From Pseudarthrobacter oxydans (GTDB lineage Bacteria > Actinomycetota > Actinomycetes > Actinomycetales > Micrococcaceae): a DNA stretch of 64,000 nt. Positions 1 to 64,000 of this stretch are shown here, one piece after another (within the stretch, counting starts at the first letter, position 1; every line of letters starts with the position of its first letter). The stretch is from assembly GCF_013314975.1 (NCBI RefSeq), contig NZ_JABTYH010000001.1, forward strand, positions 248,001 to 312,000. The letters run 5' to 3'. The position numbers were made by a program, and so were the translations under genes. The notes beneath the pieces are model-generated. The model was not told the origin of the DNA, ran no database searches, and saw only the letters and a list, made by a program, of their open reading frames with translations.

Positions 1-1389
1 GTCCAGCTCCAGCCCACGGGAACTCAGGGCTTTGAGGGCGGCCTTGAAGCCGTGCATGACTTTCGGAGCGCCGGGGTCGCGCAGCCAGGCAGCCAGGACG
101 TTCTCCGTCTCGGCATCCTGTCCGGACAGGTCAATGTAGGCGGCGGCGCCGTTCCGTACGATGGCCAGCGCTGCGGCGTCCTCGCCGATGCGGCCGGGGA
201 TGAGGTCTACCGCGAGGGCGGAGCGTTGTCCGGCGCCCGCGGCCAGGAACGCGGACAGTTCCGCGGCGTCACCCGGGGTGACGTACTCGGGAGTGTCGAT
301 GCTCTCCCGCTCGGCGGCCGGCTTGTCCTCATCGCCGTACAGCGCGAAGAGCCTGTTGCGGATGGTCTTGAATTCAAGTTTGTCGAAGAGGTCCTCGAGT
401 GCTGCCTGGTCAGGGCGCGGCTGGTACAGGTCATCGAGTGTGACGGGGAGTTCAAGGTCCGTGTGGAGCTGGTTCAGCCGGCGGTTCCGCTTCACGGCGT
501 CGACGTTCTCGCGCAGCGCGTCGCCCACCTTGCCGCCAATGGAATCCAGGTGTTCCAGGACGCCCTCGAGTCCCCCGTAGAGGTTGATCCACTTGGCTGC
601 GGTCTTCGGTCCGACGCCGGGCACGCCCGGGAGGTTGTCCGCGGTTTCGCCCACCAGTGCGGCGAGGTCGGAGTACCTGCCGGGGCTGACGAAGTACTTT
701 GCCTCGATGGCGGCGGCATCCATCCGCGGAATATCGCTGACGCCCTTTTTGGGGTACAGCACAAAGACGTTGTCCGTGATGAGCTGGAATGCGTCCCGGT
801 CCCCCGACACCAGCAGTACCTCGTACCCGGCCTTTTCACCCATGGCGGCGAGGGTGGCCAGGATGTCATCAGCCTCATAACCGGGCATTTTGATGGTCTT
901 GATGCCCCAGGCCTCCATGACCTGCCCAATGAGGTCAATCTGGTTGTTCATCTCCCGGGGGGTTTCGTTCCGGCCACCCTTGTATTCGCTGTACTCGGTC
1001 TTGCGGTGGGTGGACTCGTCGGAGACGTCGAAGGCCACGGCGATGTGGGTTGGCTGCTGCTCCTTGATGAGGTTGATCAGCATGGAGGTGAATCCGTGGA
1101 TGGCGTTGGTGTGCTGCCCGTTGGTGGTTGAGAACTTGTCCGCAGGCAGCGCGAAAAAAGCGCGGAATGCCATGGAGTGGCCGTCCAGGACGAGCAGCCG
1201 CGGCTGGCCGGTCATGGGGACTACGGGGGCGGCGGTCGCTGAAACGGACCCGCCGGCCGGGACCCCAACGTTGTCCTGACCTGCACCTTCCCCGACTGCA
1301 GCGTCCTGGAGGGCGGTTGAGCCCTGCGGGGCGTTGTCCTCCTGCAGGGTTTGGGACGGGAAAGGGGCCGGTTTGGTTGTTTCACTCAC
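1..1389 (-). CDS. polA: DNA polymerase I, N-terminal part (cut by the window edge)
   Basis: This is the first ~460 codons of DNA polymerase I, which processes Okazaki fragments and fills repair gaps. The visible part begins with a low-complexity tail of about 60 residues, then the 5'-3' exonuclease domain: LLVLDGHSMAFRAFF, the acidic cluster GYEADDILATL, SGDRDAFQL and the helix-hairpin-helix GVPGVGPKTAAKW. It runs into the start of the inactive-type 3'-5' exonuclease region before the window ends. Start choice is open. The frame stays open to an ATG at 1410, but that would overlap the divergent thioesterase start, so GTG at 1389 (SETTKPAPF...) is preferred; an internal ATG at 1215 also precedes the conserved domain. 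The polymerase domain lies outside the window. Confidence 0.95.
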   Translation of the reverse strand, partial: MSETTKPAPFPSQTLQEDNAPQGSTALQDAAVGEGAGQDNVGVPAGGSVSATAAPVVPMTGQPRLLVLDGHSMAFRAFFALPADKFSTTNGQHTNAIHGFTSMLINLIKEQQPTHIAVAFDVSDESTHRKTEYSEYKGGRNETPREMNNQIDLIGQVMEAWGIKTIKMPGYEADDILATLAAMGEKAGYEVLLVSGDRDAFQLITDNVFVLYPKKGVSDIPRMDAAAIEAKYFVSPGRYSDLAALVGETADNLPGVPGVGPKTAAKWINLYGGLEGVLEHLDSIGGKVGDALRENVDAVKRNRRLNQLHTDLELPVTLDDLYQPRPDQAALEDLFDKLEFKTIRNRLFALYGDEDKPAAERESIDTPEYVTPGDAAELSAFLAAGAGQRSALAVDLIPGRIGEDAAALAIVRNGAAAYIDLSGQDAETENVLAAWLRDPGAPKVMHGFKAALKALSSRGLELD

Positions 1390-1411
1390 AGGTGCCAGCC
1401 TAGTTGCCATG

Positions 1412-1918
1412 ATGGACAATTTCACGCCCGGCCCCTTCGCCGAAGAGCTTTCCGCCGCCGGCATCCCTGAGCACCTGCATGCCTGGCTTGGGCAGTTCGG
1501 GATCGGCGCCCTGGTGGTGAAAATGGGGATCCGGTTCCAGGAGATGAGCCCCGGGCGCAGCGTTGCCACCATGCCGGTGGAGGGCAACACGCAGGTCGCG
1601 GGAATCCTGCACGGCGGGGCGCACGTGGTGCTCGCCGAAACACTGGGATCCTTCGCCGCCGGGATGCATGCCGGGCCGGGCCGCCATGCGGTGGGCATCG
1701 AGGTCAACGCCACCCATCACCGCTCCATCTCCACCGGAACCGTGACGGGAACGTGCACAGCCATCCATCTGGGCCGGACCCTGGCCACCCATGAGATCGT
1801 GATGACAGACGAGCAGGGCAGGCGGCTGTCCACGGCACGCATCACCAATATGATCCGGGACAACATCCCCGAGCCCCGTCCAAAAGCGGCGGGTCAGTCC
1901 GTTGCAGGGGACGACTAA
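1412..1918 (+). CDS. Hotdog-fold thioesterase, PaaI type
   Basis: A 168-residue protein of the PaaI/YbgC-like hotdog thioesterase group, expected to hydrolyse acyl-CoA thioesters in the cytoplasm. The motif GILHGGAHVVLAETLGS (around residues 67-83) is the family's central helix, with the conserved HGG and a Glu in the catalytic position; VGIEVNATHHRSI is the second signature. The start is one of two adjacent ATGs (1409 or 1412). It is divergent from polA with almost no space between them, so the two promoters must lie within each other's 5' ends. The natural acyl substrate cannot be told from sequence. Confidence 0.85.
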   Translation: MDNFTPGPFAEELSAAGIPEHLHAWLGQFGIGALVVKMGIRFQEMSPGRSVATMPVEGNTQVAGILHGGAHVVLAETLGSFAAGMHAGPGRHAVGIEVNATHHRSISTGTVTGTCTAIHLGRTLATHEIVMTDEQGRRLSTARITNMIRDNIPEPRPKAAGQSVAGDD

Positions 1919-1966
1919 GGACGGCTGACAGTGACGATGCACACGGAGGCCCCTTAACCTGAACGT

Positions 1967-2392
1967 ATGCGCAGGGTCAGCGGAACCTGGATTGCCGGTG
2001 TCTCTTTGCTGCTGACCGCGTGTTCCGCTGCACCTGCGTCAGTTGCTGAATCTGAGCACGCGGGCGGGCTCCCAGCTCAGGCAATCACTGCCAAGCCAGA
2101 CTCCTCCGGCCGGGATCTTGCATACCCTTTTCCGACGGCAGGCTGGCTGGACGACGGCGCCAGGTTCGCCATTGTGCTGGCCGGCAGTTCGAGCTGCCCT
2201 GCGTTTCCGTCCTCCATCGACGTTGCCGATCCTCACACCATTAAACTGGGCCTCGACACCCGCGGCGGACCCAACTGCACAGCCGACATGGCGCCGCGCA
2301 CCTACATCATCAGGACTCCAACCGGGATAGACAGTTCGGGTCAGGTAACACTCCTGTTTGGCGAAACTACCGTGGCGCTGCCGCCGCTATAG
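1967..2392 (+). CDS. Small secreted lipoprotein, function unknown
   Basis: A 141-residue protein with a short positively charged N-terminus, a hydrophobic stretch and a lipobox LLTAC (Cys 19), so it is predicted to be an exported, lipid-anchored protein on the outer face of the membrane. The mature part is small and has two further cysteines, in SSCPAFPSS and GGPNCTAD, that could form a disulfide. No catalytic motif is recognised. The N-terminus and the lack of neighbours in the same direction suggest it is transcribed alone. Similar small lipoproteins of unknown role are common in actinobacteria. Confidence 0.7.
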   Translation: MRRVSGTWIAGVSLLLTACSAAPASVAESEHAGGLPAQAITAKPDSSGRDLAYPFPTAGWLDDGARFAIVLAGSSSCPAFPSSIDVADPHTIKLGLDTRGGPNCTADMAPRTYIIRTPTGIDSSGQVTLLFGETTVALPPL

Positions 2393-2568
2393 AGCCCACC
2401 GGCTCCCGACCCCTGGCTCCCGGCTCCCGGCTCAATCAGGGTCCGCCAGGGTCACCTGGGCGCCAGCAGGCGGGGCAGGATTGGCGATTTCCGGTGGCAA
2501 AGCCGCTGAGGAAATCTCCGCCGTGGGCTGTCCGCCTCATTGTCGGACCCCCTTGGCAGGATGGGTTT

Positions 2569-4183
2569 ATGGGCAGGGAAGCGGTGGCGAGGGCGTTTGC
2601 GGAGATCAGGGCCGCCCTTGCCGTGCTCGATGCGGAGGTGGACGGGCGCGGTTCGGAGCCGTTCTCCGCTGCCGATCCCTTAGCCGGACTGGCAGACGGG
2701 AGCCTGGACATCCTCGCCGGTGCGGCGGCGGTGGAAGCCGGCGTGGCGGGGCTGAAGGCCCGCGCTGCCATGAAATACGCCGACACCGCCCACGCCCTGG
2801 CCCCTCCCGGAATGCCGGTGCCGGCACAGGAAATGGCCGTGGCCGCCGAAATCGGGTGCGTGCTGGCCCTCGGGCCGCGGGCCGCCAGCACGTTCCTGTC
2901 CGCATCCCACGCACTGACCACCACCCTGCCCCTGACCCTCGCGGCCCTCCACGCCGGCACGATCTCCTGGCAACACGCCCGGGTCATGGTGGACGAGGCA
3001 GCCACCCTCGACCCCGCCGGCGCCGCCGCCCTGGAAGCCCACTTCCTGGACCCGCACACACCACGACCAGCCGCCGCAGCCACGATCGGGGAGATGCCCG
3101 CTCACCGGTTCAAACACAAAGCCCGCACCTGGCGCGAACGCCACCACACCGAATCCATCGGGAAACGCCATACCAAGGCCGCGGCGGACCGGCGGGTCGA
3201 ATACCGGCCTGACCAAGACGGCATGGCCTGGCTCTCCGCTTGTTTGCCCGCGCACCAGGCGCTGGCAGGCTGGAACCGGCTCAACGCCCTCTCCCGCGCC
3301 GCACAAGGACCCACCGAACCCCGCACCCTCACCCAACTCCGGACCGACAAATTCGCCGAAGCCATCCTCACCAGCGGCACCAACAGTGGCAGCAACCACG
3401 GGAGAGCCGACAGTCCCGGCATTCCTGCAGATACCAGCGTCGCGGCAGACACCAGCGTCGCGGCAGGCACCAGCGCCGCGGCAGATACCAGCAGCGGGGC
3501 AGATGCAGGAACGGATCCCGCCCCGTCGTCGTCGATCCGGGCCCAGGTCCTCGTCACCGTCCCGGTCTTCGCCCTCATGGGCCTGACCGACGAACCAGCA
3601 AATGCTCGACGGATACGGACCCATCCCAGCCTCCATGGCGAGGGACCTGGTCGCCAACGGCGCCGATTCGTTCCACCGCGTCCTGATTGACCCGCGGGAC
3701 GGCGCCCCGCTGGAAATCGGGCGCACCAGCTACCGGGTCACCAAAGCCATGCGGAACTGGCTCCGGCTGCGCGACGGCAAATGCCCCTTCCCCGGCTGCA
3801 GCAACAGCTCTTTGGATAACGAGGCAGACCACCTCCTCGCCTGGCACCACGGCGGCACCACCGGAATCAGCAACCTCGGACAACCCTGCCCAAAACACCA
3901 CAAACTCCGGCACACCAGCGGCTGGACCCCAACACCAGCCACCAAAAACCAACCTCCCGGCTGGACATCACCCACCGGCCGCCAGTACAAAAGCGAACAC
4001 CAGGACTGGGAACCACCCCACTGGCCGGAGTCTGCCCTGTCCGCCATGCCCGCGCACCTGAAACCCGGTGAGCAGCGCCGGGAACGTCACAGAGGGCAGG
4101 CACACCGCCCCGCGGATCTGCTTCATCGCGGGCTATCCCAGGCAGAAGTCGAGCTGGAGGAGTTCTTCTATGGCAGCGGCTGA
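2569..4183 (+). pseudogene. DUF222/HNH endonuclease gene split by a +1 frameshift
   Basis: Read in two frames this is a typical actinobacterial DUF222-HNH protein. Residues from the ATG at 2569 (preceded by GGCAGGA) carry the helical DUF222 region ending in QVLVTVPVFALMGLTDEPA. The second frame, from 3602, continues with MLDGYGPIPASMARDL and the HNH nuclease: CPFPGC, DNEADHLLAWHHGG and CPKHHKLRH, with zinc-type cysteines and the His metal site intact. The join is exactly one extra A in the AAA run at 3600-3602; removing it restores DEPAMLDGYG. It may be a real mutation or a sequencing error. The family is often multi-copy and of uncertain role, thought to be mobile homing-like nucleases. The linker holds an 18-bp tandem repeat. 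Confidence 0.8.
3430..3501 (+). repeat. Four tandem 18-bp units inside the DUF222-HNH gene
   Basis: Four consecutive 18-bp units encode near-identical hexapeptides (DTSVAA, DTSVAA/GTSAAA, DTSSGA). They lie in the variable linker between the DUF222 and HNH domains. The units keep the frame and differ at a few bases, so this is slippage-prone coding DNA and not a CRISPR or regulatory array. Confidence 0.85.
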
Positions 4184-4236
4184 CCGGGCGGCTGCGCGGT
4201 CATTGATCTGCATGCCGACCGTTTTACGTCGTTGAC

Positions 4237-4797
4237 CTATGTGCCGCTGGCCACGCTGCCATCCAAAAGGTACCGCAGCTCAACGATGCCCCTGCCCATG
4301 GTGCGGGAGGCAACCAGCTCGAGCGGCGGCGTCGGCCCTTCCAAAGGGAGCAGCCGCTTGCCGCTTCCCAATACGACGGGTATCACGGACAGGATAATTT
4401 CGTGGAGCAGGCCGGCGGCGGCGAACTGCGCGGCAAGGTTGCCGCCGCCCACCACCCAGACGTTCCTGCCGCCCGCGTCCCGTTCAAAGTCCGCTGCGAA
4501 CTCGGTGACATCCCCGCGGACGAACGTGATGTCAGCGCCTGCCGGGACCGGATACTCATGATGGGTGAACACGTAGGACGGCGTGCCGGGGTAAGGCCAG
4601 TTGTCCGGTTCGTGCTCCAGAAGCCAGGAGTAGGTTTCTCCGCCCATGACGATGCAGCCCACATCCGCCATGAACGACTCGTAGCTTTCCTTGCCGCCTT
4701 CGAACCCGTCGAACTGCAGGAGCCAGTCCAGGTCATCAGTGGGGGTGGCAATGAAGCCGTCCAGGGAGGCGGCGACGTAGTACTGGATGCGAGGCAT
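4237..4797 (-). CDS. DHFR/RibD-fold reductase family protein
   Basis: A 186-residue protein of the dihydrofolate-reductase-like (RibD C-terminal) family. The N-terminal strand IQYYVAASLDGFIA and the nucleotide-binding loop VWVVGGGNLAAQF (about residues 114-126) are characteristic of this NADPH-binding fold. These stand-alone proteins are widespread in actinobacteria and most have no assigned substrate. It is convergent with the DUF222-HNH gene. A second, more distant member lies at 23923-24567. True folate reductase activity is unlikely, because the protein lacks the DHFR-specific context and the folate operon is absent. Confidence 0.8.
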   Translation of the reverse strand: MPRIQYYVAASLDGFIATPTDDLDWLLQFDGFEGGKESYESFMADVGCIVMGGETYSWLLEHEPDNWPYPGTPSYVFTHHEYPVPAGADITFVRGDVTEFAADFERDAGGRNVWVVGGGNLAAQFAAAGLLHEIILSVIPVVLGSGKRLLPLEGPTPPLELVASRTMGRGIVELRYLLDGSVASGT

Positions 4798-4930
4798 GGG
4801 CCAAGCCTAGCCAACCACGCCAGAGCCTGCCAGAGACTGGCTGGACCAGAAACGGGTGGGCAGAAACCGGCTCACGCCAGACCGTTTAGGGCACTGCCGG
4901 CGTCGAGCTGGGGAAGCGAAAGGGGCCTGG

Positions 4931-5152
4931 TCAGCCGGAGAAGTACGGAATGATCAGGTACAGGCCGAAAAGAACCGCCAGGCTGCACAGGCCGAAGCAA
5001 ATGTAGGCAAGCGACCGCTTGATACCCGGGGACGTCTGCTGGACGTCAGCGGCGATGGCGGTGAGCCGAACGCCGAGCGAGTAGAGGACCACAACTGTAA
5101 CCGCGGCCGCCAGGGTGGCGCCGGCAACGGTCAGGAGTTCCAACCACTTCAT
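4931..5152 (-). CDS. Small two-helix membrane protein paired with PiT
   Basis: A 73-residue protein made of two hydrophobic segments (about residues 5-27 and 47-69) joined by a short loop, so it should sit in the membrane as a hairpin. Its ATG overlaps the stop codon of the upstream phosphate transporter gene, which indicates translational coupling and probably joint function. No catalytic or metal motif is visible. A role as accessory or stabilising subunit of the transporter is inference from the overlap. Confidence 0.75.
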   Translation of the reverse strand: MKWLELLTVAGATLAAAVTVVVLYSLGVRLTAIAADVQQTSPGIKRSLAYICFGLCSLAVLFGLYLIIPYFSG

Positions 5153-6402
5153 CGCTGAGTCTCCTTCTGGTTGTTGGCGTCAGCGTCAGCCTTTGCCTGG
5201 GCCTTGGCTTTGGCGTGGGCGCGCGCACGCGCCATGGCCTTCTTTTTGGCGAAGCGCACGGCCTGGCCGGCTTCCTCCACCTCGATGGCGTTGTGGTGGC
5301 CGACGGCGGACTTGCGAGAGTAAAAGAACATAAAGAGGACAGCTGCCGTGCCGGCAACGGCGGCGATCAGGACGCCGATCACACCGGTCTTGACCAGCAG
5401 GGCGGTCAGCGCCCCCACAATGCCTGCGGCCGGAAGAGTGAACAGCCAGCCAAGGGCGATCTTGCCCACCATGCTCCAGCGGACGCTGGTTCCCTTCCGG
5501 CCCATGCCGGATCCGATCACGGAACCGGAGGCCACCTGGGTAGTGGAGAGCGCAAAGCCGAGGTGCGAGGACGCAAGAATCGCGGACGCGGTGCTGGTCT
5601 CGGCCGCGAAACCCTGGGCGGGCTTCACTTCGGTGAGGCCGGCACCCATGGTACGGATGATGCGCCATCCGCCGGCGTAGGTGCCCACGGCGATGGCGAA
5701 GGCGCACGCGGCAATCACCCAGAACTGGGGACCGGATCCGGGTTCCTGGGTGCCGGCGGCGATCAGCACCAGGGTGATGATGCCCATGGTCTTCTGGGCA
5801 TCGTTGGTGCCGTGGGCCAGGGCTACCAGGCTTGAGGTGAAGATCTGTCCGGTACGGAAACCGCCGCGCTTCTGGGTGAGCTTGCTGCCGGTCTCCGGAT
5901 CATGCCGGGACGTCAGGGCGTATGCCAGCCGCGTGCAGATGTAGGCGACAATGCCGGCGATCAGCGGAGCGAAGATGGCGGGGAGGATGACCTTTTGCAT
6001 CAGGCCCTCGAGGTTGATCGAGTTGAAGCCGATGCCGGCGATCGCGGCGCCGATCAGACCGCCGAACAGCGCGTGCGAGGAACTCGACGGCAGGCCCTTA
6101 AGCCACGTGATCATGTTCCAGAGGATGGCGCCCATGAGGCCGGCGAAAATAATGTCCGGGGTGATCTGGATCCCGTCCGACCCTTCCCGGATGATTCCGC
6201 CGGAGACCGTCTTGGCCACCTCGGTGGACAGGAACGCGCCCACGAGGTTCAGGATGGCCGCCAGGGTCACCGCGGTCTTCGGCTTGATGGCACCGGTTGC
6301 AATGGGCGTGGCCATGGCATTCGCGGTGTCATGGAAGCCGTTCGTGAAGTCGAAAAATAGTGCCAGTGCGATGACCAGCGCCACCATGAAGGTGATATCC
6401 AC
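5149..6402 (-). CDS. pit: Inorganic phosphate transporter, PiT family
   Basis: A 417-residue integral membrane protein of the PiT family, which imports phosphate (often as a metal-phosphate complex) with protons. Both halves of the internally duplicated family signature are present: DFTNGFHDTANAM (residues 18-30) and AHGTNDAQKTMG (196-207). The loop GLPSSSSHALFGG (103-115) is also typical. About ten hydrophobic segments are visible and the C-terminus is a Lys/Ala-rich cytoplasmic tail. It heads a two-gene unit with the small membrane protein at 4931-5152. A possible PhoP-type direct repeat lies upstream at 6469-6490. Confidence 0.93.
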   Translation of the reverse strand: MDITFMVALVIALALFFDFTNGFHDTANAMATPIATGAIKPKTAVTLAAILNLVGAFLSTEVAKTVSGGIIREGSDGIQITPDIIFAGLMGAILWNMITWLKGLPSSSSHALFGGLIGAAIAGIGFNSINLEGLMQKVILPAIFAPLIAGIVAYICTRLAYALTSRHDPETGSKLTQKRGGFRTGQIFTSSLVALAHGTNDAQKTMGIITLVLIAAGTQEPGSGPQFWVIAACAFAIAVGTYAGGWRIIRTMGAGLTEVKPAQGFAAETSTASAILASSHLGFALSTTQVASGSVIGSGMGRKGTSVRWSMVGKIALGWLFTLPAAGIVGALTALLVKTGVIGVLIAAVAGTAAVLFMFFYSRKSAVGHHNAIEVEEAGQAVRFAKKKAMARARAHAKAKAQAKADADANNQKETQR

Positions 6403-6468
6403 CTGTTGCCCAATCTGCAGAGTCGACGTTCAGCAGTTTCATCTCCCCCGGCTGCCTTGCACAGCATA

Positions 6469-6490
6469 ATTCACCAGCTGTTCGCTTGGA
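6469..6490 (+). promoter_or_regulatory. Possible PHO-box-like direct repeat upstream of pit
   Basis: Two adjacent 11-bp units, ATTCACCAGCT and GTTCGCTTGGA, resemble the GTTCACC-type direct repeats bound by PhoP in actinobacteria. They lie about 70 bp upstream of the phosphate transporter start. The match is partial and the units are on the strand opposite the gene, so this is a weak call. Confidence 0.25.
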
Positions 6491-6555
6491 ATGACCTGTG
6501 GCGTTAACACAACCGGCGTGAAACCTTATCGATCGTACGCGTCCCCGGCATCAGG

Positions 6556-7062
6556 TCAAAACAACGGCCGCACCAGAAATGACTGCACCCGCTGCAGTTC
6601 GGCGGGCGAGATTCCGCGCCGCGGGTCCGGGGACAGGGCCAGGATCCGGCGGTCCAGGAGCCTGGCCCAGGACTGCGCTTCTGCCTCGAATGCGAGCTGG
6701 TCGTCAATCCACGCCACGGCTTCCGGGCCGGTCTCCTCCACATCGTCCTGAATGGCCGCAAGCTTCCACCAGCCGGCGCCCGTACCCGCTCCATCCGCCG
6801 TCAGGTAGGGCCACCGTGCCCCGTCCAGGCCGATGGCCGGGCACAGGTACTGCGGGGCGAGTTCTTCCCAGCTGGTGAGCCAGACGCACCGCACCCCTGG
6901 CGTGGCGGCGATCCTGTTGAGCGCGTCCACCAGTTCCGGCGCGTAGGCCACGGGCAGGAGCCCCGCGGTGGAATTTTTCCAGCCGGTTCCCCAGCCGCTG
7001 GCGCCTTCCGGTCCGAAAGGACAGATAACGCCGTCGACGTCGATATAGAGCGTGCGGGTCAC
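6556..7062 (-). CDS. HAD-fold hydrolase-like protein
   Basis: A 168-residue protein starting at GTG 7062 (TRTLYIDVDGVICPFG). The DVDGV motif at residues 7-11 is HAD motif I, with the nucleophile Asp followed by the general acid Asp two residues on. VWLTSWEE has the Thr/Ser of motif II and WIDDQLAFE the acidic motif IV. The architecture matches small HAD proteins annotated near or within RNA-repair proteins in actinobacteria, but no repair partner is next to it here. Probable phosphatase; substrate unknown. Longer upstream reading is possible but lacks conservation-like character. Confidence 0.75.
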   Translation of the reverse strand: MTRTLYIDVDGVICPFGPEGASGWGTGWKNSTAGLLPVAYAPELVDALNRIAATPGVRCVWLTSWEELAPQYLCPAIGLDGARWPYLTADGAGTGAGWWKLAAIQDDVEETGPEAVAWIDDQLAFEAEAQSWARLLDRRILALSPDPRRGISPAELQRVQSFLVRPLF

Positions 7063-7081
7063 GGCCGGTGGTCCAGGGAAC

Positions 7082-7768
7082 CTAGCGGTGGCGGAAATCG
7101 GACGGTTCCCGGCCGGCGTCAAGCCCTGGCGCTGCCTGCCGTTCCAGGGCGGCAAGGGTGGCATCGGGCAGGACGATGAGGCCATCGAGTTCGCGGCGGG
7201 CGCGCTTATAGGCTGCCTGCCGCTCGGCTGGCGTTGCGGCATGGTCCCCGGCGATCCTCAGCAACTGCCGGGCAGTGGCAAGGCGTTCGCGTTCCGGGCC
7301 GGTGAACTTGCTGTCCCTGATCCGGAGGGCTTCACGTTCGGCCACGTCCAGCGCCACCGCGAAGCTGTTGACCGCCTTCCGGTAGGCTTCCAGCCGCGAG
7401 GGCGAGGTCATGTCCTCCGGGGAATCCGGGCGCTGGCCGTCCGCCTCCCTCTTCGCCCGGAGGAAGGCGACAGTGAGCGGTTCGCGGACATCGGTCATGA
7501 GCGGAAAATCGATGAGCTTCCCCACGTCCAGCTCATAATCCAGCCAGCGCTTATTGATGGCGTCGTGGGTGGCAACAAGCGCTTCAACGTCCGCTGCCGA
7601 GGCCCTTTCGAGTTCGCGGGACTGGTTCCTGAGCGTGTACAGCTCCACTTTTCGCCGGTGCCGCCGTTCGCCAGCCTTGCGCAGGGAGTTGGTCCAATGC
7701 CCGGCAAAGGCCATCGCGGGGAAGACCAGCCACCATTTATCGTCCAGGAACTCAAAGAGGGATTCCAC
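7082..7768 (-). CDS. Hypothetical protein with N-terminal membrane segment and coiled coil
   Basis: A 228-residue protein. The first ~25 residues (KWWLVFPAMAFAGHW) form one likely membrane or membrane-associated segment. The remainder is strongly charged and helical (Arg/Glu/Ala/Leu rich), likely a coiled coil facing the cytoplasm. No enzyme motif is recognised. It precedes the HAD gene on the same strand with only 19 bp between, so the two may be cotranscribed. The protein is not recognised as a named family. Confidence 0.6.
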   Translation of the reverse strand: MESLFEFLDDKWWLVFPAMAFAGHWTNSLRKAGERRHRRKVELYTLRNQSRELERASAADVEALVATHDAINKRWLDYELDVGKLIDFPLMTDVREPLTVAFLRAKREADGQRPDSPEDMTSPSRLEAYRKAVNSFAVALDVAEREALRIRDSKFTGPERERLATARQLLRIAGDHAATPAERQAAYKRARRELDGLIVLPDATLAALERQAAPGLDAGREPSDFRHR

Positions 7769-7847
7769 GCGTCAATCCTCGCACCGCCCGGCACCCTCCT
7801 CAAGAACCCGCCTCCACCCCAGGAAACGGCACACGCCGGGCGGCGGA

Positions 7848-8288
7848 TCAGCCCTGGGGAGTTCCCGCGGCGCCCTGGGCGCTGTTGACGTTGATCAGCC
7901 AGGCCACGCCAAAGCGGTCCGTGCACATGCCGAAAATGTCACCCCACGGCGACTGCTCCATGGGCACGGTCACCGTTCCGCCGTCGCCGCTGAGCTTCTC
8001 GTAGTAGCCGCGGAGTTCTGCTTCATCGTCTCCGCTGAGGGAGATGGAAATGGACGCCCCGGGCGTATACCCCATGCTGTTCGGCGTGTCGGCGCCCATC
8101 AGCACCATCCCTTTGCTGGTGGTGAGCATGCCGTGCATGATCTTCTCCGACTCCGCAGGATCGTCGCTGGCCTGGAACTCCCCGAAAGTGCTCAGGGTCA
8201 ACTCCCCGCCGAAGACGGACTGGTAGAAGTTCATCGCTTCGCGGGCGTTGTCGCGGAAGCTGAGGTAGGGATTGAGGGTGGTCGGCAT
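7848..8288 (-). CDS. VOC/PhnB-like metalloprotein fold
   Basis: A 146-residue vicinal-oxygen-chelate family protein of the PhnB/3-demethylubiquinone-methyltransferase-like type. Recognisable parts are NPYLSFRDNAREAMNFYQSVFGG at the N-terminus and the C-terminal strand WGDIFGMCTDRFGVAWLIN. These proteins are betaalphabetabetabeta modules that bind metals or small ligands; most of this group have no proven reaction. It is transcribed towards the hypothetical gene at 7082-7768, 79 bp away. It is divergent from the YciO gene at 8419. Confidence 0.85.
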   Translation of the reverse strand: MPTTLNPYLSFRDNAREAMNFYQSVFGGELTLSTFGEFQASDDPAESEKIMHGMLTTSKGMVLMGADTPNSMGYTPGASISISLSGDDEAELRGYYEKLSGDGGTVTVPMEQSPWGDIFGMCTDRFGVAWLINVNSAQGAAGTPQG

Positions 8289-8418
8289 GATGGATCTCCT
8301 TGGCGTGGGGACGGGACATGGTGGAACCAGTCACCATCCTGCCTCAAAGCAGGTGCCGGTGGTAGGGGAAAGGGACGGGTGGTGCACAAGAGTCCGGCTG
8401 GGCCGTAGGCTCTGGGGC

Positions 8419-9039
8419 ATGGCCAGATACTTTGACGTTCACCCCCAGGACCCCCAGCCGCGCGCCATCACCCAGGCGGTCAAGATAGTGCTCGACGGCG
8501 GCCTGATCGCCTACCCCACGGATTCCTGCTATGCGCTGGGCGCCCAGGTGGGCAACCGGGACGCCCTCGACCGGATCAGGAGCATCCGCCGGCTGGACGA
8601 CAAGCACCACTTCACGCTGGTCTGCCGGGACTTTGCCCAGCTGGGACAGTTCGTGAACATCGGGAACGATGTCTTCCGCAGCATCAAGGCAGTCACCCCG
8701 GGCGGCTACACCTTCATCCTTCCGGCAACGAAGGAAGTTCCCAAGCGCCTGCTGCATCCCAAGAAGAAGACCGTGGGTGTGAGGATCCCGGACAACCGCG
8801 TGGTCCAGGCGCTGCTGGCAGAACTGGGCGAGCCGCTGCTCTCAAGCACCCTGCTGCTGCCCGACGAGGAGGATCCGCTGACCCAGGGGTGGGAAATCAA
8901 GGAACGCCTGGACCACCAGGTGGACGCCGTGATCGACGCTGGCGATTGCGGTTCCGAACCCACCACCGTGATCGACTACTCCTCCGGGGTGGCAGAAGTG
9001 GTCCGGCGCGGAACCGGCGACCCGTCCCGCTTCGAATAG
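8419..9039 (+). CDS. Sua5/YciO/YrdC family protein (YciO type)
   Basis: A 206-residue single-domain YrdC-like protein. Features seen are GGLIAYPTDSCYALG (about residues 25-39), the basic Lys/Arg patch with KHHFTLVCRDF, TPGGYTFILPAT and the C-terminal TTVIDYSSGVAEVVRRGTG. The family includes TsaC/Sua5, which makes threonylcarbamoyl-AMP for tRNA t6A; the YciO branch has the same fold, but its physiological role is uncertain and its activity is reported as weak. ATG 8419 is chosen because the conserved start ARYFDVHPQDPQPR follows it; longer reading upstream has no support. Confidence 0.85.
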   Translation: MARYFDVHPQDPQPRAITQAVKIVLDGGLIAYPTDSCYALGAQVGNRDALDRIRSIRRLDDKHHFTLVCRDFAQLGQFVNIGNDVFRSIKAVTPGGYTFILPATKEVPKRLLHPKKKTVGVRIPDNRVVQALLAELGEPLLSSTLLLPDEEDPLTQGWEIKERLDHQVDAVIDAGDCGSEPTTVIDYSSGVAEVVRRGTGDPSRFE

Positions 9040-9099
9040 ACGGCCCGGTTCTCCGCCCCGGCCGCAGTTACTGGCGGCGGCCAGCCCCTTCCGGGCGGG

Positions 9100-10122
9100 C
9101 TAGTCCTGCTTCCGCGCCCTGCTGGGCTGCACCCGGGGCGGCTCGCCCGGCATTTTGGGGTAGTCCGGCGGGAAGGGGAGTTCGCCCAGCCCGGACTTGA
9201 GGTCGCGGTCCCACCATTCGAGCAGGGTATCGATGGTCCCCGGCTTGCTGTGCATTTTGGCCCAAGGGTCACCGACCGTTTTAAGCCGGTCCGGCACGGT
9301 CAGGATGGTGAAGTCCTTCGGGTCCACGTGTCCCAACTCGTCCCAGGTGATGGGGCAGGACACTGGCGCATGGGCCAGCGGCCGCGGGCTGTAGGCGCCT
9401 GCGATGGTCCGGTCCCGGTTCGCCTGGTTGAAGTCCACGAACACCCGCTGGCCGCGCTCTTCCTTCCACCAGGCCGTGGTGACCTTGTCCGGCATGCGGC
9501 GTTCCAGCTCCCGGGCCGCGGCGATCACGGCATGCCGGACGTCAAGGAATTCCCTGGTGGGTTCGACGGGCGCGTACACGTGCAGGCCCCGGTTGCCGGA
9601 GGTCTTGATGAAGCATTCCAGGCCTGCCTCTGCCAGCACCTCCTTCAGCGCCACGGCAGCCGGGACGGCGTCGTCGAAATCCGTTCCAGGCTGGGGGTCA
9701 AGATCGATGCGGAGCTGGTCGGGGTTGTCCGTGTTGTCCGCGCGTGACGGCCAGGGGTGGAACACGATGGTGTTCATCTGCACTGCCCACACCGCGGCGG
9801 CGGGCTCGTCAAGTATCAGCATGGGATGTGAGCGGGCGCTCGGGAACACCACGGGCGTGGACCGGATGAACTCAGGGGCGCCCTTCGGCGGGTTCTTGGA
9901 GAAGAACATTTCCCCCTCGATGGTGCCCGAGAACCTCTGCAGCGCCACTGGCCTGCCGCCATTGGCAGCGATGAACGCGTCCCCGACGTCAGTGATGTAC
10001 CGGGCCAGGTCGAGTTTGGTGATTCCGGGTTCGGGCCAGATCACCCTGCTGGGGCTCGAGATGCGCATTTCGCGCTCGCCGTGCGGGCCCGGGACTGTCA
10101 GGGTGGTCTGTTCACTCGCCAT
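9100..10122 (-). CDS. Stand-alone LigD polymerase (primase-like) domain protein
   Basis: A 340-residue protein corresponding to the polymerase domain of bacterial NHEJ LigD, which adds nucleotides at double-strand breaks. The archaeo-eukaryotic primase-fold catalytic pair is seen in RIDLDPQPG (Asp 140 and Asp 142). KTSGNRGLHVYAPV is the second conserved block, with the Ser/Gly/Lys signature, and VFVDFNQANRDRTIAGAYS carries the third Asp. No ligase or 3'-phosphoesterase domain is attached, and no Ku gene is visible in the window. The start is the internal ATG (ASEQTTLTV), five codons inside the longest frame. Confidence 0.9.
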   Translation of the reverse strand: MASEQTTLTVPGPHGEREMRISSPSRVIWPEPGITKLDLARYITDVGDAFIAANGGRPVALQRFSGTIEGEMFFSKNPPKGAPEFIRSTPVVFPSARSHPMLILDEPAAAVWAVQMNTIVFHPWPSRADNTDNPDQLRIDLDPQPGTDFDDAVPAAVALKEVLAEAGLECFIKTSGNRGLHVYAPVEPTREFLDVRHAVIAAARELERRMPDKVTTAWWKEERGQRVFVDFNQANRDRTIAGAYSPRPLAHAPVSCPITWDELGHVDPKDFTILTVPDRLKTVGDPWAKMHSKPGTIDTLLEWWDRDLKSGLGELPFPPDYPKMPGEPPRVQPSRARKQD

Positions 10123-10190
10123 GGGGACAACGTACACCCCTGCATCGGAGGCCCGGCAGATTTGCGCAGCCGGTCCGGCAAGATGGAGGC

Positions 10191-10868
10191 ATGTCCGTTT
10201 TAGAATCAGACTTTTCCATCGCTGTGGGCGAGGGCACGGTGTCTGCCGCGTACGCCCGTCCCGACAGTCCGTCCGCCACCGTGGTGGTGGCCCATGGTGC
10301 CGGCGCAGGCATGGAGCATCCCTTCCTGCGCGGGTTCACCGATGGGTTGAACTCCCTGGGCATTGCCACCCTGCGCTTCAACTTCCCCTACCGGGAGGCG
10401 GGGCGGAAATTTCCGGACCGTCCGCCCGCCGCCATTACCGCCTGGCGGGCCGCTATGGCGGCTGCGGCGAAGCGGGCGGCGGACCACGGCGACACCGGCC
10501 CGCTCTGGGCGGCCGGTAAATCGTTCGGCGGACGGATGGCCTCCATGGCCGTCGCGGAGGGGATGGAAGCCGCCGGGCTGGTGTACCTGGGTTACCCCCT
10601 GCATGCTCCGGGGAAGCCCGACAAGCTCCGGGACGAACACCTGTACGGCATCACTGCGCCCATGCTTTTCCTGCAGGGCAGCCGGGACACGTTCGCTACC
10701 CCCGGGCTCCTGGAGGATGTGGTGGGCAGGATCGGACCCTCAGCCGTCCTGCAGTGGGTGGACGGCGGTGACCATTCCTTTGCGGTGGCAGGCCTCAAGC
10801 GTTCCGCGGCAGAGGTGGGCGCCTCCCTGGCGGAGCCGGTGGCCCGCTTTGTCCGCGCCTCCGGCTGA
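10191..10868 (+). CDS. Alpha/beta hydrolase, KANL3/Tex30 type
   Basis: A 225-residue alpha/beta hydrolase. It shows an oxyanion loop VAHGAGAGMEHPF (residues 33-45), the nucleophile elbow GKSFGG with Ser 111, LFLQGSRDTFAT carrying the acid, and GGDHSF with the catalytic His. This is the small dienelactone-hydrolase-like group sometimes called KANL3/Tex30. It is divergent from the LigD polymerase gene 68 bp away. A perfect stem-loop covers the stop codon. The substrate is unknown. Confidence 0.85.
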   Translation: MSVLESDFSIAVGEGTVSAAYARPDSPSATVVVAHGAGAGMEHPFLRGFTDGLNSLGIATLRFNFPYREAGRKFPDRPPAAITAWRAAMAAAAKRAADHGDTGPLWAAGKSFGGRMASMAVAEGMEAAGLVYLGYPLHAPGKPDKLRDEHLYGITAPMLFLQGSRDTFATPGLLEDVVGRIGPSAVLQWVDGGDHSFAVAGLKRSAAEVGASLAEPVARFVRASG

Positions 10869-10879
10869 GGCCGGAGGCG
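10856..10879 (+). terminator. Stem-loop spanning the stop codon of the alpha/beta hydrolase
   Basis: A perfect 10-bp stem (CGCCTCCGGC / GCCGGAGGCG) with a 4-base loop that contains the TGA stop. The U tract that follows is poor (GTTCC), so termination strength is uncertain. Confidence 0.5.
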
Positions 10880-10911
10880 TTCCAGGGGCCGGGCCGGCCG
10901 AAGACCGGCTG

Positions 10912-11064
10912 TCAGGCGGCTTCTTCGTGCCACCATCCTTCCCAGGCTGACGAAGTGAGCTGTCCTTCGGGGAATTCCGTGCTTCCGGTTCCGCCCGTGG
11001 GGAACCGGCTGTCATCGCTCCGGCGGCCGTCGAGCAGGAGATTGAGGTTGTTGAGGAGAAACAT
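10912..11064 (-). CDS. Small 50-residue protein, function unknown
   Basis: A short frame starting at ATG 11064 with a good ribosome site (GGAAGG, 8 bases upstream). The N-terminus FLLNNLNLLLDGR is hydrophobic and Asn/Leu rich, the middle is Gly/Thr/Ser rich, and the C-terminus is Trp-rich and acidic (AWEGWWHEEAA). It lies in the 350-bp gap between the hydrolase and hrpB, convergent with the hydrolase. No family is recognised. It could be a regulatory peptide, a modified-peptide precursor or a chance frame; the ribosome site is the main support. Confidence 0.45.
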   Translation of the reverse strand: MFLLNNLNLLLDGRRSDDSRFPTGGTGSTEFPEGQLTSSAWEGWWHEEAA

Positions 11065-11219
11065 CTGTAGGTCCTTCCATGTCTGCGTGTGGACCACTCT
11101 GTCCAGGTGGAAACGAGCCTATGCGGCGCATGTTTCAGCACGTCGACGCGAAGTAACAAGCGTGTATCGGACATCTCACGCACGGTTCACGGGCCGGGGA
11201 GGCCGTCCCCGGCGGGACG

Positions 11220-13874
11220 CTACTTTCGCTGCTTGGGCCGTGCAGTGGCGGGCGCGGACCAGGGATCTTCGGGCCAGGGATGCCTGGGGTAGCGGCCCCG
11301 CATTTCGGCCCGGACCTGGGCGTAGGGTCCGGACCAGAAGGACGCCAGGTCCCCGGTGACAGCCAGCGGCCGCCGGGCCGGTGAGAGCAAGTGGAACAGC
11401 ACCGGCACCCGGCCATTGACCAGGCGGGGCGTCGCGGCCAGGCCAAAACACTCCTGGAGTTTGACGGCCACCACCGGCGGCGCCGTCACATCAGACCACT
11501 CGGGGTAGTCAATCCGCACCCTGGAGCCGCTGGGAACTTCCAGTGATTCAGGCGCGAGCTCCTCCATCCTGGCTGCCTCCGGCCACGGAAGCAGCCGCCG
11601 CAGGGGCTCGGCAAGGTTAATCGTGTTGACGTCCGCGCCGGCCGCAAGCGACTCAAGCTCGGGTCCCAGCCAGTCCTGCAGCCTGCGGAGGAGTCCGGCC
11701 TCCGACACGTCCGGCCACGGCTCCCCCAGCTCGCGATGCAGGAAGGCGAGCCGCCTGCGCAAGGCGTCCGCCGTCGTCGACCAGGCGAGGGCGGCGAGTC
11801 CTTCCTTCCGCAGCGCTGCTGCCACCGCGGCGCGGCCCTCGGCAGGCGACGGCCGCACGGGGGTGGACGCGAGGACAATAGCGCCCAGCCGCCGGACTTT
11901 GCGCGCGGTGACCCGGCCCTGCGTCAAGGCCGCCTCCACGTTCTCGACCAGGAGGTGGGATGCGGCTGATTCGGCGAGGTCGGCGGAGAGCGGGGCTGCG
12001 GCGCGGATCACGGCACCGGTACCGGCCGAGTCCCTGCCGTCGCCTCGGGACACCTCAGCCACTGCCAGCCATTCGTGCCCGGCAAGGCTGCTTCCAGCAG
12101 GGAGTCCGGCCCGGGTGCCGGAGGACAGCAAGTACCGCTCGGGACCGTCGCCGGGAACCCTGCGTGCCACGCGGTCCGGGAAGGCGAGGGCGACGACGGC
12201 GCCCACCAGTGCGGTCCCGCCGGCGAGAGGCGGGAGGCCGGGAATGTCAGCCAGCGGCCCTCCTTGCTGCGCCAGGACCCGGAGGCGGCGGCTCTCGTCT
12301 GCCCAGCGCCGGCCGGCCGGTCCCTTATCGCTTCGGAGGTCGGACAGGAGGCGCGGCAGGTCCGCACCGGGAGCGCGCGCGTCACTGGCCACGGCGGCCA
12401 CCACCTCGGCTGCCGCCCCGGGACCGGCGGCAGCGGCGCCGTCGAGCAATGCGCGGCCGAGCCGCGGATCAACCGGAAGGCCCGCCAGGGTCCTGCCGGC
12501 CGCGGTCGCGTGGCCATCCCCGGACACGGCACCAAGTTCGAGCAGGATTTCCATGGCATCTTCCATGGCCTGCTCGGGCGGGGAGTCCGGCAGGGCGAGG
12601 CCCTTCCCGCGCGGTGACCCCCAGCACGCCATCACCAGGGCGGCTCCGGCAAGGTCCGCCACGGTGATTTCCGGGGTCACGTGGGCCGGGGCGGCGCCGA
12701 ACGCCTGCTGGCTGTAGCAGCGGACCACGGTCCCGGGGCCCTGGCGGGCCGCGCGTCCCGCACGCTGGTCGGCAGAAGCGCGGGAGCAGGAAACCGTCAC
12801 CAGCCCGTTCATTCCCCGGGCGGCGTCGCGCCGCGGTTCACGGGCCAGCCCCGAATCGATGACCAGCCGGACCCCAGGCACGGTCAGCGACGACTCGGCC
12901 AGGTCCGTGGAAACGATGATCCTCGGGTTCTCCCCCGGCCGGCGGCCGGACACCGCCCGGTCCTGCTCGGCCGGGCCCACCCTGCCGTGGAGTTCCAGCA
13001 CGTCAGTCCCCGGGCCCACCCGGATTCGGAGCCCCGCCGCAACCCGGGACACTTCCCAGGCCCCGGGGACGAAGACGAGCGCGTCGGCAGCGCGGTCCAT
13101 TGCCAGTGCTTGCCGGTGGGCCCCGGCGGCGGTGTCTGCGATGAAATCCAGGAAAGCACGCGTCACTCCCCTGCCGTCCAACCGCGGGCCGGGCGCAGGA
13201 CACCACTCCGTCTCCAGCGGATGGAGGGCCGAGGGGCAGCCGACAACGGGAGCCGGCCCGCCGCCGTCGTGGTCTCCCAGGAGGGCAGCGAACCTGGGGG
13301 CGTCCAGGGTGGCGGACATGGCGACGACGGTGAGGTCGCCGCGCAGCTGGCGGACTTCGGTGAGCATGCCAAACAGGAGATCCGTTTCCAGGCCGCGTTC
13401 GTGCACCTCGTCCAGAACCACTGCGCCGGCCGCCGTCAGGTCCGGATCGGCCAGCAGGCGTCGCAGCAGGATGCCGGGCGTGACGAATTCGATAAGGGTC
13501 TCGGGTCCAGTCCGGCGCTCTCCCCGCACCGTGTAACCCACACGGCTGCCTAGCGGGCTGCCGTCAAGGTCAGCGAGCCGGCGGGCTGCGGCGCGGGCGG
13601 CGACCCGCCGCGGCTGGGTGACAACAATCCTGCGGGGCGCTGCGGGGGCGCCGGCCGGAGGGCGTGCCACGAGGTTGGCGAGAAGTGGTGGAACCAGTGT
13701 GGTCTTGCCCGTTCCCGGCGGCGCCTGGACTACCGCCGTTCCTCCCGCCGCGCCATCGCCCAGCGCTTCGGCCAAAGCCGCGAGCGAGCCGGCAAAGGGC
13801 AGGCCGGCGCCGATGGCCGGGAGGTCGAAGGCCCGGCCGGGTTGGGGCACCGGCGGGCCGCTGGGGGAAGTCAT
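11220..13874 (-). CDS. hrpB: ATP-dependent RNA helicase HrpB
   Basis: An 884-residue DEAH-box helicase of the HrpB family. Residues 51-59 (APPGTGKTT) are the Walker A motif, 155-158 DEVH the Walker B, and SATLDA (from 187) motif III. The C-terminal half has the helicase C domain (SSLTVPGVRLVIDSGL, QRAGRAARQGPGTVVRCYS), followed by HA2 and the HrpB-specific C-terminal domain with LFHLLSPARRPLAVTGDLASFW. Length fits the family. Its physiological RNA substrate is not settled in bacteria. It is transcribed alone; the downstream gap holds only the small frame at 10912-11064. Confidence 0.95.
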   Translation of the reverse strand: MTSPSGPPVPQPGRAFDLPAIGAGLPFAGSLAALAEALGDGAAGGTAVVQAPPGTGKTTLVPPLLANLVARPPAGAPAAPRRIVVTQPRRVAARAAARRLADLDGSPLGSRVGYTVRGERRTGPETLIEFVTPGILLRRLLADPDLTAAGAVVLDEVHERGLETDLLFGMLTEVRQLRGDLTVVAMSATLDAPRFAALLGDHDGGGPAPVVGCPSALHPLETEWCPAPGPRLDGRGVTRAFLDFIADTAAGAHRQALAMDRAADALVFVPGAWEVSRVAAGLRIRVGPGTDVLELHGRVGPAEQDRAVSGRRPGENPRIIVSTDLAESSLTVPGVRLVIDSGLAREPRRDAARGMNGLVTVSCSRASADQRAGRAARQGPGTVVRCYSQQAFGAAPAHVTPEITVADLAGAALVMACWGSPRGKGLALPDSPPEQAMEDAMEILLELGAVSGDGHATAAGRTLAGLPVDPRLGRALLDGAAAAGPGAAAEVVAAVASDARAPGADLPRLLSDLRSDKGPAGRRWADESRRLRVLAQQGGPLADIPGLPPLAGGTALVGAVVALAFPDRVARRVPGDGPERYLLSSGTRAGLPAGSSLAGHEWLAVAEVSRGDGRDSAGTGAVIRAAAPLSADLAESAASHLLVENVEAALTQGRVTARKVRRLGAIVLASTPVRPSPAEGRAAVAAALRKEGLAALAWSTTADALRRRLAFLHRELGEPWPDVSEAGLLRRLQDWLGPELESLAAGADVNTINLAEPLRRLLPWPEAARMEELAPESLEVPSGSRVRIDYPEWSDVTAPPVVAVKLQECFGLAATPRLVNGRVPVLFHLLSPARRPLAVTGDLASFWSGPYAQVRAEMRGRYPRHPWPEDPWSAPATARPKQRK

Positions 13875-13981
13875 GCCTCCATTTTGCCCGGCCCGTCAGT
13901 CCGTTGCGGACAACGAGCCCCGCCAGGCACGGGGTTCCGGGCGCAGGGTTCCCTGGCACCGGGCCCATCACAGCGGATGTT

Positions 13982-14602
13982 TCAGGGCTTTCCGGCGCCC
14001 TTGCCCTTTTCCTTGGCCTCCTTGGCGGCCTCCGGAAGGTTCTGTTCCTGCGGCGCGGGTTCGGGTGCCGGCCCCGCAGCAGCGGCGGGCGCTTCCGGCT
14101 GGAGCGGGACCGGCCGGGGCTGGACAGGCTGGGTTTCCGGTGCCGGCGCCGGCTCAGGCGCGGCGACGTTCACCGTTGGCGTCTCCGCCGCCGCGACAGC
14201 TGCTGCGGCATCTGCGGCAGAGGCTGACTGCGCGGTGAGGGTGCGGGTGACATCAGCCCGGACAGCCTCCAGTGCAGCATCGATGCCCCGGTACCGGGCC
14301 GCGGAGATTGATCCCTGGCCGGCCGCCAGGTCGAGGTCCCGCTCCAGCGCCTCAAGGGCATCGAGAACCCCGTCCAGCCTGTTCTCCGCAGCGGCCTGGG
14401 TGACGTTGAGAACGCGGATCTGGAAACCGCGGAGGGTGGCCCCATCCGACCCGGCACCGGCCATACCCGGAGAAACACTGACGGCGCCTGCAACAAGGGT
14501 GGCCGCGGCCACTGCGGCGGCCAGCCCGGTCCATGACCTTCGGTGTGGGCGCCTTGGCGGGGAGCCCTGCGCCCCACCCGGCAGCAGATGGTCAGGCGGC
14601 AT
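13982..14602 (-). CDS. Hypothetical exported or membrane-anchored protein with Pro/Ala-rich tail
   Basis: A 206-residue protein. Residues ~22-45 (SWTGLAAAVAAATLVAGAV) form one hydrophobic segment after a basic N-terminus, so the bulk is probably outside the membrane. Residues ~60-130 are helical with regular Leu/Ala spacing (coiled-coil-like). The last ~70 residues are Ala/Pro/Glu rich and end in EKGKGAGKP, a pattern typical of wall-spanning linkers. Its first codons overlap the end of the membrane gene at 14592-14942, suggesting an operon. No enzyme motif is seen. Confidence 0.65.
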   Translation of the reverse strand: MPPDHLLPGGAQGSPPRRPHRRSWTGLAAAVAAATLVAGAVSVSPGMAGAGSDGATLRGFQIRVLNVTQAAAENRLDGVLDALEALERDLDLAAGQGSISAARYRGIDAALEAVRADVTRTLTAQSASAADAAAAVAAAETPTVNVAAPEPAPAPETQPVQPRPVPLQPEAPAAAAGPAPEPAPQEQNLPEAAKEAKEKGKGAGKP

Positions 14603-14942
14603 GCCTGCCCCGCAAGGGAACGACGGCGGCAGGCCGGGGGTAGAGGACGGTCACGGCTGCGCTGTCCCCCGCAGCCCTGTCCCCTGCAGGTACGGCAGCG
14701 GCTTGCAGTGCCGGAACCCCGGAAAGGGCCGCGGGTGACGTCCGGGCTGCCGTTCCGGCAACCATCCGCCGAATGGCATACCGGACCACGGCCGCCAACA
14801 ACTGGCCGAGGCCGAGTCCGAGCAGCACATGGCCGGCGAGGTACTGTCCCCCGTGGCCCACGGCGCCGTACGGAGCGCTGGCGGCCAGGCCTGCTCCGGC
14901 TGCGGCCACCAGGGACCAGATGGCAACAACAACTGCACTCAT
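14592..14942 (-). CDS. Small membrane protein, function unknown
   Basis: A 116-residue protein starting at the inner ATG 14942 (SAVVVAIWSLVAAAG). It has two to three hydrophobic segments in the first ~70 residues, separated by short Gly-rich loops, and a Pro/Arg-rich C-terminal tail. It overlaps the next gene by 11 bp, so the two are probably translated from one message. The paired 12-bp repeats just upstream look like an operator. No family is recognised. Confidence 0.6.
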   Translation of the reverse strand: MSAVVVAIWSLVAAAGAGLAASAPYGAVGHGGQYLAGHVLLGLGLGQLLAAVVRYAIRRMVAGTAARTSPAALSGVPALQAAAVPAGDRAAGDSAAVTVLYPRPAAVVPLRGRHAA

Positions 14943-14969
14943 TCGACCCGCTCCCGCCACTCCAATTAA

Positions 14970-15003
14970 TCAGCAAGCTTAGTACTAATGGTCAGCAAGC
15001 TTA
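14970..15003 (-). promoter_or_regulatory. Paired 12-bp operator-like repeats upstream of a membrane-protein operon
   Basis: The sequence TCAGCAAGCTTA occurs twice, at 14970-14981 and 14992-15003, 22 bp apart (about two helical turns). Each copy contains a near-palindrome AGYAAGCTTRCT. The pair ends 28 bp before the ATG at 14942 and is AT-rich compared with its surroundings, so it probably overlaps the promoter of 14942-13982. The binding protein is unknown. Confidence 0.5.
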
Positions 15004-15081
15004 CTACCTGAAATGGATGATGCAAGCGTGGCGCGGCGGGAAAACAGCCGCTGCGGCCCCCTGTGCCCGCCGCCGGATGGA

Positions 15082-15597
15082 TCAGCCGGCAGCTTCGAGC
15101 AGCCGCTCCGCGGTGGCCAGCCCGGCGTACCGGCCCTTGAAGAAGACCAGCGGTTCTGCGTCCTGGCGGGCGCTCAGGTGCCGGACAGCCGCCACCACGA
15201 TGGTGTGGTCGCCGCCGTCGTACTCGGCATGGAGTTCGCAGTCGATCCAGGCCAGGGCGTCGTCCAGGATGGGATTCCCCAGAGGGGAGGCAGTGTGGCT
15301 GACGCCGGCAAACTTGTCCGCACCGGACCGCGCGAACTGTCCTGCAAGGTGCTGGTGGCCGGCCGGAAGGACGTTGACGGTAAAGGACCCGGCTCTCCGC
15401 AGCAGGGGCCAGGTGCTGGAGGTGCGGGCAGGGCTGAACGTGACGAGCGCAGGTTCCAGGGACAACGATGCGAACGACTGGCAGGTGAAACCGGCCGGCC
15501 CCTGGTCCGTTGAGCTGGTGATGACGGTCAGCCCGGTAGCAAAGGTCCCCAGGATGTCCCGGAGTCGGCGGGGTGCAAGATCTGATGTGGCTGTCAT
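15082..15597 (-). CDS. Flavin reductase family protein
   Basis: A 171-residue FMN-binding split-barrel protein of the flavin reductase (HpaC/DIM6-like) family. It shows the typical early block GTFATGLTVITSS and GFTCQSFASLSLEPALVTFSP (about residues 36-56), then SFTVNVLPAGHQHLAGQFA. Members supply reduced flavin to two-component monooxygenases or act as flavin-binding oxidoreductases. No monooxygenase lies beside it, so the partner is unknown. A more distant homologue lies at 55347-55982. Confidence 0.88.
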   Translation of the reverse strand: MTATSDLAPRRLRDILGTFATGLTVITSSTDQGPAGFTCQSFASLSLEPALVTFSPARTSSTWPLLRRAGSFTVNVLPAGHQHLAGQFARSGADKFAGVSHTASPLGNPILDDALAWIDCELHAEYDGGDHTIVVAAVRHLSARQDAEPLVFFKGRYAGLATAERLLEAAG

Positions 15598-15729
15598 GAA
15601 GTTGGCCTCTCGTGTGGATCGTTACCCCACCAAACCATCGCCTAACCCGGCTCTTCAAGCACGCTGACACGGGCCGACGCGAACCGAAACCAGGGGTCAT
15701 GCGGCTACATCCGCCGTAACCCGCCGGGC

Positions 15730-16668
15730 CTATTGCCGCAGGTCAAGCGCCGCCAGGAGCCGCCTGACCGAGCCGCCCAGGTTCCACTCAGTGGCGAGCC
15801 GTTCGAGTTCGGCCCGTGGTTGATCCGGCACGGGGTTCAGTTCCGCACCCGCCTGTTCGGGACTCGGCAGGTCCAGGTCCCGCACCAGCCTCACCACGGC
15901 GGGGGCCACCGAGAGGTAGTCCGCGGCGGCGGCCAGCTTGGCCTTCACGGGGCCAGCCATGCCGCTGCCGGGGTGCCCGGCCGCCTCCAGCAGGCCCTCC
16001 AGGGTTCCGTATTTCAGCAGCAGCGCGGCCGCGGTTTTTTCGCCGATTCCTGCAACCCCGGGCAGGCCATCGGAGGCGTCACCACGCAGTGTTGCGTAGT
16101 CGGCGTACTGCTGGGGCAGCACCCCGTACTTGGCCACCACCACTTCTTCGGTAATGACCTCGAGGTTCTTCATGCCGCGGGCGGTGTAGATCACGCGGAC
16201 CTGCCGTTCGTCGTCGCAGACCTGGAAGAGGTCGCGGTCACCGGTGACCACGTCGACGGGAAGGTCCGCATGGCTCGCATAGGTGCCCACAACGTCGTCG
16301 GCCTCATGGTCGGGGGCGCCCACAATGGCGATGCCGGCGAGCCCAAGAACCCGGCGGATCATGGGAAGCTGCGCCTCCAGCGCGTCGGGGACAACTTCGA
16401 CGTCCGGGGCACCCGTGACGGCCTCCGCCACCCGGTGGGCCTTGTAGGTGGGCAGGAGATCCACCCGCCACTGCGGCCTCCAGTCGTCGTCCCAGCAGGC
16501 AATGAGGTGCGTTGCCCCATAGTCCGTGGTGAGCCGGGCGATCATGTCCAACAGTCCGCGGACGGCGTTGACCGGTGTGCCGTCCGCGCGGCGGATCGTG
16601 TCCGGCAGTCCGTAGAAGGCGCGGAAGTACAGCGATGCGGTGTCCAGCAGCATGAGGCGGTCAGGCAT
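15730..16668 (-). CDS. Free-standing 5'-3' exonuclease (PolA N-domain-like)
   Basis: A 312-residue protein equal to the 5'-nuclease domain of DNA polymerase I without the polymerase. Motifs seen: LMLLDTASLYFRAFYG at the N-terminus, the metal-binding acidic cluster HEADDVVGTYA, TGDRDLFQV, and the helix-hairpin-helix LPGVAGIGEKTAAALL. ATG 16668 (PDRLMLLDT) is the start, because the conserved first strand begins there; the longer upstream frame crosses the VWA gene. Such solo nucleases (ExoIX-like or flap nucleases) assist RNA primer removal. A full polA also lies in this window. Confidence 0.92.
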   Translation of the reverse strand: MPDRLMLLDTASLYFRAFYGLPDTIRRADGTPVNAVRGLLDMIARLTTDYGATHLIACWDDDWRPQWRVDLLPTYKAHRVAEAVTGAPDVEVVPDALEAQLPMIRRVLGLAGIAIVGAPDHEADDVVGTYASHADLPVDVVTGDRDLFQVCDDERQVRVIYTARGMKNLEVITEEVVVAKYGVLPQQYADYATLRGDASDGLPGVAGIGEKTAAALLLKYGTLEGLLEAAGHPGSGMAGPVKAKLAAAADYLSVAPAVVRLVRDLDLPSPEQAGAELNPVPDQPRAELERLATEWNLGGSVRRLLAALDLRQ

Positions 16669-16736
16669 GCTTCGATCCTCACATGAATCAGCCCGGCAAC
16701 GGGGCAACGGCGCCGGCACTTTGCCGGCTGTCCCGG

Positions 16737-18743
16737 CTAGGAAGCCCAGTCGGAGTCCCCGAAGGCCTGTCCCCGGAAGTGTGCCCGTAGATACTCCCCC
16801 ACCACCGCGGCGCCAAGATTCCCTGCCTCGGGAGCGACAACCCGGCCGCCCACCCTGCGCACCATGCGCTGGACGAACCGTTCCAGGCTGGGGTCGGCCC
16901 CCAGCCGGAAGAATGTGGCCTGCGTGCCGGCCCTGCCCAGCCGGTCGAGCTCCGCGACCGTGACTCGGATGGTTTCCGGGTCGGAGGGCCAGCAGAACCA
17001 CGCCTCGCCCTCCGGCAGCAGATGGGCTGTAGGTTCGCCGTCGGTCACCACCAGGAGGACAGGCTGCATGGACGGGTGTCTGCGGAAGAAACGGCCTGCA
17101 AGCAGCAATCCGTGATGCAGGTTGGTTCCCTGCTCCCGCAGCGGCGGGAGGGCGGTGAGTCCCTCGATGTCCATTGCCTGGGCATGGCGGCCGAACGTGA
17201 TCAGTTCCAGCCTGTCGCCGCGGAAACGGGTGGAGACCAGGTGGTGCAGCGCCAGCGCGGTGCGTTTCATCGGAACCCATCTCCCCTCGGCCGCCATCGA
17301 AAAGGACACATCCACAAGGAGGACGACGGCGGCCTGCGTCCGCGCTTCAGTTTCGCTCACTTCGATGTCCGCCGGGGTGAGGCGGAGGCCGCTGCCAGGG
17401 GTTCCGCCGCCGGCAGCGGTGCGGCTGATCGCGTTGGTCAGCGTGCGGGTGACGTCCCAGGGCTCTGCGTCCCCGAACTCCCACTGACGGCTGGATCCGG
17501 TCTGCTCCCCGGCCGCGCCGGCAACCCGGGTATCCCGGCGCCCCTGCCGCCCTGACAGCTGCTTGGCCGTATCCCGCAGCAGGGACTTCCCCAGCCGCCG
17601 CATGGCCTGCGGTGAGAGCCGCAGGTCCCCGTCCGCGCCCCGCCTCAGGTACCCGCCGTCCTGCATGGCCCGTTCGATGTCGGCCAGCGTGCGGGCGGTG
17701 ACGGCGGCGTCCTGCCCGACCTGGCGCGCCAGGGCATCCAGGTCCAGGTCGCCGAGGGTGGAGCCGTTGTAGGACTGGGAGAGCTGTTCGGCCAGCCCGT
17801 CCAGTTCGGCGATGTCCTGGAGCACACCGGTGCCGTCGCCGAGGCCCAGCCCTTCCTGGCCCTCGAAGCGTTCCGAGCCTGTCCAGTCTTCGCCGGGGCG
17901 GAGGGCGCGCAGGTTATCGTCGAGTTGGCCGAGCTGGGCCATGAGTTCCGGCGAGCCGAACGCCTGGGCCGAGAGGTTCATCAGCTCCTCCCGCTGCTCC
18001 CGGGACATGGACTGCAGGAGCCGCTGGGCAGCAGCGGCCCGCGCGGCAAGGGCGTCAATCAGCTCCTCAACCGACTGGGGGTTTTCAGGGAAGAAGCTGC
18101 CGTGGCGGGCCATGAACTCCTGGAAGTCGGCGTCGGTATCCTCGCCGCGCCGGTGTTTGTCCAGCAGCGTGTTCAGGTCGCGCAGCATGGCGCTGACAGC
18201 TTCCCGGTCCTGCTCCGTGGCACCCTCCAGAGCCTGCTTCATGCCGGCGAACCGCTGGTCCAGGGCCTCGCGGCCCAGCAGGTCCTTGATCCGTTCGTAG
18301 GCTTCCCGTGCAGCGCCGGACTGCCAGTCGTAAGAGGCCAGGTCGTTCACCGCCGCGGCTGTGGATGCGGGCAGGTTCTGCAGCTGCAGCTCCCGGAAGG
18401 CGCGCTCCGTGTTGTCCATCATGGCATCGCGGGCCAGCTGCTTTCGTTCCTCCAGAACGGCAGTGTCCAGGAGTTTCTTGACCTCGTTGAGGGTGCCGTC
18501 CAGGTTGTGGCGGGCCAGCAGGTCATTGCGGTGCTGCTGGACGCGCCTGGCGAGGTCATCCAGTCCTTCCCGGTTCCGCCCGCCGCGCCGGAGGAACTCC
18601 TGCAGGGCGTGGCGCGGCGAGTACCCCGCCATGACGTCCTCGGCGACGGCGTCCAGCGCCTCGGCGAGGTCAACAGGGGGCGCGAGCGGATCCGGACCGC
18701 CCGTGTACCGGCCGTACCTGGCGGAATGGTTATGGATGTTCAT
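16737..18743 (-). CDS. VWA-domain protein paired with a MoxR-type ATPase
   Basis: A 668-residue protein. The first ~460 residues are helical, charged and rich in Arg/Glu/Leu. The C-terminal ~190 residues form a von Willebrand A domain with the MIDAS metal site DVSFS at 478-482, a later TDGEPTAHL and GTNLHHGL. It lies 53 bp downstream of the AAA+ gene at 18797-20185. Such MoxR-ATPase/VWA pairs are known to act as chaperone- or chelatase-like machines that remodel or metallate client proteins; the client here is not encoded nearby. No signal peptide is seen, so it is cytoplasmic. Confidence 0.85.
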   Translation of the reverse strand: MNIHNHSARYGRYTGGPDPLAPPVDLAEALDAVAEDVMAGYSPRHALQEFLRRGGRNREGLDDLARRVQQHRNDLLARHNLDGTLNEVKKLLDTAVLEERKQLARDAMMDNTERAFRELQLQNLPASTAAAVNDLASYDWQSGAAREAYERIKDLLGREALDQRFAGMKQALEGATEQDREAVSAMLRDLNTLLDKHRRGEDTDADFQEFMARHGSFFPENPQSVEELIDALAARAAAAQRLLQSMSREQREELMNLSAQAFGSPELMAQLGQLDDNLRALRPGEDWTGSERFEGQEGLGLGDGTGVLQDIAELDGLAEQLSQSYNGSTLGDLDLDALARQVGQDAAVTARTLADIERAMQDGGYLRRGADGDLRLSPQAMRRLGKSLLRDTAKQLSGRQGRRDTRVAGAAGEQTGSSRQWEFGDAEPWDVTRTLTNAISRTAAGGGTPGSGLRLTPADIEVSETEARTQAAVVLLVDVSFSMAAEGRWVPMKRTALALHHLVSTRFRGDRLELITFGRHAQAMDIEGLTALPPLREQGTNLHHGLLLAGRFFRRHPSMQPVLLVVTDGEPTAHLLPEGEAWFCWPSDPETIRVTVAELDRLGRAGTQATFFRLGADPSLERFVQRMVRRVGGRVVAPEAGNLGAAVVGEYLRAHFRGQAFGDSDWAS

Positions 18744-18796
18744 GGTGCCGCCCGTCCCTCGCTTCAGCCATCTGCCCGGCCACGCACGGTGGCGCC

Positions 18797-20185
18797 CTAC
18801 CCGTACACCGTTTCTTCGTCGTCGGACTCCTTGGAGATCCGCCGGGCCAGGTAGAGCCCTTCCAGCGCCAGTTCGATGGCGGCGGCCCGCTGGCCCTCGT
18901 TCCCGGCGCCGAGGCGGCTGCCGATCTCGTCGTAGAGCCCGGACCCGTTCAAGGACGGCAGGTTCCCGAGGAATTCACGTGCTGTCACGTGCTCCCCGGT
19001 GGTCACGGTGGTGTGCCCGTCCAGCGCTGCCACCAGCGGGCCCAGGTCAAGGCCCTGGAAATGCGCCCGCACGGCTTCGGCCGTGGCCGTGCGCAGCAGG
19101 TGGTCAAGGACGGCCTGTTCACGCCCTTCCTCACCGGATTCGAATTCGATCTTGCCGCTGAGGACTTCAACGGCGGTGTCCAGGTCCACGATCCGCGCGA
19201 CGGCCTCGGCTTCGCCGCGCATGCTGGCTCGGCGGAGGGCCGCGGCGGCCACTGTTTCGGCGCCGGCAATGGCGAACCGCGCCGACACCCCGGAGGTCTG
19301 GTTGATCGCCGGGGACTGCCTCAGCGCACGGGTGTAGCGGGCCAGGATTTCGAGGATCACCGGCGGGACGTCGGCCACCAGGTGCCCCTCCTGCCGGATC
19401 ACGGACACCTCGTCGTCGAGCTCTATGGGGTAATGCGTCCTGATCTCCGCGCCGAAGCGGTCCTTCAGCGGCGTGATGATCCTGCCGCGGTTGGTGTAGT
19501 CCTCCGGGTTGGCGGACGCGACCACCAGCACGTCCAGCGGAAGCCGGAGCACGTAGCCGCGGATCTGGATGTCCCGCTCCTCCATCACGTTGAGCATGGA
19601 CACCTGGATCCGTTCGGCAAGGTCCGGCAGTTCGTTGATGGCGATGATGCCGCGGTTGGAGCGCGGGACAAGGCCGTAGTGGATGGTTTCCGGGTCCCCG
19701 AGGCGCCGCCCCTCAGCCACCCGCATCGGGTCGACGTCGCCAATGAGGTCCGCAACGGAGGTGTCCGGCGTCGCGAGTTTCTCCACGTAGCGTTCCGAAC
19801 GGTGGCGCCAGGCTACCCGCAGCCGGTCGCCCTCGGTCAGGGCAAGGGCGCGGGAATGCTCGGTAATCGGATCGAACGGGTGTTCATTCAGTTCGGACCC
19901 CTCGATGATGGGTGACCATTCATCCAGGAGCCCGGCCAGGGTGCGCAGGAGCCGCGTCTTGCCCTGCCCCCGCTCGCCGAGCAGGACCACGTCATGCCCG
20001 GCAAGCAGGGCACGCTCGAGCTGGGGAAGCACCGTCCGGCCGAAGCCGTAGATCCCCGGCCACGGATCCTTGCCGGCCGCGAGCGCGGCGAGCAGGTTTC
20101 CGCGGATTTCCTGGCGCAGGTCCTTGAGGACGTGGCCGGAGGCACGCAATTCACCAGCGGTGAAGATATCGGGACGATCAGTCAC
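18797..20185 (-). CDS. MoxR/chelatase-type AAA+ ATPase
   Basis: A 462-residue AAA+ protein starting at GTG 20185 (TDRPDIFTAGEL), preceded by GGTGGAGGG. Walker A is GERGQGKT (residues 70-77). Walker B-like IIAINELPDLAERIQVSMLNVMEERDIQIRGY follows, and VVASANPEDYTNRGRIITPLKDRF holds sensor 1 and the arginine finger region. It is the magnesium-chelatase ChlI/MoxR-like group. It is the first gene of a pair with the VWA protein, with which it should form a functional complex. Divergent from the glycosyltransferase at 20294. Confidence 0.88.
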   Translation of the reverse strand: MTDRPDIFTAGELRASGHVLKDLRQEIRGNLLAALAAGKDPWPGIYGFGRTVLPQLERALLAGHDVVLLGERGQGKTRLLRTLAGLLDEWSPIIEGSELNEHPFDPITEHSRALALTEGDRLRVAWRHRSERYVEKLATPDTSVADLIGDVDPMRVAEGRRLGDPETIHYGLVPRSNRGIIAINELPDLAERIQVSMLNVMEERDIQIRGYVLRLPLDVLVVASANPEDYTNRGRIITPLKDRFGAEIRTHYPIELDDEVSVIRQEGHLVADVPPVILEILARYTRALRQSPAINQTSGVSARFAIAGAETVAAAALRRASMRGEAEAVARIVDLDTAVEVLSGKIEFESGEEGREQAVLDHLLRTATAEAVRAHFQGLDLGPLVAALDGHTTVTTGEHVTAREFLGNLPSLNGSGLYDEIGSRLGAGNEGQRAAAIELALEGLYLARRISKESDDEETVYG

Positions 20186-20293
20186 CCCTCCACCGTAGCC
20201 CCGCACTATGGGTGACAAAAGCCCCTGCCGGTGCGCGCTTCCATCCCCCAGCATTGGTGCAGAGGTTGCCGCGTGGAACATGGAGGTGATGGC

Positions 20294-21094
20294 GTGTCCA
20301 GGGAGCCCGCAGGGAACGCGCTAAAAGTCTCGGTGGTCATTCCCACCCGCAATGACGCCGCAATGCTCAGGGCGTGCCTGCACCTGCTGTCCCGGCAAAC
20401 CCGGCCCGCGGACGAGATCATCGTGGTGGACAATGCCAGCAGCGACGATACCGCCGCCGTTTGCAGCGCAGCCGGGGTACGGCGGATTCCCGTCCATGTG
20501 CCGGGCATTCCGGCCACCACGGCTGCCGGCTTCGATGCGGCGGCGGGAGACATCATTGCCCGGCTGGACACGGACTCCAGGCCCCCGGCGGACTGGCTGG
20601 AACGGGTGGAAACCGTCCTTGGCGCCGCGGGCCCGCTGTCCCTGGTGACTGGACCCGGCGAGTTCTACGGCGGGCGCCGCTGGGTCCGGTGGGCCGGAAG
20701 GCATGTCTTCCTGGGCGGTTACTTCTCGGTGGTGGGATTCCTCCTGGGCCACACGCCCGTTTACGGGTCGAACTTCGCGCTGCGGCGTGCGGTGTGGCAG
20801 GAGATCGGCGGAAGCGTGGTGAGGGACAACGCCGATGTCCACGACGACCTTGACATCTCGTACCACCTCCGCCCGGAGATGACGGTCATCTATGACCCCA
20901 CCCTGGCGATGGGCGTCTCCTCCCGGCCGCTCACCAGCTGGCCGTCCTTCCGCCGCCATATCCGCATGTCGCTGACCACCTTCCGGGTGGAGTTCGGGGA
21001 GGAACCTCCGCTCCGGCGCCGCCGGGAGCGGGTACGGGCACGGCGTGGAAGGGAGTCCCGGCGCAGGCGGGCAGGAACAGGCGACGGCGGATAG
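20294..21094 (+). CDS. Family 2 glycosyltransferase
   Basis: A 266-residue GT-A fold glycosyltransferase starting at GTG 20294, where GGAGGTGA sits 5 bases upstream. The N-terminal VSVVIPTRNDAAML, VVDNASSDDTAA and the DxD-like RLDTDSRP (around residue 98) are GT2 signatures for nucleotide-sugar binding. GSNFALRRAVW and the DVHDDLDISYHL block give the acceptor side and a catalytic Asp. The C-terminus is Arg-rich, with no membrane helix. Acceptor and sugar cannot be told from sequence. It is convergent with the hydrolase gene that follows, only 3 bp away. Confidence 0.9.
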   Translation: MSREPAGNALKVSVVIPTRNDAAMLRACLHLLSRQTRPADEIIVVDNASSDDTAAVCSAAGVRRIPVHVPGIPATTAAGFDAAAGDIIARLDTDSRPPADWLERVETVLGAAGPLSLVTGPGEFYGGRRWVRWAGRHVFLGGYFSVVGFLLGHTPVYGSNFALRRAVWQEIGGSVVRDNADVHDDLDISYHLRPEMTVIYDPTLAMGVSSRPLTSWPSFRRHIRMSLTTFRVEFGEEPPLRRRRERVRARRGRESRRRRAGTGDGG

Positions 21095-21097
21095 CGC

Positions 21098-22045
21098 TCA
21101 CGCAGGCCCGCTGTCCTTCGCGTACAGGGCAAGAAGATCGCGGCTGAACTGGTGAGGGGACGTCTCGCACGGACTGTGCCCGCCCCGGTAAACGGCGATC
21201 CTGCCACCAATGGCCTGGGCGAACAGCCGGTGCAGCTGCAAGGGCCAGAGATCGTGTTCGCCCACCGCCACGAATTTCGGGAGGTCCGCGGCGGCCAGGA
21301 GGCCGCGCAGGTCCGGGACGTTCTTCATCAGCACGTAGATGTCACGGACCGCTGCGCGCCGGGTGAAGCGGAACCGGTAGTTGACGAACTTCTGCCGGCT
21401 CCTGGGCACGCGGACGAAGCTCCGTCGGATGCCCCAGATGAGCAGGGCCGCACCGATCCGTCCATTGGCCCAGCTGCTGAACCTGCCAATCCGGCTCACG
21501 CTCCGGAAGCTCTGCCCGGGCTCCGGCGGACAGCTCAGGAGCGTGAGCGTCCGGAACAGGTCCGGCCGCTGCGAGTAGGCAATCTGGACAACGATCGCGG
21601 CGAATGAATAGCCCACCACGTGGGCCGGTTTCCCGGCACTTTCAAGGATGGCAAGGAAGTCGCCCACGAAGAGTCCGTAGTCGTAGTGCAGCCGTGGCGG
21701 CACCAGGTTTTCGGGTCCCGCCGCGGCCGATTCGTACTGGCCGGCCATGTCGTAGCTCAGCACAAAGTAGCCGGCTGCGGCCAGGTCCGGCATCATCAGC
21801 GAAAAGTCCTCTTTGGAGCCCGTGGCGCCCGGAACCAGGATGATCCAGGGGTCAAGGGGGCTGCCCATGGCCCGTGCCGCGAGCTGCCCGCTGGGTGCCG
21901 GGATCCGGAGGGACCGCGATCCCGGCGGCGGGCTGGCCCAGTCGACGTCGCCCAGCCCTGCATCGAGGAGGGCAGCCTCGTCCACGCGGGCCGAACCGAA
22001 CTCGTCAGGGCTGACCCCCAACGGCGGCTGGTCCTGGGCTCCCAT
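21098..22045 (-). CDS. Alpha/beta hydrolase
   Basis: A 315-residue alpha/beta hydrolase with the oxyanion-forming VPGATGSKEDF and nucleophile elbow GYSFAA (Ser 147, where the last Gly of the usual GxSxG is Ala). VAVGEHDLWPL provides the acid and YRGGHSPCETSP the catalytic His. It overlaps the upstream esterase gene by 41 bp and shares its direction, so the two are coupled. The substrate is unknown; two adjacent hydrolases may act on successive ester bonds, but that is inference. Confidence 0.85.
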   Translation of the reverse strand: MGAQDQPPLGVSPDEFGSARVDEAALLDAGLGDVDWASPPPGSRSLRIPAPSGQLAARAMGSPLDPWIILVPGATGSKEDFSLMMPDLAAAGYFVLSYDMAGQYESAAAGPENLVPPRLHYDYGLFVGDFLAILESAGKPAHVVGYSFAAIVVQIAYSQRPDLFRTLTLLSCPPEPGQSFRSVSRIGRFSSWANGRIGAALLIWGIRRSFVRVPRSRQKFVNYRFRFTRRAAVRDIYVLMKNVPDLRGLLAAADLPKFVAVGEHDLWPLQLHRLFAQAIGGRIAVYRGGHSPCETSPHQFSRDLLALYAKDSGPA

Positions 22046-23129
22046 CGTCCCAAGATAGCCCCGATGCCCGCGTTTCGTGAGAGGCGTGGTCCGCGGGGCG
22101 CTGCGTGACCTTGCGGACGAAGTCGTGCAGCCGGAGGTACACCTCCTGGGATTCCGGATAACGGTAGTCCTGCTGCCACGTGTGTTCCGTGTTGGCGTTG
22201 GACCACTGGTAGATCAGGGTGTCCACCGGAACGCCGTGGAATGTGAGCCTGCTGATGAAATTGATGTTGGCCTCGTACAGGAAGTCACGTTCCGAGGTAG
22301 TGACGAATACCGGCGGGAACCGCTCGTCGAGCCACTCGATGGGGGACATGAAGCCGGCCTGGGTCTTCAGCCATTCGATGGATTCCGGCGTGGTGAAGGG
22401 GTTTCGGATCCGGCTCCGTGCCGGGCCTGCCGGGGGCAGCAGCATGCGGACAAAGTTCAGGCTCATGATGAAGCCGCTCTTGAAGAACACGGAAAAATCA
22501 ACCACGCTGCAGTGCTGCACAAGGCCCCTCAGGTGATGCCCGGCCACGGCAGGGCGGAGGGAGTAGTGTGCTGCTAGCTCGGGCCGCACCGTGGCAGCCG
22601 TGAGCAAAGCGGCGATCTGTCCCCCGGCGGAGTCGCCACCCAGGACCACGCATTCGGGATCACCCCCGTAACGCCCAATGTTGCTGCGGACCCACGCTAC
22701 CGCGGCGTTGGCGTCATGGAGCACATGGCCCATGTGGAAGCGGGGCGGCCTGCGGTAGTTGACGTTGACTACCACCATCCCGCCCGACGCCTGGTTGGCG
22801 CAGTACTTGGTGACGGCCGATTTGTCCCCGGAGGTCCACCCTCCGCCGTGGAAATACACGTAGACGGGAAGGGCCCTGGCCCCGTGAAGCACGGTGTTCC
22901 GGGGCGTGAGCACGTCGAGCCGGTGCCCGGCAGCCCCGTCGTCTGCGTAGGGGATGTCATGGACGTAATCGACGTCGGTGCGGGGATCCATGTTGAACCT
23001 GGCCCGTTCGCGGGAGCTCACGCCCGCCATCAGGAGCCGCCAGCTCCACACCGGTACCCGGCGCAACAAGCCCCGCACTTTCCGTGCCGGCGAAAAGGTG
23101 CTGCGTGGATCCCGGACCGCCCTGGTCAT
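22005..23129 (-). CDS. Esterase/lipase of the hormone-sensitive-lipase-like group
   Basis: A 374-residue carboxylesterase with the HSL-type oxyanion motif HGGGW (residues 94-98) and nucleophile elbow GGDSAGG (Ser 167). The C-terminal part contains PPVFVTTSERDFLYEAN, carrying the acid, and later HTWQ, likely the His. The first ~45 residues are basic and contain one moderately hydrophobic stretch, but no clear signal peptide. Its 3' end overlaps the next hydrolase by 41 bp. Likely acts on short acyl esters; the true substrate is unknown. Confidence 0.88.
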   Translation of the reverse strand: MTRAVRDPRSTFSPARKVRGLLRRVPVWSWRLLMAGVSSRERARFNMDPRTDVDYVHDIPYADDGAAGHRLDVLTPRNTVLHGARALPVYVYFHGGGWTSGDKSAVTKYCANQASGGMVVVNVNYRRPPRFHMGHVLHDANAAVAWVRSNIGRYGGDPECVVLGGDSAGGQIAALLTAATVRPELAAHYSLRPAVAGHHLRGLVQHCSVVDFSVFFKSGFIMSLNFVRMLLPPAGPARSRIRNPFTTPESIEWLKTQAGFMSPIEWLDERFPPVFVTTSERDFLYEANINFISRLTFHGVPVDTLIYQWSNANTEHTWQQDYRYPESQEVYLRLHDFVRKVTQRPADHASHETRASGLSWDDGSPGPAAVGGQP

Positions 23130-23185
23130 CCCTTAATGGTACCGGGCGGGACCCTTCACAAGCGGCCTGGCAGTGGTGCGGGAGG

Positions 23186-23845
23186 TCAGTCCAGGTCGGT
23201 GGGCGCTGCCCGGTCATCCACGGCTGCGGTGAGATGGTCAATGCGATCGAGGGCTGCGGTCAACTGCTCAACGGCCGACCACAGGCCCGGGTGCTGTTCC
23301 CTGATCTGCTCCAGCGTGGCCCCGGCAGACCGGAGGGTGGCAAGGTCGAAGCTGACGTTCGTACGCGCCCCCGCTACCGCCGCCCTCAGGGCGCCGAATC
23401 CGACGACGACATCGGCGATGAGCGCCGGGTTGCCGTTGGCGGCAAGCCAGCCAAGGTCGTCAATGGCAGCGACAGCCCGCTCCCCCAGGAAGGCCGATGC
23501 CCTGGCTGCATCGACGGAGGCGCGGTGGATCGCCTGATCCCGTTCCGGGCCCTTTTCGAGCCGAAAGGCGGCGCCGAACGCTTCGGAGGCGGCAGCGTCG
23601 TCGTCGGCCAATTTAAGGGCGGCCTCCCGAAGAGCATGGGCGCGGGCATGCAGGGAGGCGAGTTCTGCCCGCTGGTCCTCCTGCGGTTCCGTGTAGCCGG
23701 CAACCATTGATGCCAGTGATGCGGCAATGGCAAGCATCACCCCGGTCCCGGCACCTCCGCCCGGTGAACCTTTGGACTCCGCCAGGGCACGCGTCCATTC
23801 CTCCACTGTTGAGCGCTGGGTGGTTACGGCATCGGTATCAGTCAT
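23186..23845 (-). CDS. Cyclodeaminase/cyclohydrolase (FTCD-C-like) family protein
   Basis: A 219-residue mostly helical protein of the formiminotetrahydrofolate cyclodeaminase-like family. The block ALAESKGSPGGGAGTGVMLAIAASLASMVAGYT (about residues 20-52) is the recognisable N-terminal helix pair with the Gly-rich turn. DDDAAASEAFGAAFRL and the later NVSFDLATL are also family-like. The start is the inner ATG at 23845 (TDTDAVTTQR). In known members this fold converts formimino-THF to methenyl-THF with ammonia release. No histidine-degradation genes are nearby, so this reaction is not established here. Confidence 0.82.
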   Translation of the reverse strand: MTDTDAVTTQRSTVEEWTRALAESKGSPGGGAGTGVMLAIAASLASMVAGYTEPQEDQRAELASLHARAHALREAALKLADDDAAASEAFGAAFRLEKGPERDQAIHRASVDAARASAFLGERAVAAIDDLGWLAANGNPALIADVVVGFGALRAAVAGARTNVSFDLATLRSAGATLEQIREQHPGLWSAVEQLTAALDRIDHLTAAVDDRAAPTDLD

Positions 23846-23922
23846 GCCATCAAGTGTGCCCGGTGCCGGCCCGTCATCGTGGTTCATGTGGCGGGGCATC
23901 CACCGCCGGGGCGCTCCGCGGG

Positions 23923-24567
23923 TCAGTCGCTGCCCCCGCCAGACTGTCCCGGACCGTCCAGGACCGTGGGGATGTAGTCAAGCAGCTGCAGCCTCCCGTC
24001 GAAGGTCCGGCTGTCCACCATCTCGAGCGCAACGTCCGGATAGCCGTCGAAGATCCGTTCCCTGCCGGTGCGGCCCGTGATGACAGGGAACACCACCAGC
24101 CGGAACCTGTTTACCAGGCCGGCGTTCAGCAGCGACCGGCACAGGCTCAGGCTGCCGAGGGTGCTCAGGCGACCGGTGCCGTTCCGTTTCATGTCCTTCA
24201 CGGCCCCCACGGCGTCCCCGCTGACCAGCGTCGAGTTCGGCCAGGGCAGCGGCCCCTGCAGCGTGGAGGAAAAGACGACCTTGGGCACGGCTGCAAGGCC
24301 GGTAAGGCTCGCCCCTTCTTCGTCGGAAAACCCCGTGCCTCCTGCCGCGGCTTCCTCCGACATGCCGGACATCAGCCGGTAGGTGTTCGCACCCAGAAGG
24401 TACGTGCACTCCTTGTGGCCCTCCTGCTCGAGCCAGGCCAGGTACTCCGGCCCTTCAAGGCCCCACCAGCCGGGCCATCCCTCCGCCGAGGCACAGCCGT
24501 CAAGCGAAATGATGAGGTCAACCATCAGCTCAACCGGGGATGGTTCCCGTTCAGACGCCGCACCCAT
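23923..24567 (-). CDS. DHFR/RibD-fold reductase family protein
   Basis: A 214-residue protein starting at ATG 24567 after a good AAGGAG. The N-terminal strand MVDLIISLDGCASAEGWPG and C-terminal LVNRFRLVVFPVITG are typical of the RibD C-terminal/DHFR-like family that binds NADPH. TYLLGANTYRLMSGM fits the conserved region after the second strand. It is only distantly like the gene at 4237-4797. The physiological substrate is unknown. It lies 77 bp downstream of nothing obvious and 108 bp from the aldo-keto reductase on the same strand. Confidence 0.8.
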   Translation of the reverse strand: MGAASEREPSPVELMVDLIISLDGCASAEGWPGWWGLEGPEYLAWLEQEGHKECTYLLGANTYRLMSGMSEEAAAGGTGFSDEEGASLTGLAAVPKVVFSSTLQGPLPWPNSTLVSGDAVGAVKDMKRNGTGRLSTLGSLSLCRSLLNAGLVNRFRLVVFPVITGRTGRERIFDGYPDVALEMVDSRTFDGRLQLLDYIPTVLDGPGQSGGGSD

Positions 24568-24675
24568 GGCCGTCTCCTTTGGTGGCAGGTGCCGGCAATC
24601 GTAGCCCCGTGCCGGCAGGACCTTCAAGGCACGCGGTTGGTGACACACGTGCGCTACAAGGTGGTCCGCCGGGTG

Positions 24676-25707
24676 CTACCGTCCACCCTCGATCCTGCGG
24701 CTGCGCTGCTCGTCCGCCATCGGGCCGTACGGATAGACCCCTGTCCGGGGCTGGCTGACCCGGGTTAAATGGCCGGCCTCTTCCGTGCTGAGCTGCAGGC
24801 CCGCTGCGGCAAGGTTGTCGGCGAGCTGCTCCGTGGTGCGGGCACCCAGGATCACCGAGGTCACAGCAGGCCTGTCCAGGAGCCACGCCAGCGCCACTTG
24901 GGAAGGACTCACTCCGCGGGCGGCCGCAATGTCTTCCACGGCACCGATGACCTCCCAGGTGCCGGGATTGCTGTTGCGTGCCTTCCAGGCCTCCATGCCG
25001 CGTTCGGGGTTCTCGCCGAGCCGTGTTGCACCCTTGGGGGCCTGGTCCCGCTTGTACTTGCCGGACAACCAGCCGCCTCCCAAAGGTGACCATGGCAGCA
25101 GCCCGATACCGGCGTCGAGCGCGGCGGGGACGATTTCGGATTCAATGTCCCGCACCAGCAGGCTGTACTGGGGCTGCAGGGTCACCGCCGGAGTCCAGCC
25201 GTGGGCGCGGGCAAGGTGGACGGCCTTGGTCAGCTGCCACCCCAGGAAGTTGGAGAAGCCGTAATAGGCGATCTTTCCGCGGCTGACCGAGTCGTCAAGG
25301 AAGCGCAGCGTCTCCTCGAGCGGGCTGATCGGGTCCCAGGCGTGCAGCTGGTACAGGTCGATCTGTTCCACGCCGAGGCGCCGCAGCGAGTCGTCCAGGG
25401 CGCGGATCAACCTCCGGCGGGACGTTCCGACGTCGTTCGGTCCCGTCCCCATCGGGAAACGGCCTTTGGTGGCTATCACCGCAGTGTCCTTGAGGTCCGG
25501 ACGCCTGCCCAGCCAGCGTCCGATGATCTCTTCCGAAACTCCCGTGCTGTAGACGTCAGCCGTGTCGATGAAGTTGCCGCCGGCGTCGAAATAGCTGTCC
25601 AGGATGGCGTGTGATGATTCCTCTGTGGCCTCCGCCCCGAACGTCATGGTTCCCAGCGCGAGGGTGGACACGACCGTGCCGCTGTTTCCCAGGGTTCTGT
25701 AGTGCAT
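24676..25707 (-). CDS. Aldo/keto reductase
   Basis: A 343-residue NAD(P)H-dependent aldo/keto reductase with a TIM barrel. The catalytic tetrad is complete: Asp 48 and Tyr 53 in FIDTADVYSTG, Lys 81 in IATKGRF, and His 122 in LYQLHAWDP. ILGARTTEQLADNLAA near the C-terminus is the phosphate-binding region. ATG 25707 (HYRTLGNSG) is the start. It follows the SMP-30 gene with a 17-bp gap, so they form an operon, which fits oxidation or reduction of a sugar or sugar lactone. Confidence 0.93.
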   Translation of the reverse strand: MHYRTLGNSGTVVSTLALGTMTFGAEATEESSHAILDSYFDAGGNFIDTADVYSTGVSEEIIGRWLGRRPDLKDTAVIATKGRFPMGTGPNDVGTSRRRLIRALDDSLRRLGVEQIDLYQLHAWDPISPLEETLRFLDDSVSRGKIAYYGFSNFLGWQLTKAVHLARAHGWTPAVTLQPQYSLLVRDIESEIVPAALDAGIGLLPWSPLGGGWLSGKYKRDQAPKGATRLGENPERGMEAWKARNSNPGTWEVIGAVEDIAAARGVSPSQVALAWLLDRPAVTSVILGARTTEQLADNLAAAGLQLSTEEAGHLTRVSQPRTGVYPYGPMADEQRSRRIEGGR

Positions 25708-25724
25708 GGTTGGCCTCTTTTGTG

Positions 25725-26603
25725 TCAGTTGGTGGACCGGGCAGCTGAGTCCCGGGTAGTGGTGCGGATCCGGTAAAGGCTGGTGGTTGCGGTGATGTAG
25801 AGGTCCTGGCCGTCCGGGCCTCCGAAGCACACGTTCGATACCTTTTCAGGCACGCGTACCGTGTCCAGGAGTTCGAATGACGGTGAATAGACACGCACTT
25901 CCGGCCCGGCTGAGGTCCAGATCCGCCCCTGGACGTCCACGCGCAAGCCGTCGGCAGCATGGTCTTCGTCAAGTTCGACGGCGGGAGCACGGCGTGTGCA
26001 CGCGCCGCCCCGCACGTCGTAGGAGGCGATCCGCAGCGGCACTCCGTGGTCCGGACCGGCCGTGTCCGTCACGTAAAGGACCGCCTCATCAGGCGAGAAC
26101 GCCAGCCCGTTCGGATACACGAGGTCCGTCACCACAGCAGTGAGGGACCCGGGGCCAGGCTCGAACCGGAACACGTAGCAGCCCCCGTACTCCTGCTCCC
26201 CCTCGTGCCCTTCCCTGGTTCCCGGAAGGATCCCGTAGGGCGGGTCGGTGAACCAGACGCTGGAGTCGCGGGCAACCACGACGTCGTTGGGTGAGTTCAG
26301 CCGCCTGCCCTGGAAGGAGTCAACCAGTCCTGTCACTGTCCCCCCGACGTCCCGCTCGACGCGGCGGCTTCCGTGGCTGCACTGCACAACGCTGCCGTCG
26401 GCGTCGAGGGTCCGGCCGTTGGTGAACCCGGCTCCGGTGGCGTATTCACGGGTGGTACCCGTGGCCGCCTCGAACTCAAGGATGCGGTTGTTGGGAATAT
26501 CGCTCCACCGCACGGTCTGCGAGGACGGAACCCACACGGGCCCCTCCGCCCACACCGAGCCCGTGGACAGGCACTTCAGCTTGCCTTCCGTCAGTACGCC
26601 CAC
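25725..26603 (-). CDS. SMP-30/gluconolactonase-like lactonase
   Basis: A 292-residue six-bladed beta-propeller of the SMP-30/gluconolactonase family, which opens sugar lactones using one bound metal. Metal-site residues are seen in WAEGPVWVP (Glu 20), NSPNDVVVARDSSVWFTDPPYGI (Asn/Asp), YPNGLAFSPDE (Asn) and HAADGLRVDVQGRIW (Asp). No signal peptide is present. It is first in an operon with the aldo/keto reductase, suggesting a sugar to lactone to acid route. It is divergent from the S8 protease gene across a 255-bp gap that shows no other gene. Confidence 0.9.
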   Translation of the reverse strand: MGVLTEGKLKCLSTGSVWAEGPVWVPSSQTVRWSDIPNNRILEFEAATGTTREYATGAGFTNGRTLDADGSVVQCSHGSRRVERDVGGTVTGLVDSFQGRRLNSPNDVVVARDSSVWFTDPPYGILPGTREGHEGEQEYGGCYVFRFEPGPGSLTAVVTDLVYPNGLAFSPDEAVLYVTDTAGPDHGVPLRIASYDVRGGACTRRAPAVELDEDHAADGLRVDVQGRIWTSAGPEVRVYSPSFELLDTVRVPEKVSNVCFGGPDGQDLYITATTSLYRIRTTTRDSAARSTN

Positions 26604-26858
26604 CAGAGTCCCTTCACGATGCAGGTTGTGGAGCCGTTGCAGTGCCCAATGCCTGGCGCGCCGCCCGGCCCGCGCATTACGGAAAACGATAGCGCGGGGT
26701 GGACGATTTTCGGTCCATGCGCTGCACGCAGTAACGCTGATGTAACGCTTCCGGGCGTAAAACTGGCGACGTGTGGGACCACCACGCCGCTGATACGTTC
26801 ACTGCCGCAGCTGCGCCACTGGCGCAGACCGTTCCGTGTAGAGGCCAAGGAGCCCAGG

Positions 26859-28088
26859 ATGTCCAACCTGTTCAACCAGAAAATCATGATTCTGCGCGCG
26901 CCTTCCCTCGGCGCAACCCGTGACCCGTTCGATGGACCGGGGGCGTCGCCGGGGCTCGAAAGCACCGCCCAGAACATCGCCGAACGCGCTGTCAGCATGA
27001 CGGTGGAAAGTGACGAGAACCCCTCCGGCTCAACTCTCAACGCCCTGCGGAACGACCCCACGGTCCTCGGCTTCGCTCCCGCCATGCCCATGAAACTCAT
27101 CGAACCCTTCGACGCCGATACTGCACCGTCCGCGGCGGCAACGTGGGGCGTCAAGGCCGTGGGCGCACACACCTCGCCGTTCTCCGGTGCCGGGGTGACG
27201 GTCGCGGTCCTGGACACCGGCATCGCCGCCAACCACCCGGCCTTCGCCGGCGTCAACCTGGTCACAAAAGACTTCACCGGCGCCGGCAGCGCCGAAGACG
27301 ACAACGGCCATGGCACCCACTGCGCCGGCACGATCTTTGGCCGCGACATCTCAGGGCAGAGGATCGGCGTCGCAACGGGCGTCCAGAAAGCGGTGATCGG
27401 CAAAGTTCTCGGAGGCCCCAACGGCGGCAGCAGCGACATCCTGGCCTCCGCCATGCTCTGGGCCGCCGACAACGGCGCCCACGTCATCTCCATGTCGCTG
27501 GGCATCGACTTCCCGGGCTGGGTGGACGAGCTGGTGAAGGTGCACGGCCTGTCCATTCCCGCCGCCACCTCCATAGCGCTTGAAGGCTACCGTGCCAACG
27601 TGCGGCTGTTCGAACAGCTCGCCAACCTTCTCAACGCGCGGGCCTCCGTCGCCCAGACGACGATCGTGGTCGCAGCCGCCGGCAATGAGAGCGAACGCAC
27701 CGGCAACCCCGCATATGAGATCAATGTGGCCCCACCGGCCGCGGCCTTCGGTATTACGTCCGTGGCCGCCCTGGCCGACGGCGGCGGCGGACTTACCGTG
27801 GCACCCTTCTCGAACACGATGGCCACGGTGGCCGGTCCCGGCGTCGGGGTCTTCAGTGCCTGGCTCAACGGCGGAACGAAAACGATCAGCGGCACCAGCA
27901 TGGCCACCCCGCACGTGGCTGGCGTGGCGGCCCTGTGGGCTGAACGGCTCCTGGCGCAGGGCCCCCTCAGCCCCGTGCTCCTCCAGGCCAAACTCATCGC
28001 GTCCGGAACGTTCAAGCCCCTCAAGGCCGGCACGGACCCCGTGGACGTTGGGGCGGGCCTGATCCAGGCGCCAACAAATGCAAACTAG
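26859..28088 (+). CDS. Leaderless subtilisin-like S8 serine protease
   Basis: A 409-residue S8 peptidase with all catalytic residues: Asp 119 in VAVLDTGIA, His 151 in NGHGTHCAG, oxyanion Asn 276 in VVAAAGNES, and Ser 347 in SGTSMATPHVAG. ATG 26859 is preceded by AAGGAGC. No signal peptide or lipobox is visible, so it is predicted to act inside the cell or be released by lysis. The first ~95 residues form a short prodomain-like region. A 50-residue insertion (about 215-265) lies between the substrate-binding part and the oxyanion Asn. The next gene, 67 bp downstream on the same strand, is a protease-nuclease fusion, so the two probably form one unit. Confidence 0.92.
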   Translation: MSNLFNQKIMILRAPSLGATRDPFDGPGASPGLESTAQNIAERAVSMTVESDENPSGSTLNALRNDPTVLGFAPAMPMKLIEPFDADTAPSAAATWGVKAVGAHTSPFSGAGVTVAVLDTGIAANHPAFAGVNLVTKDFTGAGSAEDDNGHGTHCAGTIFGRDISGQRIGVATGVQKAVIGKVLGGPNGGSSDILASAMLWAADNGAHVISMSLGIDFPGWVDELVKVHGLSIPAATSIALEGYRANVRLFEQLANLLNARASVAQTTIVVAAAGNESERTGNPAYEINVAPPAAAFGITSVAALADGGGGLTVAPFSNTMATVAGPGVGVFSAWLNGGTKTISGTSMATPHVAGVAALWAERLLAQGPLSPVLLQAKLIASGTFKPLKAGTDPVDVGAGLIQAPTNAN

Positions 28089-28155
28089 CGCGGCCAGGCG
28101 TTCCATCCGACGCTGTCAGTCGCCGGCCTGAAGTAGTAGTCCAAGGAGCGGACCC

Positions 28156-30396
28156 ATGGTCATACCGGACGACGTGCTCACCGCCACCCAGGCGCGCTTC
28201 CAGGCACGCAAAGGTCCACGCGCGGGGACGGAGGAAAAGATCGCGGAGGCACACACCCCGCAGGGAAGCATCCTCAACGTGGACGCGCCGGAACGGGTGG
28301 AACTGCGCAGCCGTCGCGTCATGCGCCAGCCGGTTGTAAGGGACGCGCTCAAGGCGACGGCGGAAACCTCGCCGGCAGCCCGTGGCCAGGTGCGGGATGA
28401 GCTGGTGCTGGAGCGGATTATCGGCGGGAACAACCTGCTGGGCATCGCTTTCCTGGAGTTGGGCACGGCGGTGGCACGCAGTGTGGGGAGGGTCATTGTC
28501 CGTGACCGGTTCCAGATCCGCTCCTTCGGCACGGGGTTCATGATCTCGCCGCGCCTGGCCCTGACGAACAACCACGTGCTGGCAGACGCCCAGTCTGCCC
28601 GCTTTTCCCGGCTGGAATTCAACTTCCAAAACGGCGTCAGCGGCCTTCCGCTGGCTGCATCGCAGTTTGACCTCGAGCCGGACACCTTCTTCCGGACGGA
28701 CTCCGGACTGGATGTCACCGTGGTGGCGGTGGCAGCGGCCTCACGTCCGGACGGGGCGGGTGTCTCGGTTCCGCTGGCCGGCTTCGGCTTCAACCGCACA
28801 TCGAAGGAGCAGGGCAAGATCCTGCTGGGAGAGTCCATCAACATCATCCAGCACCCGGAAGGCCAGGAGAAGCAGCTCGCGCTGCAGCAGAACGAACTCA
28901 TCGACCGCTTTGACCAGTTCCTGCACTACCACACGGACACCTCTCCAGGCTCCTCCGGTTCACCGCTCTTCAACAACCAGTGGGAAGTCCTGGGCCTGCA
29001 CCATTCCGGCGTCCCTGCCCGCAATGCGGCAGGCGACATCCTGACGGTGGACGGCACCGTGTGGGACAGCACGCAGGATGAGCTGCGGATCCAGTGGGTG
29101 GCCAATGAGGGAATCCGGATCAGCAGCATCCTGGCCTGGCTGGGAGCGAACGCCGACGGCATGACCAACGAAGAACGGGCCCTGCTGGAGGAAGCACTGA
29201 ACCCGCCTCCCCTGCCGGCCGACCCGCCCCACCCGGCAGAACTTCTGGACCCGGTAGAACTGGACCCGGTGGTGGAACGGCAGGGCCCGGTGGAGGTCCA
29301 ACTGCCTCAACCGGTGGAGCAGCCAGTCGCCACGGCGGAGGGGGCCGTGTCCCTCACCATCCCCCTGCACATCACGGTCCGGCTCGGTGCAGTGCAGGCG
29401 GCACACGAACCGGCCCCCTCGTCCGCAGGCCGGACCGCGGGCCCTGGCAGCGGGGACGCCGTTGGTCCGGGCAGCGGGGATGCCATCGGCACGGGAAGTG
29501 CGCTGGCCGAGGAAGCCGTGGCGATAGACCCCGACTACGAGGGAAGAAAGGGCTACGACCCCGACTTCCTGGATGTGCCTGTACCGCTGCCGGTGCTCAC
29601 GGCGGAACAGCGTGCGGAGGCGGCGCAGAACCGTCGCCCGGCCCAGGGGCAGGACCCGACAGTGCTGAACTACCATCACTTCAGCCTCGTCATGCACCGC
29701 AGCAGGCGGCTGGCCCTCTACACAGCCGTGAACGTCGATGGCCGGCTCAGCCAGTCCCCCAAGCGGGACCGCGACAAGTGGTACTTCGACCCCCGGCTGG
29801 ACCGGTCGGAGCAGATTGGCGGGGACCTCTATGCCGGCAACGACTTTGACCGCGGCCACCTCGTCCGCCGCCTGGATCCGGCCTGGGGCCCCGACGCCGC
29901 TGCAAAGGCTGCGAACGACGATACGTTCCACTTCACCAATTGCTCCCCGCAGCACAAGAAGTTCAACCAGGGTGCGTCTTTGTGGGCCGGCCTGGAAGAC
30001 TACGTGCTGGACACGGCGAAGGCTGAAAAGCTGCGGCTCAGTGTGTTTACCGGCCCTGTCTTCACAGCCAATGATCCGGAGTTCCAGGCCGCCCGCATCC
30101 CGCTGTCGTTCTGGAAGATGCTCGTCTTCCAGCGTCCGGACGGCAGCCATTCCGCCAGCGCGTACATGATCAGCCAGCATGAACTGGTGGAGGGCATTCT
30201 CAGGGAGGCCTTCACACCGGTCACTTTCCAGGTACCCATCCGCAGGATCAGTGAACTCACCGGACTGGACTTCGGCCATCTCTTCGGCTGGGACCCGATG
30301 AACGACGAATTCGAACCGCTCCCCCGGGCCCAGGAAGCGCTGGCCACACCAACTCCCGCCCGTGAGCTCCGTACGTTGGAGGACGTGCAGTTGTAG
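28156..30396 (+). CDS. Trypsin-like protease fused to NUC1-type DNA/RNA non-specific endonuclease
   Basis: A 746-residue two-enzyme fusion after a good AAGGAG. Residues ~100-330 form a trypsin-like (V8/Glu-endopeptidase-like) domain with His 140 (LTNNHVLAD), Asp 186 (SGLDVTVVA) and Ser 267 (TSPGSSGSPLF). Residues ~345-500 are a Pro/Ala/Gly-rich linker with a GPGSGDA repeat. Residues ~505-735 form a DNA/RNA non-specific (NUC1/Endonuclease_NS) domain with DRGHLVRR (Asp 565, His 568) and the metal-site pattern NCSPQHKKFNQG (Asn 595, Asn 604). Every catalytic residue I can identify is present. No signal peptide, membrane helix or secretion tag is seen. Paired with the S8 protease; role unknown. 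A protease-gated nuclease is inference. Confidence 0.92.
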   Translation: MVIPDDVLTATQARFQARKGPRAGTEEKIAEAHTPQGSILNVDAPERVELRSRRVMRQPVVRDALKATAETSPAARGQVRDELVLERIIGGNNLLGIAFLELGTAVARSVGRVIVRDRFQIRSFGTGFMISPRLALTNNHVLADAQSARFSRLEFNFQNGVSGLPLAASQFDLEPDTFFRTDSGLDVTVVAVAAASRPDGAGVSVPLAGFGFNRTSKEQGKILLGESINIIQHPEGQEKQLALQQNELIDRFDQFLHYHTDTSPGSSGSPLFNNQWEVLGLHHSGVPARNAAGDILTVDGTVWDSTQDELRIQWVANEGIRISSILAWLGANADGMTNEERALLEEALNPPPLPADPPHPAELLDPVELDPVVERQGPVEVQLPQPVEQPVATAEGAVSLTIPLHITVRLGAVQAAHEPAPSSAGRTAGPGSGDAVGPGSGDAIGTGSALAEEAVAIDPDYEGRKGYDPDFLDVPVPLPVLTAEQRAEAAQNRRPAQGQDPTVLNYHHFSLVMHRSRRLALYTAVNVDGRLSQSPKRDRDKWYFDPRLDRSEQIGGDLYAGNDFDRGHLVRRLDPAWGPDAAAKAANDDTFHFTNCSPQHKKFNQGASLWAGLEDYVLDTAKAEKLRLSVFTGPVFTANDPEFQAARIPLSFWKMLVFQRPDGSHSASAYMISQHELVEGILREAFTPVTFQVPIRRISELTGLDFGHLFGWDPMNDEFEPLPRAQEALATPTPARELRTLEDVQL

Positions 30397-30430
30397 CCGG
30401 TTGCGCTGGTGCCGGGAAGCCGGGGTGGAT

Positions 30431-31153
30431 CTACCTGCAGCCTTCAAGAATGCTGGCAACCGCGTCGTGTTCGGCTTGTGTGACCCAGAGTTTGTACGTG
30501 GCCTTGACGGCCGTTTGGCGTGCCACGTATTCGCATCGGAAGGCCTTGTTCGGAGGCAGCCACGTGGCGGCGTCCCTGTCGCCCTTGGCGCTGTTGGTTG
30601 GCCCGTCTGCAGCCATGAGGTTCAGCGGGTCGTTGGCGAGTTCCTTGCGCTGGTTGGCGCTGAGTTGCTGCGCGCCCTTCTGCCAGGCGTCGCTGAGTGG
30701 CACGATGTGATCGATCTGCACGTCGGAGCTGGTGTCCTGACCGCGGGTGAAATTGATGGTCGCGCCGGTGTACTTATCGGCCAGGGTACCGGCGGTGACA
30801 ACGCAGTTGTTGGTGCCGGCCTTGAACGTTTCGCCGGTCAGGTCCCGGGCGAGGATGTCATTGCGGGTGTCGCAGCCGTTGCGGTCGACGTCAGCCCAGG
30901 CTGGTCCGAACTCGTCCCGGCTATAGCCCGTCTTAGGGGCGCGGCCCTTCACCGGGATGCCCTGCAGCAGCTCAAGGGCCTGGGCAACATCAACGGCAAG
31001 GGACGGGTCGGCAGCGGCCGGGGCCTCGGCTGCGCTGCCTTGAGCGGATTCAAGAACCTCAAGGGCGCTGGCTGCAGCGTCACAACTGGCGAGGGAGCCG
31101 GCCAGCAGGAGGGAGGCTGCCAGGGTCAGGGTCTGGGCGGCGGAGCGGATGAT
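30431..31153 (-). CDS. HNH-family endonuclease lipoprotein lacking a normal start codon
   Basis: The C-terminal ~170 residues are a DUF1524-like HNH nuclease: RNGCDTRNDILARDL, the core QIDHIVPLSDAWQKGA, NLMAADGPTNSAKGDRDAATW and a C-terminal RCEYVARQ. A GTG at 30952 would give only this part. Upstream, the same frame is open and encodes a convincing lipoprotein signal: IIRSAAQTLTLAASLLLAGS then lipobox LASC, followed by an Ala-rich linker. But it contains no ATG, GTG or TTG before an in-frame TAG. The only placed candidate is an ATC pair at 31148-31153, 8 bases after GAAGGA. So this is either a rare non-canonical start or a point mutation in the start codon. Exported and membrane-anchored if full-length. 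Convergent with the protease-nuclease gene. Confidence 0.75.
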   Translation of the reverse strand: MIRSAAQTLTLAASLLLAGSLASCDAAASALEVLESAQGSAAEAPAAADPSLAVDVAQALELLQGIPVKGRAPKTGYSRDEFGPAWADVDRNGCDTRNDILARDLTGETFKAGTNNCVVTAGTLADKYTGATINFTRGQDTSSDVQIDHIVPLSDAWQKGAQQLSANQRKELANDPLNLMAADGPTNSAKGDRDAATWLPPNKAFRCEYVARQTAVKATYKLWVTQAEHDAVASILEGCR

Positions 31154-31277
31154 GTGAACGGTCCTTCTGTTGCAGCGGGCTGTTCCACGCTAGCTTCGAC
31201 TGCCGCCTGCGGCCGGGAGGCGGGTCCGTGGTGCCAGCCACACGCCGAGTTCTTTGGTCCCCCCAGAAAGCCGCTTC

Positions 31278-31307
31278 GACGGCGGCACTCAGGTGAGTGC
31301 CGCCGTC
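31278..31307. terminator. Strong 14-bp stem-loop
   Basis: A perfect 14-bp inverted repeat (GACGGCGGCACTCA / TGAGTGCCGCCGTC) with a 2-base centre, followed on the plus strand by AAATTTTAA. It lies between the 3' end of the GH36 gene (31329) and the HNH lipoprotein start. It should terminate transcription coming from GH36 and shield the lipoprotein gene. Confidence 0.75.
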
Positions 31308-31328
31308 AAATTTTAATGTACGGCTGGC

Positions 31329-33564
31329 TTAGGGGAGTTTGATCAGCCGGTACAGAACCACCTGGTCGGGGTGAAGTCTGGGCGACGCGACACCAACCTT
31401 TTCCAGCAGACCGCCAGCGAACACGGCCCCCGGGAAGCTTATGTCGTCCGAACGGCTGCCCGCAGCGACGTCCGTTCAATGTGTATTTCGGAGGCCTTCG
31501 GCTGGCCCCACCATTCCGGCGGGACCAGTCCGGATGGTGTGGATCGGTGAAGTCCGGCGCCACGTGGTATCGCACCTCGGGGTCGAGTCCTCGCAAGCGG
31601 AGGCGCCCGGTCGGGTCCGGGTAAAGGCTGTCCAGTGCCGCTTGCGCGAAGATCGCTTCGGAGCGATCCGGGCTGACGACGCCGTGTACGAGTACTTGGG
31701 CATCGGGACCGTCCATGCGGATCACGTCCCCGCTGAGCAGCAGCCCGCGTTCCTGTTTGTAGAAGGAGATCCACCGGCGCAGGCTGTCGAGTTCCTTCTC
31801 GGTGGCGGTGGCGAGGTCCCATTCGACACCGAGGTATCCGAAGACGGCGGTACCCGCGCGGAACGACAGGTCGTGTTGGCGGCCGGTGGTGTGGGAACGG
31901 CCTGATGCGATGTGTGATCCCAGGTATTCGGGTGGAAGCAGCTGCGTGGTCCAGCGGAGCATTGTTTGCCGGTCGTGGGGGTCGATGTTGTCCGACACCC
32001 AAACCCGGTCTGTGTGCTCCAGAACGCCGAGGTCTACGCGGGCTCCGCCTGAAGAGCATGACTCAATCTCCAGTCCGGGATGTTCCGAACGGATCTCCTC
32101 AAGCAGCGCGTAGAACGCCAGCGTCTGCCGGTGGACACCGGGACGCCCGCCCTCCAGCTGGTTTCCCGCCTCAATGAGGTCCCGGTTGTGGTCCCATTTG
32201 ATGTAGTCCAGCTTGTGCTCGGCCAGGAGGGCGAGGATTTGCTTCTTGACGTGCTCGTAGGCCTCGGGGATGCCAAGGTTCAGGACCTGCTGGCTGCGCG
32301 ATTCAACAGGCCAGTCGGAACGGGCCGCCATGATCCACTCCGGATGGGCGCGAGCCACATCGCTGTCCGGGTTGACCATCTCGGGTTCGAACCATAGCCC
32401 GAACTGCATCCCGAGGTCGTGGACGCGGTCCACCAGCGGGTGCAGCCCGGCAGGCCATACATCCGGAGAGACAACCCAGTCCCCCAATCCTGAGGTGTCG
32501 TCGCGGCGCGAACCGAACCAGCCGTCGTCGAGCACGTAGCGCTCAACGCCGGCGGCAGCGGCACGTTCTGCCAGGTCCATGAGTTTTTGTTCGTCGTGGT
32601 CGAAGTAGACGGCTTCCCACACGTTCAGGGTCACGGGGCGATCTGCGGATACCGGAGAAGTGCGGCTCCGCACATGGGCATGGAAACGGCTGGCAACGGC
32701 GTCAAGGCCCGTCCCGTACGAGGCGTAAACCCAGGGGCTCCGATAGGTGTCACCGGGGCCCAGCCGGACTTCGCCGGGAAGAAGCAGTTCGCCGCCGCCG
32801 AGCAGCTGGTCGCCGAAGAAGCGTTCGGCGAAATGGTGGTGGTTTCCGCTCCATGCCGTGTGGACGGCCCAGACTTCACCGTTGCCGAAGCCGAATCCAG
32901 GAGTTCCGGCGTGCAGTATAAAGGCGCTGTCCGAGCCGGTCCGGCCCTTTCGGTTCTCACGGAGGTGCGTCCCTGTGCGCAGGGTTCCGCGCTGCGGAAC
33001 CCGTTCAAGGTTGTGGCTTCCCGCGAAATCGAGCAATTCCGTTGCTTCAGCAGGAATCGGGAAGGCCAGGGAGACATCGTCGAGCGCGTACGTCTTTTCG
33101 TGCAGGTTGGTCAGCTTCGCCCGGCTGCGCATCAGCCCGCCGGGAAGCAGGTCCAAGGTCAGGTCAAGGCGCAGCCGCTGTGCGTCGTCGGTTGCGCTGA
33201 CCAGCACCCGACCTGCTCCGGCCGATGCGAACCCGGTCACTGGTACGCCATTGAGGTCCACAGTGTGGACCCGGAATTTCGGCGACCACCCAATGCCGTC
33301 GAAGGAGCCACGCAGTCCTGGACGCCCCAACCAGCCTGAGTCCTGTCCGGGCATGAGGCCAGGCCGGGGTGGCACGCCGATGGTGCTGGAACCCGTGACG
33401 GGAGTACAGGCTCCCACCATTGTTCTTGCTTCTTCGGCAGTCAGCACGGGCAGTTGCCCTCCCCAGTGCACAATTGCCGGTAATTGCCCGTTCGTGGCGT
33501 CGAGTACCACCGACACTCCACCTGCTGTCAGGTGCAGGATCGCACCCGGGTTCTGGCTGGGCAT
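31329..33564 (-). pseudogene. GH36 alpha-galactosidase with two C-terminal frameshifts
   Basis: About 745 codons of a family GH36 alpha-galactosidase, which removes terminal alpha-galactose from raffinose-type sugars or melibiose. The catalytic domain is intact: VLDDGWF, YIKWDHNRDL with the nucleophile Asp (about residue 457), and WVSDNIDPHDR with the acid/base Asp (about residue 525). Near the end the frame is lost twice, each by one missing base (about 31516-31522 and 31449-31452). In the continuous frame the protein ends as a basic, unrelated tail at 31306. Joining three frames gives the normal ending (EWWGQP..., DDISFPGAVFAGGLLEKVGV, VLYRLIKLP) with a stop at 31329. Errors in the sequence are possible. 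The start ATG 33564 overlaps the end of the hydrolase before it. Confidence 0.85.
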
Positions 33565-33572
33565 GGAGGTCC

Positions 33573-34540
33573 TCACAAGTCCTTGGGTGATGGGGCGGCG
33601 GTCAGGCTTCCGCGTGCGGGATCCCAGTGGACCGGCACGGGGTCGGACACCACGCCGTCGAAGGTGCCATCGCTGTTGGCGTCATGGCAGGCCATCATGA
33701 GCCATTGGCCGGACCTGTCCTGGACGAGTCTTCCGCTATAGAGCGGTGCCGTGGTGACTACCGCAGCGGATGCGACGTCGAAGGGACCACTGAGATGGCG
33801 GGTTTCGAGGCTCCAGATGCCGCCGCCGTCGAACCTTGCGGCTTTTCCGGCGGAAAGCGTATCTACGCCGCACGAGAACATCAGGAGGGTCCTGCCGTCC
33901 ATCTCGACGGTCTGGGGGACCTCAAGGTGCCCGAATCCGGAGCCCGGCCGGCTGAGGGGTGGCCTGACTTCCCAGGACGAGAGGTCCGGTGATACTGCGT
34001 GGCCGACGACGCCGCGGTCATCGTCCTCACCCTCATTCGCGCGGGCGGTGATGAGCATGTGCCAGCCATCGCCGTCCGGGTCGGCGAAGACCCAGGGGTC
34101 CCGCCATGCTTCTTCCGGCCAGCTGCTGTCACCGTAGCGTTCGTACCAGCGGCGGTCAGGTTTCAGCACGACGGCGGGTTGCTTGGTCCAGGTGTAAAGG
34201 TCCGGGGACGTTGCAACACCGATGGCCTCGATGTTGTGGGTGTCATAAAAGCGCGCGCGGTGTAGAACATCCGCCATATCCCGTCCGGGCCCTGGACCAC
34301 GCTGCCCGTCCAGGTGGAGGTTGCGTCGAACGCCTCCGGATCATCTGGCTGCAGGACCACGCCGTGGGGTTCCCACGTGATCAGGTCCTGTGAGGTGGCG
34401 TGCCCGATTCGGGCATTGCGGTGCCGCAGGGCCGGGTCTCCCAGGCTCTTGGGGGCGTGGAGGTAGTACATGTGGAACGTGTCGCCGTCGTCGGCGATCC
34501 AGAAGTCCCACACCCATGAGTCTCTGAGGCTGAAAGCCAA
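33573..34540 (-). pseudogene. Clan GH-J (GH32/GH68-like) five-bladed propeller hydrolase, frameshifted
   Basis: Two frames together make a ~320-residue five-bladed beta-propeller enzyme. The first frame (probable TTG start 34540) has DSWVWDFWIADDG, whose Asp replaces the nucleophile of GH32's NDPNG, then IGHATSQDLITWEPH and GIWRMFYTA. The second frame has DTHNIEAIGVATSPDL, WRDPWVFAD (the RDP motif) and HLEVPQ with the acid/base Glu. The frame breaks at the AAAA/GCGCGCGCG stretch 34247-34259 (one base missing from the T run, or an extra GC, on the coding strand). The enzyme probably acts on fructosyl or similar linkages. It lies between a permease remnant and GH36 in one operon; the stop overlaps the GH36 start region. 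Confidence 0.75.
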
Positions 34541-34593
34541 AGTAATGCACCTGTCTTTTCGTTGAGGTGGGCCGGTTGGGTCGAGGCGGAGCG

Positions 34594-35394
34594 TCAGCCC
34601 TTGATGGCGGAGCTGCTGATACTGGCGACGAACCAGCGCTGGAAGACCAGGAAGACCGCCAGGACCGGGACGATGAACATCGTGCCGAAGGCAAGCACCT
34701 GTCCCCATTCGGGAGGCTGCTGGTTCTGGAAGATGCTGATCGCCAGCGGCAGCGGGCGGACGGTCGGGTCTGAGACCATCAGGACGGGCCACAGGTAGGA
34801 TCCCCACTGAGCCAGGAAGGTCAGGATGGCCACTGTGGCGAATGCCGGCTTGGTGATGGGGACGATGACTTGGAAGAACGTCCTGAACGGCCCGGCCCCG
34901 TCCAGCCTCGCGGCCTCTTCGATCTCGCCTGGGACGTCCAGGAAGAACGTGTAGAAGAGGAAGATCGAGAAGGCGTTGGCTATGAACGGGATCGCCTGGA
35001 TGACGACAGTGTCCCGCTGCCCCGAAAACATGTAGTACAAGGGAAGGGCGACGGCTTCGAACGGGATGATCGTCAGGATGATCACCAGCAGGAACAGCAC
35101 CTTCTTGCCGCGCCATTTCATCCTGGCGAACGAGTATGCCGCCATGGAATTCACGATCAGGCTGCCGGCAACCACGGCTGTGGTGACGATGATCGATACC
35201 AGGGCGAACTGGCCGAAGTGGCCGGTGGCATCTGAATTAAGGTGGTCGAAGACGCCGGCGTAGTTGTCGAAGGACAGGTTGGTTGGGACGAAGCCGCTCA
35301 GGCCGCTCAGGACCTCCGAGGATGGCCGGAAGCTGCCAACGATCAGGTAGTAGACGGGCAGGAAGAAGAACAGATCGACAACGGACGCTTCTAC
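34594..35394 (-). pseudogene. Sugar ABC permease (MalG/CUT1 type) missing its N-terminus
   Basis: The frame covers most of a MalG-type sugar permease: LPVYYLIVGSFRPSSEVLSG, several membrane helices, the cytoplasmic EAA loop EIEEAARLDGAGPFRTFFQVIVPITKP (which contacts the ATPase) and a normal C-terminus WFVASISSSAIKG. The region before EASVVDLFFFLP is absent: the frame hits TAG at 35395-35397 and no usable start lies upstream of GTG 35175, which is inside the protein. The N-terminus, and any partner permease and binding protein that should lie upstream, are replaced by a truncated TetR-like gene in the opposite direction. Non-functional as read. Confidence 0.8.
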
Positions 35395-35652
35395 CTAAAG
35401 GAAATGGTCTTCGGCGACCCGAATGAGCCGCGCCACAGCGAGGCGCTCTCCATCGTCGCGCAGACCGAGGAGGCCATCGCCGCGATACTGGACCGGGAAA
35501 AACCGGCCGGCGCCGGTGCGGCCGCGACTACTGCGCGCATCGTCTCGGCGATCATGTTCGTCAGCATGGCGGCAAGTGTGAACGCTGGACTGGAAGTTGA
35601 GGAACTGGTGCAGGACATCAGGACACAAATCAGCGTCCTGATAAGCCGCTGA
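35392..35652 (+). pseudogene. C-terminal fragment of a TetR-like regulator
   Basis: About 85 codons, from GRFYLKEMVFGDPNEP to VQDIRTQISVLISR, look like the helical C-terminal ligand domain of a TetR/AcrR-type regulator. No DNA-binding N-terminus precedes it; instead the frame runs into the reversed permease. The left limit is placed at the junction (about 35392) and is approximate. The TetR assignment rests on helix pattern only and is moderate. The fragment lies just upstream of the first LacI gene. Confidence 0.5.
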
Positions 35653-35755
35653 CGCCGCGGCACACTCGGTCTGGCCGGCGGACACTGTTCCATCGGCGCG
35701 AGGGTCGTGTTCTGCGGCGAAGTTCCGCAGCATCCAAGCCAGGCACCTGCCTGCC

Positions 35756-35775
35756 TCACACGAGTTAGGTATGCT
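35756..35775 (+). promoter_or_regulatory. Promoter with an operator-like site for the first LacI gene
   Basis: TCACACGAGTTAGG (35756-35769) matches the ACACGTGTTAGG operators at 36986-37030 in all but one or two bases. It runs directly into a good -10 box, TATGCT (35770-35775), 25 bp before the LacI ATG at 35801. This suggests autoregulation. No clear -35 box is seen. Confidence 0.55.
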
Positions 35776-35800
35776 AGGCCCAACAGCAAGGGGGCCCGGC

Positions 35801-36844
35801 ATGGTCAAACGTAAAGCCACGGCACTGGACGTGGCACGGCGGGCGGGCGTGTCCCGCAGTGCGGTATCACTGGTGCTCAACGGCAGGGCAACCGGCAACG
35901 TCACCGCAGAACGACAGGAGCGCGTGCTCCGCGCCGCGGCAGAGCTGGACTACACGCCCAACTCGGTTGCCCTCAGCCTGCGCAACCAGCAAACATCAAC
36001 GATCGGCATCATTACGGATGACATCGTCACCAGCCCCTTCGCCGGACGGCTGATCAGCGGCGCATCACGCACGGCCTTGGCCCGCGGATACATGGTCCTG
36101 GTGGTGGACACGGAACATGACAGGGCCCGCGAGAGCGCCGCGGCACAACAGCTCGTCCACCGGCAGGTAGACGGAATCATGTACGCCACCGGCAGCCTGC
36201 GCGAAATCACCGCTCCGCCGGCGATGCTTACCTTGCCGGCCATTCTGGCCAATTGCACGGATGACGCCTCCCAGCTCCAGTCGGTTATACCGGCAGAGGT
36301 TGAAGGTGGCCGGGCTGCGGCACAACTGCTGCTTGACCTCGGCCACCGCCGCATCACGCTGTTGACCGGAACCCTTAGCTCCCCTGCCGCCCCACAGCGC
36401 GAACAGGGTTACCGCGAGGCCATGGAAGAGGCGGGGATGGGCCGTGAACAGCAGCACGTCCACGCGACCGGATGGGACATCGACGAGGGCTACCGGGCAG
36501 CCTCTTCCGTGCTGGGCGGCAGGGACCGGCCGACGGCGATCATTTGCTCGAACGACAGGGTGGCCACCGGGGTACTGCTGTACGCCGCTGCCGCAGGACT
36601 GCGCGTACCGCAGGATCTCTCGGTGGTCGGCTATGACGACCAGCAGAACCTCGCCGCGAACCTGGTTCCCGCCCTGACCACCGTGGCACTTCCGCACGCT
36701 GAAATCGGAGCACTGGCCATGTCCACGCTGTTGGATGCGGTCGAAGGAAAGACCACGGCGAGGGAGGATTCGGAAGAGGGAACCGTCCATGTGCCCTGCC
36801 GGATCATCCCTCGGGCTTCCACCGCTGCCGTCCCGGCCGGCTAA
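35801..36844 (+). CDS. LacI-family repressor (first)
   Basis: A 347-residue LacI/GalR regulator. The helix-turn-helix is ATALDVARRAGVSRSAVSLVLNGR (about residues 5-28), followed by the hinge helix NSVALSLRNQ. The ligand-binding core has GIITDDI, TAIICSNDRVATGVLLYA and LSVVGYDDQQNL. Start ATG 35801 has AAGGGGG upstream. It lies just before the transport operon at 37044 in the same direction, and matching palindromes occur upstream of both, so it most likely represses that operon and itself. The inducer is probably a fructoside, judged by the downstream GH32 and fructokinase. Confidence 0.92.
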   Translation: MVKRKATALDVARRAGVSRSAVSLVLNGRATGNVTAERQERVLRAAAELDYTPNSVALSLRNQQTSTIGIITDDIVTSPFAGRLISGASRTALARGYMVLVVDTEHDRARESAAAQQLVHRQVDGIMYATGSLREITAPPAMLTLPAILANCTDDASQLQSVIPAEVEGGRAAAQLLLDLGHRRITLLTGTLSSPAAPQREQGYREAMEEAGMGREQQHVHATGWDIDEGYRAASSVLGGRDRPTAIICSNDRVATGVLLYAAAAGLRVPQDLSVVGYDDQQNLAANLVPALTTVALPHAEIGALAMSTLLDAVEGKTTAREDSEEGTVHVPCRIIPRASTAAVPAG

Positions 36845-36985
36845 CCCGGCGCTTCCACACCCGCTGGGCTGCTGAACCCGGCAGGAACGGCCACCCGCAG
36901 CCCAGGCCTGTCCACCCCTTTCCGCAAAGGGCCTGTCCTTGCTGCAGGTTAATCATCACGCCATAAGACTTGGGACCGACATCAC

Positions 36986-37030
36986 TTGACACGTGTTAGG
37001 TCGAATATCTACCCTACTTAACACGTGTTA
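36986..37030 (+). promoter_or_regulatory. Promoter and two LacI-type operators of the fructoside operon
   Basis: TTGACA at 36986-36991 is a consensus -35, and TACCCT (37010-37015, 18-bp spacer) a plausible -10. The near-palindrome TGACACGTGTTA (36987-36998) overlaps the -35, and the perfect 12-bp palindrome TAACACGTGTTA (37019-37030) lies just past the -10. Their centres are 32 bp apart. This layout fits repression by the adjacent LacI protein. Confidence 0.75.
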
Positions 37031-37043
37031 GGAGGAGCTGACA

Positions 37044-38504
37044 ATGACGTCTGAGAAGACACCGGGGCAACCCGACCCCTCGTTTGCGCCGCGGTCAGGC
37101 AACGGGATTTCACAATTCACGCGACGTTCCATGCTGGGCCTCACGGGACTAGCCGTCGCGGGAGCTACCGTGGGGGCCTGGCCCCGACTTACCGGGACTG
37201 ACATCCCGGGCCGTGGCAGCAATGCCCTGAACATCGCCATCCTTGGAACCGCTGCGGACGCCGCGGCCCGCCAGGGGCTGGTTCAGGCCTTTACCGCTGC
37301 CCACCCGGATATCCCGGTCCAGGTGCAAGCCATCCAGGGCGCGGACTGGAAGGATTTCTTTTCCAAGATCCTCACCATGGTGGCGGCCGGCACGCCGCCG
37401 GACGTCGTCTACGTGGCCACGGAGGGTGCCCAACTGTTCGCCGACAAGCTCGCCGAGCCGCTGGATGATTATGTCCGCCGGGACGCAGCCGACATGAGCG
37501 ACTACTTTGATGACGTTCATCCGAGCCTGCTGGAAGCCTTCATGTACCAGGGAAGCCTGTACCAGCTTCCGCTGGACTGGAACGCGGCGAACATGTACCT
37601 GAATACCACCACCTTCGCCCAGGCCGGCCTTGACCGGCCGAAGGACGACTGGACGCAGGATGACTTCAGCGCCACCCTCCGCGCCCTTCGGAAAGCGCGC
37701 CCGGCCGACTTCACCCCGTACTACTGGACCAACCGGCTTTTTGGCGGAGTAGTGCCATGGCTGTACGCCAACGACACCAGCTTCCTCACCGAGAGCAAGG
37801 CCTCCGGCGGGGACTGGCTGTGGGACCGCTTCTATCCCAAGGACCCTGCCCGGGCCACCCGCGGTGGCGGATATCAGTGGCTGGCTCCGAACGCCGAGGA
37901 CGGGCGGGTCATCGAGACCTTCGACTACCTGCGCGAGCTCGTGTCCGAAGGACTGGGCGTACGGCCTGAGTCCGGGGGCGGCAACGCCCTCGTTGGCTTG
38001 TTCGGGAACAACCGCATCGGCACCACGCCGGCGGGCGGCTACTGGGCGCAGGGCCTGCATGACGCCGGAATGACGGCCGATCAGTTCGATGTGCAGTTCT
38101 TCCCCCGCTGGCGGACGCAGCGGCACCAGTTCGGCGCTGCCGGCTATGCGATCATGCGCACGGCGAAGGATAAGGACGCAGCCTGGGAATGGGTGAAGTT
38201 CTGCTCCAGCCGCGAAGCGATGCAGCTGGCCATTCCCAAGCCGAACACCACTCCCACCCGCCGTTCGATGGTCAACGAGTCGTTTTACGCCGCCACCGGG
38301 CCCCGGCACTGGAAGGTCTTCTACGACACCCTCGACAGGTTCCCCACCTCCGGTCCGATCCCCGCGCCGCCGCAGCAGGCCGCCGTCGAAACTGCCCTGA
38401 TGAAAAACGTTTCCACCGCTGTCAGCGGCAGCTCCGCCGGCGTACGGACAGCGATGGGAACCCTGCAGCGGGATCTCGAACTGGCCCTCAGGAGGAACGC
38501 ATGA
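37044..38504 (+). CDS. Sugar ABC transporter substrate-binding protein (Tat-exported)
   Basis: A 486-residue family-1 solute-binding protein. The N-terminus has a twin-arginine signal (FTRRSMLGLTGLAVAGA, about residues 26-42), and no lipobox follows, so it is exported folded by Tat. The mature part shows the fold's characteristic blocks: LNIAILGTAADAAARQGLVQAFTAAHPDIPVQVQ, PPDVVYVATEGAQLFAD and WVKFCSSREAMQLA. It is the first gene of an operon with two permeases, GH32 and fructokinase, so its ligand is probably a fructosyl-sugar. Its stop overlaps the permease start (ATGA). Promoter and operators lie directly upstream. Confidence 0.92.
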   Translation: MTSEKTPGQPDPSFAPRSGNGISQFTRRSMLGLTGLAVAGATVGAWPRLTGTDIPGRGSNALNIAILGTAADAAARQGLVQAFTAAHPDIPVQVQAIQGADWKDFFSKILTMVAAGTPPDVVYVATEGAQLFADKLAEPLDDYVRRDAADMSDYFDDVHPSLLEAFMYQGSLYQLPLDWNAANMYLNTTTFAQAGLDRPKDDWTQDDFSATLRALRKARPADFTPYYWTNRLFGGVVPWLYANDTSFLTESKASGGDWLWDRFYPKDPARATRGGGYQWLAPNAEDGRVIETFDYLRELVSEGLGVRPESGGGNALVGLFGNNRIGTTPAGGYWAQGLHDAGMTADQFDVQFFPRWRTQRHQFGAAGYAIMRTAKDKDAAWEWVKFCSSREAMQLAIPKPNTTPTRRSMVNESFYAATGPRHWKVFYDTLDRFPTSGPIPAPPQQAAVETALMKNVSTAVSGSSAGVRTAMGTLQRDLELALRRNA

Positions 38505-39430
38505 CCACCACTTCCACTCCGCCACGCCACACCGTAAAACCACAGGCCGCGCGCCGCTCGTTCGTCGAGCGATGGCTGGCGATGATCTTCCTTGCCCCCA
38601 CGCTGCTGGGGATGGCCCTGTTCACCTTCCTGCCGATCATCGGCTCGCTGGTCCTGGCCTTCTTCCGCTGGGACATCATCTCAGCACCCGAGTTCGTCGG
38701 TTTCGCCAACTTCGCCTCCCTGGCCCAGGACCCCACCGTCCGCGTGTCCTTCCTGAACACCATCGTGTTCGTGGTGGTCGCGGTAATCCTTCAACTCGGC
38801 ATTGCACTCAGCCTGGCTTCCATGCTCCAGGCCAGGATGCCGTCCTGGCTCAGGGTATTCCTCCGTTCCACCTTCTTCTTTCCCCTGGTGCTGTCCGCCG
38901 CGTCGGTGTCCATCTTCATGCGCTACATGTTCAACGAACAGTTTGGCGTGGTGAACTGGCTCCTGTCCCTCATCGGCATTCCCGCAGTCCCGTGGTTGAC
39001 CAGTCCCGTCGCCTCCGCCGCCGTCGTCGTCCTGGTGTACGTCTGGCAGAACTTCGGGTTCTCCTTCCTCCTCTTCCTCGGAGCCCTGAGCAACATTCCG
39101 AAAGAACTGCACGAGGCAGCAAACCTGGACGGCGCCACAGGCTGGAAACAGTTCAGCAATGTCACCCTTCCGCTGATCAGCCCCACCGTGCTCGTCGCCT
39201 CCGTGATGGCGATCATCAGTGCCCTGCAGGTCTTCGACCAGCCCTACGTACTGACCAACGGCGGTCCAGGGGATTCCACCCGCACCGCCGTCATGGTGAT
39301 CTTTGAATCCGCCTTCCAGCAACTGGAATTCGGCGAAGCCTCGGCCATCGGCCTGGTACTGACGGTGCTGATCCTGGCCGTCACCGCCCTGCAATTCCGC
39401 CTCAGCCGCCGCTTCGTCTTCTACCAGTGA
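38501..39430 (+). CDS. Sugar ABC transporter permease (MalF type)
   Basis: A 309-residue inner-membrane permease with six predicted helices. The EAA loop that docks on the ATPase is ELHEAANLDGATGWKQFSNVTLPLISP (about residues 202-228). FTFLPIIGSLVLAFF and VWQNFGFSFLLFLGAL are typical MalF-like segments. GGAGG sits 7 bases before the ATG, and the start overlaps the SBP stop by four bases. It works with the MalG-type permease that follows. No ATPase gene is in this operon. Confidence 0.93.
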   Translation: MTTTSTPPRHTVKPQAARRSFVERWLAMIFLAPTLLGMALFTFLPIIGSLVLAFFRWDIISAPEFVGFANFASLAQDPTVRVSFLNTIVFVVVAVILQLGIALSLASMLQARMPSWLRVFLRSTFFFPLVLSAASVSIFMRYMFNEQFGVVNWLLSLIGIPAVPWLTSPVASAAVVVLVYVWQNFGFSFLLFLGALSNIPKELHEAANLDGATGWKQFSNVTLPLISPTVLVASVMAIISALQVFDQPYVLTNGGPGDSTRTAVMVIFESAFQQLEFGEASAIGLVLTVLILAVTALQFRLSRRFVFYQ

Positions 39431-39438
39431 GGTTCCTT

Positions 39439-40350
39439 ATGTCCAGCCAGACCCTGAACACAGGGACCAACGAGCATCCGGGTTCCACCGCCGGCACACC
39501 GGCCACCCCACGGCCCTACCGCAACCGCCGCCTGCCCGCCGCAGGAACCGTCGGCAGATACGCCGCGTTAGCGGTGGCTGCGGCGCTGACGCTCGGCCCC
39601 GTCCTGTGGACCCTGTCCACCTCGCTGCGAACGCCGTCGGAGTCGTTCAACCTGCCCCCGTCCTTCCTGCCCATCAACCCTGACTTCACCGCCTACCGGG
39701 AGGTGTTCAAGCAGATCAATGTCGGCCTCCTGGTCCTGAACAGCGCCCTGGTGACCGGGCTGATCGCGCTTGGCCAGATGGCCTCCGCCACTCTGGCCGG
39801 CTACGCCTTCGCCCGCCTGGACTTCCGGGGCAAGAACGCCATCTTCTCGCTGGTGCTGGCCACGATGATGGTTCCAGTGCAGGTCACCATCGTCCCCGTC
39901 TTCATGCTCATCCGTGGGATGGGTCTGTCCGATACCTTGCTGGCACTGATCCTGCCGGCCATTCCCACCGCCTTCGGCACGTTCCTGATGCGTCAGTATT
40001 TCCTTGGCCTGCCACATGATTTTGCGGAAGCGGCCGCCCTGGATGGTGCCGGACCGTGGCGGATCTTCCGTTCCGTCTACGTGCCGCTGGCCGTTCCGGG
40101 CATGGCCATCGTCGGGATCCTTGCCTTCAACTTCCACTGGAACGAGTTTTTCCGGCCACTGATCCTCACCATCAGCGAACAGAACTTCACCCTCCCCCTC
40201 GGCCTGGTCACGCTCCAAGGCAACCTCGGCACCGGGAGTATATCGGTGGTCCTCGCCGGCGTGATCCTGTCCATGCTGCCCGCCCTGGTGGTCTTTATCT
40301 TCGGACAACGCACCCTGCGCGAAGGCCTCACAGCCGGCGCGAGCAAATAA
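39439..40350 (+). CDS. Sugar ABC transporter permease (MalG type)
   Basis: A 303-residue permease with about six helices. The EAA loop is DFAEAAALDGAGPWRIFRSVYVPLAVPG. FARLDFRGKNAIFSLVLATMMVPVQV and the C-terminal RTLREGLTAGASK are typical of the MalG side of CUT1 transporters. The start is ATG 39439 with TGAGG upstream; a GTG four codons earlier (39427) overlapping the previous stop is the alternative. In actinobacteria such transporters often share one MsiK-like ATPase encoded elsewhere. Confidence 0.92.
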   Translation: MSSQTLNTGTNEHPGSTAGTPATPRPYRNRRLPAAGTVGRYAALAVAAALTLGPVLWTLSTSLRTPSESFNLPPSFLPINPDFTAYREVFKQINVGLLVLNSALVTGLIALGQMASATLAGYAFARLDFRGKNAIFSLVLATMMVPVQVTIVPVFMLIRGMGLSDTLLALILPAIPTAFGTFLMRQYFLGLPHDFAEAAALDGAGPWRIFRSVYVPLAVPGMAIVGILAFNFHWNEFFRPLILTISEQNFTLPLGLVTLQGNLGTGSISVVLAGVILSMLPALVVFIFGQRTLREGLTAGASK

Positions 40351-40373
40351 CACGTACTTCCAGAAGGAACCCC

Positions 40374-41891
40374 ATGGATACACTCACCCCGGCCAGTCCG
40401 GCAGCCACAACAGACAGCTACCGCCCCGCCCTGCACTACACCGCCAAGGACACCTGGCTCAACGATCCCAACGGCCTGATTTTCCACGGCGGCGTCTACC
40501 ACCTCTACTACCAGAACAACCCGCTGGGAAACGTTTGGGGCAACATGTCCTGGGGCCATGCCACGTCCACCGACTTGCTGACGTGGACCGAGCACCCCGT
40601 CGCCATCGCCTGCGACGAGAACGAAGACATCTTCTCCGGAAGCATCGTCCACGACCGTGACAACACCAGCGGCTTCGGCACCCCGTCGGTGGCTCCACTG
40701 GTGGCGATCTACACCAGCGCCTTCAAACCGGGCTCAACGCATGAGGGCGTCCAGGCCCAGTCCCTGGCCTACAGCCTCGACGGGGGCTACACCTGGATAA
40801 AACACACAGGCAACCCCGTACTTAGCCGTGCATCCGCCGAGTTCCGTGACCCCAAGGTCATCTGGTACGACGGCGGCGCGGACAGTTACTGGGTGATGGT
40901 CGCCGTCGAAGCCAAAGACTTCCAGGTGGTCCTCTACAAATCCCGAGACCTGAAGACCTGGGAACTGCTGAGCACTTTCGGCCCCGCGAACGCCACCGGC
41001 GGGGTCTGGGAATGCCCCGACCTTTTCCCGCTCCCGGTGGACGGCAACCCGGACAACCTCAAATGGGTCCTCACCGTCAACCTCAACCCCGGCGGTCCCA
41101 ACAACGGCTCAGCCGGCCAATACTTCATCGGCGACTTCGACGGAACCACGTTCACCTCCGCCAGCACGGTCACCGAAGGCACCCTGGAACCTGCCCGGCT
41201 CGGCGAGTACCAGTGGCTGGACTGGGGCCGGGACTACTACGCCGCCGTCTCCTTCAGCGACGCCCCGGACAACCGCCGCCTGATGATCGGCTGGATGAAC
41301 AACTGGGAATACGCCAACCACATCCCCACCGCACCCTGGCGCAGCCCCATGAGCCTCGCCCGCGAAGTTTCACTGCAGGCCAACAAAGGAAAACTGCACC
41401 TGGTCCAGCAGCCCGCGGGCGATTGGCATGCCCTGGCCGGCACGGAGCCGTTCAGCCTTTCCGGAACCACCATCCAGGACGGCGTGCAGGTCCTGGCGGG
41501 CGCGGCAGGCACGGTCCAGCGCATAGACGTCAGCTTCACTCCCGGAAGCGCGGAAGAATTCGGCCTCATCCTGCGCGGAGACGGCGCGAGGGGAACCCGT
41601 GTGGGCCTCCGGCCCGGGCAGGACACACTGCTCGTGGACCGTCGCGAATCCGGCAGAACAGACTTCCACGCATCCTTCAGCTCCATCGACACCGCTCCCA
41701 TCCTGGCAAAGCAGGGTACCTACGACCTCACCATTTACGTGGACCGCTGCTCCGTTGAAGTCTTCGCCCAGGACGGCCAGGTCACCATGACCGAACTGAT
41801 CTTCCCGGCGGAGACCAGTACCGACCTCGCCGTTTACGCCGTCGGCGGCGCGGCAACCATCAACAGCCTTCAGGTCACGCAGCTCGCGTAA
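40374..41891 (+). CDS. GH32 beta-fructosidase (levanase/invertase-like)
   Basis: A 505-residue GH32 enzyme. The nucleophile Asp 31 lies in TWLNDPNGL, the transition-state RDP at 158-160 (EFRDPKV), and the acid/base Glu 213 in WECPDLFPL. GHATSTDLLTW is also typical. The C-terminal ~150 residues form the family's beta-sandwich (VDRCSVEVFAQDGQV). No signal peptide is visible, so it cleaves imported fructosides such as sucrose, kestose or levan/inulin oligomers inside the cell. It is the fourth gene in the operon, 23 bp after the permease, with GAAGGA upstream, and is followed by fructokinase. Confidence 0.93.
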   Translation: MDTLTPASPAATTDSYRPALHYTAKDTWLNDPNGLIFHGGVYHLYYQNNPLGNVWGNMSWGHATSTDLLTWTEHPVAIACDENEDIFSGSIVHDRDNTSGFGTPSVAPLVAIYTSAFKPGSTHEGVQAQSLAYSLDGGYTWIKHTGNPVLSRASAEFRDPKVIWYDGGADSYWVMVAVEAKDFQVVLYKSRDLKTWELLSTFGPANATGGVWECPDLFPLPVDGNPDNLKWVLTVNLNPGGPNNGSAGQYFIGDFDGTTFTSASTVTEGTLEPARLGEYQWLDWGRDYYAAVSFSDAPDNRRLMIGWMNNWEYANHIPTAPWRSPMSLAREVSLQANKGKLHLVQQPAGDWHALAGTEPFSLSGTTIQDGVQVLAGAAGTVQRIDVSFTPGSAEEFGLILRGDGARGTRVGLRPGQDTLLVDRRESGRTDFHASFSSIDTAPILAKQGTYDLTIYVDRCSVEVFAQDGQVTMTELIFPAETSTDLAVYAVGGAATINSLQVTQLA

Positions 41892-41918
41892 GGCAGCACC
41901 CAAAGCAAGGAACAAGAC

Positions 41919-42873
41919 ATGCACAACAACGGCAAGCCCCACCCTCCCGGGCAGGTGCCGGACGTCGTCGTTATCGGGGAAGCCCTGATCGACGTCGTCA
42001 CCACCCCCGACGGCACCACAGAACACCCCGGCGGGTCACCGGCCAACGTGGCGTACGGCCTGGCCCCTGGGAGTGAGCACCGGGCTGCTTACTTCAATCG
42101 GAGCTGACCGCCGTGGTGAAGCACTTGAGGAGCACCTCACGGGCGCCGGCGTGGCGATCCTGCCCGGCTCCCGGTCGCAGGAGAGAACGTCGACGGCGAC
42201 CGCCACCATCGCGAGCGATGGCTCGGCGAGCTACGCCTTCGACATCGCCTGGGATGTGGAACCACCGGATCTTGCACATACTCCGCCCAGGATCGTCCAC
42301 ACGGGTTCGATTGCCAGTTTTCTGTCACCGGGCGCCGTCGGAGTCAAAGCTATGCTCGAGGAACTTCGCAGCGAGTGCATCATCACCTACGATCCCAACA
42401 TCAGGCCAGCCCTGCTCGGAACCCATGCCGAAGCACTGCACACTTTCGAGGAACTGGTGCAGCTCACCAGCGTCGTCAAACTCAGTGATGAGGACGCCGA
42501 ATGGCTTTACCCAAGAAAGGCCTTGGAGGAAACCGCAACACACATCCTGGATCTGGGAGCGGAGCTGGCTGTCATCACCAGGGGCTCAGCTGGCTCGTTG
42601 CTCGCCTCCTCCGCCACCACCCTCAGCATTCCAGCCGTGAAGACCCGCGTGGTTGACACCATCGGCGCCGGCGACTCCTACATGTCCGCCCTGATCCTCG
42701 GGCTCCTCACCCGCGGAACCGGCGGCCTGGCCCCTTCGGTCCTCGACCAGCTGGGATGCACGGCGGCCGCCGCGGCCGCAATCACCGTATCCCGGGCCGG
42801 CGCCCGGCCCCCGACCGAAGACGAACTCCGCACACAGCTTCAGTATCAGCCCCAGCTGAATTCGCACGCGTAA
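41919..42873 (+). pseudogene. PfkB-type fructokinase, frameshifted
   Basis: Two frames together encode a ~317-residue PfkB carbohydrate kinase, probably fructokinase. The first frame has DVVVIGEALIDVVTTPDG and GGSPANVAYGLA; the second picks up GVSTGLLTSIGADRRGEAL and ends with DTIGAGDSYMSALI (the ATP-binding GAGD motif with its catalytic Asp) and a normal C-terminus. The break lies at 42063-42072, where two bases appear to be missing between GLA and GVSTG. If the sequence is correct the kinase is dead. It is the last gene of the LacI-controlled operon and would phosphorylate fructose released by GH32. Confidence 0.82.
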
Positions 42874-42931
42874 CACGTACCCTTCACGCGGCGCCGCTGC
42901 GCACGCGACTTCACACCCGGAAATGTAACCC

Positions 42932-42991
42932 TTGACACAGTTCTAGTAACGCGCGTAACCTCTCTGTATGGGCAAGTAACGCGCGTTACTT
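42932..42991 (+). promoter_or_regulatory. Promoter and two palindromic operators of the second LacI gene
   Basis: TTGACA (42932-42937) with TAACCT (42956-42961, 18-bp spacer) forms a good promoter. GTAACGCGCGTAAC (42946-42959) lies between the boxes, and an 18-bp perfect palindrome AAGTAACGCGCGTTACTT covers 42974-42991. The core TAACGCGCGTTA is unlike the CACGTG core of the first operon, so it should bind a different regulator, most likely the LacI protein encoded from 43029. Confidence 0.75.
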
Positions 42992-43028
42992 ATCTGGCAA
43001 CCATCACCGATTACCACCGGAGCATTCA

Positions 43029-44087
43029 ATGGCGAAGACCACCACCCCGAACCAAGCCGGGGCTGCGCGGCAGCGGGGTGTCACCATGAACGATGTTGCC
43101 AAGCACGCGGGCGTTTCCCGGACCGCAGTCTCGTTCGTGCTGAGCAACCGCGAAAATGCCAGCATCTCCGAAGAGACCCGCACCCGGATCAACGAAGCTG
43201 TCCAGGCCTTGGGCTACCGCCCGAACGCCGGAGCACGTGCACTGGCATCCCAGCGCAGTGACTGGTACGGGATTGTCACGGCACCGTTCGCCGTCGACAT
43301 CATCAAGGGTGCACAAGACCAAGCCTGGCTCGACCGCAAGTTCCTGCTCATCGCACCCTCCGACCAGGCCGATGCCGTAGGACCCAACCAGGGCCTGGAA
43401 GACGCCGCAACCGAAAAGCTTCTGGAGCAGCGCGTGGAAGGACTGCTGTACGCAGCCACCTTCCACCGTGGCGTGCACGTGCCCGAAAGCGCCAAGGAAG
43501 TGCCCACCGTACTGATCAACTGCTTCGACGCCGACGGGAAGCTGCCATCGATCGTCCCGGACGAACGCGCCGGGGGCCGCATCGCCGTCGAACGTTTGCT
43601 CCAGGCCGGCCACCGCAGGATCGGTGTCATCAACCTCGACCCGGCCATTCCGGCAGCAATCGGGCGCTTGGAGGGTGCACGCGAAGCACTCGCCGACGCC
43701 GGACTCGAGCTGGACCCCGAACTCGTGGTGCCTGGATATGCAACGGCCGACGGCGGGTATGAGGCCGCGTGCCGCATCCTGGACCGCTACCCACAGGAGG
43801 ACAGGCCAACCGCGCTGTTCTGCCTCAACGACCGCATGGCGATGGGCGCTTACGACGCCATTAAGGAACGGGGCCTGACCATCCCCGGAGACATCGCCGT
43901 GATCGGCTTCGACAACCAGGAACTGATTGCGGCCTACCTCAGGCCCAAACTGACCACGGTTGCGTTGCCGTTTGAAAAAATGGGCGCCCTGGGAGTCCAG
44001 ACGCTCGCAGCTCTGACAGCAGGACAGCCGATTATTGCCGACCAGCAATTAGTCGGCTGTCCGCTGCTAGAACGCTCTTCGGTCTGA
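43029..44087 (+). CDS. LacI-family repressor (second)
   Basis: A 352-residue LacI/GalR regulator with helix-turn-helix MNDVAKHAGVSRTAVSFVLSNRE (about residues 20-42) and hinge ARALASQRS. Ligand-core blocks are PTALFCLNDRMAMGAYDA and DIAVIGFDNQELIAA. It lies between the frameshifted fructokinase and a family-5 transporter operon in the same direction, 78 bp upstream of its SBP. Its own promoter carries two CGCG-centred palindromes. It probably controls itself and the following transporter-GH32 operon. The palindrome core differs from the first LacI sites, so the two repressors are not interchangeable. Confidence 0.92.
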   Translation: MAKTTTPNQAGAARQRGVTMNDVAKHAGVSRTAVSFVLSNRENASISEETRTRINEAVQALGYRPNAGARALASQRSDWYGIVTAPFAVDIIKGAQDQAWLDRKFLLIAPSDQADAVGPNQGLEDAATEKLLEQRVEGLLYAATFHRGVHVPESAKEVPTVLINCFDADGKLPSIVPDERAGGRIAVERLLQAGHRRIGVINLDPAIPAAIGRLEGAREALADAGLELDPELVVPGYATADGGYEAACRILDRYPQEDRPTALFCLNDRMAMGAYDAIKERGLTIPGDIAVIGFDNQELIAAYLRPKLTTVALPFEKMGALGVQTLAALTAGQPIIADQQLVGCPLLERSSV

Positions 44088-44165
44088 CCGCGAAATCACT
44101 TTCGAAGAGCAACCCCTCCCCCACCCCTTCACCTTGCTGATGAAGATAGGAAAGAGATAACCATC

Positions 44166-45842
44166 ATGACACAACCCCGATTCCTGAGGGCTGCCCGCAC
44201 CACGGCGGCCGGGCTGGCGGCAGGCGCACTGCTGCTGACCGGCTGTGCGGCCAACGGCAACAAGGCTGCCGGCACCGACGCCGCAGCCAACGCCAGCGCC
44301 TTCCTCACCATTCCGCGTGAGGACATGGGCACGTTCGTGCAGAACTTCAACCCGTTCGCCCCCACCGTCAACCCGATGGTCCAGCAATCCATCTACGAGT
44401 CGCTGCTGATCTTCAACCCGGCCAAGGGTGACACCGTGCCGTGGCTGGCCACTGAATGGAAGGCCGCCGACGACGGCAAGTCCATCACCTTCACCCTGCG
44501 CGACGGCGTTAAGTGGTCCGACGGCCAGCCCTTCGTGGCCGAGGACGTCGCCTACACCTTCGAGCTCCAGAAGAAGATCAAGGGTGGCTTCGAGTACCTG
44601 GACACCGTGAGCGCCGAAGGCACCAACAAAGTGACCTTCACCTTCAACAAGCCGTGGTCGCCGGCCCTGTACGACGTCGGGCACCTCACCATCCTGCCCA
44701 AGCACGTCTGGTCCGCCCTCGCCGATCCGGAGAAGGAGGCCAATGCCAAGCCCGTCGGCACAGGCCCTTACACCGAGGTTGACAGTTTCCAGGCCCAGTC
44801 GTTCGTGCTGAAGAAAAACCCCAACTACTGGCAGCCGGAAAAGCAAAAGATCGCCGGTATCAAGATGCTTGCCTTCGCAGGAAACGACGGCGCCAACCTC
44901 GCCGCCGCGAACGGCGATGTGGACTGGGCCCCTCAGTACATCCCGAACATCGAAAAGACGTTCGTTTCCAAGGACAAGGAACACCGCCACTACTGGTTCC
45001 CGGCCACAGGCGCCATGATCAACTGGCAGCTCAACACCACCAAGGCCCCCTTCAACGATGTTGACGTCCGCAAGGCCCTGAGCATGGCCGTTGACCGTGA
45101 ACAGGTCACCACGATCGGCATGAGCGGCTACGCCGAGCCTGCGGACTGCACCGGTCTCTCCGGCAACTACGAGACCTGGAAGAACAACGACGTCAAGGAG
45201 AACTGCACCTGGACCAAGCTGGACGTCCAGAAGGCCAATGAGCTGCTGGACAAGGCGGGCTACCCGAAGGGGGCCGACGGCAAGCGCACGCTCAAGGACG
45301 GCAAGCCGTTCGAATTCAAGATCTCCGTGGGAGCGTCCTCTTCCGACTGGCTGTCCGTGGCCAACGTGATCGCGCAGAACCTGGCAGAAGTCGGCGTCAC
45401 GGCAAAGGTGGAGTCCCCGGACTGGGCTGCCGTGGTTGCCGGCTACGAAACGGGCGATTTCGACTCCGGCATCGTCTGGAGCGCCAACGACCCCAGCCCA
45501 TATAAGTACTTCAACTCCTCCATGGGCACGGCCACGGTCAAGCCCGTGGGCACCAAGACGTTCGACAACTACCACCGCTTCGGCGACGCCGAGGCTGACG
45601 CCCTGCTGGCCGAGTTCGCGGCGGAGTCGGACGAGTCCAAGCAGAAGGACATCGCCAACAAGCTGCAGGAAGAATATGACGACGCCGCACCGCTGGTGCC
45701 GCTGTTCTCGGGTCCGGAGTGGGGCGCCTTCAACGACACCCGATTCACCGGCTGGCCCACCGAGGACAACCCCTACGCCACCCTTTCGGTCCGCTCTCCT
45801 TCTACGGTGCTTGTGCTGACCACGCTGGAACCGCGCAAGTAG
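44166..45842 (+). CDS. Family-5 ABC substrate-binding lipoprotein (Dpp/Opp type)
   Basis: A 558-residue solute-binding lipoprotein; signal RAARTTAAGLAAGALLLTGC with lipobox LLTGC. Family-5 features are seen: SIYESLLIFNPAKGDTVPWLATEW, TFTLRDGVKWSDGQPFVAEDVAYTFEL, PVGTGPYTEVDSF and PDWAAVVAGYETGDFDSGI. This class binds peptides, opines or oligosaccharides. Here the operon ends in GH32, which suggests an oligosaccharide ligand, perhaps a fructosyl oligomer. It is separated from the permease by a 200-bp region with a tandem repeat, which may raise binding-protein expression over permease. Confidence 0.92.
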   Translation: MTQPRFLRAARTTAAGLAAGALLLTGCAANGNKAAGTDAAANASAFLTIPREDMGTFVQNFNPFAPTVNPMVQQSIYESLLIFNPAKGDTVPWLATEWKAADDGKSITFTLRDGVKWSDGQPFVAEDVAYTFELQKKIKGGFEYLDTVSAEGTNKVTFTFNKPWSPALYDVGHLTILPKHVWSALADPEKEANAKPVGTGPYTEVDSFQAQSFVLKKNPNYWQPEKQKIAGIKMLAFAGNDGANLAAANGDVDWAPQYIPNIEKTFVSKDKEHRHYWFPATGAMINWQLNTTKAPFNDVDVRKALSMAVDREQVTTIGMSGYAEPADCTGLSGNYETWKNNDVKENCTWTKLDVQKANELLDKAGYPKGADGKRTLKDGKPFEFKISVGASSSDWLSVANVIAQNLAEVGVTAKVESPDWAAVVAGYETGDFDSGIVWSANDPSPYKYFNSSMGTATVKPVGTKTFDNYHRFGDAEADALLAEFAAESDESKQKDIANKLQEEYDDAAPLVPLFSGPEWGAFNDTRFTGWPTEDNPYATLSVRSPSTVLVLTTLEPRK

Positions 45843-45848
45843 TCCCCG

Positions 45849-45962
45849 CCGCCTCCCTGGCCTCGCTCCGCTTCGACCAGGGAACCCGGGCGGCGTGGGC
45901 CCACCCACCGCCTCCCTGGCCTCGCTCCGCTTCGACCAGGGAACCCGGGCGGCGTGGGCCCA
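45849..45962. repeat. Two tandem 59-bp REP-like units between binding protein and permease
   Basis: Two near-identical copies in tandem (start 45849 and 45908). Each contains CCCTGG...CCAGGG flanking CCTCGCTCCGCTTCGA, which can form a hairpin, and the palindromic GTGGGCCCAC in the first copy. The copies lie wholly between the SBP stop (45842) and the permease start (46041). They resemble repetitive extragenic palindromes. They may stabilise the upstream message or attenuate transcription into the permease genes. Confidence 0.75.
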
Positions 45963-46040
45963 TCACGCACCACTGCTGGCCGCCGGATCATCCGGCGGCC
46001 AGCCCCAAACTTTCCGCAATTCCCGAAATGGAGGGAAACC

Positions 46041-47018
46041 GTGCGCTTCATCCTGCGCCGCCTGGGTTTCTACCTGATCGCCTTCTGGGCATCCATCACC
46101 CTGAATTTCCTGCTCCCCCGCTTCATGCCCGGGGACCCCGTCTCCCGCATGTTCGCCCGCTCCCAGGACAGAATGCAGCCCGAACAGATCGAGGCCCTGC
46201 GCAAGCTGCTGGGTGTTGACGACCGGCCCCTCTGGGAGCAGTACATGGGCTACATGACCAACATCTTCACCGGGCAGATGGGCGTCTCCATTTCCCGGTT
46301 CCCCACCCCGGTCACCGAGGTCATCTCGTCCCAGATCGGCTGGACTCTCCTGCTCGGCGGAACCGCACTGGTGATTGCCGCCGTCGTGGGCAACCTGCTG
46401 GGTGTCCTCGCCGCCTGGCGGCGCGGGGGCGCGGTCGACTCCGCGCTTCCGCCGCTGCTCGTGTTCATCGGCTCGTTCCCGTACTTCTGGCTCGCGATGG
46501 GCGCCCTGTACCTTTTCGGCGTCGTACTGAACTGGTTCCCCATCCGCCACGCCTTCACCGCCGGCCTGGAGCCCGGGTTCACCTGGGGGTTCATCGGCGA
46601 CGTCGGGGCCCACCTGGTGCTTCCGGCACTGACCATCGTACTGGTCTCCATCGGCGGCTGGATGCTGGGCATGCGGAACACCATGATCGCCACCAACTCC
46701 GAGGACTACATCACCATGGCCGAAGCCAAGGGGCTCCGCCCAAGCCGCATCATGCTCCGCTATGCAGCCCGCAACGCCATGCTCCCGTCGGTCACAAGCT
46801 TCGGCATGGGACTGGGGTTCGTGGTGGGCGGTGCGCTGCTCACCGAGGTCGTCTTCGCCTACCCCGGCGTCGGATACCAGCTCCTCAACGCCGTCCAGGG
46901 CCTCGACTACCCGCTCATGCAGGGCCTGTTCCTGACCATCACCGCCGCCGTGCTGCTGGCCAACTTCCTGGTGGACATCCTCTACGTCCGCCTCGACCCG
47001 CGCGTGCGCAGTAACTAG
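46041..47018 (+). CDS. ABC permease DppB/OppB type
   Basis: A 325-residue permease starting at GTG 46041 (RFILRRLGFYLIAF) after GGAGGG. It has about six membrane helices, the long periplasmic first loop and the conserved C-terminal loop DYITMAEAKGLRPSRIMLRYAARNAMLPSVTSFG that contacts the ATPase. FAYPGVGYQLLNAVQGLDYPLMQGLFL is a typical ending. It is the second gene of the family-5 operon, 11 bp before the next permease. Together the two permeases form the membrane channel. Confidence 0.93.
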   Translation: MRFILRRLGFYLIAFWASITLNFLLPRFMPGDPVSRMFARSQDRMQPEQIEALRKLLGVDDRPLWEQYMGYMTNIFTGQMGVSISRFPTPVTEVISSQIGWTLLLGGTALVIAAVVGNLLGVLAAWRRGGAVDSALPPLLVFIGSFPYFWLAMGALYLFGVVLNWFPIRHAFTAGLEPGFTWGFIGDVGAHLVLPALTIVLVSIGGWMLGMRNTMIATNSEDYITMAEAKGLRPSRIMLRYAARNAMLPSVTSFGMGLGFVVGGALLTEVVFAYPGVGYQLLNAVQGLDYPLMQGLFLTITAAVLLANFLVDILYVRLDPRVRSN

Positions 47019-47029
47019 AGGGAGCGATC

Positions 47030-47968
47030 ATGACAACCGCAATCCTGAAGCAAACCGGCACAACGGCCGCCAAAACCCCGGCGGCCCGCAAGCCCAACCG
47101 CAGCTTCGTCCACGGCATCCTCACCAACAAGAAGTCCCTGGCAGGCATGGCCGTGATGCTCGTCTTCATCGCACTGGCCCTGCTGGCACCGGTGCTTTTC
47201 CCCGGCGACCCGTCACGGATCACCGCCATGGCGTCGCTGGAACCGTCAGCCGAGCACTGGCTGGGAACTACAGCCAAGGGACAGGACGTGCTCGCCCTGA
47301 CCGTCCACGGCTCCCGGAGTTCCCTCTTCGTGGGGCTCACCGTGGGCTTCGCGTCCACCTTCGTCGGCATCCTGGTGGGACTTGCCTCGGCGTACTTCGG
47401 CAAGTTCATCGACGAAGCGCTGTCCCTGGTAACCAACGTCTTCCTGCTCCTTCCCGGCCTGCCGCTGCTGGTCATCCTGGCCGCGTTCCTCCCTCCGGGG
47501 CTGGGCACTGTGATTCTTGTCCTCGTGGTCACCGGCTGGGCAGGCTCAGCACGCGTCCTGCGCTCACAGGCCCTGTCCATCCGCTCGAAGGACTTTGTGG
47601 CCGCGGCCGTGGTATCCGGCGAACGGGCCGGCCGGATCATGTTCCGCGAAATCCTGCCCAACATGGCCTCGATCGTGATGGGCACCCTGCTGGCCTGCGT
47701 CATCTACGGCGTCGGTGCCCAAGCAGGCCTGGAGTTCCTGGGCCTGGGCGACGCCGGTACGGTCTCGTGGGGCAACAACCTCTTCTGGGCAGGCAATGAA
47801 GGCGCCCTGCTGACCGGCAGCTGGTGGGTGTTCGTTCCCTCGGGCGTCTGCATCGCATTGGTCGCCTTCGCCCTGGCCCTCATCAACTACGCCGTGGACG
47901 AGGTCACCAACCCGCGGCTGCGGAAGATCAAAACCCCGAAAGATACCGAAAGGAGCGCCTCCAAATGA
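47030..47968 (+). CDS. ABC permease DppC/OppC type
   Basis: A 312-residue permease with an extended, basic N-terminus and about six membrane helices. HWLGTTAKGQDVLALTVHGSRSSLFVG and the ATPase-contact loop SKDFVAAAVVSGERAGRIMFREILPNMASIV are DppC hallmarks. QAGLEFLGLGDAGTVSWGNNL lies near the C-terminus. Its stop overlaps the start of the DppD gene (ATGA), so the two are coupled. It pairs with DppB. No signal peptide is needed. Confidence 0.93.
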   Translation: MTTAILKQTGTTAAKTPAARKPNRSFVHGILTNKKSLAGMAVMLVFIALALLAPVLFPGDPSRITAMASLEPSAEHWLGTTAKGQDVLALTVHGSRSSLFVGLTVGFASTFVGILVGLASAYFGKFIDEALSLVTNVFLLLPGLPLLVILAAFLPPGLGTVILVLVVTGWAGSARVLRSQALSIRSKDFVAAAVVSGERAGRIMFREILPNMASIVMGTLLACVIYGVGAQAGLEFLGLGDAGTVSWGNNLFWAGNEGALLTGSWWVFVPSGVCIALVAFALALINYAVDEVTNPRLRKIKTPKDTERSASK

Positions 47969-48923
47969 CCATCTCCCAAGTGTCCTTCGGCTCCCACGAA
48001 CCCGTCCTGGACGTCAAGGACCTCACCGTCAAGTACATCGGCGACACCCGCTCCACCACCGCCGTAGACCGCGTGTCGTTCAGCATCGGCACCGGTGAGG
48101 TGTTCGGTCTCGCAGGGGAATCCGGCTGCGGAAAATCGACTATTGCCAACTCGATCATGCGGCTGCTCAAGGATCCCGCGAAAATCGCAGGTGGCAGCAT
48201 TTCCTTTGGCGGCAAGGACGTCCTGGCCATGAGCCCGGAGGAGCTGCGGCGCTTCCGCTGGCAGGACGTGGCCATGGTGTTCCAGTCAGCCTTGAACTCA
48301 CTCAACCCCGTGCTGACCATCGGCGAACAGATCGTGGACATCTTCACCACCCACGCCGGCTACTCCCGCAAGGAGTCCCTCCGGCGGGCCGGTGAACTGC
48401 TGGAACTGGTGAGGATAGACCCCGCACGCCTCAAGTCCTACCCGCACCAGCTCTCCGGCGGCATGCGGCAGCGGGCCGTGATAGCGATGGCCGTGGCGCT
48501 CAAGCCATCCCTCCTGATCCTGGACGAACCCACCACCGCGCTGGACGTGGTGGTGCAGCAGGAGATCATGGCCCAGATCAAAGACCTCCAGCGCGAGCTC
48601 GGCTTCTCTGTCCTCTTTATCACCCATGACATGTCACTCATGGTGGAACTCTCGCACCGCATGGCTGTCATGTACGGCGGCCGGATCGTGGAGACCGCCA
48701 GGGCCCAAGACGTCTACACCAACCCCCGCCACCCCTATACCCAGGCGCTGATGGGCGCGTTCCCGCCGCTCACCGGCCCGCGGGTTCCGCTGACGGGACT
48801 GCCCGACGGCGTGAAGTTCCGGAACATCCCGGACCTCACCGAGGCGGCACCGGGCCACTTCGTGGCTCCGCTGGGTGCCGACGCTGCAGTGATTGATTCC
48901 GAAGACCTGGCAGGAGCCGCACG

Positions 48924-48927
<4 letters not shown>
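47965..48927 (+). CDS. ABC ATPase DppD/OppD type
   Basis: A 320-residue ATPase. Walker A GESGCGKST is at residues 51-59; LSGGMRQRAVIAMAVALKPSLLILDEPTTALD carries the signature and Walker B; FITHDMSLMVELSHRMAVMYGG holds the H-loop. The C-terminal oligopeptide-transporter extension (HPYTQALMGAFPP) is present. GAAAGGAG precedes the ATG. It overlaps both neighbours by four bases, as expected for a coupled operon. It acts with DppF to power uptake. Confidence 0.95.
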
Positions 48928-50014
<1,087 letters not shown>

Positions 50015-50018
<4 letters not shown>

Positions 50019-51571
50019 CTGAACTGACCCACCCGCTCGCAACCGTGCCACAGGACGAATTGGTTGCACGGGCCGAAGCCGACGCGCTCCGGCCACGGTT
50101 CCATTTCGTCTCACCGGCCGGTTGGCTCAACGATCCCAACGGCGTCAGCCAATGGAACGGCACGTACCACCTCTTCTACCAGTACAACCCGGAGGGCGCC
50201 TTCCACCACCGCATCCAGTGGGGCCACGCCACCAGCACGGACCTCGTGACCTGGACGGATCAGCCCGTTGCCTTGGAACCGTCTGCAGGACCGGACGCCG
50301 ACGGCTGCTGGTCGGGGGTCCTGGTGAACGACGGCGGCACGCCTACCTTGGTGTATTCGGGGCGCTTCGAGGACAGGGAGCTGCCCTGTATCGCCGTAGG
50401 ATCGCCGGACCTTCTGAACTGGACCAAGGACCCCGCCAATCCCGTGATCGCAGCGCCGCCGGCTGGTGTAGACGTCACGGCGTACCGTGATCACTGCGTC
50501 TGGCGTGAAGGAACGAAGTGGCGGCAGTTGGTGGGTTCGGGCATCCGCCAGCGCGGCGGTACGGCGTTCCTGTACGAGTCAGCGGACCTGCGGCGATGGG
50601 ACTACATCGGGCCGCTGTTCATCGGCGATGCCTCGCAGGGCGACCCTGCGGACACTGACTGGACGGGGACCATGTGGGAATGCGTGGACCTTTTCCGGGC
50701 GGGCCACGGTTCGCTGGGGTCTGCACCTTCTAACGCCTCACCGGATGTGCTGGTCTTCTCCGCCTGGAACGACGGCGACACCCACCACCCGCTGTACTGG
50801 ACCGGCCGATACGCCGGGGACAGCTTCGAGCCCGTGGCCCTGCACCGGCTCGACTACGGAGGCCGCTTCTTCTACGCCCCGCAATCATTCGAGGACGAGT
50901 CCGGCCGGCGCGTCATGTTCGGCTGGATGCAGGAGGGCCGAAGCGATGCTGCGATGGTGGAGGCCGGCTGGTCAGGGGTGATGAGCCTGCCGCGAACCGT
51001 CACGGCGTCGGAGGACGGTACCCTCCGCTTCGCACCCGTACCGGAAATCAAAAAGCTGCGCCGTGAGCACGTAGGTTTGTGCGGGCTTGTGTTAGGCGGT
51101 GCCCTGGTGCCCCAGGAAACCGGCGTGTCAGGCCAGCAACTCGACCTCGAGCTGCACCTCGAGCTGGCACCGGGCGCTCTGCTGCGGCTTGGTGTCCTGG
51201 GCTCTAATGGCGGGAGCACCTCGGACGGACCCGCCGAGGAAACGGTCATCGAGCTGCGAAGGGCGGATGACGGCGGCAACAATGGCACGCTCCGCCTGGA
51301 CCGCACCCAGAGCAGCCTTGATCCAACCGTTGATGTGGAGGACAAGTCAGGGCCCGTCCCCATGCCCGGGGGACGGGTGCACCTGCGCGTCATCCTGGAC
51401 CGGTCCGCCGTCGAAATTTTTGCGAACGGTATAGCGCTCACCGCCCGCATCTACCCCACCCTCGGCGGGGAAAACGTCAGCCTGGCTGCCGAAGGCACGG
51501 CAAAGGTGCTGTCTCTCGACGCATGGACCATGGCCGACATTTTTGACGGTACCCGGAGCCTCTTCCCCTGA
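50015..51571 (+). CDS. GH32 intracellular beta-fructosidase
   Basis: A 518-residue GH32 enzyme coupled by a 4-bp overlap to the DppF gene. Nucleophile Asp 40 is in GWLNDPNGV, the RD pair of the RDP motif at 158-159 is followed by His (YRDH instead of the usual RDP), and acid/base Glu 222 is in MWECVDLF (Cys-Val-Asp replaces ECPD). GHATSTDLVTW and the C-terminal beta-sandwich (LDRSAVEIFANGI) fit the family. No signal peptide. It should hydrolyse the sugar brought in by the family-5 transporter. The altered RDP and ECPD motifs hint at a different linkage from the enzyme at 40374-41891. Confidence 0.92.
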
Positions 51572-51611
51572 ACGGGGAGCGGCAGATCAACACCACCGGA
51601 GGCGGAACCAG

Positions 51612-51771
51612 TCCCCGATCGGTCCCTCGGCAGGACGGCTCACCCTCCGCGTCCTCGTGGACCTCACGAGCGTGGAGATGTTCCTCGGAGACGGACGGGT
51701 GGTGCACCCGCACCGGGTATTCCCCCTCAAAGGGGACAGCGGAATCCCTCTGCGCCCGCGAAACTACAAGC
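51612..51771 (+). pseudogene. Remnant of a GH32 C-terminal beta-sandwich
   Basis: One frame here reads SAGRLTLRVLVDLTSVEMFLGDGRVVHPHRVFP, which is the C-terminal segment of a GH32 enzyme. No catalytic propeller precedes it and the frame is not preceded by a sensible start. It follows the intact GH32 by 40 bp and runs into the 3' end of the transglycosylase gene on the other strand. Likely left by duplication and deletion of a tandem GH32. Confidence 0.7.
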
Positions 51772-52521
51772 TCATCCTGCGGCGCCAGTGCTGGCGGCGT
51801 ATGCAGCGGCCTGGTCACGCACTTTCCGGATGTAGGCGTCGGATTGGTTGTAGGCGTAAATGGCGCTGGTCCATCCGGCCGCCGTCGTGAGGTCGCGTCC
51901 GCCGGCGCACAGATAGGACGCCGCGCTGAGGGCGGCATCGTCGATGTTGAATGGATCCGCCGTTCCATCGGCGTTCCCGTCCCGCCCGACGATCTGCCAG
52001 GTGGACGGAATGAACTGCATCGGTCCCACCGCACGGTCCCAGCGGGGATCCCCGTCAAAGGCACCTCCGTCCGTGTCGGCGATGGCGGCGAATCCGGCAC
52101 CGTTGAGAGCCGGGCCCACAACAGGGCGGCTCCCTCGACCTGCCTCGGTGAGTCTTCCGCCGCCGTATGTTCCGTGGGCTGTTTCGACGGAGCCAACGCC
52201 CGCCAGGGTGTTCCATCCGATCCCGCAGGCCGGCACGGTGGCATTCACAGTGACAGCCGCCGCAACATACGCCCGCAGCGCGCGTTCCGGGATCCCGGTC
52301 TGCCCGGCAGCCCAGGCCACCCAGTCGGCGTCCGGGTTTCTGGTGATGTTCACTGCGGCGGTCATACCCGAGGACGCCATATCGAGCTCGGCCTCCGCTC
52401 GCGGCGGCGGAGAAAAGGCACGGCCGGCGTCCGCGGCGGGTTGCCCAAGCCCCCAGAACAAGGACGCGGTGGTGACACAAACCGCAAACAGGATGACGAC
52501 GAGGCGTCTGAGACCGAGCAC
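51772..52521 (-). CDS. Secreted lytic murein transglycosylase
   Basis: A 249-residue exported protein with a signal anchor (residues ~5-28: RRLVVILFAVCVTTASLFWGLG) and a lysozyme-like SLT domain. Catalytic Glu 113 is in AGVGSVETAHGTYGG, followed by VGPMQFIPSTWQIVGRDGNADGTADPFNIDDAALSAASYLCAGG, the typical actinobacterial pattern. It cleaves peptidoglycan between MurNAc and GlcNAc, aiding wall remodelling. It is alone in its direction and convergent with the GH32 operon. Confidence 0.9.
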   Translation of the reverse strand: MLGLRRLVVILFAVCVTTASLFWGLGQPAADAGRAFSPPPRAEAELDMASSGMTAAVNITRNPDADWVAWAAGQTGIPERALRAYVAAAVTVNATVPACGIGWNTLAGVGSVETAHGTYGGGRLTEAGRGSRPVVGPALNGAGFAAIADTDGGAFDGDPRWDRAVGPMQFIPSTWQIVGRDGNADGTADPFNIDDAALSAASYLCAGGRDLTTAAGWTSAIYAYNQSDAYIRKVRDQAAAYAASTGAAG

Positions 52522-53102
52522 CGACTAATCAAACCATCCAAAGCCTTCCATCTTTGACAACGGGCTCCGCCGGGACACGTTCATTCCTCCTCGGTTGCTC
52601 GCGGCACCATCGATCCTTTGAAGGGGAAAAGCTTCTGTCAGCCCTACGTGCGGAACCCCACGAAGTGCCAGCTCAAGATCGACACAAGAGATGCCGAGGA
52701 TTGGTCGAATCGCTTCCCCCACTTCCTCCTGGCTTCCTAGAGTGTTCCCAAGGCACAACGACTACGTCTGGGGGACGTATGAGCTCGAGTAACATTCCGT
52801 CTGTGGAGGACGCACGAGCCACGCAGGCTCCCGTGCCGGCTCCGCCCATCAAACCCTTGGTCGCACCGCGCGCAGTGCAGCAGGCTTCCACCTGCAAGGG
52901 CCGGGAACACGAGGTGCAACGGCTCATTCGCGACCTTGCCGCCCTCGCCGCCAGTCGTCGCGGGAGCGCAGCATGACCGCCGCCCGTCCATACATCCTTG
53001 GACTACCACTCAGACGCTCCACTCGGTACTGACCCGGACAGGTACAGTCCCACCCTGCGCAAGCGTCACCAGACTGCAAAGCAGGCGTCCAGCCTTCCGT
53101 TC
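52522..53102. other. Intergenic stretch with one small frame
   Basis: This 580-bp stretch between the transglycosylase and PspA genes holds the small frame at 52779-52976 and nothing else I can support. No tRNA, hairpin terminator or insertion-sequence ends were seen. Confidence 0.5.
52779..52976 (+). CDS. Small 65-residue protein, uncertain
   Basis: A short frame starting at ATG 52779, with GGGGGAC a few bases upstream as a possible ribosome site. The product is SSSNIPSVEDARATQAPV, then a Pro/Ala-rich middle, then a helical, basic end (EVQRLIRDLAALAASRRG). It has no membrane segment or cysteine pattern. A further short frame overlaps its stop by ATGA but ends after 19 codons. It could be a small regulatory protein or a chance frame. 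Confidence 0.35.
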   Translation: MSSSNIPSVEDARATQAPVPAPPIKPLVAPRAVQQASTCKGREHEVQRLIRDLAALAASRRGSAA

Positions 53103-53831
53103 CTAGTCGTCGATGGCTTTCCGGTCGATGGACTTCAGCGCGGCGAGCCGTGCTTCCACTTCGGTCTGCTCACCGAGGTCTTCCAGGGAGGCGAACTGGG
53201 CATCCAGGGATGAGGCGGCGAGTTCCTGCTGGCCGCGGACCGTGGCTTCCTGGCGGCGGATGCGCTCCTCGTACCGGCCAATGGCCGACGTCGGGTCGCC
53301 AGCGTCCAGGGACTTGAGCGCATCATGGACCTGGGACTGGGCGGCCGCCGTCCGGGACCGGGCCACCAGTTCATTGCGCTTGGCGGTCAGTTCGTGCAGC
53401 TTGCCCTTCATCTGGTCGAGCCCGCCCTTGAGCTTGTCGACGATCTCGTTCTGCGCGGCCAGGCCCGGCTCCTGGCCCTTGGCCGTCGACTCGGCGGTCA
53501 TCTGCCGCTGAAGAGCGAGCCTGGCCAGGGCATCAAACTTGTCGGCATCCACACCGTTCCCGGCGGCCCGGAACTCATCAGCTTTGCGGGACGCGGCGAT
53601 GGCCTTGTTGCCCCAGGTGTTGGCGTCGTTCACGGCCCGCCTGTAGTCCTCTTCGGCCATGCGGACATTGCCGATGGTCTGCGCGACGGCGGCTTCGGCT
53701 TCGCGGATGTTGGCCGAGTAGTCCCGGACCATCTGGTCCAGCATCTTCTGCGGGTCTTCCGCGGATTCCAGGAGGGCGTTGATGTTGGCCTTGGCGAGCT
53801 GGGCAACGCGGGCGAAAATACTCTGCTTCAC
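53103..53831 (-). CDS. pspA: PspA/IM30 family membrane-stress protein
   Basis: A 242-residue PspA/Vipp1-like protein. It is almost wholly alpha-helical with long coiled-coil stretches: KQSIFARVAQLAKANINALLESAEDPQKML at the N-terminus, containing the amphipathic membrane-binding helix, and MKGKLHELTAKRNELVARSRTA later. The conserved AEDPQKMLDQMVRDY block identifies the family. It binds stressed inner membranes and helps keep the proton gradient. No PspB/PspC or LiaRS-like genes are adjacent. It lies downstream of two small membrane proteins on the same strand, 195 bp away. Confidence 0.92.
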   Translation of the reverse strand: MKQSIFARVAQLAKANINALLESAEDPQKMLDQMVRDYSANIREAEAAVAQTIGNVRMAEEDYRRAVNDANTWGNKAIAASRKADEFRAAGNGVDADKFDALARLALQRQMTAESTAKGQEPGLAAQNEIVDKLKGGLDQMKGKLHELTAKRNELVARSRTAAAQSQVHDALKSLDAGDPTSAIGRYEERIRRQEATVRGQQELAASSLDAQFASLEDLGEQTEVEARLAALKSIDRKAIDD

Positions 53832-54025
53832 GACGGTCTTTCTATCGGTGGTGGAATTCGAATTTTATGTGTACGGCAGCCTGGCGGGCCAACAGCGGGA
53901 GACACGCACCTGTCACCTCGCCGCGTACGAACCCGTAGCCGTGCAGACCAGCGCCATCGAGGCGAGGACGAGCAGGTTCCACGCGATGGTTCAAGCCCAC
54001 CGGCGGCTTCCTTCAGGCGTCGCCC

Positions 54026-54622
54026 TCACTCGCCTGCTTCTTCCGGGACGACCATCACGGTTTGCTCCCCGCAAGTTAGTTGGAGCTCTCCGCCGCCAGC
54101 ACTCTCCAACCGGCACTCCTGGTCTTTGACCCGGGGCCAGCCGGAGATTTCGGGGGCGTCGCGGACCCGCTTGTAGTGGTACTCGTCGTGCTGCGTGTAC
54201 AAGACGACGCTATCGCCGTCGAAGCCGTCCTGGGTCACGAGTACGGAGGTTCCGTCCGCGGCCACGAACTTCATGGTGTCACCGGTCCCGAACGCTCCAA
54301 GGCCTGCGAAGAGAAGCGTGAGGCCGAAGTACGGCACGACGGCCGCTGCGGCTACCCCAAGGGTCCACCCGACGGTGCGTCGAGGGACCCTCTTCGGAAG
54401 GCGGCCTATCAGTGCCGGGAGCAGGAGCAACAGCCCAACGGCGCCGGTCAGGATCGCAATGACCAGGAGCCAGGAGGCGATGGAATCCGCAGGTATCCCG
54501 ATGTAGAGGAGGAGCCTCTCCCGGGCGGCTGCCCGGTATGCGCCATAAATGGCCTGGTACGCCCAAGCACAGAGGGCCGCCGCGATGATGAGGCCGGTCC
54601 CCCCGATTTCTCGGCGCTTCAT
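54026..54622 (-). CDS. Membrane protein with extracytoplasmic C-terminal domain, unknown
   Basis: A 198-residue protein starting at ATG 54622. Three hydrophobic segments occupy the first ~115 residues (LIIAAALCAWAYQAIYG, SWLLVIAILTGAVGLLLLLPALIG, TLGVAAAAVVPYFGLTLLFAGL). The C-terminal ~75 residues are hydrophilic with two cysteines (QECRLES, LQLTCGEQ) that could form a disulfide outside the cell. The start overlaps the stop of the preceding membrane gene (ATGA), so they are a coupled pair. No family recognised. Confidence 0.7.
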   Translation of the reverse strand: MKRREIGGTGLIIAAALCAWAYQAIYGAYRAAARERLLLYIGIPADSIASWLLVIAILTGAVGLLLLLPALIGRLPKRVPRRTVGWTLGVAAAAVVPYFGLTLLFAGLGAFGTGDTMKFVAADGTSVLVTQDGFDGDSVVLYTQHDEYHYKRVRDAPEISGWPRVKDQECRLESAGGGELQLTCGEQTVMVVPEEAGE

Positions 54623-55068
54623 GGATAGGGGACTTCCGCCTCGGACGCGTGCGCGTCTTTGCGGATGGACCAACGCCCGATCGCCGAGGCCGCACCGACG
54701 GTCCCCCATATCCCCAGCCACCCGGGGTGCCAGCCGAAGCCGCCCAGTCCGGCCACGGCCCAGAAGGCCAGGGTCGGCACCACGAAGAACGCCGCTATGT
54801 GGATCCACTGCTGCCGGACCGGGCGCAGCAGGTAAGCCAGCACCCACCCCAGGGGCGCCGCGAACACCAGTGCAATCCCGTAGCCATAGAAAGCAAGAGA
54901 CAGCCCTGCACCCCACAGATACCCGGCATCCGACCCCTGCCGCACCGTTGGTGCACCAAAAACGAAGAGGGCAACGATGAGCATGACGCCCACCCAGAGC
55001 GTGGTGGCGATCAGCCAGCCCTTGATGAACGAGGAGGCGTCGAGGATAACCCGCTGCTGTCCGCTCAT
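54619..55068 (-). CDS. Small polytopic membrane protein, unknown
   Basis: A 149-residue protein with about four hydrophobic segments (WLIATTLWVGVMLIVALFVFG, GAGLSLAFYGYGIALVFAAPLGWVLAYL, IAAFFVVPTLAFWAVAGLGG, LGIWGTVGAASAIG) and short charged ends. ATG 55068 (SGQQRVILDASSF) is the start. It overlaps the next gene by four bases. The two proteins may form a complex. It is downstream of the flavin reductase/HMG-CoA lyase operon in the same direction, but the operon boundary is not known. Confidence 0.7.
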   Translation of the reverse strand: MSGQQRVILDASSFIKGWLIATTLWVGVMLIVALFVFGAPTVRQGSDAGYLWGAGLSLAFYGYGIALVFAAPLGWVLAYLLRPVRQQWIHIAAFFVVPTLAFWAVAGLGGFGWHPGWLGIWGTVGAASAIGRWSIRKDAHASEAEVPYP

Positions 55069-55076
55069 CCCCCAGC

Positions 55077-55337
55077 TCACTTCGCGGCGGCGTCTTTGCG
55101 GCGGAAGGTCCCCGCGACGGAGAGCTTCCTGCCGTACTCGGTGGGCCGGCGCCGGAAGAGGCGCACGTCCGGGCGCTGGACCAGGAGGGCCCGCAGCGTC
55201 GTCGTCGTTCCTGACCTGTTGCCGCACATCAACGCGAAGGAAAAGGACAGGTCTTTGGTGACCGTGGTCTCCCCTGAGTTTGTCCGCAAATTTCGAATGT
55301 GCACAAGCGGCTCCCCGGCCGCGTCCCCCAACGTCAT
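55077..55337 (-). CDS. Small basic hypothetical protein
   Basis: An 86-residue frame between the flavin reductase and the membrane-protein pair, with 8-9 bp on either side. It is basic, with a C-terminus KLSVAGTFRRKDAAAK and no hydrophobic helix. No good ribosome site is seen upstream (GGCTGGCAGC). It is kept because its placement fills the gap in an operon-like row. It may instead be a chance frame. Confidence 0.4.
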   Translation of the reverse strand: MTLGDAAGEPLVHIRNLRTNSGETTVTKDLSFSFALMCGNRSGTTTTLRALLVQRPDVRLFRRRPTEYGRKLSVAGTFRRKDAAAK

Positions 55338-55346
55338 GCTGCCAGC

Positions 55347-55982
55347 CTATATGTCGCCGTGGCCGGCGGCGCCGAAGTGCCCGGGCCAGTCCTTCGCCCG
55401 GATGCGGCGGAGTTCCTGAATCGGACCGAGCGTCCCCCACTCATTACGCCCGAGCCGGGACAGGGGTTCCAACAGGTCGATCTGCGGATGGTCACCGTCG
55501 AGCACACTTGCAGACACGACCGCGTAGACCACCCTGCCAAACACCAGCGTGCAGTTACCCAACTCCAGGAAGCTGTGCAATTGGCACTCCAGTGCCACCG
55601 GCGAATCCTTCACCCGTGGGGGACCTACCACGGTGCTCGATTCCCGGGACAGCCCCACTGCATCAAACTCGCTCACAGCCGCCGGAAAGTCCGTCCCTGT
55701 GGCATTGACCTCTTCAAACAGCGAAGCCGGGGTGAGATTCACGACGAACTCACCCCGCGCCTGGATGTTGCGCAACGAATCCTTCTCACCCACTGAGGTG
55801 AATTGAACAATGGGCGGATCCACGGACGCTACGGTGTAGAACGAATGCGGCGCAAGATTGTCCACGCCGTCCACCGATGTAGTGGACACCCAAGCGATTG
55901 GTCTCGGAACAACCACCGCCGTCAGCAACTGATAAAAATCTTTCGACGACATCTGTGCCGGATCAAAATCCTTCCGCTCCAC
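55347..55982 (-). CDS. Flavin reductase-like FMN-binding protein
   Basis: A 211-residue protein of the flavin-reductase-like split-barrel family starting at GTG 55982 (ERKDFDPAQMSSKDFYQLL). Features are VVVPRPIAWVSTTSVDGVDNLAPHSFYTVASVDPPIVQFTS and EFVVNLTPASLFEEVNATG, both typical FMN-binding blocks. It follows the HMG-CoA-lyase-like gene by 22 bp and probably shares its promoter. In catabolic operons this type often feeds a flavin oxygenase or acts as a flavin oxidoreductase itself; no oxygenase is visible here. Confidence 0.85.
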   Translation of the reverse strand: MERKDFDPAQMSSKDFYQLLTAVVVPRPIAWVSTTSVDGVDNLAPHSFYTVASVDPPIVQFTSVGEKDSLRNIQARGEFVVNLTPASLFEEVNATGTDFPAAVSEFDAVGLSRESSTVVGPPRVKDSPVALECQLHSFLELGNCTLVFGRVVYAVVSASVLDGDHPQIDLLEPLSRLGRNEWGTLGPIQELRRIRAKDWPGHFGAAGHGDI

Positions 55983-56004
55983 GTACCCACCTGCTCTCTG
56001 CGCC

Positions 56005-56922
56005 CTACGCTGCCGCGGGGAACACGCCTGCCCCCGCCAGGCCGGAACGAGGCTTCGTACCGACCAGGCCGCAAATCCAGCGGCCCAGTTCCGTTGCCTT
56101 CTGCACGTCGATGCCCGTGTGGAACCCGGCACGCCCTAGCATCCAGGCAAGGTCCTCAGTTGAAATGTTTCCCGCTGCTCCGGGGGCGAAAGGGCATCCC
56201 CCGAGACCTCCGACGCTGCTGTCGAACACGTCTACGCCCGATGCCATTGCCGCATAAGTGTTGGCCAGCGCGGTGTGGCGGGTCTCGTGAAGGTGCGCCC
56301 TCAACTGCAGGTCGGTTTCCTCGCGCAGCCTCGCGAACGCCGCGCCCACCTGCCACGGCACGGCGCAACCGATCGTATCCGCCAATGCCACCTCCGCAAG
56401 GTCCGCGCGGCCCATTGCACTGCGGACCACCTCAAGGGTCTGTTCGATGGGAACGTCACCCTGGTAAGGGCAGCCAAAAGCGACAGCCGCTGTGACACTG
56501 AGAGGGATGGATGCCGAGGCAGCGATGTCCGAAACTTCCCCCAGGGCCGTGAGCGCCGCAGCAACAGTGGTGTTCTGGTTGGCTGCCGCGAACGCGTCGG
56601 TCACCGGGAGCACATAGTTCATCTCATCCACGCCGGCGTCAACGGCGCGGAGGGCACCCCTGGTGTTCAGCACCAGGCCGATATAGCTCACGGCGTCGGT
56701 GTGCGGGACGGCCGCCATCACGGCGTCGGCATCGGCCATCTGCGGAACCGCTTTGGGATTCACAAAGCTGACGGCTTCGATCCGCTGCGCACCCAACCGG
56801 ATCAGCCCTTCGATGAGCCGGACCTTGTCTTCTGTACTTACGGGGGTCTTCTCATTCTGCAGACCGTCGCGCGGGCTGACGTCCACGATTGACACCGGCT
56901 TGGTTACCTGGGCAAAAGCCAT
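56005..56922 (-). CDS. HMG-CoA lyase family enzyme
   Basis: A 305-residue DRE-TIM metallolyase. The N-terminal SIVDVSPRDGLQNEK carries the catalytic Arg 18 and metal Asp 19; AHLHETRHTALANTYAA has the His-x-His metal site. SSVGGLGGCPFAPGAAGNISTED is the family signature, with the catalytic Cys. The family cleaves 3-hydroxy-3-methylglutaryl-CoA into acetoacetate and acetyl-CoA, but close relatives cleave other 3-hydroxyacyl-CoAs such as citramalyl-CoA. Its start overlaps the stop of the CoA-transferase gene by one base (TGATG). Because a CaiB enzyme supplies the CoA ester, a non-leucine substrate is plausible. Confidence 0.93.
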   Translation of the reverse strand: MAFAQVTKPVSIVDVSPRDGLQNEKTPVSTEDKVRLIEGLIRLGAQRIEAVSFVNPKAVPQMADADAVMAAVPHTDAVSYIGLVLNTRGALRAVDAGVDEMNYVLPVTDAFAAANQNTTVAAALTALGEVSDIAASASIPLSVTAAVAFGCPYQGDVPIEQTLEVVRSAMGRADLAEVALADTIGCAVPWQVGAAFARLREETDLQLRAHLHETRHTALANTYAAMASGVDVFDSSVGGLGGCPFAPGAAGNISTEDLAWMLGRAGFHTGIDVQKATELGRWICGLVGTKPRSGLAGAGVFPAAA

Positions 56923-58241
56923 CAGATTGCTCCTTCGCTGCGCGCGTCCTGCAACTCTTCTTCGGTCAGGTTCAGGACGCCCTGGTACACGTCGGCATTG
57001 TGGGAACCGTGCACCAAGGGCCCATTCCAGCCAATCCGGCCGGCCGAGCGCGTGAGCTTGGGGACGATTCCCGGCTGGACCACGGCGCCCAGTTCGTCGT
57101 CCGCCACTTCCACGAGCATGTCCCGGGCTCTGAGCTGCGGGTCCTCGAAGATGTCTTCAACGGTGCTCACGGTGCTGTTCGGAACACCATGGCCATCGAG
57201 CAGGCTGACCAGCTCGCCCGCGGAGTAGTGGGCCGCCCAGTCGGCGATGAGGCCTTCAAGCTCTTCCTGGTTGCGGCCACGCTGCGCATGGTCCCGGTAT
57301 CTCGGGTCCTCGGCGAGGCCGGGCATGCCCATCGCTGTGGCCAGGCGCACGAAGACCGAGTCCTGGTTGGCCGCGATGACCACCCACTTGCCATCGCTGG
57401 ACTGGAAGATGTTCGACGGCGCTATCCCCTTGAGTCCCGAGCCGCTGGGTCCGGGGACAATACCCGAGGCGGCGTAGTCCGGCACAGCGCTCTCCAGCAA
57501 TGAGAAGCAAGCCTCAACAAGCGACACATCGACCACCTGGCCGGTCCCCCCGCGCGCATCCCGCCAGTACAGCGCCAGCAGGATCCCCTGCAGGGCGTAG
57601 AGGGAGCCGAGGCTGTCCCCCAGGGAGATGCCTGTGCGGGGTGGCGGCTGGTCCGGGTAGCCGTTCAGGTGCCGCAATCCGCTCCGCGCCTCGGCGACAG
57701 AGGCATACCCCGGCTTCGACGCTTCCGGACCAGTCTGGCCATAGCCGGATACCCGGGCGATAATGAGGCCCGGATTGATCTTCCACAGCTCTTCAGGGCC
57801 GAGGCCAAGCTTTTCCATGGTGCCCGGGCGGAAGTTCTCCAGGATGACGTCGGCTTCCTTGCAGAGTTCAAGAAACAGCTCCCGGCCGCGCGGGACTTTC
57901 AGGTCCATGGTGACGCACTTTTTGCCGCGGGACTGCACCGACCACCACAGGGTGTGGTCCTTGACCCGCGCGCGGCCCCATTCGCGCATGGGATCGGGCC
58001 TGTTGGGGGATTCGACCTTGATGACTTCGGCACCGAAGTCTGCCATCTGCCGTCCCGCGAAAGGGCCGGCGATAAGGGACCCCAACTCGAGGACGCGCAC
58101 TCCGGACAGCGGACCGGCAGCACTAGCCGAAATTTTTGTGCTGCTGGCGGTGGCTGTTGGCTCTTCTTCAGCGATCCTGTGGCCGCCCTCGTCCGCGGCG
58201 TCCTTGCCGCGCTTCGCTGTGCCGGTTTCGAAAACCTTCAT
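56922..58241 (-). CDS. CaiB/BaiF family (class III) CoA-transferase
   Basis: A 439-residue class III CoA-transferase. The core starts at PLSGVRVLELGSLIAGPFAGRQMADFGAEVIKVE; the conserved GKKCVTMDLKVPRGRELF and NFRPGTMEKLGLG follow. GISLGDSLGSLYALQG contains the candidate catalytic Asp 209 that becomes the acyl-anhydride. The first ~43 residues are a hydrophilic extension absent from many relatives. The start is ATG 58241 after AGGAGTT. It moves CoA from a donor such as succinyl-CoA to a carboxylic acid, which the next gene then cleaves. A strong inverted repeat lies upstream at 58347-58376. Confidence 0.93.
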   Translation of the reverse strand: MKVFETGTAKRGKDAADEGGHRIAEEEPTATASSTKISASAAGPLSGVRVLELGSLIAGPFAGRQMADFGAEVIKVESPNRPDPMREWGRARVKDHTLWWSVQSRGKKCVTMDLKVPRGRELFLELCKEADVILENFRPGTMEKLGLGPEELWKINPGLIIARVSGYGQTGPEASKPGYASVAEARSGLRHLNGYPDQPPPRTGISLGDSLGSLYALQGILLALYWRDARGGTGQVVDVSLVEACFSLLESAVPDYAASGIVPGPSGSGLKGIAPSNIFQSSDGKWVVIAANQDSVFVRLATAMGMPGLAEDPRYRDHAQRGRNQEELEGLIADWAAHYSAGELVSLLDGHGVPNSTVSTVEDIFEDPQLRARDMLVEVADDELGAVVQPGIVPKLTRSAGRIGWNGPLVHGSHNADVYQGVLNLTEEELQDARSEGAI

Positions 58242-58346
58242 CAAATCTCAACTCCTGATTCCTGATGCGGACCCAGTGGGCGCCGTACGCACGGACGGAG
58301 GTCCGTGCGTACCGGGCCGTCCAGAAACCAGTATGCACTCCTGTCA

Positions 58347-58376
58347 CCATATTGTGAACATCAAATCACAATATGG
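58347..58376. promoter_or_regulatory. 11-bp inverted repeat, probable IclR operator
   Basis: Perfect inverted repeat CCATATTGTGA / TCACAATATGG (58347-58357 and 58366-58376) with an 8-bp spacer. It lies upstream of the CoA-transferase gene and overlaps the 3' end of the iclR gene. A degenerate copy stands in the promoter of the divergent transporter at 59250-59279. The two sites share 16 of 19 bases across the right part (spacer end plus half-site). Confidence 0.65.
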
Positions 58377-59157
58377 GTTCCACCTCCGAGGGAAGGCTCC
58401 CGCCGATCAGCCGGGTGCCTTCAGCCGCCGCGGCGATGACCGGCTCGATCCAGGAAGCGCACACGTCGTAGGGCATTCTCATGGTGGGCCCCATGACGGT
58501 AAGCGCACCGTAGAGCTCGGCCTGCGGGCCGAAAATCGGGACAGACAACCCGCTGGCCCCCGAAACGCGCTCCCCGGTGGTGATGGCAAAACCATCCGCA
58601 CGGGTCTTCGCGACGGCGGCATCAAGGCTTGCTGCGTCCGTGATGGTCTGGTCGGTGATGGAACGGAGTCCCGACCCGTAGACCCTCTCTGCAAGGTCGG
58701 GATTCCAGGCCAGCAGCACACGGCCCGCCGAACCGGCATGGAGCGGCATGATGTCGCCGACGTCGACCGCCCTTCGCAGCACCCGCCGGGTCTCGGCCAG
58801 CGCGACGCACACCCGGCTCCCCTGCGATTCCCGGAAGATGCAGACCGTTTCGCCCAGCTCGTCCCGCAACCGCCGTATCACGGGTGTCAGCAGTTCCAGG
58901 AAGTCCAGGCCCTGCCGGGCGGGCGCCGCCCAGTGGGTCATGCGCAGCCCGACGCGGAACTGGTCACCCCGCCGGTCAAGCATTCCCTCATGCACCATAT
59001 TGGCGACCAGGCGCTGCACAGTGGAGTGCGGCAGACCGGTCTCGGCGCGTATGTCGGCGAGGCTCAGTTCAGGCCGCACCAGCGAGAAAGCATCCAGGAT
59101 GGCCGTGATCTTCTTCAGCACCAGCAGCGGGGCGGCGGCATTTTCGGTTGCGCTCAT
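58366..59157 (-). CDS. IclR-family regulator
   Basis: A 263-residue IclR-type regulator. The winged helix-turn-helix is LSLADIRAETGLPHSTVQRLVANMVHEGMLDRR (about residues 32-64), followed by the IclR effector domain with ETVCIFRESQGSRVCVA, LHAGSAGRVLLAW and SGASGLSVPIFGPQ. The start is the internal ATG 59157 (SATENAAAPL). It lies between the CoA-transferase operon (same strand, downstream) and the importer operon (opposite strand). It should sense the substrate of the pathway. Inverted repeats on both sides are candidate binding sites. Confidence 0.93.
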   Translation of the reverse strand: MSATENAAAPLLVLKKITAILDAFSLVRPELSLADIRAETGLPHSTVQRLVANMVHEGMLDRRGDQFRVGLRMTHWAAPARQGLDFLELLTPVIRRLRDELGETVCIFRESQGSRVCVALAETRRVLRRAVDVGDIMPLHAGSAGRVLLAWNPDLAERVYGSGLRSITDQTITDAASLDAAVAKTRADGFAITTGERVSGASGLSVPIFGPQAELYGALTVMGPTMRMPYDVCASWIEPVIAAAAEGTRLIGGSLPSEVEPIL

Positions 59158-59249
59158 GGCTTGATTCCGGATTCCTTCTTCTCTGGGCGGGGCGGCGGCC
59201 ACGTACAGGCCCCCTTGTAGTGTGACAGACGTTACTGTTAGCCTAGTGC

Positions 59250-59279
59250 CCACTATATGGCCATCAACTCACAATGTGG
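59250..59279. promoter_or_regulatory. Degenerate second IclR operator in the divergent promoter
   Basis: CCACTATATGG and TCACAATGTGG flank CCATCAAC; the right arm and spacer match the 58347-58376 site closely, the left arm matches in 7 of 11 bases. It lies 17 bp before the importer ATPase start (59297) and ~93 bp before the iclR start, where one protein could control both. Confidence 0.5.
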
Positions 59280-59296
59280 TTAGCGGGAGAATAGCA

Positions 59297-60136
59297 ATGA
59301 CGCAGCCCTCACAGCCTGAATCTTCAAACTATGCGGTTGAACTCAACGCGTGCACCAAGGAGTTCGCAACTCCCGGCGGTGGATCGTACTTCGCTGTCCG
59401 GGACATCGACCTCAAGGTTGAGCCCGGACGGTTCGTCTCCATTGTTGGCCCGACGGGGTCTGGTAAGTCCACCATCCTCAACATGGCGGCGGGGCTCTTG
59501 AATCCGTCGTCCGGCACCGTCCACAGTTTCGGTGAGCCCGTCCACGGGGTGAACCGCCGCGCCTCGTACATGTTCCAGCAGGACGCCCTGCTGCCTTGGA
59601 AATCGGTCATCGACAACGTCAGCCTCGGGCTCACCATGGCCGGGGTCTCCAAGGCCGACGCCTATGACGAGTCCCGCCGCTGGCTCGAGAAGGTGGGATT
59701 GAAGAACTTCGCTGACCGGTACCCCCACCAGCTTTCCGGCGGCATGCGCAAGCGCACGGCAGTCGCCCAGGCCTGGATCGTCAATCCGGACATTCTGCTG
59801 ATGGACGAGCCCTTCTCCGCGCTCGACGTACAGACCCGCCAGATCATGGAGAACGAACTCCTCCAGCTCTGGCAGGAATCGAACAAGGCCGTTGTGTTCA
59901 TTACCCACGACCTGGACGAGGCCATTGCCCTGTCCGACGAGGTGGTCATCCTCGGCGCGGGACCGGGCAGCACCGTCGTCGGCAGCTACGAGATCGATAT
60001 TCCACGACCCCGGGACCTCCTCGACATTCGCGACGATCCCAAGTTCGTCGACCTCCACAGGGAAATCTGGGGCCGCCTGAAGGTGGAAGTCTCCAAGACC
60101 TACGAATCGGCACGGGAAGAAGAGAGCGCAGCATGA
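59297..60136 (+). CDS. ABC ATPase, SsuB/TauB/NrtD type
   Basis: A 279-residue ATPase. Walker A GPTGSGKST is at 51-59, signature LSGGM at 146-150, Walker B LLMDEP at 167-172, and FITHDLDEAIALSDEVVIL gives the H-loop. FQQDALLPWKSVIDNVSLGL is typical of the nitrate/sulfonate/taurine class. ATG 59297 follows CGGGAGAA. Its stop overlaps the permease start. It energises the importer encoded in the next two genes. Confidence 0.93.
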   Translation: MTQPSQPESSNYAVELNACTKEFATPGGGSYFAVRDIDLKVEPGRFVSIVGPTGSGKSTILNMAAGLLNPSSGTVHSFGEPVHGVNRRASYMFQQDALLPWKSVIDNVSLGLTMAGVSKADAYDESRRWLEKVGLKNFADRYPHQLSGGMRKRTAVAQAWIVNPDILLMDEPFSALDVQTRQIMENELLQLWQESNKAVVFITHDLDEAIALSDEVVILGAGPGSTVVGSYEIDIPRPRDLLDIRDDPKFVDLHREIWGRLKVEVSKTYESAREEESAA

Positions 60137-60999
60137 CCGTGGCACCAGCTTCCAAGAAAACACAACGCTTTCCCCTCCGGAAGGAGCAGAGTCCGGCGGC
60201 GGTCCAGCGTTCCAAGCGCAAGCGGCCCGAAACGTCGAACTTCGCCATCCGGATGGGGCAACTGGGCCTCGCCGTCGCCGTCCTCGGCGCCTGGGAATTG
60301 CTGGGACGCGTCGGCATCATCGACCCGTTCTTCTTCCCCCTGCCCTCCGACATCCTGATGACCGTGTGGGTCTGGATCTCCACAGGCTTCGTCTTCCCGC
60401 ATCTGTGGATCACGCTGCAGGAAGCGGTCCTCGCCTTTATGACTGGTGCGGCGGCCGGCCTGGTCCTCGGTTTCCTCCTGGCCCGCGTGCGCATCCTGGA
60501 ACGGCTCTTCGACCCGTTCCTGCAGATGTTCAACGCGCTCCCGCGCGTTGTCCTCGCCCCGATCTTCCTGCTCTGGTTCGGCCTGGGAATCTGGTCCAAG
60601 GTGGCTTTCGGCTTCACCCTGGTGTTCTTCATCGTTTTCTTCAATACCCTCGAAGGCGTCAAGAGCGTCGACCGTGTCCTCGTAGACAACGCCAAGATGC
60701 TGGGTGCCAGCGAAAAGCAGCTCCTCCGCCACGTGTTCATTCCCAGCGCCCTGACCTGGATCTTCTCCAGCCTCCACATCAGCGTCGGCTTCGCCATTAC
60801 CGGTGCGGTGGTCGGTGAATACCTGGGTGCCTCGGCAGGTGTTGGTTACGCCATCGCCCAGGCCCAGGGTGTGTTCGACACCGAGGGCGTGTTCGCCGGC
60901 ATGTTCATCCTGATGGTCGTGGTGCTCATCATCGACCTCGGGGTCAACCGCGTGGAACGCCATCTCCTGCGCTGGCGCCCGCCACAGCAGTCTTCCTAA
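60133..60999 (+). CDS. ABC permease, SsuC/TauC type
   Basis: A 288-residue permease with a ~38-residue basic N-terminus and about six membrane helices. The ATPase-contact EAA-like region is VDNAKMLGASEKQLLRHVFIPSALTWIFSSLHIS. FNALPRVVLAPIFLLWFGLGIWSK and GAVVGEYLGASAGVGYAIAQAQ are class-typical. Start is ATG 60133, overlapping the ATPase stop by four bases. It forms the channel of the importer as a homodimer. Confidence 0.92.
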   Translation: MTVAPASKKTQRFPLRKEQSPAAVQRSKRKRPETSNFAIRMGQLGLAVAVLGAWELLGRVGIIDPFFFPLPSDILMTVWVWISTGFVFPHLWITLQEAVLAFMTGAAAGLVLGFLLARVRILERLFDPFLQMFNALPRVVLAPIFLLWFGLGIWSKVAFGFTLVFFIVFFNTLEGVKSVDRVLVDNAKMLGASEKQLLRHVFIPSALTWIFSSLHISVGFAITGAVVGEYLGASAGVGYAIAQAQGVFDTEGVFAGMFILMVVVLIIDLGVNRVERHLLRWRPPQQSS

Positions 61000-61032
61000 C
61001 CAATCCCAGCCCCTCCGTCCGAAAGGGACCCC

Positions 61033-62115
61033 ATGTTCAGCTCCGCAAACCGGCAAGGACGCCGCGTTTTCCTCGCCAAGCCCCTCGCCGTCGTCGCCGG
61101 CCTCGCCCTTGCCCTGTCCGCCTGCGGCGCCCCGCAGTCAGCGCCTCCCGGACAGGAAGGGACCGCCGGCGGCGCGGGTGCCAGCGGTGAGACCGTCACC
61201 ATCGGGATTGGCGGCCAGACGCTGCTGACGTACTTGCCCACCACCCTTGCCCAGGAACTCGGCTACTACGAGGAAGAGGGCGTCAAGGTCGATCTGCAGG
61301 ACCTCCAGGGTGGCTCGAAGGCGCTGACGGCGATGATCGGCGGCAGCACCGACGTCACCAGCGGCTACTACGAGCACACAATCCAGATGCAGGCCAAGAA
61401 GCAGCCCGTCAAGGCGTTCGTGAACATGAACCTGTCCTCGGGACTTGCGCTGGTGGTGGCGGAGAAGAACAAGGACTCCATCAAATCCGTCGCCGACCTG
61501 AAGGGCAAGAACGTGGGCGTCACCTCGCCGGGGTCCTCCACCGACATGTTCGTGAAGTACCTGCTCTCCAAGAACGGCATGAAGCTGGACGACGCTGCGA
61601 TATCGGCGATCGGTGCAGGGTCCTCCGCCGTTGCCGCCGTCGAGCAGGGCCAGGTGGACGCCGCCGTCATGCTCGAGCCGGACGTCACCGTCCTGGCCAA
61701 ACGGCTCGGAACCGAGCCGACCATCATCCAGGACGTCCGCACGCCGGAGGGCCTTAAGGAGGTCTTCGGCACCGATGCGTGGCCGTCATCAAGCCTGTAC
61801 GCCACCTCCGGCTGGCTGGAAAAGAACCCGGAGTCGGCCAAGAAGCTGGCCAGCGCCATCAAGAAGACCCTGCAGTTCATCGCCGACCACTCCGGTGAGG
61901 AAATCGCGGCCGAGATGCCCGAGGCGTTCGCCGGCGGCGATCCCGAGCAGTATGCCAAGGTCATCGAAGAGATGAAGGTGGCGCTGAGCAAGGACGGCGC
62001 CTTCACCGAGGAGGGCGTACAAGCCGTCCTTGAGACCCAGCGGGTAGCCAACCCGGAGGTCGGCGACGCCGAGATCAAGCTCGAGGAAACCTACACCAAC
62101 GAATTCGTCAAGTAA
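61033..62115 (+). CDS. ABC substrate-binding lipoprotein, NMT1/SsuA type
   Basis: A 360-residue binding lipoprotein with signal KPLAVVAGLALALSACG (lipobox LSAC). The mature part begins VTIGIGGQTLLTYLPTTLAQELGYYEEEGVKVDLQDLQGGSKALTAMIGGSTDV, which is the NMT1/THI5-like pattern. This class binds small anionic or nitrogenous ligands such as sulfonates, nitrate, pyrimidines or aromatic acids. With the CoA-transferase/lyase operon divergent, it probably takes up the carboxylate that those enzymes degrade. It is followed by a stem-loop. Confidence 0.9.
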   Translation: MFSSANRQGRRVFLAKPLAVVAGLALALSACGAPQSAPPGQEGTAGGAGASGETVTIGIGGQTLLTYLPTTLAQELGYYEEEGVKVDLQDLQGGSKALTAMIGGSTDVTSGYYEHTIQMQAKKQPVKAFVNMNLSSGLALVVAEKNKDSIKSVADLKGKNVGVTSPGSSTDMFVKYLLSKNGMKLDDAAISAIGAGSSAVAAVEQGQVDAAVMLEPDVTVLAKRLGTEPTIIQDVRTPEGLKEVFGTDAWPSSSLYATSGWLEKNPESAKKLASAIKKTLQFIADHSGEEIAAEMPEAFAGGDPEQYAKVIEEMKVALSKDGAFTEEGVQAVLETQRVANPEVGDAEIKLEETYTNEFVK

Positions 62116-62125
62116 TCCTGCTCCC

Positions 62126-62158
62126 CTGCGGCCCGCCGATCCCCCCGGCGGGCCGCAG
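62126..62158 (+). terminator. Stem-loop between binding protein and hydratase genes
   Basis: A perfect 12-bp stem (CTGCGGCCCGCC / GGCGGGCCGCAG) with a 9-base loop, ending 31 bp before the next start. No long U tract follows (TTGTCTG), so it is probably an attenuator or message-stabilising hairpin and allows read-through. Confidence 0.6.
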
Positions 62159-62189
62159 TTGTCTGTACGCACAGCGCTAAGGAATCCCA

Positions 62190-64000
62190 GTGGCCCAGAA
62201 CCTGACCCAGAAGCTCCTCGCCAGCCACCTCGCGTCCGGCGAGCTGACTCCCGGCAGCGACATCACCATCGCCGTCGACCAGATCCTCATTGAGGACGCG
62301 ACCGGGACCATGACGGCCATGCAGTTCGAAATGCTCGGCGTGGATTCCATCGCGGTGCCGCTGGCGGTCATGTACGTCGATCACAACGTCCTGCAGATCG
62401 ACGACAAAAACATGCAGGACCACCACTACCTGCGCACCCTCTCCGCCCGCTACGGGCTGCGCTACTCTCCCGCAGGACACGGCATCTCCCACTACATCCA
62501 CCTGGAGCACTTCTCCCGTCCCGGTGGTGTCCTGGTGGGCGCGGACTCCCACACCTCCACGGCGGGCGCCCTGGGCATGTTCGCCCTTGGCGCCGGCGGG
62601 CTGGAGGTGGCCGTGGCGATGGCAGGCTACGGGTTCGACTTCGTGTGCCCCGCCGTCGTGGGCGTGGAACTGACGGGCACGCTCGGTGCGGACGCCGAAG
62701 CGAAGGACGTGGTGCTGGAGCTCCTGCGGCGCCACGGCGTGCGCGGCGGCCGCGGGAAGGTCTTCGAGTTCCATGGCGACGGGGTGGCGTCCCTGTCCGT
62801 TTCGGCGCGCGCCACCATCTGCAACATGATCATCGAAACAGGGGCTGCCACCGCCGTCTTCCCCTCCGATGAGCAGACCCTCGCCTGGCTGCGGGCACAG
62901 CGCCGCGAGGACCAGTTCGTTCCCCTGGCAGCGGACGCGGGCGCCGCGTACGACGACGACGAGCGGCTTGATCTTTCGGGTCTCGTTCCGCTCGTGGCGC
63001 TGCCGCACTCGCCGGGGAACGTCCGTCCCGTGTCCGAGCTGCCGCGCACCGAGGTGGTCCAGGTCTGCGTCGGTTCCTCTGTGAACAGTTCCTACGAGGA
63101 CCTGGCCACTGTGGCGGCCATCCTCAAGGGCCACACCGTCCATCCGTCCGTCCAGCTCACGGTGACGCCGGGATCACGGCAGATCCTGCAGACGATCATC
63201 GCCTCCGGTGTCTATGAGGACCTCATGGAGGCAGGGGCGCGGATGCTCGAGCCGGTATGCGGCCCCTGCGTCGGCATCGGGCAGGCACCCACGGAGGGTG
63301 CACCGTCGCTGCGCACGTTCAACCGCAACTTCCCGGGCCGAAGCGGTACAGCCGAGGACTCCGTATACCTGTGTTCGCCGTCGACCGCTGCTGCGAGCGC
63401 GCTGGAAGGCGCCATCGTCGACGCCTCCACCGTCAGCCGCGGCGGGCTCCGCCCCGCTGCGCCGCCGCGCCCGGAGGTCCACGACCTGCATATCGCCGGA
63501 GTCCTGCCGCTGGAGGCCCGTCGCAGCATCGAGATCGAGCGGGGCAGCAACCTGGTCCCGCCCCCACAGCCAACCCCCCTGCCGGCTGACGTGGACGCCC
63601 GGGTGCTGATCGTCGTCGGTGATGACATCTCCACCGGTGACATGGCTCCCGACGGCGCCATCGCCATGTCGGTGTGGTCCAACATCGCCGTGTGCGCGCG
63701 CTTCATGTTCCGCCGCCTGGACCCTGGTTTCCACGACCGGGCCCTGGAGTGGGGCGGCGGGATCATTGTGGGCGGGGAAAACTACGGGCAGGGTTCGTCG
63801 CGGGAACATGCCGCCCTGATCCCGCTGTACCTCGGGGTCCGGGTGGTCGCCGCCCGGAGCTACGCCCGGATCCACCGCCGGAACCTGATCGCTGCCGGGA
63901 TTGTGCCGCTGATCCTTCCCTCCGACGCGCACAGCTCAACGGGGCAGCGCTGGGTGATCGACGGACTGGCCGATGCCCTGGCGAGTGGGGCCCGCTCCGT
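62190..64000 (+). CDS. Aconitase/homoaconitase-family hydratase (cut by window end)
   Basis: The first 603 codons of a 4Fe-4S aconitase-superfamily enzyme starting at GTG 62190 after AAGGAA. VGADSHTSTAGALG (active-site block), the three cluster cysteines Cys 293 (VQVCVGSS), Cys 357 and Cys 360 (VCGPCVGIG), spaced as in aconitase, and YLCSPSTAAASALEGAI are seen. From ~residue 465 the swivel domain begins, with GDDISTGDMAPDG and GENYGQGSSREHAA. So both halves are in one chain. It may hydrate an unsaturated acid or isomerise a hydroxy acid; classic aconitase, homoaconitase, citraconate or maleate hydratase are all possible. The position in the importer operon ties it to the IclR pathway. Confidence 0.88.
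   Translation, partial: MAQNLTQKLLASHLASGELTPGSDITIAVDQILIEDATGTMTAMQFEMLGVDSIAVPLAVMYVDHNVLQIDDKNMQDHHYLRTLSARYGLRYSPAGHGISHYIHLEHFSRPGGVLVGADSHTSTAGALGMFALGAGGLEVAVAMAGYGFDFVCPAVVGVELTGTLGADAEAKDVVLELLRRHGVRGGRGKVFEFHGDGVASLSVSARATICNMIIETGAATAVFPSDEQTLAWLRAQRREDQFVPLAADAGAAYDDDERLDLSGLVPLVALPHSPGNVRPVSELPRTEVVQVCVGSSVNSSYEDLATVAAILKGHTVHPSVQLTVTPGSRQILQTIIASGVYEDLMEAGARMLEPVCGPCVGIGQAPTEGAPSLRTFNRNFPGRSGTAEDSVYLCSPSTAAASALEGAIVDASTVSRGGLRPAAPPRPEVHDLHIAGVLPLEARRSIEIERGSNLVPPPQPTPLPADVDARVLIVVGDDISTGDMAPDGAIAMSVWSNIAVCARFMFRRLDPGFHDRALEWGGGIIVGGENYGQGSSREHAALIPLYLGVRVVAARSYARIHRRNLIAAGIVPLILPSDAHSSTGQRWVIDGLADALASGARS

Follow-up and report, generated by a model that had tools for sequence, protein, structure and literature searches.

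An S8 protease gene beside a trypsin–Endonuclease_NS fusion: a candidate protease-gated nuclease pair in Pseudarthrobacter oxydans

Layout of the gene pair

The window, by which we mean the whole analyzed stretch of 64,000 nucleotides from the soil bacterium Pseudarthrobacter oxydans, hosts two neighboring genes on the same strand, the upstream one encoding an S8 protease and the downstream one a fusion of a trypsin-like protease with a nuclease (Table 1). They are separated by a gap of 67 bp, in which a terminator scan revealed no forward terminator-like site. Coordinates, strand, lengths, and gap size of the original prediction were all exact on re-check, the good ribosome sites it described correspond to an AAGGAG motif ahead of each start, and the intact S8 triad (D119, H151, S347) was found where it had been placed. 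Both genes are under purifying selection, with dN/dS values of 0.015-0.07 for the S8 gene and 0.13-0.15 for the fusion gene in comparison with three pair-bearing relatives.

Table 1. Features of the gene pair, in positions of the window
Feature	Position	Strand	Details
AAGGAG ribosome-binding site, S8 gene	26847..26852	+	read from sequence
S8 protease gene	26859..28088	+	409 aa
AAGGAG ribosome-binding site, fusion gene	28143..28148	+	read from sequence
Trypsin-Endonuclease_NS fusion gene	28156..30396	+	746 aa
Helical N-terminal region, residues 1-112	28156..28491	+	predicted structure, alignment
Trypsin-like domain, about residues 108-345	28477..29190	+	H140, D186, S267; T262/H282 pair
Disordered linker, about residues 346-455	29191..29520	+	strands predicted at 397-402 and 404-409
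E453 codon, proposed cut site at linker/nuclease boundary	29512..29514	+	alignment
Endonuclease_NS domain, about residues 460-716	29533..30303	+	D565, H568, N595, N604, E614

The upstream protein matches Peptidase_S8 in Pfam (E=4.9e-36), and its residues 1 to about 107 may, judged from the model, form a pro-segment; the predicted structure is of low confidence, with a mean pLDDT of 60.5 from 9 sequences. An identity as type VII secretion mycosin was rejected, as TIGR03921 scored 79.8 bits (cut-off, 278.75) and no hydrophobic segment was present. Within the fusion, Pfam assigned residues 125-281 to Trypsin_2 (E=3.1e-20) and residues 497-707 to Endonuclease_NS (E=3.5e-48). This bears out the predicted two-domain architecture but replaces its “NUC1-type” label by Endonuclease_NS, the family of EndoG, Serratia nuclease, and NucA.

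A simple 19-residue hydropathy scan, used here in place of a trained predictor, found neither a signal peptide nor a membrane helix in either protein, in agreement with the prediction. The highest 19-residue means were 0.43 (S8) and -0.16 (fusion) within the first 60 residues and 1.47 and 1.41, respectively, over the whole proteins, while two signal-like neighbors of another fusion locus (L095) score 1.96 and 2.33 in the same scan. Both proteins are presumably cytoplasmic.

Protease specificity, linker, and nuclease

Of 83 aligned fusions, 82-83 retain the catalytic residues and all 83 the pair T262/H282. In V8-type proteases, specificity for glutamate goes along with a Thr at position -5 and a His at about +15 from the catalytic Ser. 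Since T262 and H282 fit this rule, the trypsin half is best regarded as a putative V8/Esp-type (S1B), Glu-preferring protease. Among the Foldseek matches of this half, FAM111A ranked first and the Staphylococcus protease Esp 33rd. The N-terminal region preceding it is poorly conserved save for E86, R112, and an ERIIGGNNLL...FLE segment. Two assignments of this region were considered and set aside. Residues 1-107 are helical in the model, as in a death-fold, but the first ~75 show little conservation, and many relatives have a shorter stretch there. Likewise, a likeness to a trypsinogen-type activation site is visible at R87-IIGG, but the GG is not conserved, and S267 is preceded by a Ser, at the place where classical trypsins carry an Asp.

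AlphaFold2 returned two confident domains with a disordered linker between them (pTM 0.53; pLDDT <50 for residues 355-405 and 409-455). At the border of linker and nuclease, position 453 is occupied by Glu in 58 of 80 fusions and by another residue in the remaining 22, while none of 23 stand-alone nuclease relatives carries Glu there; both fusions with a divergent trypsin half keep it (2/2). In combination with the V8-type T/H pair, this boundary glutamate would allow an explicit self-release model, new here, in which the protease half cuts at E453. Several observations temper this assignment of a cut site. With a median linker length of 83 residues among the fusions compared, some Glu is expected by chance; nearby D458 is slightly better conserved (61/80); and the entire segment is missing from 10 of the 23 stand-alone nucleases, so that E453 may instead be the hallmark of a segment peculiar to the fusions and not a cleavage position.

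Foldseek matches of the nuclease half include Serratia nuclease, EndoG, and NucA, and its catalytic residues are D565, H568, N604, and E614. The active site shows no sign of being covered in the predicted structure, so that silence of the uncut nuclease is an assumption of any release model. Furthermore, the same trypsin half is joined to Endonuclease I at two other loci (L037, L139) and, at a third (L055), to a lipase-like region with a weak match under the Pfam cut-off. This would make the trypsin half a carrier of swappable payloads, a feature new here, with Endonuclease I and perhaps a lipase-like part among them.

These other C-terminal parts also fit a different account, in which the protease is the real effector, cutting a host protein or switching on another lytic factor, and the nuclease has a stabilizing or a secondary function. 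A precedent is LypC of LypABC, a Caulobacter CARD-NLR-like lysis system (Nat Microbiol 2026, PMC13236601), for which the available text reports point mutants showing the protease to be essential and the nuclease dispensable for lysis, as well as one Caulobacter homologue without a nuclease. Against such an account, none of the 83 fusions has lost H568, N595, N604, or E614, and the nuclease half is constrained as strongly (dN/dS 0.09-0.11) as the protease half (0.06-0.12). We rate a protease effector as unlikely.

Distribution, partner proteases, and surroundings

In draws of 121 genus genomes, the S8 gene was found in 8, the fusion in 6, and both as adjacent pairs in 5. The genes are thus often apart in relatives. 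Measured against the original prediction, which named separation in most relatives as a refuting finding, the outcome is mixed, since some protease recurs beside the fusion. The S8 gene stands without a full fusion in three of its eight genomes (G004, G534, G550), and the fusion lacks a close S8 gene in genome G520 and in A. hankyongi (L069), where the neighborhood is shared with a pair-bearing locus (L070). That each is found alone in the genus counts against a strict two-gene unit, and would be expected if the S8 protein were an independent intracellular protease lying upstream by chance, with the fusion alone as functional unit. We consider this quite improbable: the spacing is 35-77 bp in all 10 pair-bearing loci measured (one genome counted twice), and S8 genes also lie near fusions in Calothrix (54% identical to the window S8), two Mycobacterium, and Aldersonia, the latter with M43 and M28 genes as well.

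On a wider scale, the query has 292 relatives in several phyla, and 73 of 79 examined loci are one-ORF fusions. The family extends over actinobacteria, cyanobacteria, planctomycetes, acidobacteria, bacteroidetes, and proteobacteria as well as plasmids, with 117 matches among 72,556 plasmid records. Elsewhere, S8 genes lie within the examined flanks of 9 of the 79 fusion loci. Partner peptidase or DUF3616 genes occur within 4 kb of the fusion at 23 of 78 loci, a finding favored by profiles trained on proteins from the same loci (the S8 profile being from genus proteins); none of these families was found at the other 55, nor did any match lie at 4-8 kb, a distance covered on both sides at 44 of the 78 loci with their about 8 kb of flank. 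At one locus (L084), fusion, M43, M28, and S8 genes are all on one strand. Nearest neighbors (n=122) comprised 6 M43, 4 S8, and 2 M28 proteins, and none of these families is among the 25 commonest of 106 outer genes. This tally dropped 11 of 133 nearest neighbors for size, including the CHAT proteins of L083 and L097, and deliberately excluded L114, which has no complete domain ORF, as well as the six loci (L064-L068, L071) that most resemble that of the window. The neighboring protease, where found, is interchangeable, being of the S8, M43, M28, M36, or CHAT type, which is also new here. That the fusion repeatedly has one protease gene or another next to it supports a proteolytic cascade more than the exact pair.

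Genes around the window pair are metabolic, those downstream including a GmrSD_C-type nuclease and a melibiase. The pair adjoins an SMP-30 gene in the five pair-bearing genus genomes; this gene is present in 29 of 73 genomes. As to mobility, the flanks did not establish any clear empty site. With regard to the defence-island check suggested originally, the 10 flanking proteins show no such island, with one weak PADLOC match, and no LypA- or LypB-like genes; no immunity-like or inhibitor gene was recognized among the adjacent genes. Searches of the own genome gave no match for EAD1 (E<=0.1; control positive in 2/14 genomes, none over the cut-off), for a LypB-like genus query, or for a genus STAND protein from L043 (E<=1; no positive control), and a LypA-like genus query retrieved solely the trypsin domain of the fusion itself. 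A phage origin was rejected, as no tblastn match was obtained in 50,697 phage records, and so was a viral one, the viral contig scan with six short patterns yielding no confirmed relative. An assignment as contractile injection system cargo was likewise discarded (sheath PF04984, 0 matches in the own genome; control positive 3/14).

Metabolic flanks and the absence of a recognized inhibitor gene would also suit hydrolases freed by lysis or by an unrecognized export route for scavenging or competition, with digestive protease partners. Peptidases of the M43, M28, M36, and S8 families are for the most part secreted, and one Cupriavidus fusion sits among type II secretion genes. We nevertheless hold this explanation to be improbable, considering that neither window protein has a leader, that 19-residue hydropathy never exceeds 1.76 in 51 aligned fusions (the top value near an N-terminus being 1.66, in L096), and that the own genome gave no match to the injection sheath.

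Proposed mechanism and comparison with known systems

Based on these data, our leading interpretation, to which we give an even chance, is a normally silent cytoplasmic NucA-trypsin effector whose nuclease is freed by a proteolytic cut. The EndoG/NucA-type nuclease would be held on the long disordered tether, silent by default, until a trigger activates the trypsin half via the S8 partner, crowding of copies, or both. The active protease would then cut at or near E453, presumably in self-cleavage, and the released nuclease would degrade the nucleic acid of the cell and any invader, consistent with a putative death or defence role. The S8 protease, as putative upstream activator, would fill a partner slot taken by M43, M28, M36, or CHAT peptidases in other bacteria.

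A bolder version, which we regard as rather doubtful, is a sensor-independent, self-arming nuclease: the Glu-specific protease would free the leashed nuclease at E453 on a signal from the partner protease instead of an NLR, the leash might carry other killers (Endonuclease I, perhaps a lipase-like one), and the whole would amount to a modular, zymogen-style death cascade without an NTPase. If nuclease release holds true, the pair offers a small, two-gene system for examining how bacteria kill by a nuclease under protease control, in which cut site (E453), cutter (S267 domain), and presumed activator (S347 protease) are each testable by one point mutation. It further suggests a widespread family in which activating proteases and payloads can each be exchanged, with members lacking a recognized nearby NLR gene besides the NLR-linked form studied so far.

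The fusion architecture has been described before. A domain survey listed Tryp-Endonuclease_NS in 2008 with a single example, Fusobacterium NP_604177.1, in the same domain order as the window fusion; the available part of this account gives no S8 partner or mechanism (BMC Genomics 2008, PMC2605481). Kaur, Burroughs, Iyer, and Aravind subsequently predicted the NucA-trypsin “System 3” (eLife 2020, PMC7159879), of which 45, mostly alphaproteobacterial, were counted. According to the sections drawn on here, Endonuclease_NS is fused to a trypsin-like peptidase, as in the window, several peptidases including S8 are involved, and a proteolytic cascade is proposed to deploy the nuclease, with EAD1/STAND components being optional and confined to a subset (PMC7159879). 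The originally predicted protease-released intracellular nuclease, a proposal partly supported here, would be the best reading and comes close to this published prediction (PMC7159879). In contrast to System 3, where the available text places S8 in the same polypeptide (PMC7159879), the window S8 is a separate upstream gene. The window pair also differs by its actinobacterial host, the absence of a membrane segment, and the lack of EAD1, LypA-like, and LypB-like matches in the genome.

LypC resembles the window fusion by layout in uniting a trypsin-like domain, a flexible linker, and an endonuclease in one protein, and is, as described in the excerpted text, likewise encoded outside a defence island (PMC13236601). 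It acts with LypA (CARD-trypsin-ATPase) and LypB (NLR-like ATPase) (PMC13236601), neither of which was matched among the 10 proteins flanking the window pair. In layout, LypC may have a nearer counterpart in the genus of the window pair, namely a divergent trypsin lineage (L043, L044) with one copy lying next to STAND and trypsin genes. Pro-nucleases unlocked by a partner protease are also known from anti-phage immunity, namely the trypsin-gated MBL nucleases of Hachiman and AVAST and the caspase-nuclease (canu) loci (Science 2025, PMC12799240). As far as the consulted portion describes them, these systems (HamM, Avs1) employ MBL nucleases and separate genes, with HamM cut after isoleucine (PMC12799240), whereas the window nuclease is of the Endonuclease_NS type and not MBL-fold by Pfam and Foldseek. 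The claim that no characterized system has exactly this pair stands for S8 plus fusion, none having been found in the literature searched. For the fusion alone, however, there is a tested, like-built counterpart in LypC and a published prediction mentioning S8. With the fusion already known, the window pair is probably a variant of a predicted cell-death/defence family.

The gene pair and its distribution

The two-gene layout of the original prediction, i.e., coordinates, S8 triad and fused domains, was borne out for the S8 protease P0001 and the trypsin-nuclease fusion P0002, including the 67-bp intergenic gap. AAGGAG is present 5' of both starts. The proposed lack of a leader peptide or membrane helix held as well, with hydropathy revealing neither in either protein. 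No forward terminator-like site was found between the genes in the scan. Compared with three pair-bearing relatives, dN/dS amounted to 0.015-0.07 for P0001 and 0.13-0.15 for P0002, the linker being the least constrained part of the latter (0.22-0.38). Both are genuine genes under constraint.

Coordinates of the pair and of related or neighbouring features (L, locus in another genome)
Feature	Coordinates	Strand	Description
P0001	26859-28088	+	409 aa, S8 protease, triad D119/H151/S347
P0002	28156-30396	+	746 aa, Trypsin_2 (125-281) joined to Endonuclease_NS (497-707)
AAA/VWA genes	window 16737-20281	-	AAA (Mg-chelatase-like) gene adjoining VWA-domain gene
CHAT-AAA protein directly 5' of fusion	L083:4039-7758; L087:4801-7758; L095:4868-7825; L097:4036-7767		Rhodococcus
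S8 clusters	L100:6704-16161; L101:7341-12373		Mycobacterium, fusion clustered with S8 gene
Metallopeptidase cluster	L043:4520-17494		G058, same genus; M36, M28, divergent trypsin-nuclease fusion, DUF3616, two further trypsin proteins
Calothrix locus	L133:5367-7760		CpXC/ricin-type lectin/crystallin-like-domain gene between S8 and fusion
Other S8 loci	L046:8136-9461; L049:2940-4271; L050:3665-4990		Genus; different S8 (37-40% identical) near nuclease-tailed protein
Fusion-less S8	L061:8058-16487		G534; near Peptidase_C1-match protein and membrane protein
Separate halves	L134:7785-9917; L106:4186-7190		Trypsin and nuclease halves on separate ORFs
Stand-alone nuclease	L010:1453-2274		Endonuclease_NS ORF, genus

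The S8 of P. polychromogenes is 99% identical to P0001; the window's own genome comprises 4.69 Mb and, judged by the closest named relatives, is that of an Arthrobacter/Pseudarthrobacter. Matches to P0002 occurred in 53 of 119 genomes (the window's own counted), mostly through the nuclease half only, with five full-length matches, all adjoining an S8 gene in conserved order. Within draws of 121 genus genomes, the S8 was present in 8 and the full fusion in 6. The co-occurrence is mixed: the genes adjoin in each of the five genomes carrying both, but three genomes hold the S8 with no full fusion anywhere (G534 with zero matches to P0002, G004 and G550 matching through the nuclease half only), and G520 holds the fusion without a close S8, its top match being a 55-residue piece (E=3e-4). 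Pair members sort into the same two subgroups in the trees of both genes, most S8 forks being weak. An across-phylum draw gave P0002 matches in 17 of 396 genomes, three of them over both halves (window's included); in one further genome, G201 (L053), Endonuclease_NS is joined to a different trypsin domain.

An SMP-30 gene adjoins the pair in all five pair-bearing genomes. It is one of ten flanking proteins that further include an aldo/keto reductase, a cyclodeaminase, two hydrolases, AAA and VWA proteins, a GmrSD_C nuclease, a melibiase and a LacI regulator. Siting in a defence island found no sign among these ten; the one PADLOC hit, a weak one, linked the GmrSD_C protein with a candidate family. 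The AAA/VWA combination is probably an ordinary pair, though it is similar to what forms the core in other conflict systems that have been predicted.

Fusion family, partner peptidases and payloads

A profile scan over an 84,980-species collection yielded 292 sequences related to the query; from the 80 best came 79 loci spanning Actinomycetota, Cyanobacteria, Planctomycetes, Acidobacteria, Bacteroidetes, and Proteobacteria. Among 78 loci with a recognised domain ORF, both halves share one ORF in 73 and lie on separate ORFs in two (through genuine fission of the gene, decay or an error in sequencing); in three the trypsin half occurs without this nuclease. Plasmid records matched P0002 in 117 of 72,556 cases, seven covering at least 80% of its length, while phage records gave zero matches and a viral contig scan zero confirmed relatives. 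Stand-alone Endonuclease_NS ORFs, mostly of 273-302 aa, are common in the genus (L009-L031), many seeming to start without a leader peptide by the starts as read.

S8 genes were present in the examined flanks of nine of the 79 loci, five being from the Arthrobacter group. The Calothrix S8 lies 3.2 kb upstream of the fusion (54% identical to P0001), two Mycobacterium S8 about 0.4 kb downstream on the opposite strand (38%), and that of Aldersonia is 36% identical. Other peptidases take neighbouring positions: in Rhodococcus, Gordonia, and Williamsia the fusion is immediately followed by M43, several loci carry M28 downstream of it, and M36 plus M28 precede the divergent fusions L043 and L044; in L084, fusion, M43, M28, and S8 all lie on one strand. 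A CHAT-AAA protein stands immediately 5' of the fusion in four Rhodococcus loci, that of L095 with an S8-like tail (weak match near the C-terminus, above cut-off), and next to the trypsin-only L109 lies a protein whose astacin match is weak and under the Pfam cut-off.

With profiles trained partly on the same loci, a partner peptidase or DUF3616 gene was found within 4 kb of the fusion in 23 of 78 loci, the other 55 being without any of these families; no match occurred at 4-8 kb, about 8 kb on both sides being present in 44 of 78. Pfam assigned M43 to six, S8 to four, and M28 to two of the 122 nearest neighbours, whereas none of the three ranked among the 25 most frequent families in the 106 outer genes. 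On these near and far counts, a peptidase beside the fusion is a recurrent feature, with S8 as one option of several.

By Pfam, the L100 cluster also contains an MBL-fold gene, and two of its genes encode Tle1-like phospholipase domains. L043, which also holds a STAND-like ATPase with near-threshold EAD1, is possibly a LypABC-like system plus metallopeptidases. The differing S8 loci L046, L049, and L050 may be T7SS mycosin/toxin loci.

In some proteins the protease stays constant while the payload varies: the trypsin half is joined to Endonuclease I in L037 (Streptomyces plasmid) and L139 (Nostocales), to a lipase-like region in L055 (weak match, below cut-off), and in L054 and L056 to C-termini giving zero Pfam matches.

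Active sites and a candidate release site

An alignment of 83 fusions, each above 100 bits on both halves (three being second copies of included loci), showed S267, T262, H282, H568, N595, N604, and E614 to be invariant; H140 and D186 are lost only in one truncated copy, while a single fusion has Ala in place of D565. T262 and H282 we take to be the Glu-specificity pair by the V8 protease rule. Foldseek ranked FAM111A first and Staphylococcus Esp 33rd for the protease half; matches of the nuclease half include Serratia nuclease, EndoG, and NucA. AlphaFold2 predicted two confident domains (blocks mostly >85; residues 61-100 weaker, 54-75; pTM 0.53), with scores <50 at residues 355-455, by which the linker would be a leash, with no gate visible.

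Every linker (median 83 residues) contains at least one Glu, mostly expected by chance, Glu content being 6.9% in linkers vs 5.4% in domains. The best conserved is E453 at the extreme end of the linker, retained in 58 of 80 non-duplicate fusions and missing in 22; D458, which follows closely on the disordered stretch, is kept as Asp in 61. The E453 position is Glu in both fusions with a divergent trypsin half and in 0 of 23 stand-alone nucleases from related genomes, 10 of which are without the segment. Such conservation is consistent with a Glu-specific protease that frees its own nuclease, but is no proof of one.

Relation to known systems

Neither the S8-fusion pair, in agreement with the original prediction, nor partner-protease swapping was found in a published account in open-licence PMC. 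The idea of a protease-released nuclease is plausible and in part already published: a conflict system of NucA-trypsin type, deployed by a proteolytic cascade, was predicted by Kaur et al. 2020, who note that the polypeptide sometimes includes S8 as well (PMC7159879); a related paper of 2021 refers to this prediction. A 2008 survey records one Tryp-Endonuclease_NS protein (PMC2605481), and Tuck et al. 2025 show that MBL nucleases of Hachiman and AVAST are gated by trypsin (PMC12799240). What is new and testable is the model of self-release at E453, along with the swapping of partners and payloads. Caulobacter LypC acts with the CARD-NLR-like LypA/LypB, its protease being essential for lysis and its nuclease not (PMC13236601); its layout of trypsin, linker, and endonuclease is that of P0002. 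The pair thus belongs to the NucA-trypsin family as a variant in which S8 occupies a partner slot open to exchange and the neighbourhood has no recognised NLR.
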